A stretch of 64,000 bases of DNA. Origin: an uncultured Porphyromonadaceae bacterium (GTDB lineage Bacteria; Bacteroidota; Bacteroidia; Bacteroidales; Muribaculaceae). Below are positions 1 through 64,000 of this stretch, one piece after another. The stretch lies in assembly GCA_947178215.1 (NCBI GenBank), contig CAMWXJ010000004.1, positions 1 to 64,000 on the forward strand, given 5' to 3'. Under the pieces are notes generated by a model. That model had not been told where the DNA came from. It worked only from the letters and a program-made list of their open reading frames with translations, and ran no database searches. Position 1 is the stretch's first letter. Every line of letters starts with the position of its first letter. The translations under genes and the position numbers were made by a program.

Positions 1-26
1 AAAAATGTTTTCTTTCGTCAAATAGC

Positions 27-34
27 TAATTTTG
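27..34 (+). promoter_or_regulatory. possible -7 promoter element (TAATTTTG)
   Basis: An octamer matching the Bacteroidota -7 consensus TAnnTTTG lies about 190 bases before the spt start. A T-rich stretch that could act as a -33 element lies upstream. It may be a distal promoter of spt. No clear transcript unit other than spt follows it. Confidence 0.3.
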
Positions 35-123
35 CACTTGCCAGTTGAGAGTAGGAACGACACAACGACAATGCGATTGTGCAAAAAAATGTTTTGCAGC
101 CTCTAATTTTCACATAAAATGAT

Positions 124-131
124 TAACTTTG
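124..131 (+). promoter_or_regulatory. -7 promoter element (TAACTTTG) upstream of spt
   Basis: TAACTTTG matches TAnnTTTG and lies 85 bases before the preferred ATG of the serine palmitoyltransferase gene. The best TTTTG (92-96) is somewhat too far upstream for a standard -33 element, so the assignment rests mainly on the -7 box. Confidence 0.45.
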
Positions 132-216
132 CAGCCTTATTCACTAAGACTGTAACCAATCAAAGCCAAGCCCTCCGTATGCCGTGTGGCTCGTGGAGCG
201 CTCAAACCGACATTCA

Positions 217-1404
217 ATGAAGCTATTACAAGCTAAACTCGCTCGCTATACCGCCCCTCAGGAAGCCAAAGCCGCAGGGGTGTATCCCTACTTCCGTGCC
301 ATATCATCGGAGCAGGACCCCGAAGTTCTGATTAATGGACGCAAGGTGCTGATGTTCGGGTCAAACTGCTACTCCGGTCTTGTCAACGACCCCCGCATCA
401 AGGAAGCCGCAATAGAGGCCACACGCAAATACGGCACCGGTTGCGCCGGCTCGCCGTTCCTCAACGGTACACTTGACCTTCACAAGCAGCTCGAAGCACG
501 CATCGCCGAATACATCGGCAAGGAAGACGTGATGATTTATTCAACCGGCTTCGAAGTCAATCTCGGCGTAGTGTCGTGTCTCACCGGTCGTGAAGACTAC
601 ATACTGTGGGACGAACAAGACCACGCCTCGATTATCGAGGGCCGTCGCCTCTCTTTCAGCCAGTCGCTCAAATACAAGCACAACGACATGGCATCGCTTG
701 AAAAGCAGCTTCAGAAATGCGACCCCGACAAGGTAAAACTCATCGTGAGCGACAGCGTGTTCTCCATGGAGGGCGATGTAGCCGACGTACCTGCCATAGT
801 CGAGCTCGCCAAGAAATACAACGCCTCTGTGATGATTGACGAAGCCCACGGCATCGGCGTCTTCGGCGAAGGTGGCCGTGGCGTATGCCACCACTACGGC
901 GTATCCAAGGACGTTGACCTCATCATGGGCACCTTCTCCAAGAGCTTTGCGTCGCTCGGAGGCTTCATCGCCACCGACAAGGAGATAACCAACTTCCTCC
1001 GTCACCACTCACGCTCATATATCTTCACTGCCTCTATCACTCCTGCGTCAACCGCCGCCGCACTCAAAGCCATCGACATCATGGAGTCGGAGCCTGAGCG
1101 TCAGGAAAACCTCTGGAAATTGACAAATATGGCGCTCGACGGATTCCGCAACATGGGCTGTGAAATAGGTAACACATCGACACCTATCATCCCTCTCTTC
1201 ATCCGCGACAATTTCCTCACATTCCAGATTACTCGCGAGCTCTTCGACGAGGGCATATTCGTCAACCCCGTCGTATCGCCGGCCGTAGCTCCCCACGACA
1301 CTCTCATCCGTTTCAGCCTCATGGCCACACACACGGAAGACCAGGTGGCTATCGCGCTTGACAAGATAGGCAAGGTGTTCCGCAACCACGGTCTGATTAA
1401 ATAA
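217..1404 (+). CDS. spt: serine palmitoyltransferase-like alpha-oxoamine synthase
   Basis: This is a 395-residue PLP enzyme of the alpha-oxoamine synthase family (fold type I). It would condense serine with an acyl-CoA to 3-ketosphinganine, the first step of sphingolipid synthesis in Bacteroidota. Visible motifs are the DEAHGIG segment (about 208-214), which contacts PLP, and TFSKS with the Schiff-base lysine near K242. I chose the ATG at 217 because the upstream GTG at 184 adds 11 residues unlike the family start (MKLLQAKLARYTAP). The enzyme is cytosolic and acts on lipid precursors at the membrane. The close relative 2-amino-3-ketobutyrate CoA ligase (Kbl) is the main alternative. The early YPYFRAI...FGSNCYSGL region and genome type favour Spt. 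The gene stands alone, followed by a hairpin. Confidence 0.82.
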   Translation: MKLLQAKLARYTAPQEAKAAGVYPYFRAISSEQDPEVLINGRKVLMFGSNCYSGLVNDPRIKEAAIEATRKYGTGCAGSPFLNGTLDLHKQLEARIAEYIGKEDVMIYSTGFEVNLGVVSCLTGREDYILWDEQDHASIIEGRRLSFSQSLKYKHNDMASLEKQLQKCDPDKVKLIVSDSVFSMEGDVADVPAIVELAKKYNASVMIDEAHGIGVFGEGGRGVCHHYGVSKDVDLIMGTFSKSFASLGGFIATDKEITNFLRHHSRSYIFTASITPASTAAALKAIDIMESEPERQENLWKLTNMALDGFRNMGCEIGNTSTPIIPLFIRDNFLTFQITRELFDEGIFVNPVVSPAVAPHDTLIRFSLMATHTEDQVAIALDKIGKVFRNHGLIK

Positions 1405-1434
1405 GCGTTCGATACGATTTATCCCACCATATAA

Positions 1435-1468
1435 GCGCGGGAGCATCCTCAACCGGAAGCTCCCGCGC
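1435..1468 (+). terminator. hairpin after spt, probable terminator
   Basis: A perfect 10-base stem (GCGCGGGAGC with GCTCCCGCGC) and a 14-base loop begin 31 bases after the spt stop. The following T-tract is weak (ATTGGTT), so termination is likely but not certain. The next gene starts 30 bases later. Confidence 0.5.
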
Positions 1469-1497
1469 ATTGGTTAACCCCGATTACCCCACGCATC

Positions 1498-2721
1498 ATG
1501 AGAAAAATGGACCCTGAGATGCAGCGCTGGATTGAGCTCCATGCCGCCGACGACCCGGTGAAGCTGCGTCTGCGCTATCACGGCGACGACGACATAGCGT
1601 TTGCCATAACGCAGATAGAGTGCAGGCGCAAGGCGGGCAACCGCTTCCCTGCCGCTCTGGCAAGCCCGGGGTTCATGTTCCCTACCGGACTCTCGGCCGA
1701 GCAGGCCACATCGGAGGCCCTCGCCCGTATCCACGCCGGCATAGCCGGCTATCGGCCAGGCGCGCGACATCTCGACCTAACCTGCGGCCTCGGAATGGAC
1801 GCGTTCGAGGCGGCGCGTCACGGGGCGTTGGTCACTGCCGTCGACATAACCCCCGAAGTGGTCGAAGCGACCCGCCACAATGCCAAGGCACTCGGGCTCG
1901 ATGACAAGTTTGAAGCCGTTTGCGGCGACTCCACCGCCCTTGTCACCGATACCGATATAAAGTGCGACACAATCTTCATCGACCCGGCACGGAGAGGCGA
2001 GGGAGGACGTCGCCTCACGGCCATAGCCGAATGTAGTCCCGACGTGACGACTATCATGCCCCGGATGCTTGAACTCGCGCCTAAAATAGTAGTCAAGGCG
2101 TCGCCCATGCTCGACCTAACAGCCCTCGCCTCGGAGCTTGATGCGGCCTGCGGAGGGCGAGGCTGCGTCACCCGCATGATAACCGTAGGTACCACACGCG
2201 AGTGCAAGGAGGTGATAGCGGTGGTAGAACGTGGTGCGGCCACACACTATCAAACCGAAGCGATTACCGCCCTGCCCGCCTGCGACACGCCGTCGATCTT
2301 CGCTCCGAGCCGCCACTGCGAGGCGGCTCCCGTGCTGCCTGGACTGCCCTCGGCCGGAGAATTTCTCTACGAGCCCTACCCTGCCGTGATGAAGACGGCT
2401 GCCTGGGGCGCGCTGGCCGCCCTGGCGCCTGAACTGCGTCAGCTCCATCCCAACACTCATCTGTTTACGGCCGACACCGAGGTCAAGAACTTCCCCGGTA
2501 CGGCCATGCGCATAGAGCGCGTGGAGCCTCTCAGCGACAAGGCTCTGAAAGCCATAGCCCGAGAATGGCCCAAAATCAACGTCGCCACACGCAATTTCAT
2601 CATCTCGGCGCCGGAGCTTGCCAAACGTCTTCGCATCAAGGAGGGGGGCGTCGCCCGCCTTTACGGCGTGCGCTCGGGAGCAGCCGCTACCCTCGCAATC
2701 ATAGTGGCTGTGCCGTTCTAA
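1498..2721 (+). CDS. class I SAM-dependent methyltransferase with THUMP-like C-terminal domain
   Basis: This 407-residue protein is probably an RNA-modifying methyltransferase. The SAM-binding motif I is visible as LDLTCGLGMDAFEAA (about 91-105). A second motif with acidic end, VTAVDITPEVVE, follows. Near residues 160-172 is FIDPARRGEGGRR, where DPARR replaces the usual motif IV of N-methyltransferases. The C-terminal part (about 270-407) fits the THUMP-like domain found with this family in Bacteroidota. The substrate is not known to me, and I would not name a specific tRNA or rRNA position. It follows spt after a hairpin and precedes mutL. The start ATG is the first in the frame and fits the conserved N-terminus. 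Confidence 0.75.
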   Translation: MRKMDPEMQRWIELHAADDPVKLRLRYHGDDDIAFAITQIECRRKAGNRFPAALASPGFMFPTGLSAEQATSEALARIHAGIAGYRPGARHLDLTCGLGMDAFEAARHGALVTAVDITPEVVEATRHNAKALGLDDKFEAVCGDSTALVTDTDIKCDTIFIDPARRGEGGRRLTAIAECSPDVTTIMPRMLELAPKIVVKASPMLDLTALASELDAACGGRGCVTRMITVGTTRECKEVIAVVERGAATHYQTEAITALPACDTPSIFAPSRHCEAAPVLPGLPSAGEFLYEPYPAVMKTAAWGALAALAPELRQLHPNTHLFTADTEVKNFPGTAMRIERVEPLSDKALKAIAREWPKINVATRNFIISAPELAKRLRIKEGGVARLYGVRSGAAATLAIIVAVPF

Positions 2722-2809
2722 AAAGTTATCAACACAGTTATCTACATCCTGTCAACAACTGTCGTTATCGCGGAAGATAACACTGTTTGCGCGTGAGCCG
2801 GAATTACCG

Positions 2810-2817
2810 TAAATTTG
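2810..2817 (+). promoter_or_regulatory. -7 element (TAAATTTG) immediately before mutL
   Basis: TAAATTTG fits TAnnTTTG and ends only 6 bases before the mutL ATG at 2824. If it is used, transcription would start at or next to the start codon and give a leaderless or near-leaderless mRNA. No good -33 TTG at 19-21 bases was identified. Confidence 0.42.
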
Positions 2818-2823
2818 CGCGTT

Positions 2824-4743
2824 ATGACAGAAGATGTTATCAGACTGCTGCCTGACTCGGTAGCCAATCAGATAGCCGCGGGCGAGGTGATACAACGGCC
2901 CGCCTCGGTTATAAAGGAACTCGTAGAAAATGCGGTCGACGCCGGCGCCACAGTAATCGACATCATACTGCGCGACGCGGGCCGCACGCTTATTCAGGTC
3001 GTCGACAACGGCTCAGGCATGAGCGACACCGACGCCCGCATGGCCTTTGAGCGACACGCCACCTCAAAGATAACCGAAGCTGCCGACCTGTTCACGCTCC
3101 ACACCATGGGATTCCGCGGCGAAGCTCTCGCGTCGATTGCGGCGGTAGCCCAGGTTGACCTCCGCACCATGAAACGCGACGCCACTGTCGGCACACGCAT
3201 TGTCATAAGCGGTTCCAAGGTGGAAAGTCAGGAGCCGGAAGCTTGTGTGCCTGGCACCAACATGATGGTCAAAAACCTCTTCTTCAACATACCGGCGCGA
3301 CGCAAATTCCTGAAAAAAGACACGGTGGAGCTGAGCCAGGTTCTCCGCGAATTTGAGCGCCTCGCACTCGTCAACCCCGACGTCGAACTGTCGATAACCC
3401 ACAACGATACTCTCCTCCACAAGCTGATGAAAGCACCGTTGAAGCGCCGAATCGCCGACCTCTTCGGCAAGAGCCTTGAATCGCAGCTTATCCCTGTGGC
3501 AACCGACACCTCTATCGTGCGGCTCAGCGGCTTTATCGGGCTACCGGCTCACGCCCGCAAGCGCAGTGCGCTACAATATCTCTTCGTCAACGGGCGCAAT
3601 ATGCGTCACCCCGTGTTCCACAAGGCCATTACTAACTGCTATGAGGGCATAATCGCCCCCGATATGCAGCCCAATTACTTCGTGTCATTTGACGTTGACC
3701 CCGACACGATAGATGTCAACATCCACCCCACCAAAAACGAAATTAAGTTCGAGAACGAAAGCGCAATCTACCAGATTCTCGTTGCTGCGGTAAAAGAGAG
3801 CATGGGGCGCTTCAACGCCTCGGCAGGCATAGACTTCGACCTCGCCGACGCCCCTGAGATACCGGTGTTCAACCCCGACGCCGGCGCCACACACGGCGTA
3901 GAGCTGGCTACGGGCTACAATCCATTTGCCATGCCGGCGCCTTCGGCTCCGCCGACCCCCTCCGTCCGGCCCTACACGCCGCAGCGCATCAGCTCGGGAA
4001 TCAACGTGCAGAACTGGGAAGCCCTTTATGCCGATTTCACCTCACGCCGCGACGAAGCGGTAGGTTCCGTTCCCACCGAAGCCGAGGCACTGCGGCCCGA
4101 CACGCAACCGGCGTTGATTGAAAGCACGCTCGACCTCACCTCGACCGACACAGGCGCCGAGCCTGCTACACCAGGCTATATTCAGCTCGACAACCGCTAC
4201 ATTCTGTCGACTGCCCGGAGCGGGCTTATGGTCGTTGACCAGCACCGCGCCCACATCCGCATCCTGTTTGACCGGTTTATGGCTACGGGAAGTGCCGAGG
4301 GGCTGCACTGTCAGAGCGTGATGTTTGCCGAAGCCATAGAACTGACACCGGTACAGAGCGCGACGCTCAAAGCCATAGAGCCGACACTGCGCACTATGGG
4401 CTTCGACCCGACCTATCTCGGCGGCACAAGCTGGAGCCTCAACGGCGTTCCCGCCGTATTGCCCGACGGCCGCGCCGCCGAGACGCTTCGCGACATCCTC
4501 GACGATGCCGCGTCCGACACCGGCATCGACGGCGCCGAAACACTGCGGCGCGCCACGGCTCTCGCCATAGCGCGCAGCTCGGCCATAGCCGGAGGCACAC
4601 GCCTCAGCTCTGCCGAAATGGAGCGGATAATGACCGACCTGCTGATGCTTCCCGAACCCGACTACACTCCCGACGGGCTTCCCGTCATAGTGATACTGCC
4701 TGTCGCGGATGTCACCCGGCCATTCCGTATGTTCGACCGCTGA
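2824..4743 (+). CDS. mutL: DNA mismatch repair protein MutL
   Basis: A 639-residue MutL couples MutS mismatch recognition to excision. The N-terminal GHKL ATPase is complete: NQIAAGEVIQRPASVIKELVENA (about 15-37), DNGSGM (near 60), HATSKI (near 80), GFRGEALASI (near 97). A Pro-rich linker spans about 360-430, then the C-terminal dimerisation domain. In that domain the endonuclease motif DQHAxxExxxxE reads DQHRAHIRILFD (from D472), so the first Glu is Ile. The later CPHGRP motif reads TPDGLP. The metal site of nicking MutL proteins therefore looks absent. The start is ATG 2824; the TTG at 2815 only adds three residues inside the promoter box. The gene converges with the GH3 gene across a tandem repeat. 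Confidence 0.95.
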   Translation: MTEDVIRLLPDSVANQIAAGEVIQRPASVIKELVENAVDAGATVIDIILRDAGRTLIQVVDNGSGMSDTDARMAFERHATSKITEAADLFTLHTMGFRGEALASIAAVAQVDLRTMKRDATVGTRIVISGSKVESQEPEACVPGTNMMVKNLFFNIPARRKFLKKDTVELSQVLREFERLALVNPDVELSITHNDTLLHKLMKAPLKRRIADLFGKSLESQLIPVATDTSIVRLSGFIGLPAHARKRSALQYLFVNGRNMRHPVFHKAITNCYEGIIAPDMQPNYFVSFDVDPDTIDVNIHPTKNEIKFENESAIYQILVAAVKESMGRFNASAGIDFDLADAPEIPVFNPDAGATHGVELATGYNPFAMPAPSAPPTPSVRPYTPQRISSGINVQNWEALYADFTSRRDEAVGSVPTEAEALRPDTQPALIESTLDLTSTDTGAEPATPGYIQLDNRYILSTARSGLMVVDQHRAHIRILFDRFMATGSAEGLHCQSVMFAEAIELTPVQSATLKAIEPTLRTMGFDPTYLGGTSWSLNGVPAVLPDGRAAETLRDILDDAASDTGIDGAETLRRATALAIARSSAIAGGTRLSSAEMERIMTDLLMLPEPDYTPDGLPVIVILPVADVTRPFRMFDR

Positions 4744-4796
4744 CAGTCAGGCCTGCGACTGTCAGGCCTGCGACTGTCAGCGCCTGCGACTGTCAG
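4740..4796. repeat. 15-base tandem repeat and hairpin at the mutL/GH3 convergence
   Basis: Three copies of GCCTGCGACTGTCAG lie at 4751-4765, 4766-4780 and 4782-4796, with one extra C between the second and third. The inverted form CTGACAGTC at 4740-4748 can pair with GACTGTCAG at 4757-4765 to make a 9-base stem. The repeat begins at the mutL stop and runs into the last codon and stop of the GH3 gene on the other strand. It may serve as a bidirectional terminator, though no T-run is present. Confidence 0.8.
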
Positions 4797-7654
4797 CGCC
4801 TCAGCCCGGGAACGCTCACTTCCGAAATAGATGCTTCGCCGCGGGTAATGACTATGCGCAGGTCGCTCGCCGTGGTCCCTTTGAGACGATAGGTCTCGAT
4901 AGTGTTGTCGGGCTTGCCCACATTGCCTTTATAGACGGTAAGGAACTGACCGCCGCCACCCGAAAGTTGTATCTCAAACGAGGCGTCGGGCGACGCGGCG
5001 CTCCATGCTATGCCCGCTTCCGACGGAGCCGAACCGTTTTCGAGAGTATAGGTAATATAGTCGCCGGCCTTGCCGCTCCACGCGCTCTCCCCTTTTCCGT
5101 CGAGCGTGAGTGCCGCAGTCTCGTTGCCGGCACTCGCTACCACCGGGGCTGCCTTGGAGGTGGATGTCACGGTGTTATCGCCATACTTCACAACCTCAAA
5201 CTCACCTTTAAGACGGATGTCGGTCGACGATGCGCCCACCATGACCTTGAAATCGCCCGGCTCGACAACGCGGTGATTGTCGGCGTCGATGAGGCTGAGG
5301 TCGCGTGGCTCAATTGTGAAGCTTATCTCGCGCGACTCTCCGGGCGCGAGGCTTATGCGGTCGAAGCCTACCAGATTTTTTTCATAGGTGGTGACGGAAC
5401 TTACCACGTCGCGCACATAGAGCTGCACAACCTCGTCGCCGGCGCGGCTGCCTGTGTTAGTCACGGTGCAGCTCACGGTCACAGGCTGGTGTTCGGTCAC
5501 CTTTTCAGGCGATATTTTCAGGTTGGAATACTCGAATGTGGTGTAGCTCAGGCCATAGCCAAACGGATAAAGCGGACCGTTGACACGCGACATATTGCCT
5601 TTCGGGCCGGGGACAGTGCCGCCGTCGACCTGTGAGTAAGCCTTTGCCGGGAAATTGAACGGTATCTGGCCCACGCTCTTGGGGAACGTCACGGTGAGCT
5701 TTCCGCCGGGATTGTAGTCGCCGAATATCGCTTCGGCAACAGCCGTGCCACCCTGCGAGCCGGGATACCACGCCTCGATTATAGCCGGGATGTTGCGGTC
5801 GGCCCAGTTGATGGAAAGCGGACGTCCGTTGATAAGCACGAGCACCACCGGCTTACCGGTGGCCGCCACGGCTTTGAGCAGGTCGAGCTGACGGCCAGGG
5901 AGGTCGAGGCTGCTGCGCGACTTGTTCTCGCCGCATGTGCGGTTGCTGCCGCCGAGTACCACCACGGCGACATCGCTCTCACGCGCCACGGCCACGGCCT
6001 CGTCAATGCCGGCCTGCTCTTCGGGCGTGATGTCGAAGTCGATTATCTCCGACTCGGGCCAGTTGGGGTCGACAAGCTCGCACCCTTTCACATACACCAC
6101 CTCAGCGCCGGGCGCGCTAAGGTTTTTAAGGCCGTCGTAGACCGTGGTGACATCCACGGCGAGCGGTCCGTAATGTGTCAGCGCATACGCACCCTCGTTG
6201 GCATTGGGGCCGATTACGGCTATGCGCTTCACGGCGTCTCGGTCGAGCGGAAGCAGATTGCCGGCATTACGGAGCAGCACGAGGCTCTCACGCGAGGCGC
6301 GCAGGGCCACCGCCTGATTCTCCGCCGAGTTTACCTCGACGTCGGGCTGCCGGAGGTCGGTCGTATAAGGTGAGTCGAAGAGTCCGACAATGAACTTGAC
6401 ACGGAGTATGTCGCGCACGCGGTCGTCAATCACGCTCATAGGTATCGCGCCTTTCTCTATCAGGCGTCGGAGAGGCTCTACATAGCTGTCGGGCGAGCGG
6501 AACGTGCAGCGCACGTTAAGGCCCGCCATGACGCTTTGAAGCACGGCCTCCTCCATATCCTTTGCGGTAGAGTGCTTGCCGTAGAGATACTCCACGGCGT
6601 CGCTGTCCGACACGAAATAGCCCTTGAAGCCCCACTGCTTGCGCATACGTTCCGTGAGCCAGTAATAGCTGCTCTGGATTGGCTGCGCGTCGTAATCGTT
6701 GTAGGAGCTCATGGCGCCGAGCAGCCCAGCCTCGCCCACAACGCGCTCCCAGGGATATACATGTATCATCTCCACTTCGCGCGGCGACATCTGCGGATCA
6801 TTTCTGGCCATGCCCTCGCGGCCGCCCTTGTTGTTGGAGTAGGCTATGAAATGCTTGGCGGTCGACGCCACTTGGTTTTCAGTCTGCAAGCCCTTTGTCA
6901 TCTGTATGCCAAGTTCGGCCACGAGATAGGGGCTCTCGCCGTATACCTCCTCATAGCGCCCCCAGCGCTGGTCACGTCCCACGTCGAGAATCGGGGCGTA
7001 TATGTTGGTGTAGCCGAGCAGACGGCCTTCGCGGCCGGTGATATATCCCACCTTGCGGATAAGGTCGCGGTCCCAGGTGTGGCCGAGGCCGAGCTGTGTC
7101 GGGAAGTTGGTGGCGATATAACTCTCCACACCGCGTATGCCTTCGTTGGTAAAGTCGGTAGGGATTCCGAGGCGCGTTTCCTCGACAAAGAAACGCTGCA
7201 CCTCGTTGAGGGCCCAGGCGTGGCGCGATGCCGGCCACACATACTGATTGTCGGAGGGCGGCAGTCCCCACTGCTGGAATCCGTTGAGATGTTCGTCAAT
7301 AGCTCCTATGCCGTCTTTCCACAGCTTGTTTTTCCACTCTGGGGTGGGGAGGTCGTCGGCGAGCACGCGCTTATAGCCGTAGAGCGTCACCATCTGACAG
7401 GTCTTTTCGTCGACTGTCATCTGCGAGAGCAGATTCTCTATGCGGTCGTCGATCTTAGCCTCGGGGTCCTCGTATATGTCTTTGCGTCCGTTTTTATTGA
7501 AGTCAATCCATCCTTTGTGGTACATCTCCGTTTTCGCCGGCTTGTAGACGGCAGGGATGCGTACCTCGGTGTCCTTGTCGGAGGTCGCGCTTGCGGGCAA
7601 CAGGCCGGCAAGGGCGAGACAGATGCAAGTAGCTGCACTCTTTCCTGATTTCAT
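4793..7654 (-). CDS. secreted GH3 family beta-glycosidase
   Basis: This 953-residue enzyme is a glycoside hydrolase family 3 member, likely a periplasmic beta-glucosidase or beta-xylosidase. I chose the start MKSGK because it gives a signal peptide of about 22 residues; the longer frame reaches into the divergent promoter region. A calcium-loop-like segment DFNKNGRKDIYED lies at 51-63. The nucleophile is probably D350 in FVSDSDAV. The second GH3 domain follows (KRIAVIGPNA, VVVLGGSNRTCGENKSRS), then a fibronectin III-like domain (about 720-820). The last 120 residues resemble a galactose-binding, F5/8-type beta sandwich. It has no neighbouring SusCD, so the natural substrate is open. It is divergent from the kinase-RapZ gene. 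Confidence 0.9.
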   Translation of the reverse strand: MKSGKSAATCICLALAGLLPASATSDKDTEVRIPAVYKPAKTEMYHKGWIDFNKNGRKDIYEDPEAKIDDRIENLLSQMTVDEKTCQMVTLYGYKRVLADDLPTPEWKNKLWKDGIGAIDEHLNGFQQWGLPPSDNQYVWPASRHAWALNEVQRFFVEETRLGIPTDFTNEGIRGVESYIATNFPTQLGLGHTWDRDLIRKVGYITGREGRLLGYTNIYAPILDVGRDQRWGRYEEVYGESPYLVAELGIQMTKGLQTENQVASTAKHFIAYSNNKGGREGMARNDPQMSPREVEMIHVYPWERVVGEAGLLGAMSSYNDYDAQPIQSSYYWLTERMRKQWGFKGYFVSDSDAVEYLYGKHSTAKDMEEAVLQSVMAGLNVRCTFRSPDSYVEPLRRLIEKGAIPMSVIDDRVRDILRVKFIVGLFDSPYTTDLRQPDVEVNSAENQAVALRASRESLVLLRNAGNLLPLDRDAVKRIAVIGPNANEGAYALTHYGPLAVDVTTVYDGLKNLSAPGAEVVYVKGCELVDPNWPESEIIDFDITPEEQAGIDEAVAVARESDVAVVVLGGSNRTCGENKSRSSLDLPGRQLDLLKAVAATGKPVVLVLINGRPLSINWADRNIPAIIEAWYPGSQGGTAVAEAIFGDYNPGGKLTVTFPKSVGQIPFNFPAKAYSQVDGGTVPGPKGNMSRVNGPLYPFGYGLSYTTFEYSNLKISPEKVTEHQPVTVSCTVTNTGSRAGDEVVQLYVRDVVSSVTTYEKNLVGFDRISLAPGESREISFTIEPRDLSLIDADNHRVVEPGDFKVMVGASSTDIRLKGEFEVVKYGDNTVTSTSKAAPVVASAGNETAALTLDGKGESAWSGKAGDYITYTLENGSAPSEAGIAWSAASPDASFEIQLSGGGGQFLTVYKGNVGKPDNTIETYRLKGTTASDLRIVITRGEASISEVSVPGLRR

Positions 7655-7692
7655 GGCTATGATATGATGTGATAGAATGGTATGGTTGATTG

Positions 7693-7700
7693 CAAAGGTA
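7693..7700 (-). promoter_or_regulatory. -7 element (TACCTTTG) for the GH3 gene
   Basis: On the minus strand TACCTTTG matches TAnnTTTG and lies 38 bases before the GH3 start codon, a normal leader length. No convincing -33 box was seen at the usual spacing. Confidence 0.4.
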
Positions 7701-7753
7701 CTAATAATTTCCCAAAGCGGCGACGGGATGGCGGGAGTGTCGGCGGAAATAGG

Positions 7754-7761
7754 TATATTTG
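7754..7761 (+). promoter_or_regulatory. -7 element (TATATTTG) just before the kinase-RapZ gene
   Basis: TATATTTG fits TAnnTTTG and ends 5 bases before the ATG at 7767. This supports 7767 over the upstream in-frame start at 7677, and suggests a leaderless or very short-leader transcript. Confidence 0.42.
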
Positions 7762-7766
7762 CCGAC

Positions 7767-9221
7767 ATGAACCATATCGACACACTCACGTCTCTTGCCG
7801 CCGAAGCGGGACTCGGCACACCGCGGGCCATCACGCCCCTTGCCGCGGCGGCATCGTCACGCCGCTATTTCCGACTCGATTTCGGCCCCGGCATCCCGTC
7901 GCTGATAGGAGCTGTCGGCGATTCCCCGGCCGAAAACCGGGCCTTTGCCGAGATAGCCCGCTGCATGGAAGATGCCGGTGTAGCTGCGCCGAGGATGAAA
8001 GCCATGAGCACCGATGGAAAGGCCTACATAGTGACTGACCTCGGCGACCGTTCCATGATGGAGGCGGTGGCGGCAGCGGCCAAGTCGGGCGACTGGCACG
8101 GTTCGGAGGGCTTCGAGGCCCTGCACCGCTGCATGCAGTCATTGCCACGCCTACAATACGGCGTGGCTGCGAGGTTCAATGCGTCAAAATGCTACCCTCG
8201 CCCGGCCATGGACAGGCGTTCGGTGCTCTGGGACCTCAACCACTTTAAATACTGCTTCCTCAAAGCCGCCGGTATGGAGATTGACGAAGAAAATCTCGAA
8301 AACGACTTCAACCGCCTGGCCGACATGATTGAGGCGGAGTCGGCGACCCGCTTCCATGCCTTTATACACCGCGATTGCCAGAGCCGCAACGTGATGCTGC
8401 TCCCCGACGGTACTCCGGCGTGGATTGACTTCCAGGGTGGACGCATGGGGCCGGTAGCCTACGATGTAGCCTCAATGGTGTGGCATGCCCGCGCCGCCAT
8501 TCCGGCCGGTGTGAGGCATGAGCTGCTTGCCGTGTACGTCAAGTCGCTATCCAAGGTGCTCGACTGCGAAGTGAGTGTCGAAGAATTTGCCGAAGCGTTG
8601 CAGCCAGTGTTGCTGCTGCGCTTCCTCCAAGTACTCGGCACTTACGGCCTGCGCGGCATCACCGAGGGTAAATCGGCTTTCATAGAGCCGATAGCGGCGC
8701 TTGTCGACGAGCTGTCCCTGCTGCTTCCCTGGATTGACCGCAGCGGTATGCCGGCGATAGCCGCCACAATACGTCGCCTGCCGTCGCTCGAAGCTGTAAG
8801 AGGCTCGCGCGAGAAGCGCGACAGACTGGTTGTCACCGTTATGAGCTTTTCCTATAAGCGCGGACTTCCGCGCGACTGGTCGGGCAACGGCGGCGGATTC
8901 ATCTTCGACTGCCGCTACCCCAACAATCCGGGCCGCTATCCTGAATACCGAAGCCTCACGGGACGCGACAAGCCGGTAATTGATTTCATCCGCGCCGACG
9001 GCGAAATGGTGACTCTCGCCGAGAGGGCCGTGGAGACGGTGCTTCCGGCGGTGCGCCGTTACCGCGACCGCGGCTTCACTCATCTTAGTGTGGCTTTCGG
9101 ATGCACGGGCGGTCAGCACCGCTCAGTCTTCGGAGCCGAGACCATGGCCCGCGCGATTGCAGCCGAAGGGGTCAAAGTACACCTCATACACCGCGAACAA
9201 GGTATCGACATCATGTTATGA
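7767..9221 (+). CDS. AmgK-like sugar kinase fused to a RapZ C-terminal domain
   Basis: This 484-residue protein joins two domains. Residues 1 to about 330 are an aminoglycoside-phosphotransferase-fold kinase. The catalytic loop is HRDCQSRNVMLL (about 200-211), and the Mg-binding segment IDFQGG (near 219) stands in for DFG. This matches anomeric amino-sugar kinases such as AmgK, which phosphorylate MurNAc/GlcNAc at C1. Residues about 354-484 match the C-terminal half of RapZ: FSYKRGLP, FDCRYPNNPGRYPEYRSLTG, AFGCTGGQHRSV. In E. coli that half binds glucosamine-6-phosphate and the RNase E adapter partners. The RapZ P-loop half is absent, replaced by the kinase. The stop overlaps the next start (ATGA), so it is coupled to the MurU-like gene. 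The combined function is inference. Confidence 0.85.
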   Translation: MNHIDTLTSLAAEAGLGTPRAITPLAAAASSRRYFRLDFGPGIPSLIGAVGDSPAENRAFAEIARCMEDAGVAAPRMKAMSTDGKAYIVTDLGDRSMMEAVAAAAKSGDWHGSEGFEALHRCMQSLPRLQYGVAARFNASKCYPRPAMDRRSVLWDLNHFKYCFLKAAGMEIDEENLENDFNRLADMIEAESATRFHAFIHRDCQSRNVMLLPDGTPAWIDFQGGRMGPVAYDVASMVWHARAAIPAGVRHELLAVYVKSLSKVLDCEVSVEEFAEALQPVLLLRFLQVLGTYGLRGITEGKSAFIEPIAALVDELSLLLPWIDRSGMPAIAATIRRLPSLEAVRGSREKRDRLVVTVMSFSYKRGLPRDWSGNGGGFIFDCRYPNNPGRYPEYRSLTGRDKPVIDFIRADGEMVTLAERAVETVLPAVRRYRDRGFTHLSVAFGCTGGQHRSVFGAETMARAIAAEGVKVHLIHREQGIDIML

Positions 9222-9973
9222 TTAAAGGAATGATATTTGCGGCCGGACTCGGCACACGTCTCAGGCCGCTAACCGACACAATGCCGAAAGCGATGATTGA
9301 AGTCGGCCGACGCCCCATGCTCCGACGCGTTATCGACAGCATGGCTGCTGCCGGCATTGCCGAGATAGTAGTCAACGTGCATCACTTCGCCGGCATGGTA
9401 GCCGACTACATAGAGCGACACCGCGACGAGATTCAGGCCCGGATAATCATATCCGACGAGAGCGACCTGCTGCTCGACACCGGCGGCGGACTGCTCCGCG
9501 CGGCCCCGCTGCTCGAAGACTCCGACGCCGTGGTGCTCCACAACGCCGACATTCTGTGCGACGCCGACCTCGCCCTGCTCACTGAGATGCACCTGTTTAC
9601 AGGAGCCGACGCCACGCTGATGACCGACCCGCTGCGCGAGTCGTCGCGACGGCTGCTTTTCGACACCGATTTCCGACTCCATGGGCGCATCAACCTAAAA
9701 TCTGGCGCAATCTCACCGACCGGTCTGAATGCCGAAGGGCTGCACCGCGCGTCATTCCAGGGTATTCACGTGGTGTCGCCGAGGGTATTTCCCGCACTCG
9801 CCGAATACGCCGGCGCAACAGCTCGCGAGGTGTTCTCGATTACAGATTTCTACTGCGACACAGCCGCCACACTCGACATACGCGGATATGTGGCCGAACG
9901 CCCCTCGACATGGCTCGACGTGGGCCGACCCGAATCGCTCGCCGAAGCAAGGCGCCTTTATGCCGAGACTTAA
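9218..9973 (+). CDS. MurU-like sugar-1-phosphate nucleotidyltransferase
   Basis: This 251-residue protein is a nucleotidyltransferase of the GT-A/Rossmann NTP-transferase family. The signature FAAGLGTRLRPLTDTMPKAM lies at residues 6-25, and the metal/nucleotide loop is LHNADILCD (about 108-116). With the preceding AmgK-like kinase it probably makes UDP-MurNAc or a related nucleotide sugar, as in the AmgK-MurU cell-wall recycling route described in Pseudomonas. It starts within the stop of that gene (ATGA), a sign of translational coupling. A mannose-1-phosphate or glucose-1-phosphate transferase is a possible alternative. Its stop overlaps the tail of the convergent EamA pseudogene. Confidence 0.78.
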   Translation: MIKGMIFAAGLGTRLRPLTDTMPKAMIEVGRRPMLRRVIDSMAAAGIAEIVVNVHHFAGMVADYIERHRDEIQARIIISDESDLLLDTGGGLLRAAPLLEDSDAVVLHNADILCDADLALLTEMHLFTGADATLMTDPLRESSRRLLFDTDFRLHGRINLKSGAISPTGLNAEGLHRASFQGIHVVSPRVFPALAEYAGATAREVFSITDFYCDTAATLDIRGYVAERPSTWLDVGRPESLAEARRLYAET

Positions 9974-10956
9974 CCGGCGGTCGCACGCCGTCTCTTTCCC
10001 ACATTGGTCAGCACCATGCCCCCTACAATGATGAGCATGGCCACGACCTGTATCCATTTCAGGCGGTCAAGCCCATCATCACCGACGATATTGTAGCGAA
10101 CACCGGCAGCAGATATTGGTAAATCGACACCATCTCCGAGCCGATATCCTTAATTGCAGGCTGCACCAAAAAAATAAGCTATAAACGTGGGACACAGCAG
10201 TATGAACGAAATCTCTATCCAGGGCACCGCCTCGGAGGTGTGCATGAGCGGAAGCTTGTCGAAGCCTGCAAGCAGGACAAGGGCGGGCAGCCCGGCGAAA
10301 AGAAACACCCAGCGCAGCATGGTGACAGGGCGATAGGTCTTGCTCGGCCCTTCGAGAATCACGAGATAGAAAGCGTAGCAGATACACGACAGTATGGCAA
10401 GCGTGATGCCTATGAGATTGTCTTTGCCGGCATCGCCGCTACCGCCCGCGGCGAGAATCACCACCGCGGCGCCGGCAAACGACACCACGATACCGGCGTA
10501 TTCGAGCCCCGAGGGGCGCCGGTGCAGAAACATCACCCCCATGAGTATCACAAACAGGGGTGGCAGCGTCATGATTATCGACACATCGATAGGATTGGCG
10601 TATCTCAGCGACATCACGAAAAGATAGATGAAGCCAAACAGCCCGATAAAGCCGCCGAGAAGCAACTTTTTCCAGTCGCCGCGGTTGATTTTGCCACAAT
10701 GCATAAACAGAGAGGCTATCCAGAACAACACGCAGCCGCCAACAAGCCTCACGGCCGTGATACTCTCGCTTGTCATCCATTCCGGAATAAGCGCCTTGGT
10801 TACCGACACATTGACGCCCCAGAATATCGAGGCCACAAGGATGCAGGTGTTGCCTGCGATAAATTTCCCGGTCGAGGGGCGTTGCGGCTGAGCTGCATGG
10901 TTTGCCGCGTCCTGACCAGGGCTTTGCTGTGAGTTTTCCATATCTGTCTGCTGCAT
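9970..10956 (-). pseudogene. EamA/DMT family transporter, two frameshifts
   Basis: The intact part (10956 to 10150) encodes most of a ten-helix drug/metabolite transporter with two EamA domains (WGVNVSVTKALIPEW, then FAGAAVVILAAG). The frame breaks at a run of seven A (10168-10174), giving GAACN and a stop. Removing one base restores FLVQPAIKDIGSEM and SIYQYLLPVFATISS. A second shift near 10072-10074 (CCC) is needed to reach GLDRLKWIQ and VGGMVLTNVG, ending at 9970. The two shifts cancel. The restored protein would have 328 residues, typical for the family. Either the gene is recently broken or these are homopolymer sequencing errors. The substrate is unknown. The start could be 10956 or 10941. 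Confidence 0.8.
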
Positions 10957-11017
10957 TAATAGTGGGAGAGAGCATTGTGATAACGCCTCTCAGCCGACAG
11001 ATGTTTAGGTGCGCAGG

Positions 11018-11902
11018 TCAGCGGCGTCCCTCCACAAGCTGGATCATGGCGTCGGCATGGTCAGCGTCGACACCGAGGGTGATTGCGTGGCGACGGTCGT
11101 ACTTCGCCTCCTCGTCACGGTAGCGGAGTTTGCCGAGCATGGCACGATAGAGATACAGCTCGCCATCCTCGGGGGCATAACGCATGGCCTCAGCTATATC
11201 CTCGGAGGCGCCGGCAGGATCGGCGGTAAGTATGCGGCACAGCGCGCGGCGGCCTAGCCAGTCGGCATCGCCCGGAAATTTCTCCACCAGTGTAGAGAGC
11301 GGAGGAATAGCTTGCATATACTCGCCGACAGCTATATAAAGCAGAGCGTTGCCTGTGGCTGCCGCAACATGGGCCTCGTCGCCGGGCATGTGGCTCAGAA
11401 TACCGAAATCAGCGCGCGCCCGGTCTATCGAGTCGCTGCGAAGTGCAAGCATGCCGCGAATGAGCCGCGCCTCCACGAGGGTGGAATCTATATCAAGCGC
11501 ATCGCTCAGGTCGGCGTAGGCCTCATCGTAAAGGCCGGCGCCACGAAACACCTGCGCGCGGTTGAGGGCGGCGATAGTGCTGCCGGGGAGCATGCGGCGC
11601 GCGTCGGTGAGCGTGGCTATGGCGCCGTCAACATCCCCCGCTTCGTTAAGGCACATGCCCATGTTGCACATAAGAAGCGGATTGAGGGCATTGCTCGGCT
11701 GCATACGCATCGCCTGGCGATAGGTGTCGGCAGCGGCGGCCCAATACTCGCACTGCATCAGCGAATCGGCTTTCGCGGCGAGGTCGAGATACGCGTCAGC
11801 CTGCGTTGCGGGTTTACGCACCAAGGAGTCGGGCTGTGTCTGCGCAGTGAGCCCGAAGGCCGCGCCGAGCGTTATGATAATGATGGCTATTAATCGTGTC
11901 AT
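11018..11902 (-). CDS. secreted tetratricopeptide-repeat protein
   Basis: A 294-residue protein with a signal peptide (MTRLIAIIIITLGAAFGLTAQ) followed by about six TPR-like helical pairs, such as YWAAAADTYRQAMRMQPSN, GDVDGAIATLTDARRMLPGS and GLYDEAYADLSDALDIDS. TPRs mediate protein-protein contacts, so this is probably a periplasmic scaffold. No enzyme domain is seen. It sits 61 bases upstream of the EamA pseudogene on the same strand and diverges from aroE. A -7 box lies only 4 bases before its start codon. I cannot name a specific partner. Confidence 0.75.
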   Translation of the reverse strand: MTRLIAIIIITLGAAFGLTAQTQPDSLVRKPATQADAYLDLAAKADSLMQCEYWAAAADTYRQAMRMQPSNALNPLLMCNMGMCLNEAGDVDGAIATLTDARRMLPGSTIAALNRAQVFRGAGLYDEAYADLSDALDIDSTLVEARLIRGMLALRSDSIDRARADFGILSHMPGDEAHVAAATGNALLYIAVGEYMQAIPPLSTLVEKFPGDADWLGRRALCRILTADPAGASEDIAEAMRYAPEDGELYLYRAMLGKLRYRDEEAKYDRRHAITLGVDADHADAMIQLVEGRR

Positions 11903-11906
11903 GCCA

Positions 11907-11914
11907 CAAAATTA
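11907..11914 (-). promoter_or_regulatory. -7 element (TAATTTTG) next to the TPR gene start
   Basis: On the minus strand TAATTTTG ends 4 bases before the ATG of the TPR gene. It shares a short divergent intergenic region with the aroE promoter. Use of it would give a leaderless mRNA. Confidence 0.42.
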
Positions 11915-11958
11915 CACCAAATCTCGGCGCGGTTATGGAATGTTGACGGAAAATAACT

Positions 11959-11966
11959 TAAATTTG
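11959..11966 (+). promoter_or_regulatory. -7 element (TAAATTTG) next to the aroE start
   Basis: TAAATTTG ends 4 bases before the aroE ATG. The spacing to the ATG is the same as in the divergent TPR gene. Confidence 0.42.
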
Positions 11967-11970
11967 CATC

Positions 11971-12747
11971 ATGCAACAACTATACGGACTTATTGGCCGC
12001 ACTCTCGGCCACTCCTTTTCGCGCGACTTCTTCAGCAAGAAGTTTGCGGCGGAATATATTGACGCTGACTACGTCAACTTCGAGCTGCCCGACATCGGCG
12101 ACTTCATGGAGCTGGTGGCCGAAGCGATAGACCTATGCGGCCTAAACGTCACCATACCCTACAAAGAACAGATTATCCCATACCTCAACTCGGTGGCCGA
12201 TGCCGCAAGGGAGATTGGGGCTGTGAACACAATACGCGTCGACTACGACGGACGCGGCGGCATCACCCTCACCGGCCACAACACCGACTGTATCGGCTTC
12301 GCCGACTCCGTGAGACCGTTGCTGCGGCCGGAGATGAAGCGGGCGCTTGTGCTCGGCACCGGAGGCGCCTCAAAAGCGGTTATATACGCCCTGCGCAGCC
12401 TCGGTATAGAACCGGTTCAAGTGAGCCGCACAGCAGCCGCGGGACGGCTCACATACGCCGACCTCACGCCCGAGGTCATGGCCTCGCACACGGTGATTGT
12501 CAACACCACGCCGCTCGGCATGTGGCCCGATGTCGGTTCGTGCCCCGACATACCGTATCAGTTGCTCACACCAGGTCATCTCTGTTACGACGTGGTATAC
12601 AACCCCGAAAACACAGAGTTCATGAAACGCGCCGCCGCCCGTGGCGCCACAGTCAAAAACGGGCTCGAAATGCTTCGCCTGCAAGCCGAAGCCGCATGGC
12701 AGATATGGCAACAGTCAAACGCACCCGCCACTGTGGCGGCAATGTGA
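11971..12747 (+). CDS. aroE: shikimate dehydrogenase (NADP+)
   Basis: This 258-residue enzyme reduces 3-dehydroshikimate to shikimate in the chorismate pathway. The substrate-binding N-terminus shows LIGRTLGHSFSRDFF, GLNVTIPYKEQ with the catalytic lysine (near 66), and GHNTDCIGF with the paired aspartate. The Rossmann glycine loop is LGTGGASKAV (about 129-138), followed by VNTTPLGMWPD. Length and motif order are standard. The start ATG lies directly behind a -7 box. The 3' end overlaps the next reading frame, so aroE and the HPPK-like gene are probably co-transcribed and link aromatic and folate synthesis. Confidence 0.95.
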   Translation: MQQLYGLIGRTLGHSFSRDFFSKKFAAEYIDADYVNFELPDIGDFMELVAEAIDLCGLNVTIPYKEQIIPYLNSVADAAREIGAVNTIRVDYDGRGGITLTGHNTDCIGFADSVRPLLRPEMKRALVLGTGGASKAVIYALRSLGIEPVQVSRTAAAGRLTYADLTPEVMASHTVIVNTTPLGMWPDVGSCPDIPYQLLTPGHLCYDVVYNPENTEFMKRAAARGATVKNGLEMLRLQAEAAWQIWQQSNAPATVAAM

Positions 12748-13142
12748 CGGCCCTGCTGTCGGTAGGCTCCAACGCCGCCGGCTCGCGCCTGAGAGTGGAA
12801 CAGGCCATGGCTTTTGCCGGGGCCCGCTTCGGCGCGCTCGGCGCTTCGGCTGTGTTTGTCACGCCCGACATCCGTGCCGACGTCATACCAATGATGCCTC
12901 GTGCCCCCTATGCCAACGCAGTAATGGCCGTCTCTACGCCGCGGCCTCCCTTGCTCGCCGCCTCATATCTCGCTTTCAACGCTGAGCTGAAAGCGCTCGA
13001 ACATCTGCTCGGACGGCGCAAGGAGCACAAGCAGCACTGCCTCGTCAACATCGACATCGACGCCGTGACGTTCTGCGGACGCATCATGCGCCACGTCGAC
13101 TGGCTCCGCCCCTACTATCATCCCCGCGCGCTCACCGTCTGA
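12705..13142 (+). CDS. short HPPK (FolK)-like protein
   Basis: This product of about 132-145 residues resembles 6-hydroxymethyl-7,8-dihydropterin pyrophosphokinase. It keeps a GSN segment near the start (LLSVGSNAAGSRLRVEQA), PYANAVMAVSTPRPP, LEHLLGRRKEH, and NIDIDAVTF in place of the family's DLDIL. A closing YYHPRAL resembles the usual PHP. The second Asp-rich and RxxPRxxDxD elements are weak, so catalysis is uncertain. The start may be ATG 12705, or GTG 12744, which overlaps the aroE stop. The SVGSN family start favours the later site. The position after aroE supports a folate-linked role. It could also be a degenerate relative beside a true folK elsewhere. Confidence 0.6.
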   Translation: MATVKRTRHCGGNVTALLSVGSNAAGSRLRVEQAMAFAGARFGALGASAVFVTPDIRADVIPMMPRAPYANAVMAVSTPRPPLLAASYLAFNAELKALEHLLGRRKEHKQHCLVNIDIDAVTFCGRIMRHVDWLRPYYHPRALTV

Positions 13143-13200
13143 CTGTTGCCACCGCGACGTTTCGCCCCTGACGACGCAATAAATCCGCACAGCGGGCGTT

Positions 13201-13965
13201 ATGGGTATGATGAAATGTTATCGCCGAACCAACGCCCTCGTGCGCACGCGCCTGCTCGCTATGTGCGCGGCATTGGCCACAGTGCTACTGTGTGCCATGC
13301 CCGCCGATGCACGGATGCGCAACGACAAGCTGCTCAACCGTCCGTATGCCGACAACCGCGCCTGGCATCTCGGCTTCGGCATCGGATTGCAGAGCCTCGA
13401 CCTCGCACTGACCCACAACGGATTCACTACCACCGACGGCGAGACATGGTTTATGGAGCAGCCGTCGTGGTCGCCCGGCTTCACTATCAACGCGCTGGTC
13501 GACTTCCGCCTCAACAGCTGGTTTAACGTGCGGCTCAGTCCCGGAATGTATTTCGGCAACCGCATCATAAAAATGGTCGACACCACTCTCGGCAGCCAGG
13601 AGAATCAGAACCTCAAATCCACGTTCGTAGCGCTTCCGGTTGATTTGCGTTACTCGGCGCTGCGCTTTGGCAACCTGAAACCTTACCTCACAGCGGGAGT
13701 AATGGGAGTGGCCGACGTCGCCAAGAAGCGCGACGATTATCTGCGCCTCAGGACTTTCGACACCTACATCACAGTAGGCTTCGGATGCGACTTCTATCTC
13801 CCCTTTTTCAAGCTTAACCCGGAATTGAAGTTTTGTTTTGGCCTCGGCGACATTTTACAGCACGACCGCCCTGACCTGGCCGACAATCCCTCAGCCATGA
13901 AGTTCACGAAGTCGCTGTCAAAGGCGCGCTCCAACATGGTCGTGCTTACCTTTTTCTTTGAATGA
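13201..13965 (+). CDS. porT: PorT-like outer-membrane protein of type IX secretion
   Basis: A 254-residue protein with a signal sequence (hydrophobic LLAMCAALATVLLCAMPADA, about 18-37) and an eight-stranded-barrel pattern typical of the PorT/outer-membrane beta-barrel family. Segments LGFGIGLQSLDLAL, VRLSPGMYFGNR, PVDLRYSAL and YLTAGVMG are characteristic. PorT is needed for assembly of the type IX secretion system that exports CTD-tagged proteins. The gene directly precedes and overlaps porP (ATGA), and heads the T9SS operon. Other Bacteroidota PorT-family proteins look similar, so the assignment leans on context. Confidence 0.8.
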   Translation: MGMMKCYRRTNALVRTRLLAMCAALATVLLCAMPADARMRNDKLLNRPYADNRAWHLGFGIGLQSLDLALTHNGFTTTDGETWFMEQPSWSPGFTINALVDFRLNSWFNVRLSPGMYFGNRIIKMVDTTLGSQENQNLKSTFVALPVDLRYSALRFGNLKPYLTAGVMGVADVAKKRDDYLRLRTFDTYITVGFGCDFYLPFFKLNPELKFCFGLGDILQHDRPDLADNPSAMKFTKSLSKARSNMVVLTFFFE

Positions 13966-15023
13966 TACAGCACGGCGCCATGAATCTCCGCGTAACAGTA
14001 CTTAGCATAATTGCCGTCGTGGCGCTGTGTGCAGTGCCGTGGCGTGCCTCGGCGCAATACAACGAGCCGCTTCTCGGCCAGTATTACGAGATGCCGGCGT
14101 TCTACAATCCGGGAGCCATAGGGCTAAGCGACCGTATCAGGGTGCGCGCCGGAGCACGGCTGCAATGGATCGGCATCAACCGCGCCCCGGTGTCGGTTAT
14201 CGGCACCGCCGATATGCCGCTGAAATTAGGCCGACGCCGAATGGCCGTGGGCCTGTCGCTCCAACAGGAAAGCTACGGCCTGTTCCGCAACTTCACCGGC
14301 GCCGCCCTCGTGGGCTACAAAGTAATGCTGCTCGGTGGTACTCTCACTTCCGGCCTGCGCATAGGCTTGCTCAACCAGAGCTTCCGCGGTTCGGAAGTGT
14401 ATATCCCCGACGATGACGACTATCATCAGTCCGACGACGACGCCATACCCACCGTCGATGTAGGCGGCAACGCGCTCGACCTCGGCCTCGGCCTCCACTA
14501 CGAGCGCCGCGGCTGGTATGCGGGGGCCGCGCTGCTCCACGCCAATGCCCCGACGGTGAGCTTCAACTCCGAGGGCCTCGGCTCGGGCACTGTAAACGAC
14601 TCACGCGCCGACGGCACCGACGACAGCACGGCACCCGAGACGACACAATACTACGAGTTTCCCGTCGACCGCACCCTATATTTCATAGTCGGGGGCAATA
14701 TCCCGGTTAAAAACACGTTGATAGAAGTGATGCCGTCGGTCATCGCAGTCTCCGACTTCAACGACTTCACAGGCATTGCCACTTGTCGGCTGCGCTACAA
14801 CAAGCTGGTGAGCGGAGGCCTGAGCTACCGCTACCGCGAAGCCGTAGCCCTGCACCTCGGCGTAGAGCTCAAAAACTTCTATGCGGGATACACCTACGAG
14901 TATCCCGTCAACGACATAGGCCGCGCCTCATCGGGAAGTCACGAGCTGATTGCGGGCTACTCGTTTAAGCTCGACCTCAGCGACAAAAACAGAAACAAGC
15001 AGAAAAGCATCCGCATACTCTGA
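13962..15023 (+). CDS. porP: PorP/SprF family type IX secretion outer-membrane protein
   Basis: About 347-353 residues with a signal peptide ending at ASAQYNEP. The N-terminal QYYEMPAFYNPGAIGLSDRIRV segment is the hallmark of PorP/SprF proteins, followed by RLQWIGI. The rest is a beta-barrel. PorP-type proteins link the PorKLMN core to the outer membrane and in some cases anchor cargo at the surface. The start ATG overlaps the porT stop; ATG 13980 is an alternative. An acidic loop (DDDDYHQSDDD, near residue 150) is probably exposed. It lies 27 bases before gldK. Confidence is high from both sequence and order. Confidence 0.9.
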   Translation: MIQHGAMNLRVTVLSIIAVVALCAVPWRASAQYNEPLLGQYYEMPAFYNPGAIGLSDRIRVRAGARLQWIGINRAPVSVIGTADMPLKLGRRRMAVGLSLQQESYGLFRNFTGAALVGYKVMLLGGTLTSGLRIGLLNQSFRGSEVYIPDDDDYHQSDDDAIPTVDVGGNALDLGLGLHYERRGWYAGAALLHANAPTVSFNSEGLGSGTVNDSRADGTDDSTAPETTQYYEFPVDRTLYFIVGGNIPVKNTLIEVMPSVIAVSDFNDFTGIATCRLRYNKLVSGGLSYRYREAVALHLGVELKNFYAGYTYEYPVNDIGRASSGSHELIAGYSFKLDLSDKNRNKQKSIRIL

Positions 15024-15050
15024 CATATCTCTCCCTTCATTACCACATAT

Positions 15051-16496
15051 ATGAAACACTGCCATTCATTATCAATACTTCCGGGCATTGCGGCAATAGC
15101 GGCTGTCGTGACGTCGTGCGCGGCAGGCAGCCACTCCAACGGCGGCGAGGTAACCGGCATCGGCGCCACATCATGGACCGAGCCCACCCCATATGGCATG
15201 GTGCTCGTCGACCGCGGCTCGATAAAGGCGGGTCCGCAGGAAGCCGACTCGCTGTGGGGGCTCGAACCCGACGCACGAGGCATATCGGTCGATGCTTTCT
15301 GGATGGACGAGACCGAAATCACCAATTCAAAATACAAGCAGTTCGTGTTCTGGGTGCGCGACTCGATTATCCGCGAGCGTCTCGCCGACCCGGCCTACGG
15401 CGGCAACGAGGATTTCAAGATTGAAGAAGATCGCGAGGGTAACCCCGTGACTCCACACCTCAACTGGAACAAACAGATTCCCTGGCGAAACCCCAACGAA
15501 GACGAGCAACGCGCTATCGAGAGCCTCTACCGCACCAACCCAATTACCGGCGCGAGAGAGCTGGACCACACTCAGCTCAACTACCGCTATGAGGTGTACA
15601 ACCACACAGAGGCCGCACGTCGCCGCAACCGTCTCGACCCGCGCCGCCGCGAGTACAACACCGACAAGCCGGTGCCCACCGAGCTCCCCGTCATATCCAA
15701 AGACACCGCATATTTCAACGACGAGGGCGAGATAGTGCGCGAGACCATTTCGCGCGCACTCACCGGCGACTACGACTTTGTCAATACCTACATCGTCAAT
15801 GTCTATCCCGACACCACGGCCTGGATTAACGACTTCGAGAACGCATACAACGAACCTTATGTGCGCATGTACTTCAACCACGGCGGCTATAACGAATACC
15901 CGGTAGTAGGAGTGAGCTGGGAGCAGGCCAACGCTTTCGCCAACTGGCGCACCGATTATCTCCGGCGGTCGATAGGACGCGAAGGGGCGTTTATCGAGCC
16001 TTACCGGCTGCCCACGGAAGCGGAATGGGAATATGCCGCCCGAGCCGGCGTGTCGGAAAACAAATACCCCTGGGAGGGCGACTTGCCGCTCACAGAAGAC
16101 AAGGGCTGCTTCTACGCCAACTTCAAGCCACAGGAGGGTAACTATGTGCAGGATGGCCACATCATTACCTCGCGGGTAGGCACATACGCTCCCAACGACT
16201 TCGGCCTCTACGACATGGCCGGCAACGTGAGCGAGTGGACTTCCACCGCCTACACCGAAAGCGTGAGCAAGCTCGCCGGCGACCTCAACCCCGAATACCG
16301 CTACGACGCCGCCGTAGAGGACCCTTACAGAATGAAGCGCAAGATTGTGCGCGGAGGCTCATGGAAAGACGTCGCTCACAACGTGCGCTCCGACCTCCGC
16401 ATGTGGGAATACCAGAATGAGCAGCGCTCGTATATCGGCTTCCGGTGCGTGCGCACACAGATAGGTTTCGCCAAGGGCAACAAGAAAGGCAAGTAA
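15051..16496 (+). CDS. gldK: type IX secretion lipoprotein GldK/PorK
   Basis: A 481-residue lipoprotein with Cys23 in the lipobox (AVVTSCAAG). Most of it is a formylglycine-generating-enzyme/sulfatase-modifying-factor-like domain: GMVLVDRGS, DETEITNSKYKQFV, YPVVGVSWEQANAFANWRT, RLPTEAEWEYAAR, NDFGLYDMAGNVSEW, and GFRCVR at the end. In T9SS this fold is structural, and PorK with PorN forms the ring under the outer membrane. An insertion (about 125-240) rich in charged residues is typical of GldK. It is the third gene of the porT-porP-gldKLMN cluster and is followed by gldL after 27 bases. Confidence 0.93.
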   Translation: MKHCHSLSILPGIAAIAAVVTSCAAGSHSNGGEVTGIGATSWTEPTPYGMVLVDRGSIKAGPQEADSLWGLEPDARGISVDAFWMDETEITNSKYKQFVFWVRDSIIRERLADPAYGGNEDFKIEEDREGNPVTPHLNWNKQIPWRNPNEDEQRAIESLYRTNPITGARELDHTQLNYRYEVYNHTEAARRRNRLDPRRREYNTDKPVPTELPVISKDTAYFNDEGEIVRETISRALTGDYDFVNTYIVNVYPDTTAWINDFENAYNEPYVRMYFNHGGYNEYPVVGVSWEQANAFANWRTDYLRRSIGREGAFIEPYRLPTEAEWEYAARAGVSENKYPWEGDLPLTEDKGCFYANFKPQEGNYVQDGHIITSRVGTYAPNDFGLYDMAGNVSEWTSTAYTESVSKLAGDLNPEYRYDAAVEDPYRMKRKIVRGGSWKDVAHNVRSDLRMWEYQNEQRSYIGFRCVRTQIGFAKGNKKGK

Positions 16497-16523
16497 TCTC
16501 TCTTCATCCAGTTCATCATAGCA

Positions 16524-17438
16524 ATGAAAAAAATCCGCAAATACAAGAATATCATCGAGCGCTTCCTCTCGGGCGAGAGCGGCCAGCGATTTTTTAACTT
16601 CGCTTACTCGATAGGCGCGGCCATTGTGATATGGGGCGCGCTCTTCAAGATTCTGCACCTGCCGGGAGGCTCCACGCTTCTATGTATCGGCATGGGTACA
16701 GAAGTGGTGATGTTTATACTCACCGCATTCGACCGCCCCTCGCGCGACTACCGCTGGGAAGAGGTGTTTCCCGCTCTTGCCGACAAGCCCGACAACGCAG
16801 AAGAGAGCGAACACCCCGGAGCTAATAATACTGCCGCAGCTACCGTTCACGCGACCACTGCCGCACAGGGAGCTTACAGGCATGTAGCAATGCCTCAGCT
16901 TACGGGCGAACCGGCTGCCGACGTTGCCGCCGTGACCGGAAACTACGTGGAGCGCATGAACGCTATCGCCGAACAGATGAGTCACCTCCTGGAATCTACC
17001 GAAGAGCTTAACCGCGCTTCGGAGACACTGCTTCAAGCCTATCGCGCCATCACCGACAACTCCGACTCTGTGGGAGCTTCGTCGACAGGCTATGTAGAGC
17101 AGATGCAGGCACTCAATCGCAACATCCAGGGGCTCAACACCATCTACGAGATTCAGCTCAAAAGCGTAAGCTCGCAACTCGATGCTATCGACCGTGTGAA
17201 CCGCGGCATCAAGGATATACGCGACATGTACGAGCGCTCCGCAAGCCATAGCTCACGCTATGCCGAGGAGACAGAGAAAATGACGCTCCACATACAGCAG
17301 CTCAATCATCTCTATGAACGCATGATTCAGGCGATGACCATCAACATGCATCATCCCGGGGCACATGCGGCCGCCTCGCCGGCTCCCCATGCGGCCCGAC
17401 AGCACGAAACGCCCGCACCTCAACCCGCAACCGTATAA
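16524..17438 (+). CDS. gldL: type IX secretion motor protein GldL/PorL
   Basis: A 304-residue inner-membrane protein. Two membrane helices lie at about 25-45 and 52-71 (FNFAYSIGAAIVIWGALFKI, LLCIGMGTEVVMFILTAF), with the conserved FKILHLPGG between them. GldL and GldM form the proton-driven motor of T9SS. A long cytoplasmic coiled-coil region follows, with TGNYVERMNAIAEQMSHLLE and IQGLNTIYEIQL. The tail is Ala/Pro/His-rich. It is followed by gldM after only 5 bases. The Glu in the second helix (TEVVM) is a candidate for the motor's essential acidic residue. Confidence 0.94.
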   Translation: MKKIRKYKNIIERFLSGESGQRFFNFAYSIGAAIVIWGALFKILHLPGGSTLLCIGMGTEVVMFILTAFDRPSRDYRWEEVFPALADKPDNAEESEHPGANNTAAATVHATTAAQGAYRHVAMPQLTGEPAADVAAVTGNYVERMNAIAEQMSHLLESTEELNRASETLLQAYRAITDNSDSVGASSTGYVEQMQALNRNIQGLNTIYEIQLKSVSSQLDAIDRVNRGIKDIRDMYERSASHSSRYAEETEKMTLHIQQLNHLYERMIQAMTINMHHPGAHAAASPAPHAARQHETPAPQPATV

Positions 17439-17443
17439 TCAGC

Positions 17444-19003
17444 ATGGCACAGTCATCAGGTCGACTCTCGCCGCGTCAGAAGATGATAAATCTTATGTAT
17501 ATCGTTCTGACTGCGATGCTGGCGCTCAACGTATCAAGCGACGTGCTCGACGGCTTCACACAGGTCGAGGACGGACTTTCGCGCACCAATGCCACCGTGG
17601 CGCAGCGCAACGACGCGATTCTCAGCCGCCTACAAGACTTTGCCGATACCAATCCCGGCAAGGGCACCCCTTGGTTGGTCAAGGCCCGCGAGGTTACCGA
17701 GGCCACAGGGCGCATCAACAGTCTTGTCGACTCATTCAAGCTCGCCATTGTGCGTCAGGCTGACGGCGAGGGCGCGGCTATCGACAACATCGAGAACCGC
17801 GAGGACCTGGAAGCCGCATCGGTGGTGATGCTCAACCCCACCTCCAACCAAGGCCGCAAGCTGCGCGAAGAAGTCGACGGCTACCGCACCTTTATCGAAA
17901 GCATGATAACCGACAGCACGAAACGTGCGGCAGTAGCCAAGGCTCTATCCACCGACAAGGTCTATGACCGCACATCGGGCGTCAACAGGCTATGGGAAGA
18001 GGCCCGGTTTGAAAACCAACCGGTGGTGGCCGCAATAACGCTTCTGACAAAGCTCCAAAACGACATACGCTTCGCCGAGGGCGAGGCACTCACCACCCTG
18101 CTCAACAATGTCGACGCCGGCGATGTGCGAGTCAACGAGCTCAACGCTTTCGTTATACCCGACAGCCGTATCGTGATGCGCGGCGAAAAGTATCGCGCCA
18201 ACATAGTGCTTGCCGCAGTCGACACCACGGCGCGCCCCACAATCAGCATAGGCGGCCGCGAGCTGCCACAGAGCGCGGCGGGAGTGTATGAGTTCGTGCC
18301 GCAGACCACCGGCTCGTTTGACTACTCCGGCACCCTCGACGTGACACACGGCGACGGCACGGTAACGTCGCATCCTTTCAGCTCGTCGTACGTGGTCATG
18401 GAGCCGTCGGCTACCGTCAGCGCCACAATGATGAACGTGCTATATGCCGGCATCAACAATCCCCTGAGCATTTCTGTGCCTGGCGTGCCGTCGGGCAATG
18501 TCAGTGCCACGATGAGCAACGGCCGCCTCACACGCAACGGCGACACATGGACAGCCGTGCCCGACAAGGCCGGCAAGGAAGCCGTAATCAACGTAGCGGC
18601 AAGCCTCTCGGGCGGCACTCCGCAGCAGGTCGCTTCCATGACTTTCCGCGTACGCCGTCTGCCCGACCCCATCGCCTATATCGCCATAGGCGACGAACGC
18701 TACAAAGGAGGGCGTATGCTGCCAAAAACTCAGCTCATGGGTGCCAAAGGGCTTGGCGCTGCTATTGACGACGGCATGCTCGACATCGATTTCCGCGTAG
18801 TGAGTTTCGAGACGGTGTTCTACGACTCAATGGGCAACGTAATAGCCGAACTCTCCGACGGCGCCGACTTCTCAAAGCGCCAGCTCGCGCAGTTCCGCCG
18901 CCTCAGCCGCGGCAAACGCTTCTTCATATCACGCATCAGAACCATAGGCCCCGACGGTGCCGAACGCACCCTCCCCTCGGCCCTGGAAGTCATCGTAGGC
19001 TGA
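17444..19003 (+). CDS. gldM: type IX secretion protein GldM/PorM
   Basis: A 519-residue protein anchored by one N-terminal helix (about 14-36, MINLMYIVLTAMLALNVSSD). It then extends through the periplasm as four domains, starting with the helical LDGFTQVEDGLSRTNATV region and followed by beta domains. GldM passes torque from the GldL motor to the PorK-PorN ring. The conserved family start SPRQKMINLMYIVLTAMLALN is clear. It lies 5 bases after gldL and 34 before gldN. Length matches the family. Confidence 0.95.
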   Translation: MAQSSGRLSPRQKMINLMYIVLTAMLALNVSSDVLDGFTQVEDGLSRTNATVAQRNDAILSRLQDFADTNPGKGTPWLVKAREVTEATGRINSLVDSFKLAIVRQADGEGAAIDNIENREDLEAASVVMLNPTSNQGRKLREEVDGYRTFIESMITDSTKRAAVAKALSTDKVYDRTSGVNRLWEEARFENQPVVAAITLLTKLQNDIRFAEGEALTTLLNNVDAGDVRVNELNAFVIPDSRIVMRGEKYRANIVLAAVDTTARPTISIGGRELPQSAAGVYEFVPQTTGSFDYSGTLDVTHGDGTVTSHPFSSSYVVMEPSATVSATMMNVLYAGINNPLSISVPGVPSGNVSATMSNGRLTRNGDTWTAVPDKAGKEAVINVAASLSGGTPQQVASMTFRVRRLPDPIAYIAIGDERYKGGRMLPKTQLMGAKGLGAAIDDGMLDIDFRVVSFETVFYDSMGNVIAELSDGADFSKRQLAQFRRLSRGKRFFISRIRTIGPDGAERTLPSALEVIVG

Positions 19004-19037
19004 CACATATCCACCATCAACCATTCCCCAACAACAG

Positions 19038-20183
19038 ATGATAAACAGGTTTTCACGACATATAGCCATAGCGGCACTATTGACGACGGCGTTTATTACC
19101 GGCTCACCGCTCCTTTCGGCCCAGACCGACACCCGCAGCGCGGAATCGTCGAGCAGCGGCATAGTGCGCCGCAATGCCGCCGCGGTGGAGGCAGCCAAGT
19201 CCGCGGCAGCCACCGGCGTGACCGAACGCATGCAGCATCGTTTTGAGACTACCCGGGATGTCGGCGATGCCGACCGCGCGTGGATGCGCGTGATATACCG
19301 TCAGCTCGACCTCGACAAGGGCGCCAACTCGGCCCTTTACTATCCCGTCGACGTAATAGACGGCGACGAGAACCTGTTCCGTATCATAATGCGTCTGCTT
19401 ATGGACAACCGTCTGGCGGCCTACGAGTATCTCGACGGCCGCGAGATATTCGACGACAAATACCGCATCGAGGTGCGCGACCTGCTCGACAAATGTTACA
19501 TAGCTTACTCCGAAGCGCGCAACTTCAACGCCAGCAATCCGCGCTTCATCGCCGACGAAGCCGACATACCCGCGGCCGAGGTCACACGCTACTATATCAT
19601 TGAGAAATGGGAATACGACCGCCGTAACAACCGACTGCAAAGCAAGGTCACGGCGATATGTCCCGTGCTGATGCGCACCGGCGAATACTCGTCGGAATCG
19701 GAGCCGATGCCGCTGTTCTGGGTGAAGTACGACGACCTGCGGCCACACCTCATGACACGAGCCGTGTTCCTCAGCGACGACAACAACCTCCCCACCGCCA
19801 CTTACGACGACTTTTTCACACTCGGCCGCTACGACGGCGAGATATACAAGACACGCAACCTGCGCAACCTGTCGATGAAGCAGCTCTATCCCGACCCCGA
19901 GGACCGCAAACGCGCCCAGGACTCGATACAGGCTTCGCTTGACAACTTCGACAATAAGCTGTGGGTGCCGTCGCTCGCCGAGCTGACAGCGGCACGAGAG
20001 GCGGCAACAGACTCCGTCGCGGCAGCCTCAGGCGATAACGAGAAAACCACGCCGTCGCGTACACGCTCGCGCACTGCCAAGGCCGCGGCAAAAAAGAGCA
20101 AAGCCAAAACACGCAAAGAACCCAAGGCACCGAAAGCCGCATCAAGCACAGCCACACGCAGTGTGCGCAACCGCCGAAAATAA
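19038..20183 (+). CDS. gldN: type IX secretion protein GldN/PorN
   Basis: A 381-residue secreted protein with a signal peptide ending at LLSAQ. The conserved core includes WMRVIYRQLDLDKGANSALYYP, FRIIMRLLMDNRLAAYEY, YYIIEKWEYDRRNNRL and YDDFFTLGRYDGEIYKT. GldN binds GldK to form the periplasmic ring. Residues from about 335 to 381 are a low-complexity tail full of Lys, Arg, Ala and Thr that is unlike the core and very basic. The tail may be disordered and could meet negatively charged surfaces. The gene closes the gldKLMN set; a small gene follows after 47 bases. Confidence 0.93.
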   Translation: MINRFSRHIAIAALLTTAFITGSPLLSAQTDTRSAESSSSGIVRRNAAAVEAAKSAAATGVTERMQHRFETTRDVGDADRAWMRVIYRQLDLDKGANSALYYPVDVIDGDENLFRIIMRLLMDNRLAAYEYLDGREIFDDKYRIEVRDLLDKCYIAYSEARNFNASNPRFIADEADIPAAEVTRYYIIEKWEYDRRNNRLQSKVTAICPVLMRTGEYSSESEPMPLFWVKYDDLRPHLMTRAVFLSDDNNLPTATYDDFFTLGRYDGEIYKTRNLRNLSMKQLYPDPEDRKRAQDSIQASLDNFDNKLWVPSLAELTAAREAATDSVAAASGDNEKTTPSRTRSRTAKAAAKKSKAKTRKEPKAPKAASSTATRSVRNRRK

Positions 20184-20230
20184 CGCGCGCCTCACAACCA
20201 ATCGGACTCTCGACACGTTATAACATTGTC

Positions 20231-20755
20231 ATGACCAAATACGAACAACCATTACAGCCCGGCGAGAGCTTCTCGCTCCGCATAGCCCGCATCAACGAGT
20301 TGCCCTCACTGTCGCGCTACCACCGTTGGAGCCTTCTGCGCTTCCGCGGCGAGCCTATCGGTGTGACCCTAAGCACCGCCTACCGCCTCGACGAAACCCA
20401 CCCCGACCGGTTGTTTCTCCGCCTCACGGCCAGTTACCACACTATACGCAGCCAGATTATCCGCCCGCTGCTCGACTACTCTATCGAGCTGACCTATGAG
20501 GTGGGCGATCTCCCGGCGCTTGCGTCGGAGAGCGACGGCGAGCTGCTACTTGCTTCCGGACTGCTTTCGCTCACTCTCAGCACCGGCGTAGGCGCTCTAA
20601 GAGGCATGCTGGCGCTCGGCGTGCGAAACACTTTCCTGGCCCACTATCCCCTGCCGGTATTCCGCATCGCCGACCTCGTGAGCCGCATCACCAATCCCGA
20701 CGGCAACATGGCCGGCACCGGACGCATCGCCACTATCCGCCTCGCCACTACCTGA
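20231..20755 (+). CDS. small SecB-like protein at the end of the T9SS operon
   Basis: I do not recognise this 174-residue protein with certainty. It has no signal peptide and no membrane segment. The pattern of alternating strands (RLFLRLTASYHTI, YSIELTYEVGDL) followed by a helix STGVGALRGMLALGVRNT and then YPLPVFRIADLV resembles the SecB fold. There the last helix carries an RG and is followed by a Pro-rich hydrophobic strand. SecB-type chaperones keep exported proteins unfolded. Its place after gldN and before a strong terminator suggests co-expression with T9SS. The SecB match is my inference from pattern only. Confidence 0.5.
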   Translation: MTKYEQPLQPGESFSLRIARINELPSLSRYHRWSLLRFRGEPIGVTLSTAYRLDETHPDRLFLRLTASYHTIRSQIIRPLLDYSIELTYEVGDLPALASESDGELLLASGLLSLTLSTGVGALRGMLALGVRNTFLAHYPLPVFRIADLVSRITNPDGNMAGTGRIATIRLATT

Positions 20756-20783
20756 CACAACACTCCACCGTAAAAAACCTATA

Positions 20784-20819
20784 ATGCCGCACCGTCAACG
20801 CGAGTGCGGCATCTTTTTT
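20784..20819 (+). terminator. Rho-independent terminator closing the T9SS operon
   Basis: A perfect 9-base stem (ATGCCGCAC with GTGCGGCAT), an 11-base loop and a run of six T. It lies 28 bases after the stop of the SecB-like gene. Confidence 0.88.
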
Positions 20820-20852
20820 CACATCACCCGACATGCCGTGTTGCGCGGCAAG

Positions 20853-20894
20853 AAAAGTATCGCCCCGCAAGTCGTCGTAGACCTGCGGGGCGAT
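20853..20894 (-). terminator. Rho-independent terminator after the POT transporter gene
   Basis: On the minus strand an 11-base perfect stem (ATCGCCCCGCA with TGCGGGGCGAT) is followed by ACTTTTCT. It lies 26 bases after the stop of the POT gene and faces the T9SS terminator. Confidence 0.8.
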
Positions 20895-20920
20895 GTGGAT
20901 ATTATGGCTTTGCGCCTTTA

Positions 20921-22645
20921 TCAGATAGCGTCGGCCTCGACGTTTTCGAGGTCTTCGCTCTTCTGGGCGGGTGTTTCGACGGGAGCGTCGGCAGTGGCGG
21001 CTTCAAGCTTCTTCATGATTGAGAAGATAAAGCCGGCGGCGCAAAGACAGATGACAATGAGTATGCCCCAGAGAGTCCACACGGGAATCTTGCCCCAGAG
21101 GAGCATGGGGATTGACACAAGGTAGTTGCCGAGAGCGGTGGCGGCAAACCAGCCGCCCATCATCGAGCCTTTGAGCTTGGGAGGAGCCACCTTGCTGACA
21201 AAGGAGATGCCCATGGGCGAGAGGAGAAGTTCGGCGAAGGTGAGGAGCAGGTAAGTGGAGATGAGCCAGTCGGGCGACACGGCGGCGTTGGTTCCTACAA
21301 TCGACAGAGAGCCGATAAGCATCACGCCATAGGCCACGGCAGCGAGCACCATGCCGTAGCCAATCTTGCGGGGAGCGGAGGGCTCTTTCTTACGCTTGGC
21401 GAGCCAGCCGAAGATTGCGAGCGACACGGGGGTGAGGGCAACTACATAGAAGGGGTTGAACTGCTGATACTGCTGGGGCTGGATTCCGTCGACAACAGAG
21501 GGAGTGGAGCCGTAGAAGTAAACTAGAAGGGCTGCGACAGCAGCAAGTATCACGAGGCACACAATCTTACCCTTGGCTTTCGATGTGAAGAAGTTGAAGA
21601 TTGCATACATGCCCACGGCTATCGAGAAGAGGGCCCATACATTGAAGCCGATACGGGTCCAGCCGGTAGCTTCGGGTGAAGTGCAGCTCTTGGCAAACTC
21701 GGTGAGGGTGGCACCGTTCTGGTGGAACACCATCCAGAAGAAAATCACGACTGCAAACACAAGCAGGAGGGCAACCACGCGGGCCTTGGTCTGGGCCGGG
21801 GTGAGTTCGGGCTCGGCGCTCTTGACAGCCGCTTTCTTGCTGTTGGAGGCGGGAGCGACTTTCTTGTCGGTGATGATATGGGAGTAGGTGCGACGACCTG
21901 CGAAGTAAATCAGGAAGCTGATGATAAGCGAGAAGCAGGCTACGGCAAAAGCATATGAGTAGCCGGTGGAGAGAGTGGCGATGTAGTGGTTGCACCATGC
22001 GGTGAGGTCGGAGCCCACGGTCATGCCGTTCTCAGCAGCGAGAGCGGTAATCTCGGCACCGTTGGCGGCCACGCCGTCAAGGAAGCCGTTGCACAATGCC
22101 GGAAGCTTGGCCACGTAATTGAGGCCCTCGGCGTGCAGCGCGATGTTGGTCATGGCGGTGGCGGCCATGGGAGCGAACATCGAGCCTATGTTGATGAACA
22201 TATAAAACAGCGAGAAGGCGGCGTCGCGCTGGCCCGAGAAGCGGGCGTTGTTGTAGAGGTCGCCTACCATTACTTGCAGATTGCCTTTGAACAGGCCGGT
22301 ACCTATTGCTATAAGAGCCAGTGCGCAGCAGAGTACCACAAGCGAAGTGGTGGAGCGGATGTCGGTGGGAATCGACATCACGGCATAGCCGGCAAACATT
22401 ACTATGACGCCGGTTACAACACATTTATTGAAGCTCCATTTGTCGGCAACCCAACCGCCGATGAGCGGCATAAAGTAGACGAGCGCGAGGAATATCGCAT
22501 AAATCTGTCCCGATACGGTAGAATCGAATCCGAATTTTGCTTGTAGGAAAAGCAGGAAAATCGCCAGCATGGTGTAATAGCCGAAGCGTTCGCCGGTATT
22601 GGCGAGCGACAGCACATACAAGCCGGCCGGTTGGTTCTTGAACAT
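20921..22645 (-). CDS. POT/PTR family peptide transporter
   Basis: A 574-residue, multi-helix transporter of the proton-dependent oligopeptide family, which takes up di- and tripeptides at the inner membrane. The first helix carries NTGERFGYYTMLAIF, matching the ExxERFxYY motif, but the first Glu is replaced by Asn. GLFKGNLQVMVGDLY and SLFYMFINIGSMFAP (about 110-160) match the second family signature. A hydrophilic loop rich in Lys/Ala (about 260-285) precedes the second helical bundle. The C-terminus is acidic and probably cytosolic. It is the last gene of an operon with sufE and the M28 gene, and is followed by a terminator. The peptides could come from DPP-IV or SusCD uptake. Confidence 0.9.
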   Translation of the reverse strand: MFKNQPAGLYVLSLANTGERFGYYTMLAIFLLFLQAKFGFDSTVSGQIYAIFLALVYFMPLIGGWVADKWSFNKCVVTGVIVMFAGYAVMSIPTDIRSTTSLVVLCCALALIAIGTGLFKGNLQVMVGDLYNNARFSGQRDAAFSLFYMFINIGSMFAPMAATAMTNIALHAEGLNYVAKLPALCNGFLDGVAANGAEITALAAENGMTVGSDLTAWCNHYIATLSTGYSYAFAVACFSLIISFLIYFAGRRTYSHIITDKKVAPASNSKKAAVKSAEPELTPAQTKARVVALLLVFAVVIFFWMVFHQNGATLTEFAKSCTSPEATGWTRIGFNVWALFSIAVGMYAIFNFFTSKAKGKIVCLVILAAVAALLVYFYGSTPSVVDGIQPQQYQQFNPFYVVALTPVSLAIFGWLAKRKKEPSAPRKIGYGMVLAAVAYGVMLIGSLSIVGTNAAVSPDWLISTYLLLTFAELLLSPMGISFVSKVAPPKLKGSMMGGWFAATALGNYLVSIPMLLWGKIPVWTLWGILIVICLCAAGFIFSIMKKLEAATADAPVETPAQKSEDLENVEADAI

Positions 22646-22672
22646 GTTATTTGATTTAGGGTGATTGATTTG

Positions 22673-23110
22673 TCAATGTGATGATTTGGCTTTGTAGGCG
22701 AGCGCATAGGCTTTCATCTGCTTCAACATGGCGAGCAGGCCGTTGCTGCGCGTGGGCGACAGGTTCTCGGCAAGGCCTATGTCGGCGATGAAGTGGAGAT
22801 CGGCATCAAGAATCTCGTCGGGGGTATGCCCGTTGAGCACTTTTACAAGCATGGCGATGATGCCCTTGACGATGATGGCGTCGGAGTCGGCAGTGAAGTG
22901 TATGTGGCCGTCGGCATCCTGCTGCGCGTCGAGCCACACGCGGCTCTGACATCCCTCGATGAGTCGGTCGGGAGTTTTCAGCGAGTCGTCGATAGGCGGG
23001 AGCGAGTTGCCTGCGTCGATAATCATTGCATAGCGGTCCATCCAGTCGTCGATGGCGCTGAAATCCTCGATTATTTCTTGCTGTGTTTCTTCTATCGTGG
23101 GTTGTGACAT
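22673..23110 (-). CDS. sufE: cysteine desulfuration protein SufE
   Basis: A 145-residue SufE that accepts persulfide sulfur from the cysteine desulfurase SufS and passes it to the Fe-S scaffold. The acceptor cysteine is C54 in LIEGCQSRVW. The remaining conserved parts are FTADSDAIIVKGIIAMLVKVLNG and LSPTRSNGLLAMLKQMK. Length and motifs are standard. It lies 2 bases after the M28 gene and 27 before the POT gene on the same strand. No other suf gene is in the window, so the operon link is positional rather than functional. Confidence 0.93.
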   Translation of the reverse strand: MSQPTIEETQQEIIEDFSAIDDWMDRYAMIIDAGNSLPPIDDSLKTPDRLIEGCQSRVWLDAQQDADGHIHFTADSDAIIVKGIIAMLVKVLNGHTPDEILDADLHFIADIGLAENLSPTRSNGLLAMLKQMKAYALAYKAKSSH

Positions 23111-23112
23111 AA

Positions 23113-24126
23113 TTAACGGTAATTATAGATGAAATGGACCATGGTGCGCCCCACGGCTCCGAGTGTCGACCGGTCTACGGAGCTCATGTCGTCGGCATGG
23201 GTGTGCCATGTCTCCGGAAATGTTCCGGTGGCGTCCGACCGGCTCTCTACGATGTCAATGGCCGGTATGCCGGCGTTAATCAAGGGCAGATGGTCGTCGA
23301 GGATAGGCCCGCCAAGCTGATCGGGGAAACGCGAGGCGCAGCCTGCCGCACGGGCCGAGGCCCATACCCTGTCTACCAGAGCGGGATTGGCCTGCTGCGA
23401 GAAATATTCACGATGGAAACGTGCGCCGGGGGCGCCTACCATGTCGAGAACCACAGCGGCCTGCGGGCGTTCGGCAGCCGACTTGTATGGCAAATGGGAG
23501 GCGAAGTACTGCGAGCCTCGGCACCAGCTGGCGTCATCGCCGCTCGTGCCTGAATCTTCAAGGTCGACAAATAGAAGATCGACGCCTACACCGGGAGTCT
23601 GCAAGCCCATCAGCCTCGCCAGTTCGAGCATCACGCCCACGCCCGAACCGCCGTCGTTGGCACCGGGGATAGGCTTGTCGCGCTTCGACTCGTCGGCGTC
23701 CTCGTCGGCCACCGGGCGTGTGTCGTAGTGCGCCGCCACGATAAGACGCTTGGCTGCATCGGGGTTGAAACATCCAATGATATTCACAAGCGGCACCTTG
23801 CGCGACGGATTCATCGGGTCGGGTTCGGTGGTGCGCTGCACTATCACCGTATCGGCGCCATAGCGGCCAAGCTCGCTTATTATCCACTCGCCGCACCGCT
23901 TTATTGCGTCGGAGCCGGGATTGCGCGGACCCATTGCCACCTGCGCCGCCACGGCGGCATAGGCCGAGTCGGCACTGAAAGCGGGCAGGCTCACCGCCTG
24001 AGATGTATGAGCTGCGGGCGTCGTCGTTGCCGAGGCACCCCCCGAAGAGCGCCCCGAACACGCGCATGCCCCAACCATAAGGGCGCACGTAACCGCTGCT
24101 ATTGTGACTAAATGTTTAATCTGCAT
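23113..24126 (-). CDS. M28 family lipoprotein, glutaminyl-peptide cyclotransferase-like
   Basis: This 337-residue exported protein has a lipobox with Cys21 (LMVGAC); I chose the start MQIKH, which gives this signal. The M28 zinc site is visible as HYDTRP, GANDGGSGV, FVDLEDSG, VVLDMVGAPG and WHTHADD. The single-zinc glutaminyl cyclase branch matches best, including the DDHLPLINAGIPAIDI segment. These enzymes make N-terminal pyroglutamate on exported proteins, common in Bacteroidota. An aminopeptidase role is the alternative. It heads an operon with sufE and the POT transporter, behind a good promoter. Confidence 0.82.
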   Translation of the reverse strand: MQIKHLVTIAAVTCALMVGACACSGRSSGGASATTTPAAHTSQAVSLPAFSADSAYAAVAAQVAMGPRNPGSDAIKRCGEWIISELGRYGADTVIVQRTTEPDPMNPSRKVPLVNIIGCFNPDAAKRLIVAAHYDTRPVADEDADESKRDKPIPGANDGGSGVGVMLELARLMGLQTPGVGVDLLFVDLEDSGTSGDDASWCRGSQYFASHLPYKSAAERPQAAVVLDMVGAPGARFHREYFSQQANPALVDRVWASARAAGCASRFPDQLGGPILDDHLPLINAGIPAIDIVESRSDATGTFPETWHTHADDMSSVDRSTLGAVGRTMVHFIYNYR

Positions 24127-24162
24127 ATCAAGTGTCGCTTGTCTATGCAACAAGCGCAAGCG

Positions 24163-24194
24163 CAAAATTAACCCATTTTAGCCAAAATCACAAA
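24163..24194 (-). promoter_or_regulatory. promoter of the M28-sufE-POT operon
   Basis: On the minus strand the -33 box TTTG (24191-24194) and the -7 box TAATTTTG (24163-24170) are separated by 20 bases, the expected spacing. The leader to the ATG at 24126 is about 36 bases. Confidence 0.6.
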
Positions 24195-24271
24195 CTAATT
24201 TATCAACATATCGGTAGATGGCGGCGATGCCGGCCCGTTTTGTCAGCCGTTTTGTCGTGTCTCTCGCGCCG

Positions 24272-25951
24272 TCAAGGATGCAGATGTGCAGTGTAAAGCG
24301 AGTCGATGCGTGCAATATCCCGACTGTCCATGCCGACAGCCGCAGGCGTCACCGCCTCGTTGTGGTCGTCGAGATACACGTACGGGCGCGGAGTGTAGCG
24401 GTTGCTTACGAGCGACTGCGTCTCGTCGCTACGACAGCTCCGCAACCCGGCAAGCATCATGGCGGTGGGAAACACTGCCTCGCTCGTCGCTACCGGTCGC
24501 CGACGATTGGCTTCGGCGGCCAGATAAAGATTCTGATGACGGGATCGGTAAGCGTCGCTCATCCACACAAGCATAGGCACATGCAGCTGTTCGTAGGTAG
24601 GGATAGGCGAGGCGTGGAGAAAATGCTCGCGCTCGTCGTCGAATATATCCTCGCCGTGGTCGGAGGTATAGATTAGCGCGCCACTTATCCCACGGTTCTC
24701 AATACGGTCCATAATCTCGGCGAGCAGACGGTCGGTGAGCACGATAGTGTTGTCGTAACTGTTGACGAGCGCGGGGCGGTAGCTCTTTTCCGCTTCGAGC
24801 GGCGCGTCGGGGGTGAAAACAGCTGCCGTGTCGGGATAGCGGTCATTGTAGCGGTAGTGCGAGCCGTAGGTGTGTAGCACTACGAGCATCCTGTCGCCGG
24901 CACCGAGGCCTGAGGTCACGCGGTCAAACACCGGAAGCAGGTCGAGGTCGTTGCGGTGTGTGCCGAGACTGTCAGCAAGAAAAACGCAGGTGTCGGCCTC
25001 GCTGCCAAAAGCGTCTATCAGCGCGCCGTTGCGTCCCTGATCGGATATGAATGCGGTGGGAATACCCGACTCGGCAAAAGCGGCTATCACACTCTTAACG
25101 TCATATATCGAGTCGCCAAACTCGCGCGCGCTGACATGCGACAGCATCAGCGGCACGCTCTTGTGGGTGGTGTTGCTCTGTGACAGCGCACGCGGAAAAG
25201 CGGTAAGGCCGCTGCGACCCGAGAGCCGCGGGTTGGTGGCGCGTCCGTAACCGTAGAGCTGCCATTCTGAGGCACGCGAGGTCTCCCCCACCACAATCAC
25301 GGTGAGCACGCCCGCAGTGTCGACAGGTTCGGAGCCGAAAGTAAAGTCGCGGCTCGTGTCGGCATACCGCGCCTGCTTTTCCACCCTGTTTACGGCGAGC
25401 ACCAGATTGTAGAACGCGTTGAGGGGATATAGCTGACGTAGCGGGCGGTAGGGGGTGGCCGCCACAAGACACAGCCCGAACAGTGTGCAGCCGAAAAGTG
25501 TGGTCATGCGTCCGAGTGCGCGGTTGCGTCGCAAAAAGTCGTCCGACAGTTCATAATCGCGGCAGAGACACACCACCGCCATTACCAGCGGAGGTAGATA
25601 AATCACTAAAACCACGGCGAAGGCCGGAATCATATCTTCCAGCAGCTCCCCCGCCTCGCTCACCGTGGTGGTGACAACGTTGAGAAACATATCGACCGCT
25701 ATCACCGAACCACCGTAGAGGGTTAAAAGCACCATCTGGAACGCATCAATGAAGATGAAGAAGAACAGACACCACACCGACCAGCCTACGCGCCCGGTGA
25801 CCGAAAGCAGCAACCACAGCACTCCGCCCGGCAGCACTATACCCGTGACGTTCTGCAACAAGGTGTTATGCTCCGTGAAGCAGAAAACCACATTAGGGAC
25901 AATAAGAGCGAGCAATGTCCACCAATACGTTATGCGGGCGAGTTTTGGCAT
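24272..25951 (-). CDS. EptA-like phosphoethanolamine transferase
   Basis: A 559-residue inner-membrane enzyme. The N-terminal part has about five helices (to residue 170). The periplasmic sulfatase-fold domain follows with VVGETSRASEWQLYGY, where the Thr near 224 is the likely nucleophile, and YTSDHGEDIFDDEREHFLHASP with the metal ligands. Enzymes of this family move phosphoethanolamine from phosphatidylethanolamine to lipid A or glycan. The acceptor cannot be told from sequence. The gene is monocistronic as far as I see, 72 bases downstream of the D15 barrel gene on the same strand. Lipid A modification can reduce binding of cationic peptides. Confidence 0.87.
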   Translation of the reverse strand: MPKLARITYWWTLLALIVPNVVFCFTEHNTLLQNVTGIVLPGGVLWLLLSVTGRVGWSVWCLFFFIFIDAFQMVLLTLYGGSVIAVDMFLNVVTTTVSEAGELLEDMIPAFAVVLVIYLPPLVMAVVCLCRDYELSDDFLRRNRALGRMTTLFGCTLFGLCLVAATPYRPLRQLYPLNAFYNLVLAVNRVEKQARYADTSRDFTFGSEPVDTAGVLTVIVVGETSRASEWQLYGYGRATNPRLSGRSGLTAFPRALSQSNTTHKSVPLMLSHVSAREFGDSIYDVKSVIAAFAESGIPTAFISDQGRNGALIDAFGSEADTCVFLADSLGTHRNDLDLLPVFDRVTSGLGAGDRMLVVLHTYGSHYRYNDRYPDTAAVFTPDAPLEAEKSYRPALVNSYDNTIVLTDRLLAEIMDRIENRGISGALIYTSDHGEDIFDDEREHFLHASPIPTYEQLHVPMLVWMSDAYRSRHQNLYLAAEANRRRPVATSEAVFPTAMMLAGLRSCRSDETQSLVSNRYTPRPYVYLDDHNEAVTPAAVGMDSRDIARIDSLYTAHLHP

Positions 25952-26023
25952 ATATGCGGTAAATGAATGAAAGCGGCATAAAAAAGTACCGGTATAACAA
26001 CAGCACAGGCCGCCGGGTTCCGC

Positions 26024-27178
26024 TCAGAACGCCTCATTTATTGAAAACACGAAGCCCGACGAGCCCCGCCCTATGCCGTAGTCGAGACGCACATTGCAGT
26101 ACTGCTTGAACTCCCAGCGGTAGCCGATGCCGGCCTCGGGGAGCAGGTGTCGCACGGTAAACGCTTCGAGACGCGGGAACACGCTCGCGGCGCCTACCCA
26201 CAATGCTACCCCTGAACGACCGTGGATATGCTGCCTCAGCTCTATGGTGATGTCGGCAGCGTCGTAGTCGCGATAACGCCCTTCGTAGTAGGCGCGCATC
26301 GAATAGCTGCCGCCAAATGTGGCGAGCATCGACCACGGCACCCTGCCGTAGCAGAATTTGCCGTGGATGCGCGCTGCGAGCACGCAGCCGCGCCACACGC
26401 CGCGGTAAGCCGCCGCCTCGACTTCGGTCGACGCGAAAGCATATGGGGCAGCCATGAATTTGGGGTAGAACCGCTGTTCGAGCGTCGTCAGAAAGCCCCG
26501 CGTCGGGGCCGTGAGATTGTCGCGGTTGTCGTAGCGTAGGGTCAGTCCGAGGCCGAGACACACCGTTTTCATCTGCTGCCCCTGCCATAACTCTGGCTTG
26601 TGCGCATTTTTTGCCCTTAGCCACTTGAAGCCGAAAGCCGGGCCGATAAACAGGTCGTGCGCCACGGTAGCGAGATAGCGGATATTGCCGCCAAAAGAAA
26701 ATTCGAGATATTTGGAACGTAAATCGTCGCCGTGGCGCCCTGCGTCGTAACCTATGCCCCAGAAGTAGGTAGGAAACGAGTAGAACGAGAAGTCATAGAC
26801 AATGCGGCGCCGGTCCATATCCATGCGGTGGTTGCCGCGAAGTCCGAGCATATAGAAGCCGGAGGTCGACACGTCGGCGGTGACAGCGATGTCGGAGCGC
26901 GGCGTCACCGTATCGGTCACGGATGTACGGTAGTTGCCTGCCGCCACAATGCCTATGCCGAATTTAGTGTCGGACGCGTAATGCGGTCCACCGATAAAGC
27001 TGAGGTCAAAACGCTTTTCGGGCCTTGGCTTATTGGACTCCTCGAAATACTCTATCACCTTACCTATCAGGTCACCACGGGCATGGCTCACGGTGTCGGG
27101 CTCCGTAATGCCGGGGGCGGCCGCCACAGCTGAGAGTGTGACAGCGAGCGACAGGGCTGTTACAAGTCGGCGGAGCAT
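26024..27178 (-). CDS. outer-membrane D15/surface-antigen barrel protein
   Basis: A 384-residue protein with a signal peptide (start MLRRLVTALSLAVTLSAVAAAP). The mature part fits the C-terminal 16-stranded barrel of the BamA/TamA (Omp85) superfamily: RFDLSFIGGPHYASDTKFGIGI, LGLTLRYDNRDN, TRGFLTTLEQRF, and GSSGFVFSINEAF at the end, with a terminal Phe. POTRA domains are missing, so this is a short form typical of many Bacteroidota proteins. The likely role is an outer-membrane channel or insertase-like protein; the exact partner is unknown. The longer frame upstream is not supported because it lacks a signal. Confidence 0.8.
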   Translation of the reverse strand: MLRRLVTALSLAVTLSAVAAAPGITEPDTVSHARGDLIGKVIEYFEESNKPRPEKRFDLSFIGGPHYASDTKFGIGIVAAGNYRTSVTDTVTPRSDIAVTADVSTSGFYMLGLRGNHRMDMDRRRIVYDFSFYSFPTYFWGIGYDAGRHGDDLRSKYLEFSFGGNIRYLATVAHDLFIGPAFGFKWLRAKNAHKPELWQGQQMKTVCLGLGLTLRYDNRDNLTAPTRGFLTTLEQRFYPKFMAAPYAFASTEVEAAAYRGVWRGCVLAARIHGKFCYGRVPWSMLATFGGSYSMRAYYEGRYRDYDAADITIELRQHIHGRSGVALWVGAASVFPRLEAFTVRHLLPEAGIGYRWEFKQYCNVRLDYGIGRGSSGFVFSINEAF

Positions 27179-27297
27179 GGTGAGCAAAATGAAACGTGCG
27201 GGCGTGTGGTGAATGACTATGATACTTATTAACACACGCCGCACCCTAAATGATGTGCCCTGCAAGCCGCATTTTTGGCCTAAATGTCAACTGAGGC

Positions 27298-27354
27298 AAA
27301 AATGACACGCCCTCCGCCAAAGCCGTTGTTGACCGACTTTGAGGAAGGGCGTGT
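27298..27354 (-). terminator. terminator of the methylmalonyl-CoA mutase operon
   Basis: On the minus strand a stem (ACACGCCCTTCC with GGAGGGCGTGT), a loop of 27 bases and then CATTTTTG. It lies just after the stop of the large subunit gene. The stem contains one bulge. Confidence 0.65.
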
Positions 27355-27387
27355 GATATATTGGCGGACTGCCGTCGGCGTCGCGCT

Positions 27388-29529
<2,142 letters not shown>

Positions 29530-29556
29530 CTTGGTGATGTGATATTGTGGGTGAGG

Positions 29557-31419
29557 TTACTTTAACAGACGGGCGTTGAAGTCGCGCAGTGTATCGAGCA
29601 CGTTGACGCGCACATGTATAAAGTCGTTGATGCCTGCGGCGCGGAGGTCGTCGGCGCATGCGGGAGCACCGGCTACCACAAACTCGGCGCGTCCGTCGAG
29701 ATACTTGTAGGCCTCGGGGGCGAGGGTGGCGTATTCGTCGTCGGAGGAGCAGAGCACCACCACGTCGACGCCTTTCTCGAGAGCGGCATCGATGCCGGCC
29801 TCAACGGTGTCAAAGCCGAGATTGTCGATAATCTCATAGCCGGCGCAGCCGAAGAAGTTGGTCGAGAACTGTGCGCGGGCAAGACGCATGGCAAGGTTGC
29901 CAATGGTGAGCATGAACACCTTGGGGCGCTTGGCGGCTGCCTCGGTGGCGAGTCGGAGAGCCTCAAAGTCGCTTGCGGCGCGGCTTGTGGGCAGACCCTT
30001 TGCCTCGCCCTCTTCTTCGGCGGCGTGGCCGCAGCAGCAGGCGTTGGCGCAAGCAATGTTCTCAATCTTCTGCGAGGCGGTCTCGGTGATGTTGGGATAC
30101 TGGTTGGAGCCGAGCAGGATTTCCTTGCGGCGTGCAACGTCGGTGTGACGCTTGGCCGAGGTCTCGCGGATGGCACCCTGGATGCTGTTGTCGTTGAGGC
30201 AGGCCTCGAATCCGCCCTTTTCCTCCACTTCGAGGAAAAGCTTCCACGCTTCCTTGGCAATCGACACGGTGAGGGTCTCCACATAGTAGCTGCCGCCGGC
30301 GGGGTCGACAACCTTGTCGAGGTGGCTCTCCTCTTTGAGGAGGAGCTGCTGGTTGCGGGCGATGCGCTCCGAGAAATCGTCGGGACGCTTGTAGGGGGTA
30401 TCGAAAGGCGTTACAGTGATTGAGTCGACGCCGGCGAGGGCGGCACTCATGCACTCGGTCTGCGAGCGGAGCAGGTTGACGTATGCGTCGTAGATGGTCT
30501 GGTTGAAGCGCGAAGTGGTGGCGTGAACCACCATCTTGGCGGCGCAGAGACACTCGGGATTGTAGGCCTTTACGATTTCGGCCCAGAGCATGCGGCCGGC
30601 GCGGAATTTGGCAAGCTCCATGAAGTAGTTGGAGGAGATGCCCATATTGAACTTGATACGGCAACCCACTTCGGTAGCGGTGAGGCCGGCGTCGGTGAGG
30701 GCGGTGAGCCACTGCGAACCCCATGCCAGAGCATAGCCGAGCTCCTGATAGATATAGGCGCCGGCATTGGAGAGCATGTCGGAATCGACGGAGAGCACTT
30801 TGAGCCCCTTGACGGGAGCGGCAGCGGCGATGAGAGCCTTGGCGGTCTCGACTATGGCAGCGCCGTCAACCTCGTCGCCGTGACGCAGGGAGCGACGGAA
30901 AGGATTGTAGTCCACCGAGCCGCGGAAGCTGTCGGCGGTATTCTTTTCCTGAACGTAAGCCACGAGAGCTTCGGTAAGGGCAAGAGCATTCTTGGGGCAA
31001 GAGGTGAGATTAATCTCCACCTTGGCGGTATCGATGCCGTCGAGAAGTGTGGCAACAGTCTCTTTGGAGGGTTCGGCCACCTTGAAGCCGAGCGAGTTGA
31101 TGCCCTTTCCAAGCACCTCGCGGGCCTTGGCGTTGGCCTCGGCGGGGGTGTCGGCTATAATCTCCTGGCGGGTGAGCCACTCATTGTCGGTACGAGTGCC
31201 GCGCACGTAGGGATATTCGCCGGGGTTGGAGTCGAGAGTCTTGAGGCCCTCGATGTCTTCGGCGCGATACATGGGCTGCACGTTGAAGCCCTCGTTGGTG
31301 CGCCACACCAGTTTCTTGTCGAAAGGTGCGCCTTTCAGGTCAGCTTCCACCTTGGCCTTCCACTCTGCTGTGGAGACCGGAGGAAACTGGTCAAACAAAA
31401 GTTCTTTTTTTTCTGCCAT
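29557..31419 (-). CDS. mutA: methylmalonyl-CoA mutase small subunit
   Basis: A 620-residue partner of mutB. The barrel half includes RAGRMLWAEIVKAYNPE and the C-terminal Rossmann half (VFMLTIGNLAMRLARAQFSTNFFG) has lost the DxHxxG cobalamin motif, as expected for this subunit. An odd element is a Cys/His cluster, CANACCCGH, near residues 455-465 in the linker between halves, next to an acidic stretch. I do not know whether other family members carry it. The gene has its own promoter in the divergent region next to the Lrp-type regulator, and is followed by mutB after 27 bases. Confidence 0.95.
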   Translation of the reverse strand: MAEKKELLFDQFPPVSTAEWKAKVEADLKGAPFDKKLVWRTNEGFNVQPMYRAEDIEGLKTLDSNPGEYPYVRGTRTDNEWLTRQEIIADTPAEANAKAREVLGKGINSLGFKVAEPSKETVATLLDGIDTAKVEINLTSCPKNALALTEALVAYVQEKNTADSFRGSVDYNPFRRSLRHGDEVDGAAIVETAKALIAAAAPVKGLKVLSVDSDMLSNAGAYIYQELGYALAWGSQWLTALTDAGLTATEVGCRIKFNMGISSNYFMELAKFRAGRMLWAEIVKAYNPECLCAAKMVVHATTSRFNQTIYDAYVNLLRSQTECMSAALAGVDSITVTPFDTPYKRPDDFSERIARNQQLLLKEESHLDKVVDPAGGSYYVETLTVSIAKEAWKLFLEVEEKGGFEACLNDNSIQGAIRETSAKRHTDVARRKEILLGSNQYPNITETASQKIENIACANACCCGHAAEEEGEAKGLPTSRAASDFEALRLATEAAAKRPKVFMLTIGNLAMRLARAQFSTNFFGCAGYEIIDNLGFDTVEAGIDAALEKGVDVVVLCSSDDEYATLAPEAYKYLDGRAEFVVAGAPACADDLRAAGINDFIHVRVNVLDTLRDFNARLLK

Positions 31420-31510
31420 GATATGGTTGGGATTGGTATATCGATTTACGGTATCCTGCGCCGTGAGGCCCTTGACTTACATTGACTCGCCCGGCCTTGC
31501 AAGCACCGCG

Positions 31511-31544
31511 CAAAGATAATAAATTCTTTTCAACACCACACAAA
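31511..31544 (-). promoter_or_regulatory. promoter of mutA-mutB
   Basis: On the minus strand the -33 box TTTG (31541-31544) and the -7 box TATCTTTG (31511-31518) are 22 bases apart, slightly long. The leader to the mutA ATG is about 90 bases. Confidence 0.5.
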
Positions 31545-31590
31545 TTTCGAGCTTGTTTTTGACAATGTGTGTATGACCTGACAGCCTATG

Positions 31591-31605
31591 GTTAAAAGTT
31601 TTAAC
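31591..31605. promoter_or_regulatory. perfect 15-base palindrome, possible Lrp-type operator
   Basis: GTTAAAAGTTTTAAC has two 7-base arms around a central G. It lies between the mutA and lrp promoters, about 47 bases upstream of the mutA -33 box. Lrp/AsnC proteins bind AT-rich palindromes, so it may be the site of autoregulation and control of mutA. Confidence 0.4.
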
Positions 31606-31686
31606 ACCGTCAGCTCTCTATCGTTGTAGCCGCGACGCCCATACCGGCGTCCGCTTAACTTTCGTTTGCGAATTTTTAGCAAATTG

Positions 31687-31717
31687 TTGCAGTTCCGCAA
31701 AAATCAAGCTACTTTTG
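31687..31717 (+). promoter_or_regulatory. promoter of the Lrp/AsnC-type gene
   Basis: A TTG at 31687-31689 and the -7 box TACTTTTG at 31710-31717 are 20 bases apart. The leader to the ATG at 31759 is about 35 bases. Confidence 0.52.
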
Positions 31718-31758
31718 CAACGACAATATGCCCGCAGGGTGCAAAAACATATCATACA

Positions 31759-32262
31759 ATGGAACGTATTGACAATCTTGACAGGAAGATACTCGAGATA
31801 ATTATGAACAATGCGCGCATTCCGTCAAAGGATGTGGCAGCAGTGTGCGGAGTGAGCCGCGCGGCAATCCATCAGCGTATACAGCGAATGGTCGATCTGG
31901 GCGTAATAGCAGGCTCGGGTTACTTTGTCAATCACAAGAGTCTTGGCTTCACCACATGCACTTATATAGGTGTGAATCTGGAACGTGGAGCCATGTACCG
32001 CGACGTGGTGCCGGAATTGGAAAAAATACCCGAAATAGTGGAATGCCATTTCACCACAGGCCCCTACACCATGCTCATCAAGCTCTATGCCCGCGACAAC
32101 GACCATCTCATGGAGCTGCTCAACGACCGTATACAGATGATACCGGGCGTAACCGGCACCGAGACGCTGATTTCGCTCGACCACAGCATCCACCGCACCA
32201 TACCTGTCGGCTCAGGAGTCAATGGCGTCACAGCTACAATTGCCAATCTTTTATCCGAATAA
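31759..32262 (+). CDS. Lrp/AsnC family transcriptional regulator
   Basis: A 167-residue regulator. The N-terminal helix-turn-helix is clear (LDRKILEIIMNNARIPSKD, VCGVSRAAIHQRIQRMVDLGVI). The C-terminal RAM domain includes ECHFTTGPYTMLIKLYARDNDHL, which senses amino acids or other small ligands and drives octamer formation. I chose ATG 31759; the upstream codons from 31666 cover the promoter. It is divergent from mutA with a palindrome between them, which suggests control of the mutase. It precedes the SusCD locus but a strong terminator separates them. The ligand is unknown. Confidence 0.92.
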   Translation: MERIDNLDRKILEIIMNNARIPSKDVAAVCGVSRAAIHQRIQRMVDLGVIAGSGYFVNHKSLGFTTCTYIGVNLERGAMYRDVVPELEKIPEIVECHFTTGPYTMLIKLYARDNDHLMELLNDRIQMIPGVTGTETLISLDHSIHRTIPVGSGVNGVTATIANLLSE

Positions 32263-32287
32263 CGCAGTCAGTTCATCACAAAGAAGC

Positions 32288-32326
32288 GGCGAACAGCGAC
32301 AATCTGTTGCTGTTCGCCACTTTTTT
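32288..32326 (+). terminator. Rho-independent terminator after the Lrp gene
   Basis: A perfect 10-base stem (GGCGAACAGC with GCTGTTCGCC), an 11-base loop and a run of six T at 32321-32326. It insulates the SusCD locus. Confidence 0.88.
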
Positions 32327-32402
32327 AATATTTATTCAACTTTGTTCCGATATTTTTTCATAAATTAGCCGCAACATTTTTTCAGTCATTATCACATCTA
32401 TC

Positions 32403-35400
32403 ATGAGGAAAGTAGCTTTACTGATTATGCTGACGGTCTTGACGACACTCAGCGTAATCGCCCAGACGATTCAGGTCAAGGGCACCGTTTTCTCGCAGGA
32501 AGACAACGAGCCCATTGCGGGAGCCACAGTGCGCGTCGACGGTACCGACCTGGCTGTGGCGACCGATTTAGACGGTAATTTTTCTATTGGCAATGTGCCC
32601 GCCACGGCTCAAAAGCTTACGGTGAGCTATATAGGCTACGCAGCCAAGACCGTCGACATCAGGCCCGACCTGAAAATATATCTTGTGGTCAACGCCGATG
32701 TGCTCGACGAGGTAATCGTCGTGGCGTTCGGCAAGCAGAAAAGAGAGTCGTTTACCGGCGCGGCAACGGTTGTCGGCGCCGCCGAGCTCAAAAAACAGAC
32801 TGTGGTCAATCCTATCGATGCCCTTAACGGACGTGTCACCGGCATGCAGATGACCCAGACTAACTCATTTGTGGAGGACCCGTCGATAACCATACGCGGC
32901 ATCGGCTCGCTCAACGCCGGCACCGAGCCGCTCATCATCCTCGACGGACTTCCCTACAACGGATACCTGACCGACCTCAACACGGCCGATATCGAGAACA
33001 TCACCGTGCTCAAAGACGCCGCATCCAACGCCCTCTACGGCGCACGTGGTGCCAACGGTGTGATTCTCATCACCACCAAGAGCGCACAAAAAGGTACCAC
33101 GCGCATCAACTTCGACGCCAAATGGGGCGTGAGCAGCGACGCGCGAGTACACTACGACTACATCAAGAATCCGGGTGAATACTATGAAGCCCACTATATG
33201 GCTCTCACCAACTACGCCATGTACCGCGAGGGTATGGACGCCGGTCAGGCCCATATCTGGGCCAACAACACCATAGGCAAGCCCGCGAGCGAAGGCGGCC
33301 TCGGCTACATGGTCTACAATGTGCCCGACAACCAGTTCCTTATCGGCTCCAACGGACGCCTCAACCCAAACGCCACGCTCGGCAACCGCGTGGCCTACAA
33401 CGGCAACATCTACACCCTTTACCCCGATGACTGGACCGAAGCGGGCACACGCAACGCTTTCCGCCAGGAATACAACGTGAGCCTCACAGGCGGCAACAAG
33501 GACTTCTCGTTTATCGGCTCGTTCGGCTACCTCGACGCCGAGGGCATATCCTACGGCACCGACATCGATCGCTACACTGCCCGCCTCAAAGCCGACTACC
33601 AGGCCTACAAGTTCCTTAAAGTGGGTGCTAACGCCGGCTACACCCACAGCGAAACCAACAACCAGGAAGCGGTGTACACCTGCCTTTATAGCGTAGCGCC
33701 TATCTACCCGCTCTTTATCCGCGACGGCAACGGCGACATACTCACCGACTCACACGGCAAGCTCTATGACTTCGGCGCCGGCGACAACGCCGGCCTCATG
33801 CGCCCCGTCGAGCTCAACGGCAATCCCATTCTCCAAGACCGCCTCGACCACTCGCGCAACGTCTCCAACGCTTTCAACATACAAGGATTCGCTACACTCA
33901 CATTCCTCAACGATTTCAGCTTCACGGCCAACGCCAACGTCTACATAACCGAAAACCGTATCAACTACGCCTACAACCCCTGGTACGGCTATATGGTAAG
34001 CACCGGCGGTACTCTCGGCGTGTCGCACTACCGCACGGCCGCCCACAACTATCAGCAGCTCCTCAACTGGTCGCATATGTTCGGCCGACACAACGTCAAC
34101 CTCCTCATAGGTCACGAATACACCCGCAACACCTCCACCGATCTTTCAGCCGAGCGCAACAATATCGCCAACTACGAGGGCAGCCTTGAAATCGACGGCG
34201 CTATCGTCAACGGCAACATGAGTTCGAAGACTTCAATGAGCAACATCGAAGGCTTCTTCGCACGCGCACAGTACGACTACGACTCACGCATCTTCGCGTC
34301 AGGCTCGTTCCGCCGCGACGGCAGTTCATACTTCCATCCCTCCCACCGCTGGGGCAATTTCTGGAGCCTCGGCGCCGCATGGATTCTGACCCGCGAGGAG
34401 TGGTTCCCACAGTCCACCGCGCTCAACATGCTTAAAGTCAAGGCGAGCTACGGCGAGCAGGGCAACGACAACATCGGCACATACCGCTACACCGACCTCT
34501 ACTCCATCAAGAACTCTAACAACCAGGTTGCCTATGTATTCTCGTCAAAGGGCAACAAAAACATATCCTGGGAAAAGGTCGGCAACCTCAACGTCGGCAT
34601 AGAGTTCGAACTGTTCAATTCACGCATCTCCGGCGGCCTCGACTACTACAACCGCACTACCCGCGACATGCTGATGTGGTTCTCTGCTCCCTATTCGATA
34701 GGTTACAGCGGCTACTACGACAACGTGGGCGACATGCGCAACGAGGGCCTCGAATTCAACATCAACTCCGACATCATCGCCGTAAAGGATTTCACATGGA
34801 ACGTGGGCCTCAACCTGTCGTGGCAGCGCAACCGCGTCACCTGGCTCCCCGATGACAAGAAGCGCGCCACCCTCGAAGGTAGGGACGGCTACCTCAGCGG
34901 CTATTACTTCTATGGCGAGGGACTCCCCGTCTACACCTGGCGACTACGCAAATATATGGGTGTAGGCGACCGGGGCCAGGCACTCTATGCCGTGACCGAT
35001 GCCGACGGCAACATCACCACCACCGACGTTTACAGCGAAGGCTCATATTATAACTGCGGCACCGCCCTCCCCGACCTCTTCGGCGGCTTCAACACCTCGT
35101 TCAAGATCCGTGACTTCGACCTTTCGGCACAATTTGGCTACTCTATCGGAGGCAAGAAAGTGGATTCCGGCTATATGTCGCTCATGACAGCTCCGCTCGT
35201 GGGCTTCACCGGCACCGGCATACACCGCGACGTGTTCAAGGCATGGACTCCCGAGAACACCGAAAGCGACATACCGCTCTGGTACTACACCCAAGACGAC
35301 GCCACAGTGATGACCGACCGATTCCTGCTCGACGCCAGCTACCTCAGCCTCCAAAATGTAACTGTCGGCTACACACTCCCCAAGAGCATATCAGGCAAGC

Positions 35401-35561
35401 TCTTCATCAACCGTCTGCGCATTTTCGCCACGGCCGAGAACGTGGCCTACTGGACCAAGCGCAAGGGCTTTGACCCGCGCATGTCGGAGAGCTACGGCGC
35501 CGGCTCGGGCTCCATATCGCCGGCACGCACAATATCGGGAGGACTGTCACTCGAATTCTGA
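32403..35561 (+). CDS. SusC/RagA-type TonB-dependent transporter
   Basis: A 1052-residue outer-membrane transporter. After a signal peptide (about 1-20), residues 22-100 form a carboxypeptidase-D-regulatory-like domain (VKGTVFSQEDNEPIAGATV). The segment DEVIVVAFGKQKRESFTGA marks the TonB box region and the plug start. The barrel ends in SPARTISGGLSLEF. SusC pairs with SusD to import bulky nutrients such as glycans or peptides. Two lipoproteins follow SusD, but there is no glycoside hydrolase, sulfatase or sensor in this locus, so the substrate cannot be inferred from enzymes. A RagAB-like peptide importer is possible. There is no STN domain, so the anti-sigma route is not used. Confidence 0.95.
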   Translation: MRKVALLIMLTVLTTLSVIAQTIQVKGTVFSQEDNEPIAGATVRVDGTDLAVATDLDGNFSIGNVPATAQKLTVSYIGYAAKTVDIRPDLKIYLVVNADVLDEVIVVAFGKQKRESFTGAATVVGAAELKKQTVVNPIDALNGRVTGMQMTQTNSFVEDPSITIRGIGSLNAGTEPLIILDGLPYNGYLTDLNTADIENITVLKDAASNALYGARGANGVILITTKSAQKGTTRINFDAKWGVSSDARVHYDYIKNPGEYYEAHYMALTNYAMYREGMDAGQAHIWANNTIGKPASEGGLGYMVYNVPDNQFLIGSNGRLNPNATLGNRVAYNGNIYTLYPDDWTEAGTRNAFRQEYNVSLTGGNKDFSFIGSFGYLDAEGISYGTDIDRYTARLKADYQAYKFLKVGANAGYTHSETNNQEAVYTCLYSVAPIYPLFIRDGNGDILTDSHGKLYDFGAGDNAGLMRPVELNGNPILQDRLDHSRNVSNAFNIQGFATLTFLNDFSFTANANVYITENRINYAYNPWYGYMVSTGGTLGVSHYRTAAHNYQQLLNWSHMFGRHNVNLLIGHEYTRNTSTDLSAERNNIANYEGSLEIDGAIVNGNMSSKTSMSNIEGFFARAQYDYDSRIFASGSFRRDGSSYFHPSHRWGNFWSLGAAWILTREEWFPQSTALNMLKVKASYGEQGNDNIGTYRYTDLYSIKNSNNQVAYVFSSKGNKNISWEKVGNLNVGIEFELFNSRISGGLDYYNRTTRDMLMWFSAPYSIGYSGYYDNVGDMRNEGLEFNINSDIIAVKDFTWNVGLNLSWQRNRVTWLPDDKKRATLEGRDGYLSGYYFYGEGLPVYTWRLRKYMGVGDRGQALYAVTDADGNITTTDVYSEGSYYNCGTALPDLFGGFNTSFKIRDFDLSAQFGYSIGGKKVDSGYMSLMTAPLVGFTGTGIHRDVFKAWTPENTESDIPLWYYTQDDATVMTDRFLLDASYLSLQNVTVGYTLPKSISGKLFINRLRIFATAENVAYWTKRKGFDPRMSESYGAGSGSISPARTISGGLSLEF

Positions 35562-35602
35562 CCTCCCATACCCACAATCACCAACCTACCGAAACATTCA
35601 CT

Positions 35603-37339
35603 ATGCGACTATATAAAAATCTGACTCGTTATCTTCTCGCCGGCACGGCAGCGCTCTCACTGACATCGTGCCTCGAAGAGTCGTTCCCTACCAGCAGTGT
35701 GACCACCGAGCAGCTCCAATATGCCGACAAAAGCGGCCTCTCGTCGGCAGTTGCCGCCTATATGACCACCTGGGACTATGACTACTACTACGACATAGGC
35801 TTCGCCGCATTCAACATCTGGCGCGACAGCATGGTGGGCGACATGCCTATCTACGACGCCACCTGGGACTACTACTCATACTTCTGCACTCAGACCTACC
35901 TCGGCAACTATCAGCTCCAGACTACATTCTGGCAGCGCTACTACTACCTCATCAAGAAAGCCAACATAGTACTCGACGTGGCCGACCGCCAGGAGGACTC
36001 AGTCGAGGCCGGCTATGCCGGCAATGCACTCGCATACCGAGCCATGGCCTACCTCGACCTCATGCGTATGTATGAATATCGCCTCACCGGAGTAGCAAGG
36101 CTCGACGACATTGCACGCTCGCGCGGCATACTCGGACTCACGGTGCCTATCGTGACCGAAGTCACCACCGAAGAGGAGTCGCGCAACAATCCGCGTGTAC
36201 CGCTCGCCACCATGAACCGCTTCATCATGAACGACCTCAACGAGGCCGAGCATCTGCTCGCCAACATCCACTCAACAGCCAAAAACGAGGCGTGCCTCGG
36301 AGTGGTCTACGGCCTCAAAGCCCGCCTGTGGCTCGAAATGGGCAGCCGCTTCGCCAACGACGCCGACGCGCTGTCGCAGCAGATAGCGGCCGAGACCGAC
36401 GACGAGCTCGCAGCTTACGACAAGCTCCAGATCGCTTCGGCGCGCGACTGCTTCGCCAAAGCCGCCGAGTATGCACGCAAAGCTATCTCCGAAGGCTTCA
36501 CCCCCACCTCTTACGACCAGTGGTACAGCATAAGCAACGGCTTCAACACTCCCATTTCAAGCTGGATGTGGTGCATCATCATCTCACCCGACGACACAGC
36601 CGCAAGCTCTTCGACCTGGCAGTCATGGGTATCGTTCGTCTGCCCCGAAGCCACATGGGGCATAGCTACGCCCGAGTACAGCTACGGCCGACAGATTGAC
36701 GCTCGCCTCTTCTCCACCGTCGAGACCGGCGACTGGCGCCGCGCCACATGGATTGACCCCTACGACGCAGGCTCACAGAGCGCATACGATAAGACTTACG
36801 GCTCCAAGACTTCGCTCACATACTCGGAGTGGAGCAAATATCCCGGCTATGTGAGCTTCAAGTTCCGCCCGGCCGGAGGCGAACGCATCACCTCAGCCGT
36901 GGGCAATGCCGTAAGCATACCGCTTATGCGCATTGAGGAGATGTATCTCATCGAAGCCGAGGCCAAGGCGTGGAGCGAAGGCGTGGGTGCCGGCAAGGCG
37001 GCGCTCGAATCGTTCCTCAACAGCTATCGCTACAACGACGGCTCATACACCTGCAACGCCGCCGCTATCGAGGAGTTCACCGACGAGGTGTTCCGTCAGC
37101 GCCGCATCGAGCTGTGGGGCGAAGGACTCCTGTACTTCGACTATCGCCGACTCGTCAAGCCGTGTATCACCGGCTATCCCGGCACAAACCACCCCGTATC
37201 CTACCGCTACAACTCCTACGAAGGCTATGTCGCGCCGTGGACCAACTTCTATATACCCGACAGCGAACAGAACTTCAACGCCGACGTGATACTCAATCCC
37301 GACCCGTCAATGGCTATCCCCACTCTCTGGAAGGAATAA
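35603..37339 (+). CDS. SusD/RagB-type surface lipoprotein
   Basis: A 578-residue lipoprotein with Cys23 (LSLTSCLEES). It is the lid of the SusC transporter. The TPR-like core is visible (ANIVLDVADRQEDS, LAYRAMAYLDLMRMYEY), and the C-terminal helix pair includes RIEEMYLIEAEAKAW, FTDEVFRQRRIELWGEG. The N-terminal half is unusually rich in aromatic residues (DYDYYYD, WDYYSYF), which may form the ligand-binding face. It lies 41 bases after SusC. The family match is certain; the ligand is not. Confidence 0.94.
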   Translation: MRLYKNLTRYLLAGTAALSLTSCLEESFPTSSVTTEQLQYADKSGLSSAVAAYMTTWDYDYYYDIGFAAFNIWRDSMVGDMPIYDATWDYYSYFCTQTYLGNYQLQTTFWQRYYYLIKKANIVLDVADRQEDSVEAGYAGNALAYRAMAYLDLMRMYEYRLTGVARLDDIARSRGILGLTVPIVTEVTTEEESRNNPRVPLATMNRFIMNDLNEAEHLLANIHSTAKNEACLGVVYGLKARLWLEMGSRFANDADALSQQIAAETDDELAAYDKLQIASARDCFAKAAEYARKAISEGFTPTSYDQWYSISNGFNTPISSWMWCIIISPDDTAASSSTWQSWVSFVCPEATWGIATPEYSYGRQIDARLFSTVETGDWRRATWIDPYDAGSQSAYDKTYGSKTSLTYSEWSKYPGYVSFKFRPAGGERITSAVGNAVSIPLMRIEEMYLIEAEAKAWSEGVGAGKAALESFLNSYRYNDGSYTCNAAAIEEFTDEVFRQRRIELWGEGLLYFDYRRLVKPCITGYPGTNHPVSYRYNSYEGYVAPWTNFYIPDSEQNFNADVILNPDPSMAIPTLWKE

Positions 37340-37375
37340 ACAACGACATATCAATCAACGACACATAATATCGGT

Positions 37376-38236
37376 ATGAAACCATTAAGCATACTGGCAT
37401 CATTAGCCATACTTACAGTCACAGCCGCCTGCTCCGACTCCGACGACTGGACTCCCGGCCCACAGGACTCGCCCGAGGCCGTCGCGTTCTTCCCCGAGCA
37501 GACCGCCTATGTCTATACCATAACTCCCGGAGATAACACTACCGTAGAAGTCACCATAGCGCGTGCCACATCAACAGGCGATGTCACCGTGGCACTCACA
37601 GGCACATGCGACGTGGCGGGCATCTCCATACCCTCGCAGGTAACATTTCTGGACGGAGAGGCCGTAACGTCATTCGCACTCGACTGCTCCTCGATTCCAC
37701 TCCGAAGCAGAGCCAATGTCAGCATCGCAATTGACAATCCGTCGACCTACGGCGCCGGCTCGGCCAACCTCGACCTCACCATCATCTCTACCGCCGGCTG
37801 GGTCAAGGTAGCCACTGTCTACTGTACATTCCAGGCCTACTACAAGCCCATAACCTCCGATCTTATGGTGCTTGACGGAACCAACAACTTCAAGTTAATC
37901 AACTATCTGAACTCGGGCATCGATCTCCCCTTCACACTGACATCGACCAAGTCGCAGGCTATCAATCCCACGGGCAACGCCTACTTCTACCCCGAGGACG
38001 AATACGGATCATGGTGTCTGTACGACGAGACCAACGATACATATCCCATATGGTCGCCTGACGGCGATAGCGAACCCAAAATCTGGGAATCCTACACCTA
38101 CGGCCTGTCATACACCTACATATCTCTTGAAGACGGCTATGGCCAGATAGCCATGGCACCCGACTACGACGACGGGTCGTGGGGCTACAACGATGTCGAC
38201 CTGTCGTTCACAATGGAGTATAACCCTTTTGAGTAA
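37376..38236 (+). CDS. SusCD-linked surface lipoprotein 1
   Basis: A 286-residue lipoprotein with Cys19 followed by SDSDDW, an acidic lipoprotein export signal typical of surface display in Bacteroidota. The N-terminal half looks like an immunoglobulin-type beta domain (VEVTIARATSTGDVTVALTG). The C-terminal half (about 145-286) carries LINYLNSGIDLPFTL, which matches a segment of the next gene's product (LLNWYNGGTSLDFSF). It is in the position of SusE/SusF-like binding proteins, 36 bases after SusD. No enzyme motif is seen. The ligand is unknown. Confidence 0.75.
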   Translation: MKPLSILASLAILTVTAACSDSDDWTPGPQDSPEAVAFFPEQTAYVYTITPGDNTTVEVTIARATSTGDVTVALTGTCDVAGISIPSQVTFLDGEAVTSFALDCSSIPLRSRANVSIAIDNPSTYGAGSANLDLTIISTAGWVKVATVYCTFQAYYKPITSDLMVLDGTNNFKLINYLNSGIDLPFTLTSTKSQAINPTGNAYFYPEDEYGSWCLYDETNDTYPIWSPDGDSEPKIWESYTYGLSYTYISLEDGYGQIAMAPDYDDGSWGYNDVDLSFTMEYNPFE

Positions 38237-38244
38237 TACGCGCC

Positions 38245-39639
38245 ATGAAATACATCAAGCTTTATCACACCATATCACTCAGCGCTATTCTGGCACTGAC
38301 ACCCGTCGCCCTCACTTCGTGTGACGACGACACCGACCCAACCCCGATTGCGTCGACATCACAGCTCACGTCGGGCGCCGTCACCTACAATTCGCTTTCG
38401 TTCACATGGGAGCCTGTCGACAACGCCGTGCAGTATGGCTGTCAGCTCACCGATGCCAACGGCGAGGCGGTCGACGCCAAGGTGACGAAATCCACATCAG
38501 TGACTTTCACCGGCCTCGAAGCCGCCACCACCTACACACTCAACGTGTGGGCCTACGCGGCTGTCGGCGGTCCTTACGCCACCTCCGAACCGGTGACAAT
38601 CACAGCCACCACCACTGCACTCTCGCAGCTCGCAGCGCCTCATGTCGCAATCGACAACCGCGCCGGCACCGTGACGGCGTCGTGGAACGCCGTAGAGGGC
38701 GCAACCTCATATCAGGTGACACTCGCCCTCGACGGAGAAACTCTTAGCAGCAGCGAGGAGACCGGCACCTCATATTCATGGAGCGGCCTCGAAAAAGGCA
38801 ATTACATAGTTACAGTCCGTGCCATATCGACCATAGCCGGCTATGAGCCTATAAGCGCCCCCGCACAAGCCACATTCGTCATAGACAGAGCCGAGATATG
38901 GCGCGCCGAGGGCACATATACCCGCTCCACCGACGGCGCCAAGTGGGGCGCAACGCTCGTGGCTTATTCCGACGACACCTATCAGCTCCTCAACTGGTAC
39001 AACGGTGGCACGTCGCTCGACTTCTCGTTCGACCCCACAGTCGACGAGGAGGAGCGGTTCGCGCTCATCGGCGACTATGAGTACGACTACAACACCGGCG
39101 CCTACTACGTGCCCACCGGCCTCGCCTCGCCCGCTACCGTACCCGTTTACACCTGGTACGGCTACTCCAACCTCGCAGGCGACAGGAAGAGCGGAGAAAT
39201 AAGCCTCTATATCTACGACACCAACTCGTTTGACATATTCACATGGGACACTTCGGCCGCAGGCATCACCGCCGACGACCTCGCGGGCACGTGGAGCAGC
39301 GTACAGACCGGACTGGAATATGACTGGGACACCGACAGCTGGCCCGATTTCAACTACTCACAGTCAGTCACCGTGACGAAGATTGATGACAAGACCGTGT
39401 CGTTTGACGGCATCATCTGGAGCGGCTACACTCTCGTCGGCACTATCGACAGCGCTTCCCGCACCATCACCATCAAGCCTCAGGAATGGGGCTACTACAC
39501 CTTCGGCGCCGAAGACGACGTCAACGGCTCAGTCGTGGCTACCATTGAGGATAACGGCAACATACGCCTCGCCGGCTTCACCGCATGGTACATGGGCTAC
39601 ACTTATTACTATGATACCGAAGTCATCATGTCGCGCTGA
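38245..39639 (+). CDS. SusCD-linked surface lipoprotein 2 with FN3-like domains
   Basis: A 464-residue lipoprotein with Cys26 followed by DDDTDP, a surface-export signal. Two fibronectin III-like domains span about 35-125 and 130-215 (LSFTWEPVDNAVQYGCQL, VTASWNAVEGATSYQVTL). A beta-rich module follows with YQLLNWYNGGTSLDFSFD, shared with the preceding lipoprotein. The final 110 residues form another strand-rich domain. It lies 8 bases after lipoprotein 1 and is followed by a strong terminator. It is probably a ligand-binding surface protein rather than an enzyme. Confidence 0.76.
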   Translation: MKYIKLYHTISLSAILALTPVALTSCDDDTDPTPIASTSQLTSGAVTYNSLSFTWEPVDNAVQYGCQLTDANGEAVDAKVTKSTSVTFTGLEAATTYTLNVWAYAAVGGPYATSEPVTITATTTALSQLAAPHVAIDNRAGTVTASWNAVEGATSYQVTLALDGETLSSSEETGTSYSWSGLEKGNYIVTVRAISTIAGYEPISAPAQATFVIDRAEIWRAEGTYTRSTDGAKWGATLVAYSDDTYQLLNWYNGGTSLDFSFDPTVDEEERFALIGDYEYDYNTGAYYVPTGLASPATVPVYTWYGYSNLAGDRKSGEISLYIYDTNSFDIFTWDTSAAGITADDLAGTWSSVQTGLEYDWDTDSWPDFNYSQSVTVTKIDDKTVSFDGIIWSGYTLVGTIDSASRTITIKPQEWGYYTFGAEDDVNGSVVATIEDNGNIRLAGFTAWYMGYTYYYDTEVIMSR

Positions 39640-39676
39640 CACCGGCCGACACTGACAGCAGCTTACCGATTACCGT

Positions 39677-39720
39677 AGCGGGCGCAAGGCAAGATGATTG
39701 CCATGCGCCCGCTCCTTTTT
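39677..39720 (+). terminator. Rho-independent terminator of the SusCD locus
   Basis: A 9-base perfect stem (AGCGGGCGC with GCGCCCGCT), extended by GGCA/TGCC inside the loop, and then CCTTTTT. Confidence 0.82.
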
Positions 39721-39730
39721 CCGCCGTTTG

Positions 39731-39762
39731 TTGCCGCATTTAGGGATTTTTGCGTAACTTTG
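39731..39762 (+). promoter_or_regulatory. promoter of the PEP-synthase-like gene
   Basis: TTG at 39731-39733 and TAACTTTG at 39755-39762 have a 21-base spacer. The leader to the ATG at 39812 is about 45 bases. Both boxes fit the Bacteroidota consensus. Confidence 0.62.
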
Positions 39763-39811
39763 TGGCTTATAAACCTCTTTTCAGTCACGGTCAAACTATC
39801 ACGCAGCGTAT

Positions 39812-42808
39812 ATGAATGAAGACGCATTGAGCCGGCTCATCCTTAAAGACACGGCGTTTCAGGAGCTGATGCAGAAGCGCATCCACAATGTATTGCTTGT
39901 GGCATCGCCCTACGACGCCTTCATGATGGAGGAGGACGGCCGCATCGAAGAGCAGCTCTATTTCGAGTATGTGTCGCTCAACCTCTCGTCGCCACCCCGC
40001 GTCACTCAGGTGTCGGGAACCGACAGTGCGCTCAGTGCTATTTCCGACAAGCAGTTTGACCTCGTCATACTGATGCCCGGCGCCGATATGGTAACCGAGA
40101 CCATGGCCGGCGCAAAGGCAATAAAGGCAGTACAGCCGGAGGTGCCTATCGTCGTGCTCACTCCGTTTAGCCGCGAGGTGTCGCGCCGCCTCGCCAACGA
40201 GGACCTGTCGGCCGTAGACTATGTGTTCTCATGGCTCGGCAACGTCGACCTCCTGCTCGCCATTATCAAGCTGCTCGAAGACCGCATGAACGCCGAGTAC
40301 GACATCAACACCGTGGGCGTACAGATGATTATGCTTGTCGAGGACTCCGTGCGCTTCTACTCATCGGTGCTCCCCCATGTGTACAAGAACCTCCTCAAAC
40401 AAAGCCGCGACGCCTCCACCGAAGCCCTCAATGCACACGAGCAGATGCTCCGCATGCGTGGACGCCCGAAGGTGATGCTCGCACGCGACTATGAGGAAGC
40501 CGCCGCCCTGTTCGACAAGTACGGCAGCAACATGCTCGGCGTGATAAGCGACGTGTCGTTTCAGCGTGAGGGGACCAAGGACCGTCAGGCCGGAATCCGC
40601 CTTACGCATCTCATCCGCAAGCGCCGGCCCCACCTGCCCATAATACTCGAATCATCGGAGAGCGAGAACCGTGCCGCAGCCGAAGAGCTACACTGCGTGT
40701 TTCTCGACAAAAACTCCAAGAAGCTGCCGGTCGACCTTTCCAAGGCTATAAACGACCGTTTTGGCTTCGGCGACTTCGTCATCACCGACCCTGAGACGGG
40801 CAAGGAGGTGACACGGATTACCTCGCTCAAAGACCTGCAATATCATATCTTCGACATTCCGGCTGAGGCACTGCTGCATCACGCGTCGAGCAACGACATC
40901 TCGCGCTGGCTCTACTCGCGCGCATTGTTCCCGATAGCCAACGTGGTGCGTGAACACCGCTCCACGTCAATCGACGACATCCCAGCCGCCCGTCAGCTCT
41001 TCTTTGACCTCATAGTCAAATACCGCAAGATGAAAAACCGCGGCGTTGTGGCGGTGTTCAAGAAGGACCGTTTCGACCATTACTCCAACTTCGCCCGCAT
41101 AGGCGAGGGATCGCTTGGAGGCAAAGGCCGTGGTCTCGCTTTCGTCGACCAGATAATCAAGAAAAATCCCATCTGCGACAACTTCCCCGGAGGCGCCACC
41201 ATCAGCATCCCGCGCACAGTGGTGCTATGCACCGACATCTTCGACGAGTTCATGGCCACAAACAACCTATATCCCGTGGCCCTGAGCGACCTGCTCGACT
41301 CTGAGATTCTGCGCACTTTCCTCCAGGCGCGACTGCCGCAGCGGCTCATCGAGGACTTCTTCGCACTCATGGAGGTTGTCGACACTCCGCTCGCCGTGCG
41401 CTCGTCGTCGCTGCTTGAAGACAGCCACTATCAGCCTTTTGCAGGCATCTACTCCACCTATATGGTACCGCGCGTGCCCGACCGCTACGAGATGCTCAAA
41501 ATGCTCTCCGATGCTATCAAGGGGGTCTACGCCTCAGTGTTCTACGCCGACTCCAAGGCTTACATGAACGCCACTTCAAATGTCATCGACCAGGAAAAAA
41601 TGGCCGTCATCATTCAGGAAGTCGTGGGGCGCGACGTGCCGGGGCTCGGCTATTTCCCGTCGTTTGCCGGCGTGGGCCGCTCGCTCAACTACTACCCCGT
41701 CGGACTCGAACGACCCGAAGAAGGCGTAGCCGAGATAGCCGTGGGCCTCGGCAAATATATCGTCGACGGCGGCCTCAGCCTCCGCTTCTCACCGGCTCAT
41801 CCTGCCGCCGTGGTGCAGACATCCGACCTCGAACTCGCCCTGCGCGATACCCAGACCACGCTCCTTGCACTCGACACCGCTGAAAAACCGATAGATTTCA
41901 GCGTCGACGACGGCTTCAATCTGCGCAAGGTTACAGTGCGTGCCGCCGCCGAAGCGGGAGCCCTGCGGCTTATGGTATCAAGTTACGACCACGAGAACTA
42001 CCGTCTGCTCGACTACGATACTGGCCGCGGACGACGCGTGGTGACGTTCAACAACATACTCAAACACGACGCGTTCCCGCTCGCCAAAGCCGTCGACTTC
42101 ATGCTCACCACCGGTCAGGCCGAAATGGGCCGCCCGGTAGAGATAGAGTTTGCATGCATTCTCGACGACCCGTCAGCCGACATCAAGGGCCGGCTATACT
42201 GGCTTCAGATACGTCCTATCGTCAACAAGAGCGAGCAGGTCGACGAACATCTTCTCAACCTCCCTCCAGACAAGCTACTGCTACGAAGCGCAACGGCACT
42301 CGGCAACGGCACCTCCAACGACGTACAGACCGTGGTGTATGTGCGCCCCGAACACTTCGACTCATCGGGCAACCCCATGCTTGCGCGCGAGATTGAAAAA
42401 ATCAACCGCGACATGACCGCACGAGGAGAGAACTACATACTGATAGGCCCCGGACGATGGGGGTCGAGCGACCCGTCGCTCGGCATCCCCGTAAAGTGGC
42501 CCAATATATCGCAGGCGCGTCTCATAGTCGAAAACTCACTCCCGGGCTACCGCGTAGAGCCGAGCCAGGGCACACACTTCTTTCAGAACCTCACCTCCAT
42601 GGGTGTAGGCTACTTCACCGTCGACGAGAACGCCGGCACCGGTTTCTGCAACTTCGACCGCCTCAACGAGCAGGCAGCAGAGTACGAGAGCGACACGCTC
42701 CGCGTGGTGCGCTTCGACGAGCCGTTTGTCATCGGCATCGATGGCCGCAAGGGCCTCGGCGTTGTGGCATGGCCCGGCGAAGTCGCTACCCCCAACCTCC
42801 TGCCTTAA
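39812..42808 (+). CDS. receiver-domain and PEP/pyruvate-binding-domain protein of unknown role
   Basis: This 998-residue protein combines signalling and ATP-grasp modules. Residues about 25-165 look like a receiver domain whose phospho-acceptor position is degenerate (FDLVILMPGADM). Residues about 170-310 look like a second receiver with acidic VEDS, a candidate acceptor in VISDVSF and a Lys in FLDKNSK. From about 425 the pyruvate,phosphate dikinase/PEP-synthase ATP-grasp follows: RIGEGSLGGKGRGLAFVDQ, VRSSSLLEDSHYQPFAGIY and YWLQIRPIV. The phosphohistidine domain (TxxGGxTSH) and PEP barrel are absent. Near 890-960 are GPGRWGSSDPSLGIPV and GTHFFQNL. The substrate is unknown. The coiled-coil gene follows after 23 bases. 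Confidence 0.82.
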   Translation: MNEDALSRLILKDTAFQELMQKRIHNVLLVASPYDAFMMEEDGRIEEQLYFEYVSLNLSSPPRVTQVSGTDSALSAISDKQFDLVILMPGADMVTETMAGAKAIKAVQPEVPIVVLTPFSREVSRRLANEDLSAVDYVFSWLGNVDLLLAIIKLLEDRMNAEYDINTVGVQMIMLVEDSVRFYSSVLPHVYKNLLKQSRDASTEALNAHEQMLRMRGRPKVMLARDYEEAAALFDKYGSNMLGVISDVSFQREGTKDRQAGIRLTHLIRKRRPHLPIILESSESENRAAAEELHCVFLDKNSKKLPVDLSKAINDRFGFGDFVITDPETGKEVTRITSLKDLQYHIFDIPAEALLHHASSNDISRWLYSRALFPIANVVREHRSTSIDDIPAARQLFFDLIVKYRKMKNRGVVAVFKKDRFDHYSNFARIGEGSLGGKGRGLAFVDQIIKKNPICDNFPGGATISIPRTVVLCTDIFDEFMATNNLYPVALSDLLDSEILRTFLQARLPQRLIEDFFALMEVVDTPLAVRSSSLLEDSHYQPFAGIYSTYMVPRVPDRYEMLKMLSDAIKGVYASVFYADSKAYMNATSNVIDQEKMAVIIQEVVGRDVPGLGYFPSFAGVGRSLNYYPVGLERPEEGVAEIAVGLGKYIVDGGLSLRFSPAHPAAVVQTSDLELALRDTQTTLLALDTAEKPIDFSVDDGFNLRKVTVRAAAEAGALRLMVSSYDHENYRLLDYDTGRGRRVVTFNNILKHDAFPLAKAVDFMLTTGQAEMGRPVEIEFACILDDPSADIKGRLYWLQIRPIVNKSEQVDEHLLNLPPDKLLLRSATALGNGTSNDVQTVVYVRPEHFDSSGNPMLAREIEKINRDMTARGENYILIGPGRWGSSDPSLGIPVKWPNISQARLIVENSLPGYRVEPSQGTHFFQNLTSMGVGYFTVDENAGTGFCNFDRLNEQAAEYESDTLRVVRFDEPFVIGIDGRKGLGVVAWPGEVATPNLLP

Positions 42809-42831
42809 ATAATCCGTCATCACCCGATACC

Positions 42832-44247
42832 ATGTCACTATTCAGAAAACTTCGACGCTCTATGGGCTTCGGCTCCGACGAGGACGACAATACACTCTTT
42901 GACGACGACCAGGCTCCCGCTGACACCGAGCCGGAACTGACGCCGGCACCGACACAGCCAACCCCTCCCGACACGGAACCCGCCTCTGTGGAGACTATCG
43001 CCGCCGACATAATGGCCGGAGTGGTGGAGATGTTCAACTCGTTTCAGCCTGAGTTCATTGCCCGCTGCCTCGACCCGATGAGGCAACAAAAGCTGCTCGC
43101 CGAGCAGATGGCACCCGCACTGAAAGAGCGGATAGCATCGCTCATCGACACCGAGCGGCAGCGCGCCGCTCAGGAGACCGCCAACGAGCGCCGCGACCTC
43201 GACAATGACCTGCGCCGACTGCGCGAACGCAACGCCGACCTGGAAAAGCGCCGCGACGAGCTCAAAGAGGACAAGCTTTCAAGCTCGCGCCAGCAACGAG
43301 CATTCAAGGAGCGCATCCACGACCTCGAATCAAAAAACGAGCAGCTCGCCGCCGAAAAGGAGCAGCTCGAACTTGAAGTGCGCTCCATGAGCAACCGCCT
43401 GCGCGCCGCCGAGGTCAGCGCTTCTGCCGGGAAGCAGCCCGCCGAACCGGCGCCCGACAACACCCGCCTCAACGAGCTTATCGAAAAGCACCGCGAGGAG
43501 ACGGCAGCCCTCACCGAGCGCCTCGCCGAAGCCAAAGAGAAGGTGAAGGAAGCCGAAGAGCGTCTTAAAGCGGCCGAACTGCACGCCGCCGACGCTGCGA
43601 CGAAAGCCGCACAGGCCGAGGCTAAAGCGGTCGAGGCGGAAGCCAGAGCAGCCCAGGCCGAACAAGCGGCCAAAGCCGGTAATGCGTCTGACTCGGAAGA
43701 GATGGCCCGCCTCACCGCCGAAGTGGCCGAATCGCGCTCCACCATCCAGCGGCTCAGCGACTCGATAGTACGCAAGGACTCGCGCCTGAATGAGATGAAA
43801 GCCAAGCTCGGCAAAATCGACGACCTCAATCGCAAGATAGAGCAGCTCGAAGCCGACAACCGTTCGCTCAAATCCACAATCGAAAACAATCTTTTCGAGC
43901 ACTCGATACAGATGTCGCAACTGCGCCGCGAAATGGAGGAGAGCAAGCCACGCCGGGGACGTCCGCGCAAAAAGCGCTCACTGCCCGACGACGCCGAAGT
44001 CGAGGCCTTGACAACAAAAGAGAAGCCCTCGCCCGAAACCACCAAAGAGAAGCCCGCCGATCCGGCTGTACTTCGCATCACGGCTATCGACGAGCATATC
44101 GAGGGGAGTGAGTGGCTCGTAGCACCCACACCCGAAGAACTGCAAGCACCCGCGGTGGCATCCGAGCCCTCCGACGACTTCGGCTATCACGCTCCATCGC
44201 GCTCGGCATCGCGCGCCGACGACCCCAACCAGCTCACGCTGTTCTAA
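42832..44247 (+). CDS. coiled-coil protein with AT-hook-like patch and C-terminal clamp motif
   Basis: I do not recognise this 471-residue cytosolic protein. It has an acidic/proline N-terminus (about 15-60), a short folded segment (VVEMFNSFQPEFIARCLDP), a long coiled coil (about 100-365) with many Glu, Lys and Ala, and a basic patch PRRGRPRKKRS (near 373-383) that resembles an AT-hook. The last residues are NQLTLF. QL(S/D/T)LF is the classic peptide that docks onto the bacterial sliding clamp. Together these suggest a DNA-associated scaffold that reaches the replication clamp. It lies 23 bases after the PEP-synthase-like gene. The real start is ATG 42832; the longer overlapping frame is an extension into the previous gene. 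Confidence 0.75.
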   Translation: MSLFRKLRRSMGFGSDEDDNTLFDDDQAPADTEPELTPAPTQPTPPDTEPASVETIAADIMAGVVEMFNSFQPEFIARCLDPMRQQKLLAEQMAPALKERIASLIDTERQRAAQETANERRDLDNDLRRLRERNADLEKRRDELKEDKLSSSRQQRAFKERIHDLESKNEQLAAEKEQLELEVRSMSNRLRAAEVSASAGKQPAEPAPDNTRLNELIEKHREETAALTERLAEAKEKVKEAEERLKAAELHAADAATKAAQAEAKAVEAEARAAQAEQAAKAGNASDSEEMARLTAEVAESRSTIQRLSDSIVRKDSRLNEMKAKLGKIDDLNRKIEQLEADNRSLKSTIENNLFEHSIQMSQLRREMEESKPRRGRPRKKRSLPDDAEVEALTTKEKPSPETTKEKPADPAVLRITAIDEHIEGSEWLVAPTPEELQAPAVASEPSDDFGYHAPSRSASRADDPNQLTLF

Positions 44248-44298
44248 CCCAACCCGAAAAAAACCAATCATCACACCACCCTATACACTGTAAAAAAT

Positions 44299-46515
44299 AT
44301 GATACTCCGACACCTGTCGACCGTAATCATCGCTCTTGCAGCAGTCATCTCGGCATCGGCCGCTACAAGCGACTATGCCCCAAACAATAAGAACCGCTTT
44401 GCCGGCATTGAGAAATATACCGGCTGGGAACGCGCCCCACGCTATCCGGCCCGATACAATTACGAGCCCGACGGCAAAACCTATCTCCAACTCTCGACCG
44501 ACGGCCGCAAACTCGTGAAATTCGACACCCGCTCAGGCAAAGAACTGGAAACAATCCTCGACCTCGGAAATACCCGTGAGACCACTCTCGAATCAATCCA
44601 GGGCTACAAGGTTAGCGACCGCGGCGACAAAATTCTCGTGTGGCGCAACAGCCGTTCCATCTACCGCCGCTCGTTTGACGCCGAATACTACGTCTACGAG
44701 GTGCGAACACGCCAGCTTCGTCCTCTGTCGACCGACCACAAGCGTCAGCGCGCCCCAATCATCTCGCCCGACGGACGCATGGTGGCTTTTGTAGCCGAAG
44801 ACAACAACATCTACCTCAAAAAACTCGACTACTGGACCGAGATAGCCGTCACCACCGACGGCAAAATCAACTCGATCATCAACGGTGTGCCCGACTGGGT
44901 GTACGAGGAGGAGTTCACTACCGCCGAGTCGATGACCTGGTCGCCCGACAACGCGCAACTCTGTTTCATACGCTACGATGAAAGCCAAGTGCCTATGTTC
45001 AGCTTCCCACTCTACGAGAGCGGCTGCAACCCCAATCCCGCCTACGCCCTCTATCCCGGCGACTTCACCTATAAATATCCCGTGGCCGGTCAACCCAACT
45101 CGGTAGTGAGCGTACACTCCTACGATGTCGAGACCCGCAAGACAAAGAAAATAGAGCTCCCCGACAGCCGCATCGAGTATATCCCCCGCATCACCTACGC
45201 ATTCTCACCCGAACGCCTTATAGTGGTGACGCTCAACCGCGAGCAGACCCGCATGGAAATCTATGCCGCCAACCCCAAGACCACCGTCGTAAAGAGCCTT
45301 ATGGTGGAGGAGGCCGACGCATGGCTCTCGACCGACACCTACGAGGCTATCCACTACTACCCCGACTTCTTCACCGTACTCTCAAGCCGCACCGGCTACG
45401 ATCACATTTATCAGTACGGCTACTCCGGCTCCCTGATGAAGCAGATTACATCGGGCGACTATGACGTGACCTCATATTACGGCTACGACCCCGTGAAGCG
45501 CTGCCACTACTACCAGTCGACAGCCCACGGCGCTATCAACCGCACCGTGAGCCGCCTCGACGCCAAAGGCCGCGTGACCGACCTCTCGCCTGCCGAGGGC
45601 ACAGCATCGGCGGCATTCAGCCCCGACTATTCGTTCTACACCCTCACTTACAGCTCAGCCACCGAGCCCCCGGTAGTGACGTTTGTCAACGCCTCCAACG
45701 ACAAGGTCGTCAAGACCCTCGAAGACAACGCCGCCTACAAAGAGCGCTGGGCCGGCGCATCGAAGCGCGAGTTCTTCACCATGCAGAGCGACGGCTACAC
45801 CCTCAACGGCTGGATGCTCAAACCCGCCGACTTCAACCCCTCGAAGCGCTATCCGGTGGTGATGTACCAGTATTCGGGCCCGGGTTCCCAGGAGGTGCTC
45901 AACAGTTGGAGCATAGGCTGGGCCAACTATTTCACCACCCAAGGCTATATTATCGTGTGTGTCGACGGACGCGGCACCGGCGGACGCGGACGCGAGTTCA
46001 TGACATGCGTCTACAAGAATCTCGGCCACTACGAGAGCATCGACCAGGTCAACGCCGCCAAGTATGCCGCTTCGCTCCCCTACGTCGACCCCTCGCGCAT
46101 AGGCATCTTCGGCTGGAGCTTCGGCGGCTATGAAACACTCATGGCCTCATCGCAACCCGACGCGCCTTACGCCGCCGCGGTAGCCGTAGCACCCGTCACC
46201 GACTGGCGCTACTATGACACCGTATATGCCGAGCGCTATATGCTCACCCCCCAGATGAACCCCGACGGATACGTAACCTCGGCCCCGCTCAACCGCGCCG
46301 ACATGGTACGCTGCCCGCTCCTCATCATGCACGGCACTGCTGACGACAACGTACACTTCTCTAACGCAGTGGAATACGTAGCACGTCTGCAAAACGCCGG
46401 CGGTTGGTGCGATATGTATATCTTCCCCAACCAAAACCACAGCATAGGCGCCTGCGGCATGCAGACTGTGGTCTATGCTCGTATGCTCGAATACTTCAAC
46501 AGCCAGATGAAGTAA
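44299..46515 (+). CDS. dipeptidyl peptidase IV (S9B)
   Basis: A 738-residue periplasmic serine peptidase with a signal peptide (about 1-22). The beta-propeller shows PDWVYEEEF, whose double Glu binds the substrate amino terminus, and WSPDNAQLCFIRYDES. The hydrolase domain has the catalytic Ser607 in GWSFGG, Asp682 in TADDNVHF and His714 in QNHSI. DPP-IV removes Xaa-Pro or Xaa-Ala dipeptides, which fits the POT transporter elsewhere in the window. The segment DGRGTGGRGREF is typical of the family. It stands 51 bases after the coiled-coil gene. Confidence 0.95.
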   Translation: MILRHLSTVIIALAAVISASAATSDYAPNNKNRFAGIEKYTGWERAPRYPARYNYEPDGKTYLQLSTDGRKLVKFDTRSGKELETILDLGNTRETTLESIQGYKVSDRGDKILVWRNSRSIYRRSFDAEYYVYEVRTRQLRPLSTDHKRQRAPIISPDGRMVAFVAEDNNIYLKKLDYWTEIAVTTDGKINSIINGVPDWVYEEEFTTAESMTWSPDNAQLCFIRYDESQVPMFSFPLYESGCNPNPAYALYPGDFTYKYPVAGQPNSVVSVHSYDVETRKTKKIELPDSRIEYIPRITYAFSPERLIVVTLNREQTRMEIYAANPKTTVVKSLMVEEADAWLSTDTYEAIHYYPDFFTVLSSRTGYDHIYQYGYSGSLMKQITSGDYDVTSYYGYDPVKRCHYYQSTAHGAINRTVSRLDAKGRVTDLSPAEGTASAAFSPDYSFYTLTYSSATEPPVVTFVNASNDKVVKTLEDNAAYKERWAGASKREFFTMQSDGYTLNGWMLKPADFNPSKRYPVVMYQYSGPGSQEVLNSWSIGWANYFTTQGYIIVCVDGRGTGGRGREFMTCVYKNLGHYESIDQVNAAKYAASLPYVDPSRIGIFGWSFGGYETLMASSQPDAPYAAAVAVAPVTDWRYYDTVYAERYMLTPQMNPDGYVTSAPLNRADMVRCPLLIMHGTADDNVHFSNAVEYVARLQNAGGWCDMYIFPNQNHSIGACGMQTVVYARMLEYFNSQMK

Positions 46516-46550
46516 ACAGAAGCCGGTGCGGCCTTGTTTAACATAGACGT

Positions 46551-47891
46551 ATGGAAAAACGACGCGAGAATACACTTAACAACATCTTCTATCTATGGCT
46601 TGAATGGGTTGTCTCCACGGCAACCTTTCTTGCCGTGATAGCAGTGCCGCTTGTCGTACGACCGATATGGACGCCGCTTGTCGCCGTGGTGATGGAGATG
46701 GTGCTCTACTCGCTTATTAAACGCGGCCGTCGCAATCAGCACCGACTATGCCTCGTGACATTTTTCGTCACCTCCCGCATACTGTTCTGGAGCGCGATTG
46801 TCATGTTGATAGTATTGCTGCTCCAGCATTACCTGTCGGCGAGCCATGTGCTCGTGGCGGGCGTCAACCATGATATACCGTTCATCCCGGTGCTCATCAC
46901 GGCCCCTATCGGTGCCGTGGTGTGCCTCGTGATGCTCCGCCGGAAGAGCAACTATCCATTCTGCGTCGACTGCAAGCTGCGTTTCGGTACCCCTGCCGAG
47001 CGTGGATTCACCGGCGCACTTTACAGCCAGGAGGGCACCGCTCAAATACGTCTGTTCTTTTTCGGCACACTGCTTCTCACGCTTGCCGACTGGCCCTACT
47101 ATCTTTTCAAGTACGTCAATGCCAATCTCAACAGTGCCGACCATTATTTCTTTTTCGGAATACCGGTGGCACTGTGGGTACTCGCCGCGCTCTTTATGTC
47201 GCTACGCTATCTCGGCATCACACGCTATTACGACCAGGATATTGAAGGCTCCATGCTCCGCCACGGCGCCTCCACCAGCGTGCGCTATCTCATAATCGGC
47301 GACAACAGGCTGTTTATCTCCACTCCCGACCCCAACGATGCTGACGCCATTGTCGATCTTTCCCACACCAAAGCCGACACACCGGCGCGCGTCACTCTCC
47401 CTTTCCGCCGCGAGCTCAGCGAATATGAGGCCGCGCGTTACCTCGACAGCCTCATGCCGGTCAAGAATCCCGAGGTGCGCTTCCTCTACACCACCAGCGA
47501 GTGGAACGTCGACTGCAATATTTTCCTTTTCGTGGTCAACGTCAACGGTGATGACATGCAACGGCTTACCGAAGCGGTGAAAGGCTCGCGCTGGGTTACA
47601 CTCCGCGAGTACAACCGTCTGCTTCATGGCGGCGAGGTGGAATCACTTCTTGCGTCGGAGATTCACCGCATCTATACCACTTCGATGGCCTTCAAGACCT
47701 ACGACCGTGAGGGCCGTCGCCTATATTCCATCAAGCATTATCACCCTACGTTCAGGCTCTGCGACATAGCGGGCTACAAAGTCGACTTCAACGACCGTCG
47801 CTGGCTCTACGTGGCCCGCAACAATCAGGATGTGCCTTTGTGGCGTATTCGGTCGCTGTGGCGTCGCTATATCGTCGGGCTAACATACTGA
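46551..47891 (+). CDS. membrane protein of unknown function
   Basis: I do not recognise this 446-residue protein. It has about six membrane helices in the first half (near 15-35, 37-55, 68-92, 108-128, 165-185, 200-220). A loop holds a CxxC pair (FCVDCKLRFGTPAERGF, near 138-155), which could bind metal. The second half (about 235-446) is soluble and contains VEVxx-free, mixed alpha/beta sequence, ending in a basic segment (WRIRSLWRRYIVG). It lies between DPP-IV and miaA, 9 bases before miaA. No family can be named. Confidence 0.65.
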   Translation: MEKRRENTLNNIFYLWLEWVVSTATFLAVIAVPLVVRPIWTPLVAVVMEMVLYSLIKRGRRNQHRLCLVTFFVTSRILFWSAIVMLIVLLLQHYLSASHVLVAGVNHDIPFIPVLITAPIGAVVCLVMLRRKSNYPFCVDCKLRFGTPAERGFTGALYSQEGTAQIRLFFFGTLLLTLADWPYYLFKYVNANLNSADHYFFFGIPVALWVLAALFMSLRYLGITRYYDQDIEGSMLRHGASTSVRYLIIGDNRLFISTPDPNDADAIVDLSHTKADTPARVTLPFRRELSEYEAARYLDSLMPVKNPEVRFLYTTSEWNVDCNIFLFVVNVNGDDMQRLTEAVKGSRWVTLREYNRLLHGGEVESLLASEIHRIYTTSMAFKTYDREGRRLYSIKHYHPTFRLCDIAGYKVDFNDRRWLYVARNNQDVPLWRIRSLWRRYIVGLTY

Positions 47892-47900
47892 TTCAAAAAA

Positions 47901-48803
47901 ATGATTATCATCACCGGCCCCACCGCTACCGGCAAGACAGCACGCGCCGTTGACCTCGCTCGACGTATCGGAGGCGAGATAATATCGGCCGACTCACGCC
48001 AGGTGTACCGCGGCATGGATGTCGGCTCGGGCAAGGACCTGGCCGAATACGGCGACATACCCTACCACATGATTGACGTCGCCGAGGCGGGTGAGGTTTA
48101 CAACCTGTTTCGCTGGCTCCGCGGTGCGCGCGAGGCACTGACCGACATCGAGGGCCGTAGCCGACAGGCGATAGTGTGCGGCGGTTCGGGAATGTATGTC
48201 GAGGCACTCGCACGTGGCACTACGCTCCCCGAGGTACCGGCCGACATGGAACTGCGCCGGAGCTTGCATGGCAAAAGCCTTGAAGAGCTGCGCGACATAC
48301 TCGGCTCCATGAAAACCCTCCACAACACCACCGATACCGACACCTGCGCCCGCGCGATACGTGCCATAGAGATACAGACCTACTACGCGGCTCACCCGGA
48401 GGTCAACCCGGAAGCCAATGCTCCCGCACCTGAGGCCCAACCCCTCATCATCGCGGTCGACATCGATCGCGACACACGCCGCGCCCGTATCACCCGTCGC
48501 CTGCACACGCGGCTTGAAAGCGAGGGTATGGTCGATGAAGTGCGACACCTGCTCGACAGTGGCGTTGACCCGCAGACGCTAATTAACTACGGCCTCGAAT
48601 ACCGGTTTATCACGCGTCACCTGCTCGGCGAACTTACCTACGACGAGATGCGGCGGCAGCTTGAAATAGCCATCCACCAATTTGCCAAGCGCCAGATGAC
48701 CTGGTTTCGCGGCATGGAGCGCCGAGGCTTCGTCATCAACTGGCTTCCCGCATCGCTCGGCCGCGACGAGTTCACCGACCGCGTAATCAGCCTCATGAAG
48801 TGA
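47901..48803 (+). CDS. miaA: tRNA dimethylallyltransferase
   Basis: A 300-residue enzyme that adds a dimethylallyl group to A37 of tRNAs reading UNN codons. The P-loop GPTATGKTA is at 6-14. Other family features are ISADSRQVYRGMDVGSGK, IVCGGSGMYVEALARG and QFAKRQMTWFRGM. Length and motifs are standard. Its stop overlaps the next gene's start (TGATG), so the two are probably coupled. The gene follows the unknown membrane protein by 9 bases. Confidence 0.96.
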   Translation: MIIITGPTATGKTARAVDLARRIGGEIISADSRQVYRGMDVGSGKDLAEYGDIPYHMIDVAEAGEVYNLFRWLRGAREALTDIEGRSRQAIVCGGSGMYVEALARGTTLPEVPADMELRRSLHGKSLEELRDILGSMKTLHNTTDTDTCARAIRAIEIQTYYAAHPEVNPEANAPAPEAQPLIIAVDIDRDTRRARITRRLHTRLESEGMVDEVRHLLDSGVDPQTLINYGLEYRFITRHLLGELTYDEMRRQLEIAIHQFAKRQMTWFRGMERRGFVINWLPASLGRDEFTDRVISLMK

Positions 48804-49771
48804 TGAAACGCTTTCAGGCTCTCATCCTGTCGGCTATTGCCGTCGCCGTATCGGCACCGGCTATGCCGCCACGGGTATATCACGTTTCCGCACCCACGGC
48901 ATTTTGCGACACCGTGGCCGCGTTTCCGGCCGTGGGCTCCGGTCGCTGTGCTGCCGTCGAGGCACGTATCGCCGTCGACGACCCGCGCCGGCTTGCAACC
49001 GGCGACTCACCCGCATGGTTCGGTATAGGCATAGGCGATATGACGCTCACCGCGCGCCGACGGGCCGACATTGCCGACAACATCGACGACCGGCGTGTCA
49101 TACGCCTCACCCTTACGCTCGGCGGCGACACTCTCGCCTCGCGCGATGCCGCCGGCCTCGACACCGAAGGCCGCTTTAACAGCTACGCCCTTGAATGGAA
49201 CGCCGCCGGCGACACCCTCACCGTATCGGCCGGAAAAACACGACTACAACCGGTGATGAGCGTTCCCGTGAAGTCACCCGAGGGTGCTACCGCCACGCTC
49301 GTGGCGCGTGGTTGTGTCGAAGTGGCGCTGCTTGTCACCGAAGAGGCGCCGCTGCCGCGTGCCGAACGTCTCGCCGGAATGACGGCCGGCGACATTGACG
49401 CCGCACTGGCGTCGGCCAAGGTCCCGTCAGGTCTATACACTTACCTCGACCGCTCGGGCGACCAAGCTATCGCGCGTCCGGGAGGCCGTTACAGCCTCGC
49501 CGTAGTACCCGAAGGCGACGGCAACTTCATGATACTCTATATGGGCGGAGCGGAGGTGGAACCGGAGTTCTGGCGCCCTGGGATGCTGAAAGGACGACTG
49601 CGCCCCACGCCGTTTCAGGGTCAATATGACCTCGACTGGTACGACGCGCACGGCGACACCATCCCGGCTGCCGCCGACTCATACGCCGTGTATGACTTCG
49701 CGGCGCGCACCCTCGCCATGACTTTCCCCTCGCTCGACGGCGCCACGCTCCGCTTCGCGCTGCGGCCTTAG
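48803..49771 (+). CDS. exported protein of unknown function
   Basis: This 322-residue protein has a signal peptide (MKRFQALILSAIAVAVSAPAMP) and a beta-rich mature part. There are two similar-looking halves, with DTLTVSAGKTRLQP in the first. The second has YTYLDRSGDQAIARPGGRYSLAVVPEGDGNFMILYMGGAEVEPEFWRPGMLKGRL, a segment like the GGFxxLYxSGA region of other Bacteroidota envelope proteins of unknown role. It overlaps the miaA stop. I cannot name a function. The start could be the GTG at 48800, but ATG 48803 is preferred. Confidence 0.65.
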   Translation: MKRFQALILSAIAVAVSAPAMPPRVYHVSAPTAFCDTVAAFPAVGSGRCAAVEARIAVDDPRRLATGDSPAWFGIGIGDMTLTARRRADIADNIDDRRVIRLTLTLGGDTLASRDAAGLDTEGRFNSYALEWNAAGDTLTVSAGKTRLQPVMSVPVKSPEGATATLVARGCVEVALLVTEEAPLPRAERLAGMTAGDIDAALASAKVPSGLYTYLDRSGDQAIARPGGRYSLAVVPEGDGNFMILYMGGAEVEPEFWRPGMLKGRLRPTPFQGQYDLDWYDAHGDTIPAAADSYAVYDFAARTLAMTFPSLDGATLRFALRP

Positions 49772-49861
49772 CCTCGCCCGCGGCAAGCTAAATATGCGCC
49801 ACGACGCGCCCGGCCACCCCACTTATATGCGTTCACAGGCTATTTAATCGGGAATTTTGCG

Positions 49862-49869
49862 TAACTTTG
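49862..49869 (+). promoter_or_regulatory. -7 element (TAACTTTG) upstream of nrnA
   Basis: The octamer matches TAnnTTTG and lies 43 bases before the nrnA ATG. The surrounding intergenic region (49772-49912) has no other clear element. Confidence 0.45.
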
Positions 49870-49912
49870 CGGATGATTATGCGCTACCGCAGCACAAGAA
49901 TCCGACCTTACA

Positions 49913-50986
49913 ATGAACGAAACACTCAATATACCTGTGCCCGCCACGCCCCGAAGCATCACACAGTCGGCAATGCGCAAGCTGCGCCGGATGCTCGACA
50001 GCGTACGTCGCGTGTCGATTGTGTGCCACATGTCGCCCGACGGCGACGCTCTCGGCTCGTCGCTCGCCCTCGCTCATGTGCTCACCGCCATGGGTAAGAG
50101 TGTACGTGTCGTGACACCCGACATGCCCCCGCGCAACCTGATGTTTCTGCCGGGAGCGTCGAGCATCATCATAACATCGCAGATTCCCGACGTGGCCGAA
50201 CGCACTCTCGCACAGGCGGAGCTCGTATTCTGCCTCGATTTCAACGATCTGCGCCGTATCGACCGGCTCGGGCGATATGTCGAGGCATCGTCTGCGCGTC
50301 GCATCACCATCGATCATCATCTCGACTTCAATATGCCGGGCGACCTCGCAATCAGCGACCCGTCGAGTTCATCGACCTGCGCCCTGCTCTACCACGTGCT
50401 CGCGGCAGCCGGCCTCGAAGAGCTCATAGACACCGACGCGGCCACCTGCCTCTACACCGGCATGATGACCGACACCGGCAATTTCAGCTATAACTCCAAC
50501 TCTCCCGACCTCTACCTCATCATCGCGCGACTGCTCACACGCGGCATAGACAAGGACGAGATTTACCGCCGCGCATGGAACGAGTCGACCGAATCGCGCA
50601 TACGCCTCTGCGGCTATGCCCTGTCGGAGAAAATGGCACTCCACCGCAACCACCGTGCCGCCGTAATCACCCTGTCGCTCGACGAGCTGAAAGAGCGAGG
50701 CTATTCGCGCGGCGACACTGAAAGCCTCGTCAACCAGCCGCTCGCCATTCTGGGCATTGAATACTCGATATTCTTACGCGAAGACCGCACCGACTTCGTA
50801 AAAGTGTCGATGCGCAGCGTAGGCTCATTTCCGGTCAACCGCCTTTGTGCCGAACACTTCGGCGGCGGCGGACACCTAAATGCTGCCGGAGGCGAATTTC
50901 ACGGCTCACTGACCGACTGCATGGCTGTGGTCGAGAGCATAATGCCACAGTACGACAGCCTGCTCGCAACGCAACCCGACAACTAA
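49913..50986 (+). CDS. nrnA: DHH/DHHA1 phosphoesterase, NrnA-like
   Basis: A 357-residue enzyme predicted to degrade short oligoribonucleotides and pAp, and possibly linear pGpG/pApA. Motifs are SPDGDALGSSLAL (about 41-53), LDFND, ITIDHHLDF, GMMTDTGNF with the Mn ligands, and GGGGHLNAAGG in the DHHA1 domain. It begins with its own -7 box and is followed by the DUF4827 gene. No Orn/RNase T-type alternative was seen in the window. The full motif set supports catalytic activity. Confidence 0.93.
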   Translation: MNETLNIPVPATPRSITQSAMRKLRRMLDSVRRVSIVCHMSPDGDALGSSLALAHVLTAMGKSVRVVTPDMPPRNLMFLPGASSIIITSQIPDVAERTLAQAELVFCLDFNDLRRIDRLGRYVEASSARRITIDHHLDFNMPGDLAISDPSSSSTCALLYHVLAAAGLEELIDTDAATCLYTGMMTDTGNFSYNSNSPDLYLIIARLLTRGIDKDEIYRRAWNESTESRIRLCGYALSEKMALHRNHRAAVITLSLDELKERGYSRGDTESLVNQPLAILGIEYSIFLREDRTDFVKVSMRSVGSFPVNRLCAEHFGGGGHLNAAGGEFHGSLTDCMAVVESIMPQYDSLLATQPDN

Positions 50987-51020
50987 TCTCTCCAACCAAT
51001 ATATCACCATCAAACCAACA

Positions 51021-51596
51021 ATGAAACCAATCTTCCGACTTATCACTCTCATGGTCGCCGCAGTAATCTCCGGCGCCGCACTCTCTTCATGCGAAGATGA
51101 CGAGTCATATACCAAACTTCTCAGCGCCGAGAGCAAATCAGTTAACCGCTTCCTGGCCGACCACCGTGTAGAATCCAGCGTACCGGCCGACACCATTTTC
51201 GAAGTCGGCGAGAACGCTCCCTACTATCAGATTGATGATGAGGGCAAGCTCTTCATGCAGGTTATCGACGCCGGCTCGGGCCCCAAAGCAGTCGACAACC
51301 AGCTCATTTATTTCCGATACACCCGCTACAATCTATCCAACTATGTAAGCGGTGAGGAAATGGAGCCGTCCAATTCCAACGACTGGGCAGGCTCTTCGCC
51401 GGCCTATTTCCGCTACAACGACTATACCCTCCCCTCAACTTCATCCAGTGGCACCGGCATCCAGGCTCCGCTACGCTTCCTGCCACTCAACTGCCGCGTC
51501 AATCTCATCGTAAAGGCCGAGCTCGGCCCCACCGCCGAGTCCTCCTACGTGCAGCCGATGCTTTACGACATCCGCTACTTTCCGAGCAAGCTCTGA
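51021..51596 (+). CDS. DUF4827 lipoprotein
   Basis: A 191-residue lipoprotein with Cys24 followed by EDDES, a signal for surface or outer-membrane sorting. The rest matches the Bacteroidota DUF4827 family: YTKLLSAESKSVNRFLADHRV and a later VKAELGPTAESSYVQPMLYDIRYFPSKL. Its short beta/alpha pattern resembles FKBP-type folds but I see no catalytic evidence. It lies 34 bases after nrnA and 62 before glmM. The function is unknown. Confidence 0.8.
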   Translation: MKPIFRLITLMVAAVISGAALSSCEDDESYTKLLSAESKSVNRFLADHRVESSVPADTIFEVGENAPYYQIDDEGKLFMQVIDAGSGPKAVDNQLIYFRYTRYNLSNYVSGEEMEPSNSNDWAGSSPAYFRYNDYTLPSTSSSGTGIQAPLRFLPLNCRVNLIVKAELGPTAESSYVQPMLYDIRYFPSKL

Positions 51597-51658
51597 CCCG
51601 GCTCCCACTCCCGCAAGTCATCACATTTACGTAAACAAACAACCTTAATATACCGACC

Positions 51659-53050
51659 ATGTCACTCATCAAATCCATCTCCGGCATCCGCGGCACCATA
51701 GGCGGTGTACCGGGCGACGGCCTCTCACCCCTCGACATCGTGAAATTCACGGCCGCCTACGCAACTTTCATTCGCAAAACCACCACCAAGACCTCCAACG
51801 TGATAGTCGTGGGCCGCGACGCCCGCCTCTCGGGCGAGATGGTGAGCGGCATCGTAGTGTCGACTCTCTGCGGCATGGGATTCGACGTGGTCAACATTGG
51901 CCTTGCATCCACTCCCACCACCGAGATAGCCGTGACAGGCGAGAACGCCTGCGGCGGCATTATCATCACAGCAAGCCACAACCCCAAGCAGTGGAACGCC
52001 CTCAAACTCCTCAACGAGCACGGCGAATTTCTCAACGACGCCCAGGGCAAGGAAGTGCTCCGCATAGCCGCCGAAGAGGCCTACTCGTTTGCCGGCGTCG
52101 ACGAACTCGGCCATGAGTTCGCCAACACCACCTACAACCGCCGTCATATCGACCAGGTGCTCGCACTCGACCTCGTGGACGTCGAGGCTATCCGCAAAGC
52201 CAACTTCTCCGTTGCCGTCGACGCCGTAAACTCGGTGGGCGGCGTCATAATACCCCAGCTGCTCCGCGCTCTCGGCGTAGAGAATGTAATCGAGCTCAAC
52301 TGCGAGGCCACCGGCAAGTTTGCACACACCCCCGAACCTATCCCCGAAAACCTCACCCAGATTGCCGACCTCATGAAAGAGGGACGCGCCGATGTAGGTT
52401 TTGTAGTCGACCCCGACGTTGACCGCCTCGCCATTGTCATGGAAAATGGCGAGATGTTTGTCGAGGAATACACCCTCGTGTCGATAGCCGACTACGTGCT
52501 TGCCAACACTCCCGGCTCGACCGTGAGCAACCTAAGCTCGTCGCGCGCGCTCCGCGACATCACCGAGCGCCACGGCTGCACCTACAACGCTTCCGCAGTG
52601 GGCGAGGTCAACGTCACCACCCTGATGAAGAAGACCGGCGCAGTCATTGGCGGCGAGGGCAACGGCGGCGTCATCTATCCCGCCGCACACTATGGCCGCG
52701 ACGCACTGGTAGGCGTAGCACTCTTCCTCACACTCCTCGCCAAGAGCGGCAAAAAGGTGTCGGAGCTCAAAGCCACTTACCCTGCCTACTCGATAGCCAA
52801 AAACAAGATTGAGCTTACTCCCGAGCTCGACGTCGACGCAATCCTCGCCGAGGTAAAGAAAGAGTTCGCATCCGAAAAAATCACCGACATCGACGGCGTG
52901 AAGATTGACTTCCCCGAGTCGTGGGTTCACCTCCGCAAGTCCAACACCGAGCCTATCATCCGCATCTACTCCGAAGCCGCCACAATGGCCGAGGCCGATG
53001 CCCTGGCCGACAAGATAAAGGCAGTGATAACCCGCATAGCCGGCAAATAA
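51659..53050 (+). CDS. glmM: phosphoglucosamine mutase (phosphohexomutase family)
   Basis: A 463-residue enzyme that converts glucosamine-6-phosphate to glucosamine-1-phosphate for UDP-GlcNAc. The phosphoserine is S106 in TASHNPKQWN. The metal loop is DPDVDRLAIV, the sugar-binding loop is GGEGNGGVIYP, and the phosphate-binding loop is RKSNTEPIIRIY. The family includes phosphomannomutases, but this form is the usual glmM of Bacteroidales. The next gene begins 18 bases later. Its substrate is the ligand of RapZ-type domains, which ties it to the kinase-RapZ gene. Confidence 0.9.
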   Translation: MSLIKSISGIRGTIGGVPGDGLSPLDIVKFTAAYATFIRKTTTKTSNVIVVGRDARLSGEMVSGIVVSTLCGMGFDVVNIGLASTPTTEIAVTGENACGGIIITASHNPKQWNALKLLNEHGEFLNDAQGKEVLRIAAEEAYSFAGVDELGHEFANTTYNRRHIDQVLALDLVDVEAIRKANFSVAVDAVNSVGGVIIPQLLRALGVENVIELNCEATGKFAHTPEPIPENLTQIADLMKEGRADVGFVVDPDVDRLAIVMENGEMFVEEYTLVSIADYVLANTPGSTVSNLSSSRALRDITERHGCTYNASAVGEVNVTTLMKKTGAVIGGEGNGGVIYPAAHYGRDALVGVALFLTLLAKSGKKVSELKATYPAYSIAKNKIELTPELDVDAILAEVKKEFASEKITDIDGVKIDFPESWVHLRKSNTEPIIRIYSEAATMAEADALADKIKAVITRIAGK

Positions 53051-53068
53051 CACTCTGCTTTCATCGCC

Positions 53069-54043
53069 TTGCACAGACTGATTGTCAATATAATACTACT
53101 CCTGACAGCGGGAGCGGCATCGGCACAACAGCCGGAGGCCGCCCCCGCTTTCGGGCTTGTCGACCTTTCGGCCGCCAACTTCCGCTCGCAGCCCGCACAG
53201 TCGGCCGAGCTCGCCACACAAGCATCCTACGGCACCCCGGTGAGGATTGTCGAAACCCGCGGCGACTGGATGCTATGCGAGCTCCCGGACGGCTATCAGG
53301 CATGGGCCGACGCACCGTCGGTCACGGTAATGACCAGCGAGCAAATGGAGCGCTGGCGCGACGCGACGCGTCTGGTAGTCACCTCTATGACCGAGACCCA
53401 TGCCGTAGCCGACACTACGGCCGGCTATGTGGCCGACAACATAGTAACCGACCTCGTACTCGGCTCGATACTCGAAGGCGACGTACCACGGCCCGGAGCC
53501 GGCTTTACGGCGATAAGCCTGCCCGACGGGCGCGCCGGCTACGTCGAGACAGCAGCCGTTGAGCCGCTCGACGTCTGGTCGCAGCGCGTGTACGACCCAC
53601 AGGCTATCCTCACCGCGGCCTATTCGCTCACGGGTGTTCCCTATCTGTGGGGTGGCACTACCACCAAAGGGGTCGACTGCTCAGGGCTTGTAAAGGTAGC
53701 TTTTCTCGCCTCGGGATTCATCCTGCCGCGCAACGCCTCGCAACAAGCGACCTGCGGCATAGCCGTAGACCACACTACGCCTCACCTCCTCCAACCCGCT
53801 GACCTCCTCTTTTTCAGCCCTGAAAACGAGCCGGAGAGCCAACGCATTACCCACGTGGCAATCTACGACGGCGGCGGCATCTACATCCACTCGTCGGGCC
53901 GCGTGCGCATCAACAGCTTCAACACCACTTCGCCCCGCTATCTCGACCGCCCGGTCAAGCGGGCCGTAAGGCTCGCGCTCCCCGGCCGCGAGTTTCCCGG
54001 CGCGACACGCATAGTCGACCACAACTGGTACTTTAACCGATGA
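53069..54043 (+). CDS. NlpC/P60 (C40) cell-wall peptidase
   Basis: A 324-residue exported enzyme predicted to cut gamma-D-Glu-diamino acid bonds in peptidoglycan stem peptides. The signal peptide starts at TTG 53069 (HRLIVNIILLLTAGAASAQ); no ATG fits. An SH3-type region covers about 30-100 (LVDLSAANFRSQP, VRIVETRGDWMLCEL), with a second SH3-like region after it. The catalytic Cys204 is in GVDCSGL, and His262 is in ITHVAIY. The HSSGRVRINSF segment is typical of the family. It overlaps the PAP2 gene (ATGA). Confidence 0.92.
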   Translation: MHRLIVNIILLLTAGAASAQQPEAAPAFGLVDLSAANFRSQPAQSAELATQASYGTPVRIVETRGDWMLCELPDGYQAWADAPSVTVMTSEQMERWRDATRLVVTSMTETHAVADTTAGYVADNIVTDLVLGSILEGDVPRPGAGFTAISLPDGRAGYVETAAVEPLDVWSQRVYDPQAILTAAYSLTGVPYLWGGTTTKGVDCSGLVKVAFLASGFILPRNASQQATCGIAVDHTTPHLLQPADLLFFSPENEPESQRITHVAIYDGGGIYIHSSGRVRINSFNTTSPRYLDRPVKRAVRLALPGREFPGATRIVDHNWYFNR

Positions 54044-54795
54044 AAACAGCTATCCTGCTCCTGCTCGCTTCGTTGTTGGCTGTCGCCAACGTAAAGGCCC
54101 AACGCCCAGATACCCTCGCCACACGCGTGGAGGCCAGGCAGTTTATCGTACCGGTGGCTCTCACGGCCGCAGGCTCACTCGGCTCGGCGAGCCACTGGTG
54201 GAGGCAACATATCGACTCCGAAGTCGACCACGCTATCGGCTCGCACCGGAGCTGGCGCATAGCCGAGGGCGCCGAATGGCTGCCATATGCGGCCCAGATT
54301 GGGCTTGGAGCGATAGGCGTGGAGGCCCGTTGCGGCATAGTCGACAGGACACTGCTTTCCGTCACGTCTTTCGTCATACTCGAAGCGATTACGCAGCCGG
54401 TAAAGCGCGTCGTGGGCCGACGCAGGCCCGACGGCTCCGACAACCGGTCGTTTCCATCGGGCCACACGGCTACGGCATTTGCCGGCGCCGAACTCATGCG
54501 ACTCACCTACGGCAACGCCTGGGGCGCGGCCGGATACACAGTGGCGGCCGGCGTGGCCGCAATGCGCATGGCCGGACGCCACCACTGGCTTTCCGACTGC
54601 ATTGCCGGCGCAGGCATAGGCATACTGTCGGCCCGTGCGGCTACATGGCTGCTCCCGTTGGAGCGACGCCTGCTCCGCCTTGACCGCCGACAGGGGGGCG
54701 CCTCCGCCTCCACAACATCCCGCAGCTATGAGCTCGCCGTAGTACCGGCAGCATCGCCGCGGGCCGTGGGCTGCACCATACTCCTCACTCTCTGA
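54040..54795 (+). CDS. PAP2 family phosphatase
   Basis: A 251-residue membrane phosphatase. Signature motifs are VKRVVGRRRPDG (about 126-137), PSGHT (near 146) and RMAGRHHWLSD (near 180), which match KxxxxxxRP, PSGH and the SRxxxxxHxxxD-type third motif, with the Ser of the last replaced. A signal or first helix lies at 1-20. Possible substrates are undecaprenyl diphosphate or lipid A phosphate. Overlap with the C40 peptidase supports a role in cell-wall lipid carrier recycling. TrhP follows after 13 bases. Confidence 0.85.
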   Translation: MKTAILLLLASLLAVANVKAQRPDTLATRVEARQFIVPVALTAAGSLGSASHWWRQHIDSEVDHAIGSHRSWRIAEGAEWLPYAAQIGLGAIGVEARCGIVDRTLLSVTSFVILEAITQPVKRVVGRRRPDGSDNRSFPSGHTATAFAGAELMRLTYGNAWGAAGYTVAAGVAAMRMAGRHHWLSDCIAGAGIGILSARAATWLLPLERRLLRLDRRQGGASASTTSRSYELAVVPAASPRAVGCTILLTL

Positions 54796-54808
54796 ACGAC
54801 ACAGCACT

Positions 54809-56074
54809 ATGACACGAAACGACTTTGAACTTATGGCTCCCGTGGGGAGCTACGAATCGCTCCGGGCCGCTATCGATGCCGGCGCCGACGCCGTATATTT
54901 CGGCGTCGAAGGGCTCAACATGCGCGCCGGCTCCGCGGCCAACTTCAACCTCGACGACCTCCGCGCTATCGTCGCCACGGCCTCCGAGGCAGGAGTGCGC
55001 ACCTATCTCACCGTCAACACCGTGATTTACGATGGCGAGCGCCCCAAACTCGAAGCGATTCTCGACGCCGCCGCCGAGGCCGGAGTCACCGCTGTCATAG
55101 CCTCCGACATTTCGGCTATCCTCGCCGCACGTAAACGTGGCATCGAGGTGCATATCTCCACCCAGGTCAACCTCACCAACATCGAGGCCGTGAAGTTTTA
55201 CTCGCAGTGGGCCGACGTAGTGGTACTGGCCCGCGAGCTTTCGCTTGAACAGGTCAAGGCTATACACGAGTCCATTATCGCCGACAACGTGACCGGCCCG
55301 CGCGGCGAACTGCTCAAAATAGAGATGTTCTGTCACGGCGCACTATGCATGGCCGTATCGGGCAAATGCTACATGAGCCTGCATGAGATGAACCGCTCTG
55401 CCAACCGCGGCGAGTGCGGCCAGATATGCCGCCGCGGCTATCGCGTCACCGACATCGAAACAGGCAGCGAACTTGAAATCGACAACAAGTACATAATGTC
55501 GCCCAAGGATCTCAAGACTATCGACTTCATCGACCGCATGGCCGACGCAGGAGTGCGGGTGTTCAAGATTGAGGGCCGTGCACGCGGAGCCGAATACGTG
55601 GCCACTGTGGTTCGAGCCTACGACCGTGCTCTACGAGCCGTGGCCGACGGCACGTTCAGCTGCGAACTGGCCGACGACCTCACCCGCGAGCTGCAAAAGG
55701 TGTTCAACCGCGGCTTCTGGGACGGCTACTATCTGGGCCGACGTCTTGGCGAGTGGTCGAAAAAGTATGGTTCGTCGGCCACGCGCGTCAAGCATTACGC
55801 AGCCAAGGGGGTGCGCCACTTCCCGCGCATAGGTGTGGGAGAGTTCTACATGGAGGCCGGCGAAATATCCACCGGCGACGAGGTGGTAATCATAGGCCCC
55901 ACGACAGGAGCTGTGACCCTCACCGTGGGCGAGATACGCGTAGGCGAAGTGCCGGTAGCCAAGGCTGTAAAGGGCGACAGCTTCTCTATCCCCGTACCGT
56001 GTAAGATACGCCCGTCAGACCGACTTTACCGGTGGGATCGAGTAGACCCTACACCTTCGCCTTCAAGGTCATGA
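54809..56074 (+). CDS. trhP: U32 family tRNA-hydroxylation protein
   Basis: A 421-residue peptidase-U32-type protein. It is needed with others for 5-hydroxyuridine formation at U34 of tRNAs. The TIM-barrel part shows APVGSYESLRAAIDAGADAVYFG and TVNTVIYDGER. The conserved Cys segment is EMFCHGALCMAVSGKCYMS, followed by NRGECGQICRRGYRV, the expected Fe-S ligand set. The C-terminal beta domain (about 340-410) closes the protein. It was formerly called YegQ. Its stop overlaps the next gene's ATG. Confidence 0.9.
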   Translation: MTRNDFELMAPVGSYESLRAAIDAGADAVYFGVEGLNMRAGSAANFNLDDLRAIVATASEAGVRTYLTVNTVIYDGERPKLEAILDAAAEAGVTAVIASDISAILAARKRGIEVHISTQVNLTNIEAVKFYSQWADVVVLARELSLEQVKAIHESIIADNVTGPRGELLKIEMFCHGALCMAVSGKCYMSLHEMNRSANRGECGQICRRGYRVTDIETGSELEIDNKYIMSPKDLKTIDFIDRMADAGVRVFKIEGRARGAEYVATVVRAYDRALRAVADGTFSCELADDLTRELQKVFNRGFWDGYYLGRRLGEWSKKYGSSATRVKHYAAKGVRHFPRIGVGEFYMEAGEISTGDEVVIIGPTTGAVTLTVGEIRVGEVPVAKAVKGDSFSIPVPCKIRPSDRLYRWDRVDPTPSPSRS

Positions 56075-57132
56075 GACCCCTCGCACTAATCATCACCGCG
56101 CTGCTCGCGCTCACAGCAAGCGCCAAAGAGCCGCTGCGTCTCTACTGGGGTGTGGACTTCTATACCATGTTCGACAACCGCGAGGGCGACTCGCGGTACA
56201 CCGACACCAAAACTTATTTCCAGACTCAGCTTGCCCCCGAAATAGGCGTTACGTTCGACGCCGAGGCGACCCACCGTCTGGCCGGAGGCGCGGTGTGGAC
56301 CCAGCCGATAGGCTCCGAATGGAACGGCCACCGCATCTCCCCCACGCTCTATTACCGGTATGACGGGCACGACGGGCTGTCGGGCGCGCTCGGAATGTTT
56401 GGCCGCGAACAGCTCATACGCCCGTTGCCCAACTACATTTGGAGCGATTCGGTATATTACTGGCAGCGCAACATCCGCGGCGCCATGATTCAGTACCGGA
56501 ACGCAACGGGGTTTGTTGAAGCCCTCATCGACTGGCGCGGTATGCAGTCGGCCACGCAGCGCGAAGCGTTCAACATCATCGCGCATGGCGAGTGGAGCCG
56601 CCGCAGATTTGTCGCCGGCGGCCTGGCTATGATGAATCATCTCGCCCGCACCTCCGACGCTACCGATGACCAGCATGTGATCGACAATTTCATCATCAAC
56701 CCCTATGTGGGCCTCGACTGGCGGCCTGTCACTCCCGACGGCGCTTTCACCGGCTACTTTCACGCAGGCCTGCTTGCCTCCATAAGCCGCGACCGCGGCG
56801 ATTCCGACTGGCTCAGCCGCGCCGGCCTTTGGCTTGAAGCAGGTGCTTCATGGCGCCGACTCGAAGCTAAAAACACACTCTATGCCGGAAAAGCTCTATT
56901 CCCTATATATAGCCGCTACGGTGCCCTGCTCGACCAGGGTGAACCATATTATGCGTCTGCCTGGACCGACCGCCTCAGCATCGCCGCCCTACTTATCGGC
57001 AACGACCGCGTGGCCATGCGTGCGAGCCTCGACTTCAATCTTGCAGCCGACAACTTCACCTTCTATCAGCGCCTCACCGTGAGCGTAGCCCTCGGCTCGC
57101 AAAAGCGGCGTCCGCGCCTCCTCCCGCTCTGA
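56071..57132 (+). CDS. outer-membrane protein of unknown function
   Basis: A 353-residue exported protein with a signal peptide (MRPLALIITALLALTASAKEP) and alternating strands with aromatic ends: YWGVDFYTMFDNREGD, LAPEIGVTFDAEATHRLAGG and VAMRASLDFNLAADN. The C-terminal segment (FYQRLTVSVALGSQ) fits a beta-barrel end. No family is recognised. Start is ATG 56071, overlapping trhP (TGA); the longer frame from 56032 adds unrelated residues. It could be a porin-like or carbohydrate-related protein, given the following GH16 gene. Confidence 0.65.
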   Translation: MRPLALIITALLALTASAKEPLRLYWGVDFYTMFDNREGDSRYTDTKTYFQTQLAPEIGVTFDAEATHRLAGGAVWTQPIGSEWNGHRISPTLYYRYDGHDGLSGALGMFGREQLIRPLPNYIWSDSVYYWQRNIRGAMIQYRNATGFVEALIDWRGMQSATQREAFNIIAHGEWSRRRFVAGGLAMMNHLARTSDATDDQHVIDNFIINPYVGLDWRPVTPDGAFTGYFHAGLLASISRDRGDSDWLSRAGLWLEAGASWRRLEAKNTLYAGKALFPIYSRYGALLDQGEPYYASAWTDRLSIAALLIGNDRVAMRASLDFNLAADNFTFYQRLTVSVALGSQKRRPRLLPL

Positions 57133-57168
57133 GCATCCCACCCTTGACCCCAACAATACCATTATGCC

Positions 57169-57981
57169 ATGAAATCAATCATCACCTCAATCGCCCTGGG
57201 CGCGCTACTTGCCGCCACGGCATCATCATGCCACAAGGTCGCCGACACCGATTCCGGCGAGTGGCAACTCGTATGGGAAGAGAACTTCGACAGCACGGCT
57301 ATCGACACAGCCACATGGACACGCATACCCCGCGGTACGGCCGATTGGAACAACTATATGACCTCCGCCGACACCTGCTATGAGATGCGCGACGGCAACC
57401 TCGTGCTTCACGGCATCTGCGCCTACGAGGGCGACAACGACTCAGTGCCCTATCTCACCGGCGGTGTCTACACCCGCGGCAAGAAATCGTTTGGCAACGG
57501 ACGACTCGAAATACGCGCCCGCCTCGGAGCTGCACAGGGCGCGTGGCCCGCTATCTGGCTTCTGCCCGACCCGGCCTATCCCGCGACCAAATGGCCCGAC
57601 GGCGGCGAAATCGACATCATGGAGCGCCTGAGCTACGACTCAATAGCCTATCAGACAGTCCATAGCCGCTACACACTTGAGCTTAAACTCGACACTATCC
57701 CGCCTCACTACGCCATCGGCCCTATCAACCCCGACGACTACAACGTGTATGCCGTGGAGATGTACCCCGACTCCCTCAGCTTCTATATCAACGACGTGCA
57801 CACATTCACCTATCCCCGCATAACGACCGACAAGCCGTGGCAGTTCCCGTTTGCCGACGCTCCGTTCTACCTGCTCATCGACATGCAGCTCGGCGGCAAC
57901 TGGGTAGGCGACGTCAATCCTGTCGATTTACCCGTAGAAATGGCTGTCGACTGGGTGCGCTTCTATCAGAAAAAGCCCTGA
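57169..57981 (+). CDS. GH16 family endo-beta-glucanase lipoprotein
   Basis: A 270-residue lipoprotein (Cys21 in ATASSCHKVAD) of glycoside hydrolase family 16, likely a laminarinase-type beta-1,3-glucanase. The catalytic signature is GGEIDIMERL, with nucleophile E147 and acid/base E152. The beta-jelly-roll features LVWEENFDSTAIDTATWTR, GRLEIRARLGAAQGAWPAIWLLP and VDWVRFYQKK are intact. No SusCD pair is adjacent. It converges with hemW; the stops are only 2 bases apart. Confidence 0.9.
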   Translation: MKSIITSIALGALLAATASSCHKVADTDSGEWQLVWEENFDSTAIDTATWTRIPRGTADWNNYMTSADTCYEMRDGNLVLHGICAYEGDNDSVPYLTGGVYTRGKKSFGNGRLEIRARLGAAQGAWPAIWLLPDPAYPATKWPDGGEIDIMERLSYDSIAYQTVHSRYTLELKLDTIPPHYAIGPINPDDYNVYAVEMYPDSLSFYINDVHTFTYPRITTDKPWQFPFADAPFYLLIDMQLGGNWVGDVNPVDLPVEMAVDWVRFYQKKP

Positions 57982-57983
57982 CC

Positions 57984-59099
57984 TCAGTCGGCGAAAAGGT
58001 CGGAAAGAATAGCGTCGGCTATCAGCCACGACCTTTCGGACACCGTCATCACTCCGCCGTCCAAAACCAACGCTCCCGAACTTATCCACGGCTTGGCACG
58101 TCGCATCATCGGCTCCGCAAAGCGAGGGTCGAGGGTCGACGTGTCGAGCCCGTCGGCTGTGCGCAGTCCGAGCATCAGACGCTCGTCAAATAGCTGCTCC
58201 GGCGATAGCGTCTCGCATAGCTCCGGGTCGGAAGCATGCGCCGGGGCGGCGAGATAGCGTCGCACCGACGCGACATTTGCCCGGCGACGGTTGCGACCGT
58301 CATAACTGTGGGCCGACGGCCCGAGACCGAGGTAAGCCACAGCGGGATTCCAGTACGACGAGTTGTGACGCGAACGGCGCCCGGGCCGCGCGAAGTTGCT
58401 TATCTCGTAATGTTCATACCCGGCCTCGCGCAAGGTCCCGCACAGCATATCGTAATAGTTTTCGGCTTCATCGTCGGTGGCCTGCGAAATACGCCCGGCT
58501 TCGAGGTCGCGCGTGAGCCGCGTTCCAGGCTCATAGCTGAGAAGATAGGCCGAAATATGGTCGGGCGCCTCGTGGAGCAACCGCTCTATTGACAAGGCGA
58601 AACTTTCGGGCGACTGTCCCGGCAGGCCATACATGAGGTCGCAGCTTATGTTATTGATTCCTGCCTCGCGGAGCATGGCTATGGCGGCGATGGCTCCCAT
58701 GGCATCATGACGCCGGCTTATGGCTGTAAGCTCCGCGTCGACGAGACTCTGCACCCCCATGCTCACACGATTCACGCCCGAGGCGCGGAGAGTGGCGGCA
58801 ACGCCTGGGGTTATGTCGTCGGGGTTGACTTCCACAGTTATCTCGGCATCAGAGCGCGCTTCGGAGGCAAGAGCCGAGACAAGCCGCCCCAACTCTCCGG
58901 GCGGAAGTACCGACGGCGTGCCTCCGCCAACATATACCGTGGCAAAGCGGCCGGAATAGGCGTCACGGCGCGCCGCCAACTCGGTCAGCACGGCATCGAC
59001 ATAGGCCGTAGCGTCGAGCGAGCGAGCCGCAAGCGAATAGAAATCACAATAAGCGCATTTGGAGCGGCAGAAAGGGATATGTACGTACAGACCTGACAT
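57984..59099 (-). CDS. hemW: HemW-type radical SAM protein
   Basis: A 371-residue radical SAM protein. Cys11, Cys15 and Cys18 (FCRSKCAYC) bind the 4Fe-4S cluster. VYVGGGTPSVLP, VEVNPDDIT, RVSMGVQSL and DLMYGLPGQ are typical. The family is often annotated as coproporphyrinogen dehydrogenase, but HemW is a heme chaperone that inserts heme into target proteins. The last cysteine needed for true HemN-type activity cannot be judged here. It is last in an operon with metF, holB and the AddB-like gene. Confidence 0.9.
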   Translation of the reverse strand: MSGLYVHIPFCRSKCAYCDFYSLAARSLDATAYVDAVLTELAARRDAYSGRFATVYVGGGTPSVLPPGELGRLVSALASEARSDAEITVEVNPDDITPGVAATLRASGVNRVSMGVQSLVDAELTAISRRHDAMGAIAAIAMLREAGINNISCDLMYGLPGQSPESFALSIERLLHEAPDHISAYLLSYEPGTRLTRDLEAGRISQATDDEAENYYDMLCGTLREAGYEHYEISNFARPGRRSRHNSSYWNPAVAYLGLGPSAHSYDGRNRRRANVASVRRYLAAPAHASDPELCETLSPEQLFDERLMLGLRTADGLDTSTLDPRFAEPMMRRAKPWISSGALVLDGGVMTVSERSWLIADAILSDLFAD

Positions 59100-59123
59100 A
59101 TACTGATGGGCTTCAAATGGTTG

Positions 59124-62100
59124 TCAGCGCTCGGGAGGATTGCAAATATCTTTGAAGCGGCAGAAGCCGCAGTTGTGGCCGTCGTAGTCGGGATTGTTTA
59201 CCCGCGCCTCAAATGGCTTCTCGGGGTCGAAAATTTCTTCGATGAGCTGAGCCAGATGTTCCGAGAACTCCGGCAGCCTGTCGCGGTAATCCACAAGCGG
59301 CTCCTTGCCGACAGTGACGGGGCGCAACTGCTCCGTGAACATCGAGCGCACAAGATAGACAAACGGCTGTATGGGCCCGTCGTAGCCTGTAATGCTCCGA
59401 TAACACAGGCAGTAGAACATGAGCTGAAACAGCACCTTGGGGCGATTTTGTCCCGTACCGTCAAACGCGGCCGCCACCGAACTGAAATCAAGCTTGTCAC
59501 CGCCGGTCTTGTAGTCGACGAAACGGAGGGTGTCACCGTGGCCCGAGTAGTCGATACGGTCAATTATCTGACGGATGTTTACCGGCGGCAACTTGTCGGA
59601 AACCTTTACCTGACCCGCAAGCGGAAACTCAGCCCGCTCGAAGCGGAAAGCACGATCCGTCGCTGCCTCGCGCCTCAGCATGCACTGCATCAGCTCCACC
59701 ACGATGCCGGCCAGCACTTTCGACTCGCCGCGCAGCGGATCGAAGCGGTCGGGCTCGTCGCGGCCGCAAAGATGAAGATAATTGCGGTTGACTGCTGCCG
59801 TGACAAGCCGCATTATGGCCATGCGGTTGTCAGCAACGGCGCGTAGCGTCTCGGGGTGAATAATGCGGTCGGCGCGTCGGCCGGCCATATCCTCATAGAG
59901 TTTCTGCGCCACCTCATGCACTATTGTGCCAAACGTGGAGTAGTCGATGAAGTCGGCGCCGTCGGTCTCAGTGGCGAAATTGAGCCCTTCCACTGCTTCC
60001 AGATAGAACTGCATGGGGCAATTGATGTAGGTGTTGAGCGACGATGCCGAGAAGTTGCGCCCCGAGCCCGGCTCGGTAAAGCGCATCAGCTTCTCCATTA
60101 CGGCGGGAGTCTTGGCGACGGTAAGTACGGGCCGGCGGGAGCTTGCCAGCTCGGGGAACACCGCCGAGCGGTGTACTACTTTCGCTTCGGGAAACAGATA
60201 TATCAGCTGCGATATGTAGCGCGACATCTCGCCCACTTTCTCGATGCCTACGGTGCGAGCATCGTAGAGCAGGGTGACGCGCCGGGCACGCGACAGCAGA
60301 CGGAAAAAGTAGTAGCCGTAGACGCTCTCGGCAAGGTCTTTGCCCGGCAGGCCGAAAGCATGGCGCAACGCTTCGGGGATAAACGACGGGCGCGAGTGGC
60401 GGCGCGGAAACACGGTCTCGTTCATCGACATCATGATTATGTTGTCGAAGTCGAGCGAGCGCGTTTCCAGAATACCCATTATCTGCACGCCGCGCAACGG
60501 CTCGCCCACAAAGTTGACCGTGGCCGTGGCAAGGGCCCGTTCGAGCATCGATGCCATAGTCGACTCGCGCATGGCTATACCACGGCGGCGGAAAGCGTCG
60601 ACAAGTTCGTCGAGGGCTGCGCGATAGGCCATGAGGAAGCGGCGCTCAACAGGGCGCTCCTCCTCGGTAGCGTAGCGCGAAAACAGTTCTATAAGCGACG
60701 CGATATAGGTCGCCGACTCTTCGAGCGAGGCTTCGCCGGCGGGGCCAAGCGTGGTGAAGAGGGGCGCCAGCAGCGGGTTATCCTCGGCGGCTTTGGCAGC
60801 GTCGACGGTAAACAGGCGCCGCTCAGATATGGCACGCAGCATGGCATCGGTCTCGGCAGGAGCTATGCTCCGCACCACCGGCTGCGACAACAGCGACACC
60901 ACATCTTCGTAAAAGAACGCGGGGCGCCCCGCCACAAGCCTCATGCGCCGTTGCAGGGCTATTGCCGACCGCATCACGGCCGCAACAGGCGTGAGCTTCA
61001 TCGGGAAGCCCATGGTGACGTTTGTGGTGCCGGTCTCGTCGGGCAGATAACTGAGCATCGGCATGAGCATCGCCTCGTCGGCGAGCACTACGGCTGTGTC
61101 GGTGCCCGAAGCGTCGTCGGCCGACGCCCCTATAAGCCCCTTGCGATACCAATCGCTCAGACGCCCCGCAGCCACTTTGGCCTGGCTCACGCCCGAGGCC
61201 ACACCGATGACCTCGATACGCGGAAATGGAGCCTCGGGCTCCTCTATCTCGTAGAGCGAGGGGAAAAGCGCCGCACCGCGCAGTGCCATGGCGCCGGCCT
61301 TGTTGCCCTCCACGGCAAAAGCACGCGACCGCACGTCCCAGTAGAAGTCGGCGCGGCCCGCCTTTTGAAGCGCTTTGAAGATGGCAACTTCTGCCGACGA
61401 GAGAAAGTTGAAGCCGACAAACACGTAGCGGGAGGCGTCGAGGCCCGGGGTGTCGCCGCCGAGTTCGGCGAGCATACGGGCGGCATCGCGGTAATGGCGT
61501 CCCGACGTTGCGTAGCCATCAGCTTCGAGCATGGCGTTGAAGCGCTCGTAGAGCGGCGACAGTACGCTCCACAAGCTCACAAACTTGTCGGTTGACCGAG
61601 CCTTTTCACCCGGCCGCCTGATATGAGTCCAGAAGCGTTCGGCCTCGTCGCTGTCGCCGCGCGGCTCAAAGTCAAGCCCCGGCGCGCCGTCGCCCCAATA
61701 TTGCCTTATGATGTCGCGTTGCTCGGCGGTGAGATATGTCGAGTTTATCTCGCGCAGCTCCTCAATGTTGGAGAAGAGCTCGCGGGTGTTGGCAAGATAG
61801 CGGTCCACGTCGGCGAAGTCACCGAGTAGCGTTTCGCCCCAGAACAGGAAACGGTCGAAGTAGGGAGCCGAATCCGGTGCGATAGTGCGGTAAGCCTCAT
61901 AGAGCGTGGCGAGCTGCATGAATCGTGGCGCTTCAGCAAGGGGGGAGAGCGATGCCGTGAAGTCGGAGATAGTCATCACCTCAGGCTCGATATGTGGCCG
62001 GCGCATTTCAAGGTCGAGATAACGCAGGAAAAAGGTGGCACTTCGCTTATTGGGAAACACGAAGCATATCGAGGCCAGCTGATCGGGAGTGTGGCGCCGA

Positions 62101-62138
62101 GCGTATTCCCTCGCCACGAGGCGGAGCATCGGGGTCAT
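59124..62138 (-). CDS. AddB-like PD-(D/E)XK nuclease
   Basis: This 1004-residue protein has the AddB-type layout: an N-terminal helicase-like region without an obvious P-loop, and a C-terminal RecB-type nuclease. The nuclease motif is FVDYKTGGDKLDF near residue 870. Four cysteines flank the nuclease, with NCPMQFYLEAVEGL (first) and CGFCRFKDICN (end), as in the Fe-S-bound AddB and Cas4-like nucleases. It probably acts in double-strand break processing with a separate AddA-type helicase, which is not in the window. The start overlaps the holB stop (ATGA). Confidence 0.8.
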   Translation of the reverse strand: MTPMLRLVAREYARRHTPDQLASICFVFPNKRSATFFLRYLDLEMRRPHIEPEVMTISDFTASLSPLAEAPRFMQLATLYEAYRTIAPDSAPYFDRFLFWGETLLGDFADVDRYLANTRELFSNIEELREINSTYLTAEQRDIIRQYWGDGAPGLDFEPRGDSDEAERFWTHIRRPGEKARSTDKFVSLWSVLSPLYERFNAMLEADGYATSGRHYRDAARMLAELGGDTPGLDASRYVFVGFNFLSSAEVAIFKALQKAGRADFYWDVRSRAFAVEGNKAGAMALRGAALFPSLYEIEEPEAPFPRIEVIGVASGVSQAKVAAGRLSDWYRKGLIGASADDASGTDTAVVLADEAMLMPMLSYLPDETGTTNVTMGFPMKLTPVAAVMRSAIALQRRMRLVAGRPAFFYEDVVSLLSQPVVRSIAPAETDAMLRAISERRLFTVDAAKAAEDNPLLAPLFTTLGPAGEASLEESATYIASLIELFSRYATEEERPVERRFLMAYRAALDELVDAFRRRGIAMRESTMASMLERALATATVNFVGEPLRGVQIMGILETRSLDFDNIIMMSMNETVFPRRHSRPSFIPEALRHAFGLPGKDLAESVYGYYFFRLLSRARRVTLLYDARTVGIEKVGEMSRYISQLIYLFPEAKVVHRSAVFPELASSRRPVLTVAKTPAVMEKLMRFTEPGSGRNFSASSLNTYINCPMQFYLEAVEGLNFATETDGADFIDYSTFGTIVHEVAQKLYEDMAGRRADRIIHPETLRAVADNRMAIMRLVTAAVNRNYLHLCGRDEPDRFDPLRGESKVLAGIVVELMQCMLRREAATDRAFRFERAEFPLAGQVKVSDKLPPVNIRQIIDRIDYSGHGDTLRFVDYKTGGDKLDFSSVAAAFDGTGQNRPKVLFQLMFYCLCYRSITGYDGPIQPFVYLVRSMFTEQLRPVTVGKEPLVDYRDRLPEFSEHLAQLIEEIFDPEKPFEARVNNPDYDGHNCGFCRFKDICNPPER

Positions 62139-63298
62139 TTCTTGGGCGGAAGGAGCAGCAATATCACTTTGAGGGCCAGGTCGAAGGCCACAATCTTTAC
62201 ATTGGCGTTGCCGATAATGTCGCGCCTGGCATCGCCAAACTCACGTATCAGCGGCTCGGCGTTGGCTTCGGTGATGAAGCGGCAGAATTTTTTTGCAAAA
62301 GCGCTTTCGTCGGGCGTCATGTAGACCAGCGGCGAGGTGAGGCCGGCAAGCCTGGCCATGAAGTTTTCACGCACCTGGGAGGCAGCGAAATCACAAAACG
62401 CGGCGGCACGGTCGCGGCCGTCGCCGGCAAGGTCGTTGGCCCAGCGGCGCAGTTCGCCCACGTTGCGCTGATAGGCGAGTCGCATCAGCTCCATGAAGCG
62501 CGGCAACATGGTGCGGGTCCACGTGTTGGCGCTCACCATTGTCATGGCGCGGCGCATGCTTCCGCGGGCGTTGTGGGCGGCCGCCTGTGCGGCTGCGTCG
62601 TCGATGCCCATGCGCGCCACAAGATAGGCTGCGATTGCGCTGTCATCGTAGCGCGACACCTCCACACGTTGCAGGCGACTGTACACGGTGGGCAGGATGA
62701 GGTCGGGACGGTCGGAGGCCATAATCAGACATGTACCCTCGTACGGCTCCTCTATCATTTTCAGCAACTTGTTGGCACACTCCTGGTTCATCCTCTCAGG
62801 CAGCCACCACACTACGGTCTTGTAGGCCGACGTATGGCTCGTCATCGAGAGCTTGTGAATCAGGTCGCCGCTTTCTGCGGCGTAGGTTATGAGCGCCGAG
62901 CCTTTTTTGCCGAAAGAATCAGTCCATGCATCAATATCCTGAAACACACGCTGGCGGTCGGTGTCTATGCCGAGATATTCGCGCCACTCCGGGGCGAACT
63001 CATCCGACACCGGTGCGTAATCCATCTTTTCGGTGCGCGTGACAGGGTAGACAAAGAAAGTGTCGATATGGTTGAGCGAGCGGCTCTGACGGCACGACGG
63101 GCAGACTCCGCAGCTGTCGGTGTCGCCGGGGCGGCGTCCGGTGCAGTGGATATACTGCGCCAAAGCGCGAGCCAAGGCAAGCTTGCCAATCCCGGCCTGG
63201 CCTTCGAGCAGCAGCGCATGGGGCAGACGGCCGCTGTCAACAAGGTTGCGCAGCCGATCCTTTACGTCGTCATGTCCCGGTATGTCGGCAAACTTCAT
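62135..63298 (-). CDS. holB: DNA polymerase III clamp-loader subunit delta-prime
   Basis: A 387-residue AAA+ clamp-loader subunit. The P-loop-like loop EGQAGIGKLALARAL is near 33-47, with Leu at the usual Ser/Thr. Next is a zinc-type cluster, CGVCPSC with an upstream Cys. The sensor segment VVWWLPERMNQECANKLLKMIEEP follows the family. The C-terminal collar helices (about 260-387) include the FMELMRLAYQRNVGELRRW segment. It lies 13 bases after metF and overlaps the AddB-like gene. A sister DnaX subunit would complete the loader; it is not in this window. Confidence 0.9.
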   Translation of the reverse strand: MKFADIPGHDDVKDRLRNLVDSGRLPHALLLEGQAGIGKLALARALAQYIHCTGRRPGDTDSCGVCPSCRQSRSLNHIDTFFVYPVTRTEKMDYAPVSDEFAPEWREYLGIDTDRQRVFQDIDAWTDSFGKKGSALITYAAESGDLIHKLSMTSHTSAYKTVVWWLPERMNQECANKLLKMIEEPYEGTCLIMASDRPDLILPTVYSRLQRVEVSRYDDSAIAAYLVARMGIDDAAAQAAAHNARGSMRRAMTMVSANTWTRTMLPRFMELMRLAYQRNVGELRRWANDLAGDGRDRAAAFCDFAASQVRENFMARLAGLTSPLVYMTPDESAFAKKFCRFITEANAEPLIREFGDARRDIIGNANVKIVAFDLALKVILLLLPPKK

Positions 63299-63311
63299 GA
63301 CAGCCTCCCGT

Positions 63312-64000
63312 TTAGAAAATCGAGGCGAGCGCGCGCCTCACGCTTTCCGTAGCGTTGAGCGAATAGAGATGCACCGACGGCACTCCGGCGTCATACAGCT
63401 CTTTCATCTGGTGTACGAGCCACTCCACGCCCACGTCTTTCACGGCTTGGGCATTTGTGCCGCACGCCGACACCTCCCTCACGAGGTCGTCGGGCAGGTC
63501 GATATGAAACACTCGCGGCAACACAGTGAGCTGCCCCGACGTGCACACCGGTTTCAGGCCCGGAATCACGGGCACGTTGATGCCCGCGGCGCGGCAGCGC
63601 TCCACGAAGTCGAAGTACTTGGCATTGTCGAAAAACATCTGCGTCACGATATATGATGCTCCCCGGTCGACCTTGTGCTTGAGCCATTGGAGATCGAAGT
63701 CGGAGTTGGGGGCCTCCTCGTGCTTCTCGGGATAGCCTGCCACTCCATAGCTGAATTCGGGGCGTGCTCCGCCGCTCACAATCTCCATTTCGGTGCCGTC
63801 GATAAACAAGCCGCGGTTGAAATCGTTGACCTGCCCTTGGAGCTCCGACGCATGTGCATGGCCTGCGGGGTTGGGGACGAAGCGGCTCTCGTGGTGGGCT
63901 TTGTCGCCGCGGAGCAGCAACAAGTTTGTGATGCCGAGGAAGTTGAGGTCGATGAGCGCATACTCCGTTTCGAGCTTGGAGTAGCCCGAGCAGATGATAT
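63312..64000 (-). CDS. metF: methylenetetrahydrofolate reductase, 3' part
   Basis: The window's right end cuts this gene; the visible 229 residues are its C-terminal two-thirds. FAD/folate-site motifs are LIDLNFLGITNLLLLRGD, DLQWLKHKVDRGASYIVTQMFFDN and VPVIPGLKPVCTSGQL. The enzyme reduces 5,10-methylene-THF to 5-methyl-THF for methionine synthesis. A start codon is outside the window, so the frame opens at 64000. It is first in the minus-strand operon metF-holB-addB-like-hemW. Confidence 0.93.
   Translation of the reverse strand, partial: IICSGYSKLETEYALIDLNFLGITNLLLLRGDKAHHESRFVPNPAGHAHASELQGQVNDFNRGLFIDGTEMEIVSGGARPEFSYGVAGYPEKHEEAPNSDFDLQWLKHKVDRGASYIVTQMFFDNAKYFDFVERCRAAGINVPVIPGLKPVCTSGQLTVLPRVFHIDLPDDLVREVSACGTNAQAVKDVGVEWLVHQMKELYDAGVPSVHLYSLNATESVRRALASIF

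Follow-up and report, generated by a model that had tools for sequence, protein, structure and literature searches.

What would the C-terminal half of RapZ do when it is joined to a sugar kinase and made together with a MurU-like enzyme? The question is raised by a gene in the stretch of DNA analysed here (64,000 nucleotides, hereafter the window), which comes from a gut-type bacterium, and it concerns both the make-up of the encoded protein and the step that the RapZ domain could carry out in amino-sugar recycling.

A kinase joined to the C-terminal domain of RapZ

The gene (positions 7767..9221, plus strand, stop codon at 9219-9221) is a single uninterrupted frame that encodes 484 amino acids. 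An alternative in-frame ATG is present upstream at 7677 and would give 514 amino acids, but 7767 is the likelier start, as most of the Bacteroidales rows listed become similar only from about residue 16-25 onwards. Pfam APH matches residues 22-257 (50.2 bits, cut-off 23.2, E-value 3.9e-13) and the Pfam RapZ C-terminal domain (PF22740; RapZ_C) matches residues 355-478 (111.1 bits, cut-off 27, E-value 5e-32), in agreement with the initial annotation, which had described an AmgK-like kinase carrying the C-terminal half of RapZ. That the P-loop half of RapZ is missing, as it had also stated, is borne out by a search of the host's own genome, where the RapZ N-terminal P-loop domain (PF03668) was not found (0/1). 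A chance frame or an assembly artefact was considered and rejected, as 167 genomes in a sample of 198 Bacteroidales match the fusion protein (query P0001), with both domains spanned in most of the rows listed; the fusion is confirmed as real.

The kinase domain lies at 7830..8693 (plus strand), where Pfam APH covers residues 22-257 and the NCBIfam AmgK model residues 25-309, so that the kinase part reaches about residue 310. Against PDB sequences, this part matches an APH-type protein (PDB identifier 3csv, E-value 2.1e-14) and the RapZ_C part matches E. coli RapZ. The segment HRDCQSRN (residues 201-208; 8367..8390, plus strand), which we take to be the catalytic-loop motif of APH-type kinases, has R202, D203, R207 and N208 identical in 65/65 rows, and IDFQGG (residues 220-225; 8424..8441, plus strand), presumably the metal/ATP-binding motif, has D221 and Q223 identical in 65/65 rows. 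The APH-type fold and its motifs are thus present in the fusion, HRD...N and D221 being kept in all 65 rows with the exception of the His. Among kinase models, NCBIfam AmgK scores best, with 44.2 bits against a cut-off of 550 and, for the second model, 34.6 against 500; since these equivalog cut-offs are missed, we name the kinase half AmgK-like and not AmgK.

The RapZ C-terminal domain (residues 355-478; 8829..9200, plus strand) was modelled by AlphaFold2 with residues 350-484 taken by themselves (pLDDT 78.5, pTM 0.80), and the model of the whole protein, built from 3 sequences, is of modest quality (pLDDT 65, pTM 0.57). Foldseek searches initiated with the whole-protein model found 3csv first and RapZ (PDB identifier 5o5o) at rank 45 among the best 50 rows. 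The NCBIfam RapZ equivalog gives 99.3 bits against a cut-off of 244 and is matched over profile positions 153-277 of 278 only. The identification of the fusion as RapZ itself was rejected on two grounds, the absent N-terminal domain and the missed equivalog cut-off.

The gene that follows (9218..9973, plus strand) encodes a MurU-like nucleotidyltransferase of 251 amino acids, and its ATG overlaps the TGA of the fusion gene in an ATGA at 9218-9221; the earlier statement that it starts inside the stop of the fusion gene was right to within a base. Its product matches PF00483 with 77.8 bits, and its top two NCBIfam models are both MurU (114.9 bits against 370 and 109.6 against 250), so that it has the nucleotidyltransferase fold and resembles MurU best, at scores below the equivalog cut-offs.

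The same architecture is found under another name elsewhere. Four records of a plasmid collection match at least 80% of the protein, from Phocaeicola massiliensis, a Prevotella, Parabacteroides distasonis and Bacteroides finegoldii; the first two carry no annotation under the match. The proteins of P. distasonis (WP_005858754.1) and B. finegoldii (WP_237923178.1) are about 44% identical to the fusion, share its kinase and RapZ_C architecture, and are each followed by a gene for a 'nucleotidyltransferase family protein'. They differ from it in name alone, being annotated as 'RNase adapter RapZ', a name that their domains contradict, as the half that defines RapZ is absent in both.

Distribution and gene order in Bacteroidota

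RapZ_C is present in 160 of the 198 Bacteroidales genomes, all of them among the 167 that match P0001; in the other seven the match is probably to the kinase half. Among the RapZ_C matches listed for Bacteroidales, most sit in open frames of some 465-565 amino acids and at least seven in frames shorter than 200. Across the phylum, the domain was detected in 36 of 296 Bacteroidota genomes, and its surroundings were compared in 35 genomes with the window as the 36th. In 27 of these 36 the kinase and RapZ_C form one protein, and so the same fusion, for which the initial annotation had proposed a search in other genomes, is not specific to this one. Separate genes in the order kinase-RapZ_C-murU are found in seven, and RapZ_C is unlinked in the remaining two, both of which have a kinase match elsewhere (34% and 28% identity, the latter in genome G180). 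A murU-like gene then follows in 28/36 genomes, and the other eight have a murU homologue elsewhere, the weakest being that of G180 (33% identity). Around the two RapZ_C genes that are unlinked there is no clear cell-wall context; one of these genes is followed by an MFS transporter without an NCBIfam match.

The RapZ N-terminal domain (PF03668) exceeded its cut-off in none of the 296 Bacteroidota genomes, where two weak fragments were seen below it, and in 14 control genomes both RapZ domains were detected in the same six. With the kinase half as the query, 100 of the 296 genomes were matched: the 36 that have RapZ_C, another 63 of one family code, f18, whose matches are distant (20-33% identity), and genome G009, which lacks RapZ_C and has kinase and murU genes that overlap with nothing between them. 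A scan of genome contigs with the single protein as the query gave 2 loci, and the same query found no match in a collection of viral contigs.

When the split state is mapped on a 64-row tree, 3 changes are required, and these are forced by the starred branches; the tree was made by a quick method, 27 of its 61 inner branches are weakly supported and the end branch of the window row is 1.72. The 3 changes suggest that kinase and RapZ_C were joined or parted on more than one occasion, the genes themselves staying partners. We favour the view that RapZ_C is a third, nearly constant component of the Bacteroidota form of the AmgK-MurU route, and gene order and co-occurrence uphold the functional tie between the fusion and MurU that had been proposed from the window.

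It may be asked whether the route handles MurNAc at all. The module could act on a different sugar or amino sugar, such as GlcNAc or a component of a surface glycan, the likeness to AmgK and MurU holding at the level of the superfamily only. Such a reading would suit scores so far below the AmgK and MurU cut-offs (44.2 of 550 and 114.9 of 370), and also the host's own genome, which encodes MurA (G000:C17:36169-37479) and in which AnmK, the usual source of MurNAc-6-phosphate, was not found. Yet no kinase model scores higher than AmgK and no nucleotidyltransferase model higher than MurU, murU is adjacent in 28/36 genomes, and Tannerella forsythia, a member of the same taxonomic order, is reported to possess AmgK and MurU (PMC7670621), which are reported to support MurNAc labelling in an E. 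coli strain that expresses them and serves as a positive control (PMC13041923); the T. forsythia pair is compared with the pair in the window by name and description. We consider a different sugar unlikely. T. forsythia and P. distasonis both belong to the Tannerellaceae.

The sugar-phosphate pocket and the phosphatase-like loop

The RapZ_C domains were compared in 67 aligned rows that represent 66 genes (L038 and L070 being one gene), 29 of the rows being the best-scoring Bacteroidales matches to P0001, which favours near relatives. The pocket described for E. coli RapZ consists of H190, T248, G249, H252 and R253 (PMC5737377), of which the last four are kept in the fusion. The position of His190 is occupied by the Gly of NPG (residues 387-389; 8925..8933, plus strand) in 67/67 Bacteroidota rows, whereas NPH is retained in full-length RapZ from Paracoccus and Azospirillum. 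Compared with E. coli RapZ, five residues are inserted within the glycine-rich stretch WSGNGGG, and GNGGG (residues 373-377; 8883..8897, plus strand), which holds part of this insertion, has G375, G376 and G377 in 67/67 rows. The longest invariant stretch of the domain is the C-x5-R-S phosphate-binding loop CTGGQHRS (residues 446-453; 9102..9125, plus strand), identical in all 67 rows but for position 450, with C446, T447, G448, G449, H451, R452 and S453 invariant; GCTGGQHR of the fusion corresponds to residues 445-452. D381, R383, N387 and P388 are likewise invariant, and D401 is kept in 65 of the 67 rows.

Contacts to RNA are largely lost. Of the seven basic residues described as touching RNA in E. 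coli RapZ (PMC9841335), K170, R184 and R196 are kept in the window, and K194, R211, R238 and K251 are replaced. A further set of RNA contacts comprises R223, R266, R268, K270 and the tail (PMC5737377); these four residues are V, A, E and V in the window, and the C-terminus reads HREQGIDIML, the basic tail being gone. RNA binding as the main role was accordingly set aside as improbable, though the retained K170, R184 and R196 leave it some chance. The His190 to Gly replacement, the insertion and the lost RNA contacts mark this RapZ_C as a separate subfamily and not RapZ itself. The fusion shares the GCTGGxHRS loop with E. coli RapZ and B. subtilis YvcJ but differs from both in having no P-loop N-terminal domain.

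Could the domain be an allosteric sensor, one that binds GlcN6P or a related amino-sugar phosphate without turnover and switches the fused kinase, so that salvage follows de novo supply? Sensing of amino-sugar status had been proposed for this protein, and the binding of GlcN6P by this half of E. coli RapZ, on which the proposal drew, holds good: the isolated RapZ-CTD is reported to bind GlcN6P with a KD of 10 nM and to respond to it (PMC7073468). The four retained pocket residues and the constant association with the kinase, whether in one chain or as separate proteins, would agree with sensing. The invariant Gly at the His190 position and the new insertion imply that the ligand may differ, simple binding does not need an invariant Cys, and the occurrence of the domain as a gene of its own in three parts of the tree fits less well with allostery that depends on fusion. 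The expectation that kinase and ligand-binding residues would be retained held in all 65 rows for the kinase motifs, apart from their His, and for four of the five pocket residues, but not for His190. We regard a sensor as possible, at a tentative level; the sensing proposal is supported in part, and is less well supported than the domain make-up and the tie to MurU.

A second alternative is that RapZ_C serves as a dimerisation and docking module, which holds the kinase and MurU together for channelling and has no ligand chemistry of its own. The E. coli RapZ-CTD is reported to dimerise by itself, and D182A to abolish self-interaction (PMC5737377, PMC7073468); the equivalent residue, D381, is invariant in 67/67 rows, and the fusion gene overlaps tightly with murU. 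The longest invariant stretch is, however, the phosphate-binding loop and not a surface, and in G009 the kinase and murU genes overlap directly without RapZ_C. We judge a docking role of this kind improbable.

A loop of the form C-x-x-G-x-x-R-[S/T] between a strand and a helix is the signature of Cys-dependent phosphatases. C446-S453 fits this signature, and in the domain model the strand ends at C446 and the helix begins within the loop; the C-x5-R-S loop is also invariant in the 11 rows from phylum-sample genomes without AnmK. For E. coli, homology of the RapZ-CTD pocket to a phosphatase loop has been noted and hydrolysis of GlcN6P by RapZ suggested (PMC7199280), and the C247S exchange is reported to have abolished RapZ activity, unexpectedly for its authors, a result that suggests a catalytic -SH (PMC9841335). 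B. subtilis YvcJ is reported to have NTPase and phosphatase activities, given there for the protein without assignment to its C-domain (PMC7525490). HpaP, judged from how it is cited, is probably a relative of RapZ. Profile searches with RapZ_C at E-values up to 10 revealed no link to phosphatases. Foldseek with the RapZ_C domain model found RapZ as the best match; Sac1, DUSP26 and PRL-3 were among the best 50 rows at non-significant E-values of 0.03-0.08, these rows also hold many P-loop NTPases, and other folds score as well. With the Cys invariant in the C-x5-R-S loop, catalysis is no less likely than sensing, and a phosphatase would appear equally or somewhat more likely than a GlcN6P sensor.

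A possible salvage route and the source of its substrate

We propose that the fusion may be a salvage enzyme. The C446-x5-R452 pocket of RapZ_C would hold an amino sugar phosphorylated at C6, MurNAc-6-phosphate being the likeliest, and its phosphate would be cleaved off by the cysteine, while D401 might act as the general acid. The kinase half would then take over the dephosphorylated sugar and phosphorylate it at C1, and the MurU-like enzyme made together with the fusion would add UMP and convert the sugar-1-phosphate to a UDP-sugar, which would enter peptidoglycan synthesis past MurA. As MurA is present, the route would be a bypass and not the sole supply. In Pseudomonas, the phosphatase MupP is reported to make MurNAc for AmgK (PMC5371407); MupP precedes AmgK there, and a RapZ_C phosphatase fused to the kinase would do the same job. 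We hold this route to be a serious possibility, a little short of an even chance. In its more general form, that RapZ_C of Bacteroidota is a Cys-dependent amino-sugar-6-phosphate phosphatase and the fusion a one-chain phosphate relocator, which takes a phosphate off C6, puts one on C1 and replaces MupP without being related to it, the idea is tentative.

The APH-type fold with its motifs and the MurU-like neighbour are common to the window and to the AmgK/MurU systems of Pseudomonas and Caulobacter. AmgK is an anomeric MurNAc/GlcNAc kinase and the window kinase is a putative catalyst of the same reaction; it differs from AmgK of these organisms in carrying RapZ_C and in scoring far below the equivalog cut-offs. 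The preceding phosphatase of Pseudomonas is a separate enzyme of the HAD family (PMC5371407), whereas RapZ_C is part of the chain; by description, the proposed reaction and its position in the route are those of MupP, the MurNAc-6-phosphate phosphatase, and the protein family differs. The kinase and murU of G009, which occur without RapZ_C, were counted against the phosphatase mechanism. A literature search of titles, the beginnings of abstracts and selected passages found no published description of the fusion, and as subscription papers lay mostly outside its scope this is weak evidence of novelty.

If RapZ_C links MurNAc-6-phosphate to AmgK, genomes with the kinase and AnmK should also have RapZ_C. 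Among kinase-positive genomes of the phylum sample, RapZ_C is present in 25/25 with AnmK and in 11/75 without it; 63 of these 75 belong to family f18, and when f18 is excluded the latter count becomes 11/12. In the Bacteroidales sample, where kinase-positive means a match to P0001, the counts are 125/127 with AnmK and 35/40 without (Fisher p 0.009), and the two samples pooled without f18 give a Fisher p of 0.003, both p-values ignoring kinship. Two genomes, G304 and G471, have a kinase match and AnmK with no RapZ_C. Over all 198 Bacteroidales genomes, AnmK is found in 125 of the 160 with RapZ_C and in 10 of the 38 without, a skew that may stem from small genomes having lost recycling genes in general; among the 296 Bacteroidota genomes, AnmK is no commoner with RapZ_C (25/36) than overall (207/296).

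RapZ_C also persists where AnmK was not found, in 35 of the 160 RapZ_C-positive Bacteroidales genomes, the host's own included, and for these the phosphatase reading needs another source of 6-phosphosugar. MurK of T. forsythia, reported to be a MurNAc 6-kinase, is an example of such a source (PMC5790795). AmgK without AnmK is reported for T. forsythia (PMC7670621), which we counted against the proposed route, and a sensor would still be useful in the 35 of 40 kinase-positive Bacteroidales genomes that have RapZ_C without AnmK. On the whole, the co-occurrence with AnmK leans towards the phosphatase reading and is not decisive.

The protein is thus real, widespread and misnamed, and is a variant of the AmgK-MurU route; a protein of most sampled Bacteroidales is filed under the wrong name, at least in the two annotated examples. 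The C-terminal domain of RapZ, whose chemistry has been puzzling in E. coli and B. subtilis, is here tied to one metabolic step with few candidate substrates, so that its role is directly testable. If the phosphatase reading is true, the gap that separates MurNAc with a 6-phosphate from AmgK in Bacteroidota would be closed, and the C-domain of E. coli RapZ would descend from an amino-sugar salvage enzyme that was later recruited for RNA control.

Kinase and RapZ C-terminal domains outside the fusion

Each half of the fusion was also encountered separately in the Bacteroidota sample. Locus L060 of genome G271 (5776-7050, reverse strand) carries a stand-alone RapZ C-terminal domain (RapZ_C) gene, followed on the same strand by a gene for an MFS transporter, conceivably a muropeptide permease, which had no match among the NCBIfam models. 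In genome G009, the kinase and murU genes overlap directly and RapZ_C is absent (L137:1438-3149); a search of this genome did not detect AnmK. A distant stand-alone kinase match, at 20-33% identity, was observed in 63 genomes of the family coded f18, and neither RapZ_C nor AnmK was detected in these 63 kinase-matching genomes.

Other genes of the window

Divergent from the fusion gene, a long frame occupies window 4793-7834 on the reverse strand. Taken at full length it overlaps the 5' end of the fusion gene, and a signal-peptide-like start lies further inside the frame. Judging by its sequence, its product appears to be a glycoside hydrolase family 3 beta-glucosidase. Further along, an FGE-sulfatase-domain protein (presumably GldK-like), GldL and GldM are encoded at 15051-19003 on the forward strand and belong to a gene cluster for type IX secretion/gliding, and two adjacent genes of the methylmalonyl-CoA mutase family lie at 27388-31419 on the reverse strand.

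Naming and divergence of the fusion protein

In annotated sequences from Parabacteroides distasonis and Bacteroides finegoldii (L100:4959-6389 and L101:4959-6389), the fusion bears the name 'RNase adapter RapZ', and these two proteins likewise begin N-terminally with the kinase. The window protein scores 99.3 bits against the NCBIfam RapZ model, short of its cut-off of 244 bits. The fusion protein encoded at window 7767-9221 is a fast-evolving member: its end branch in the tree has a length of 1.72, compared with a median of 0.45. In the alignment it has RDC at a site where RDF is present in 63 of the 65 rows.
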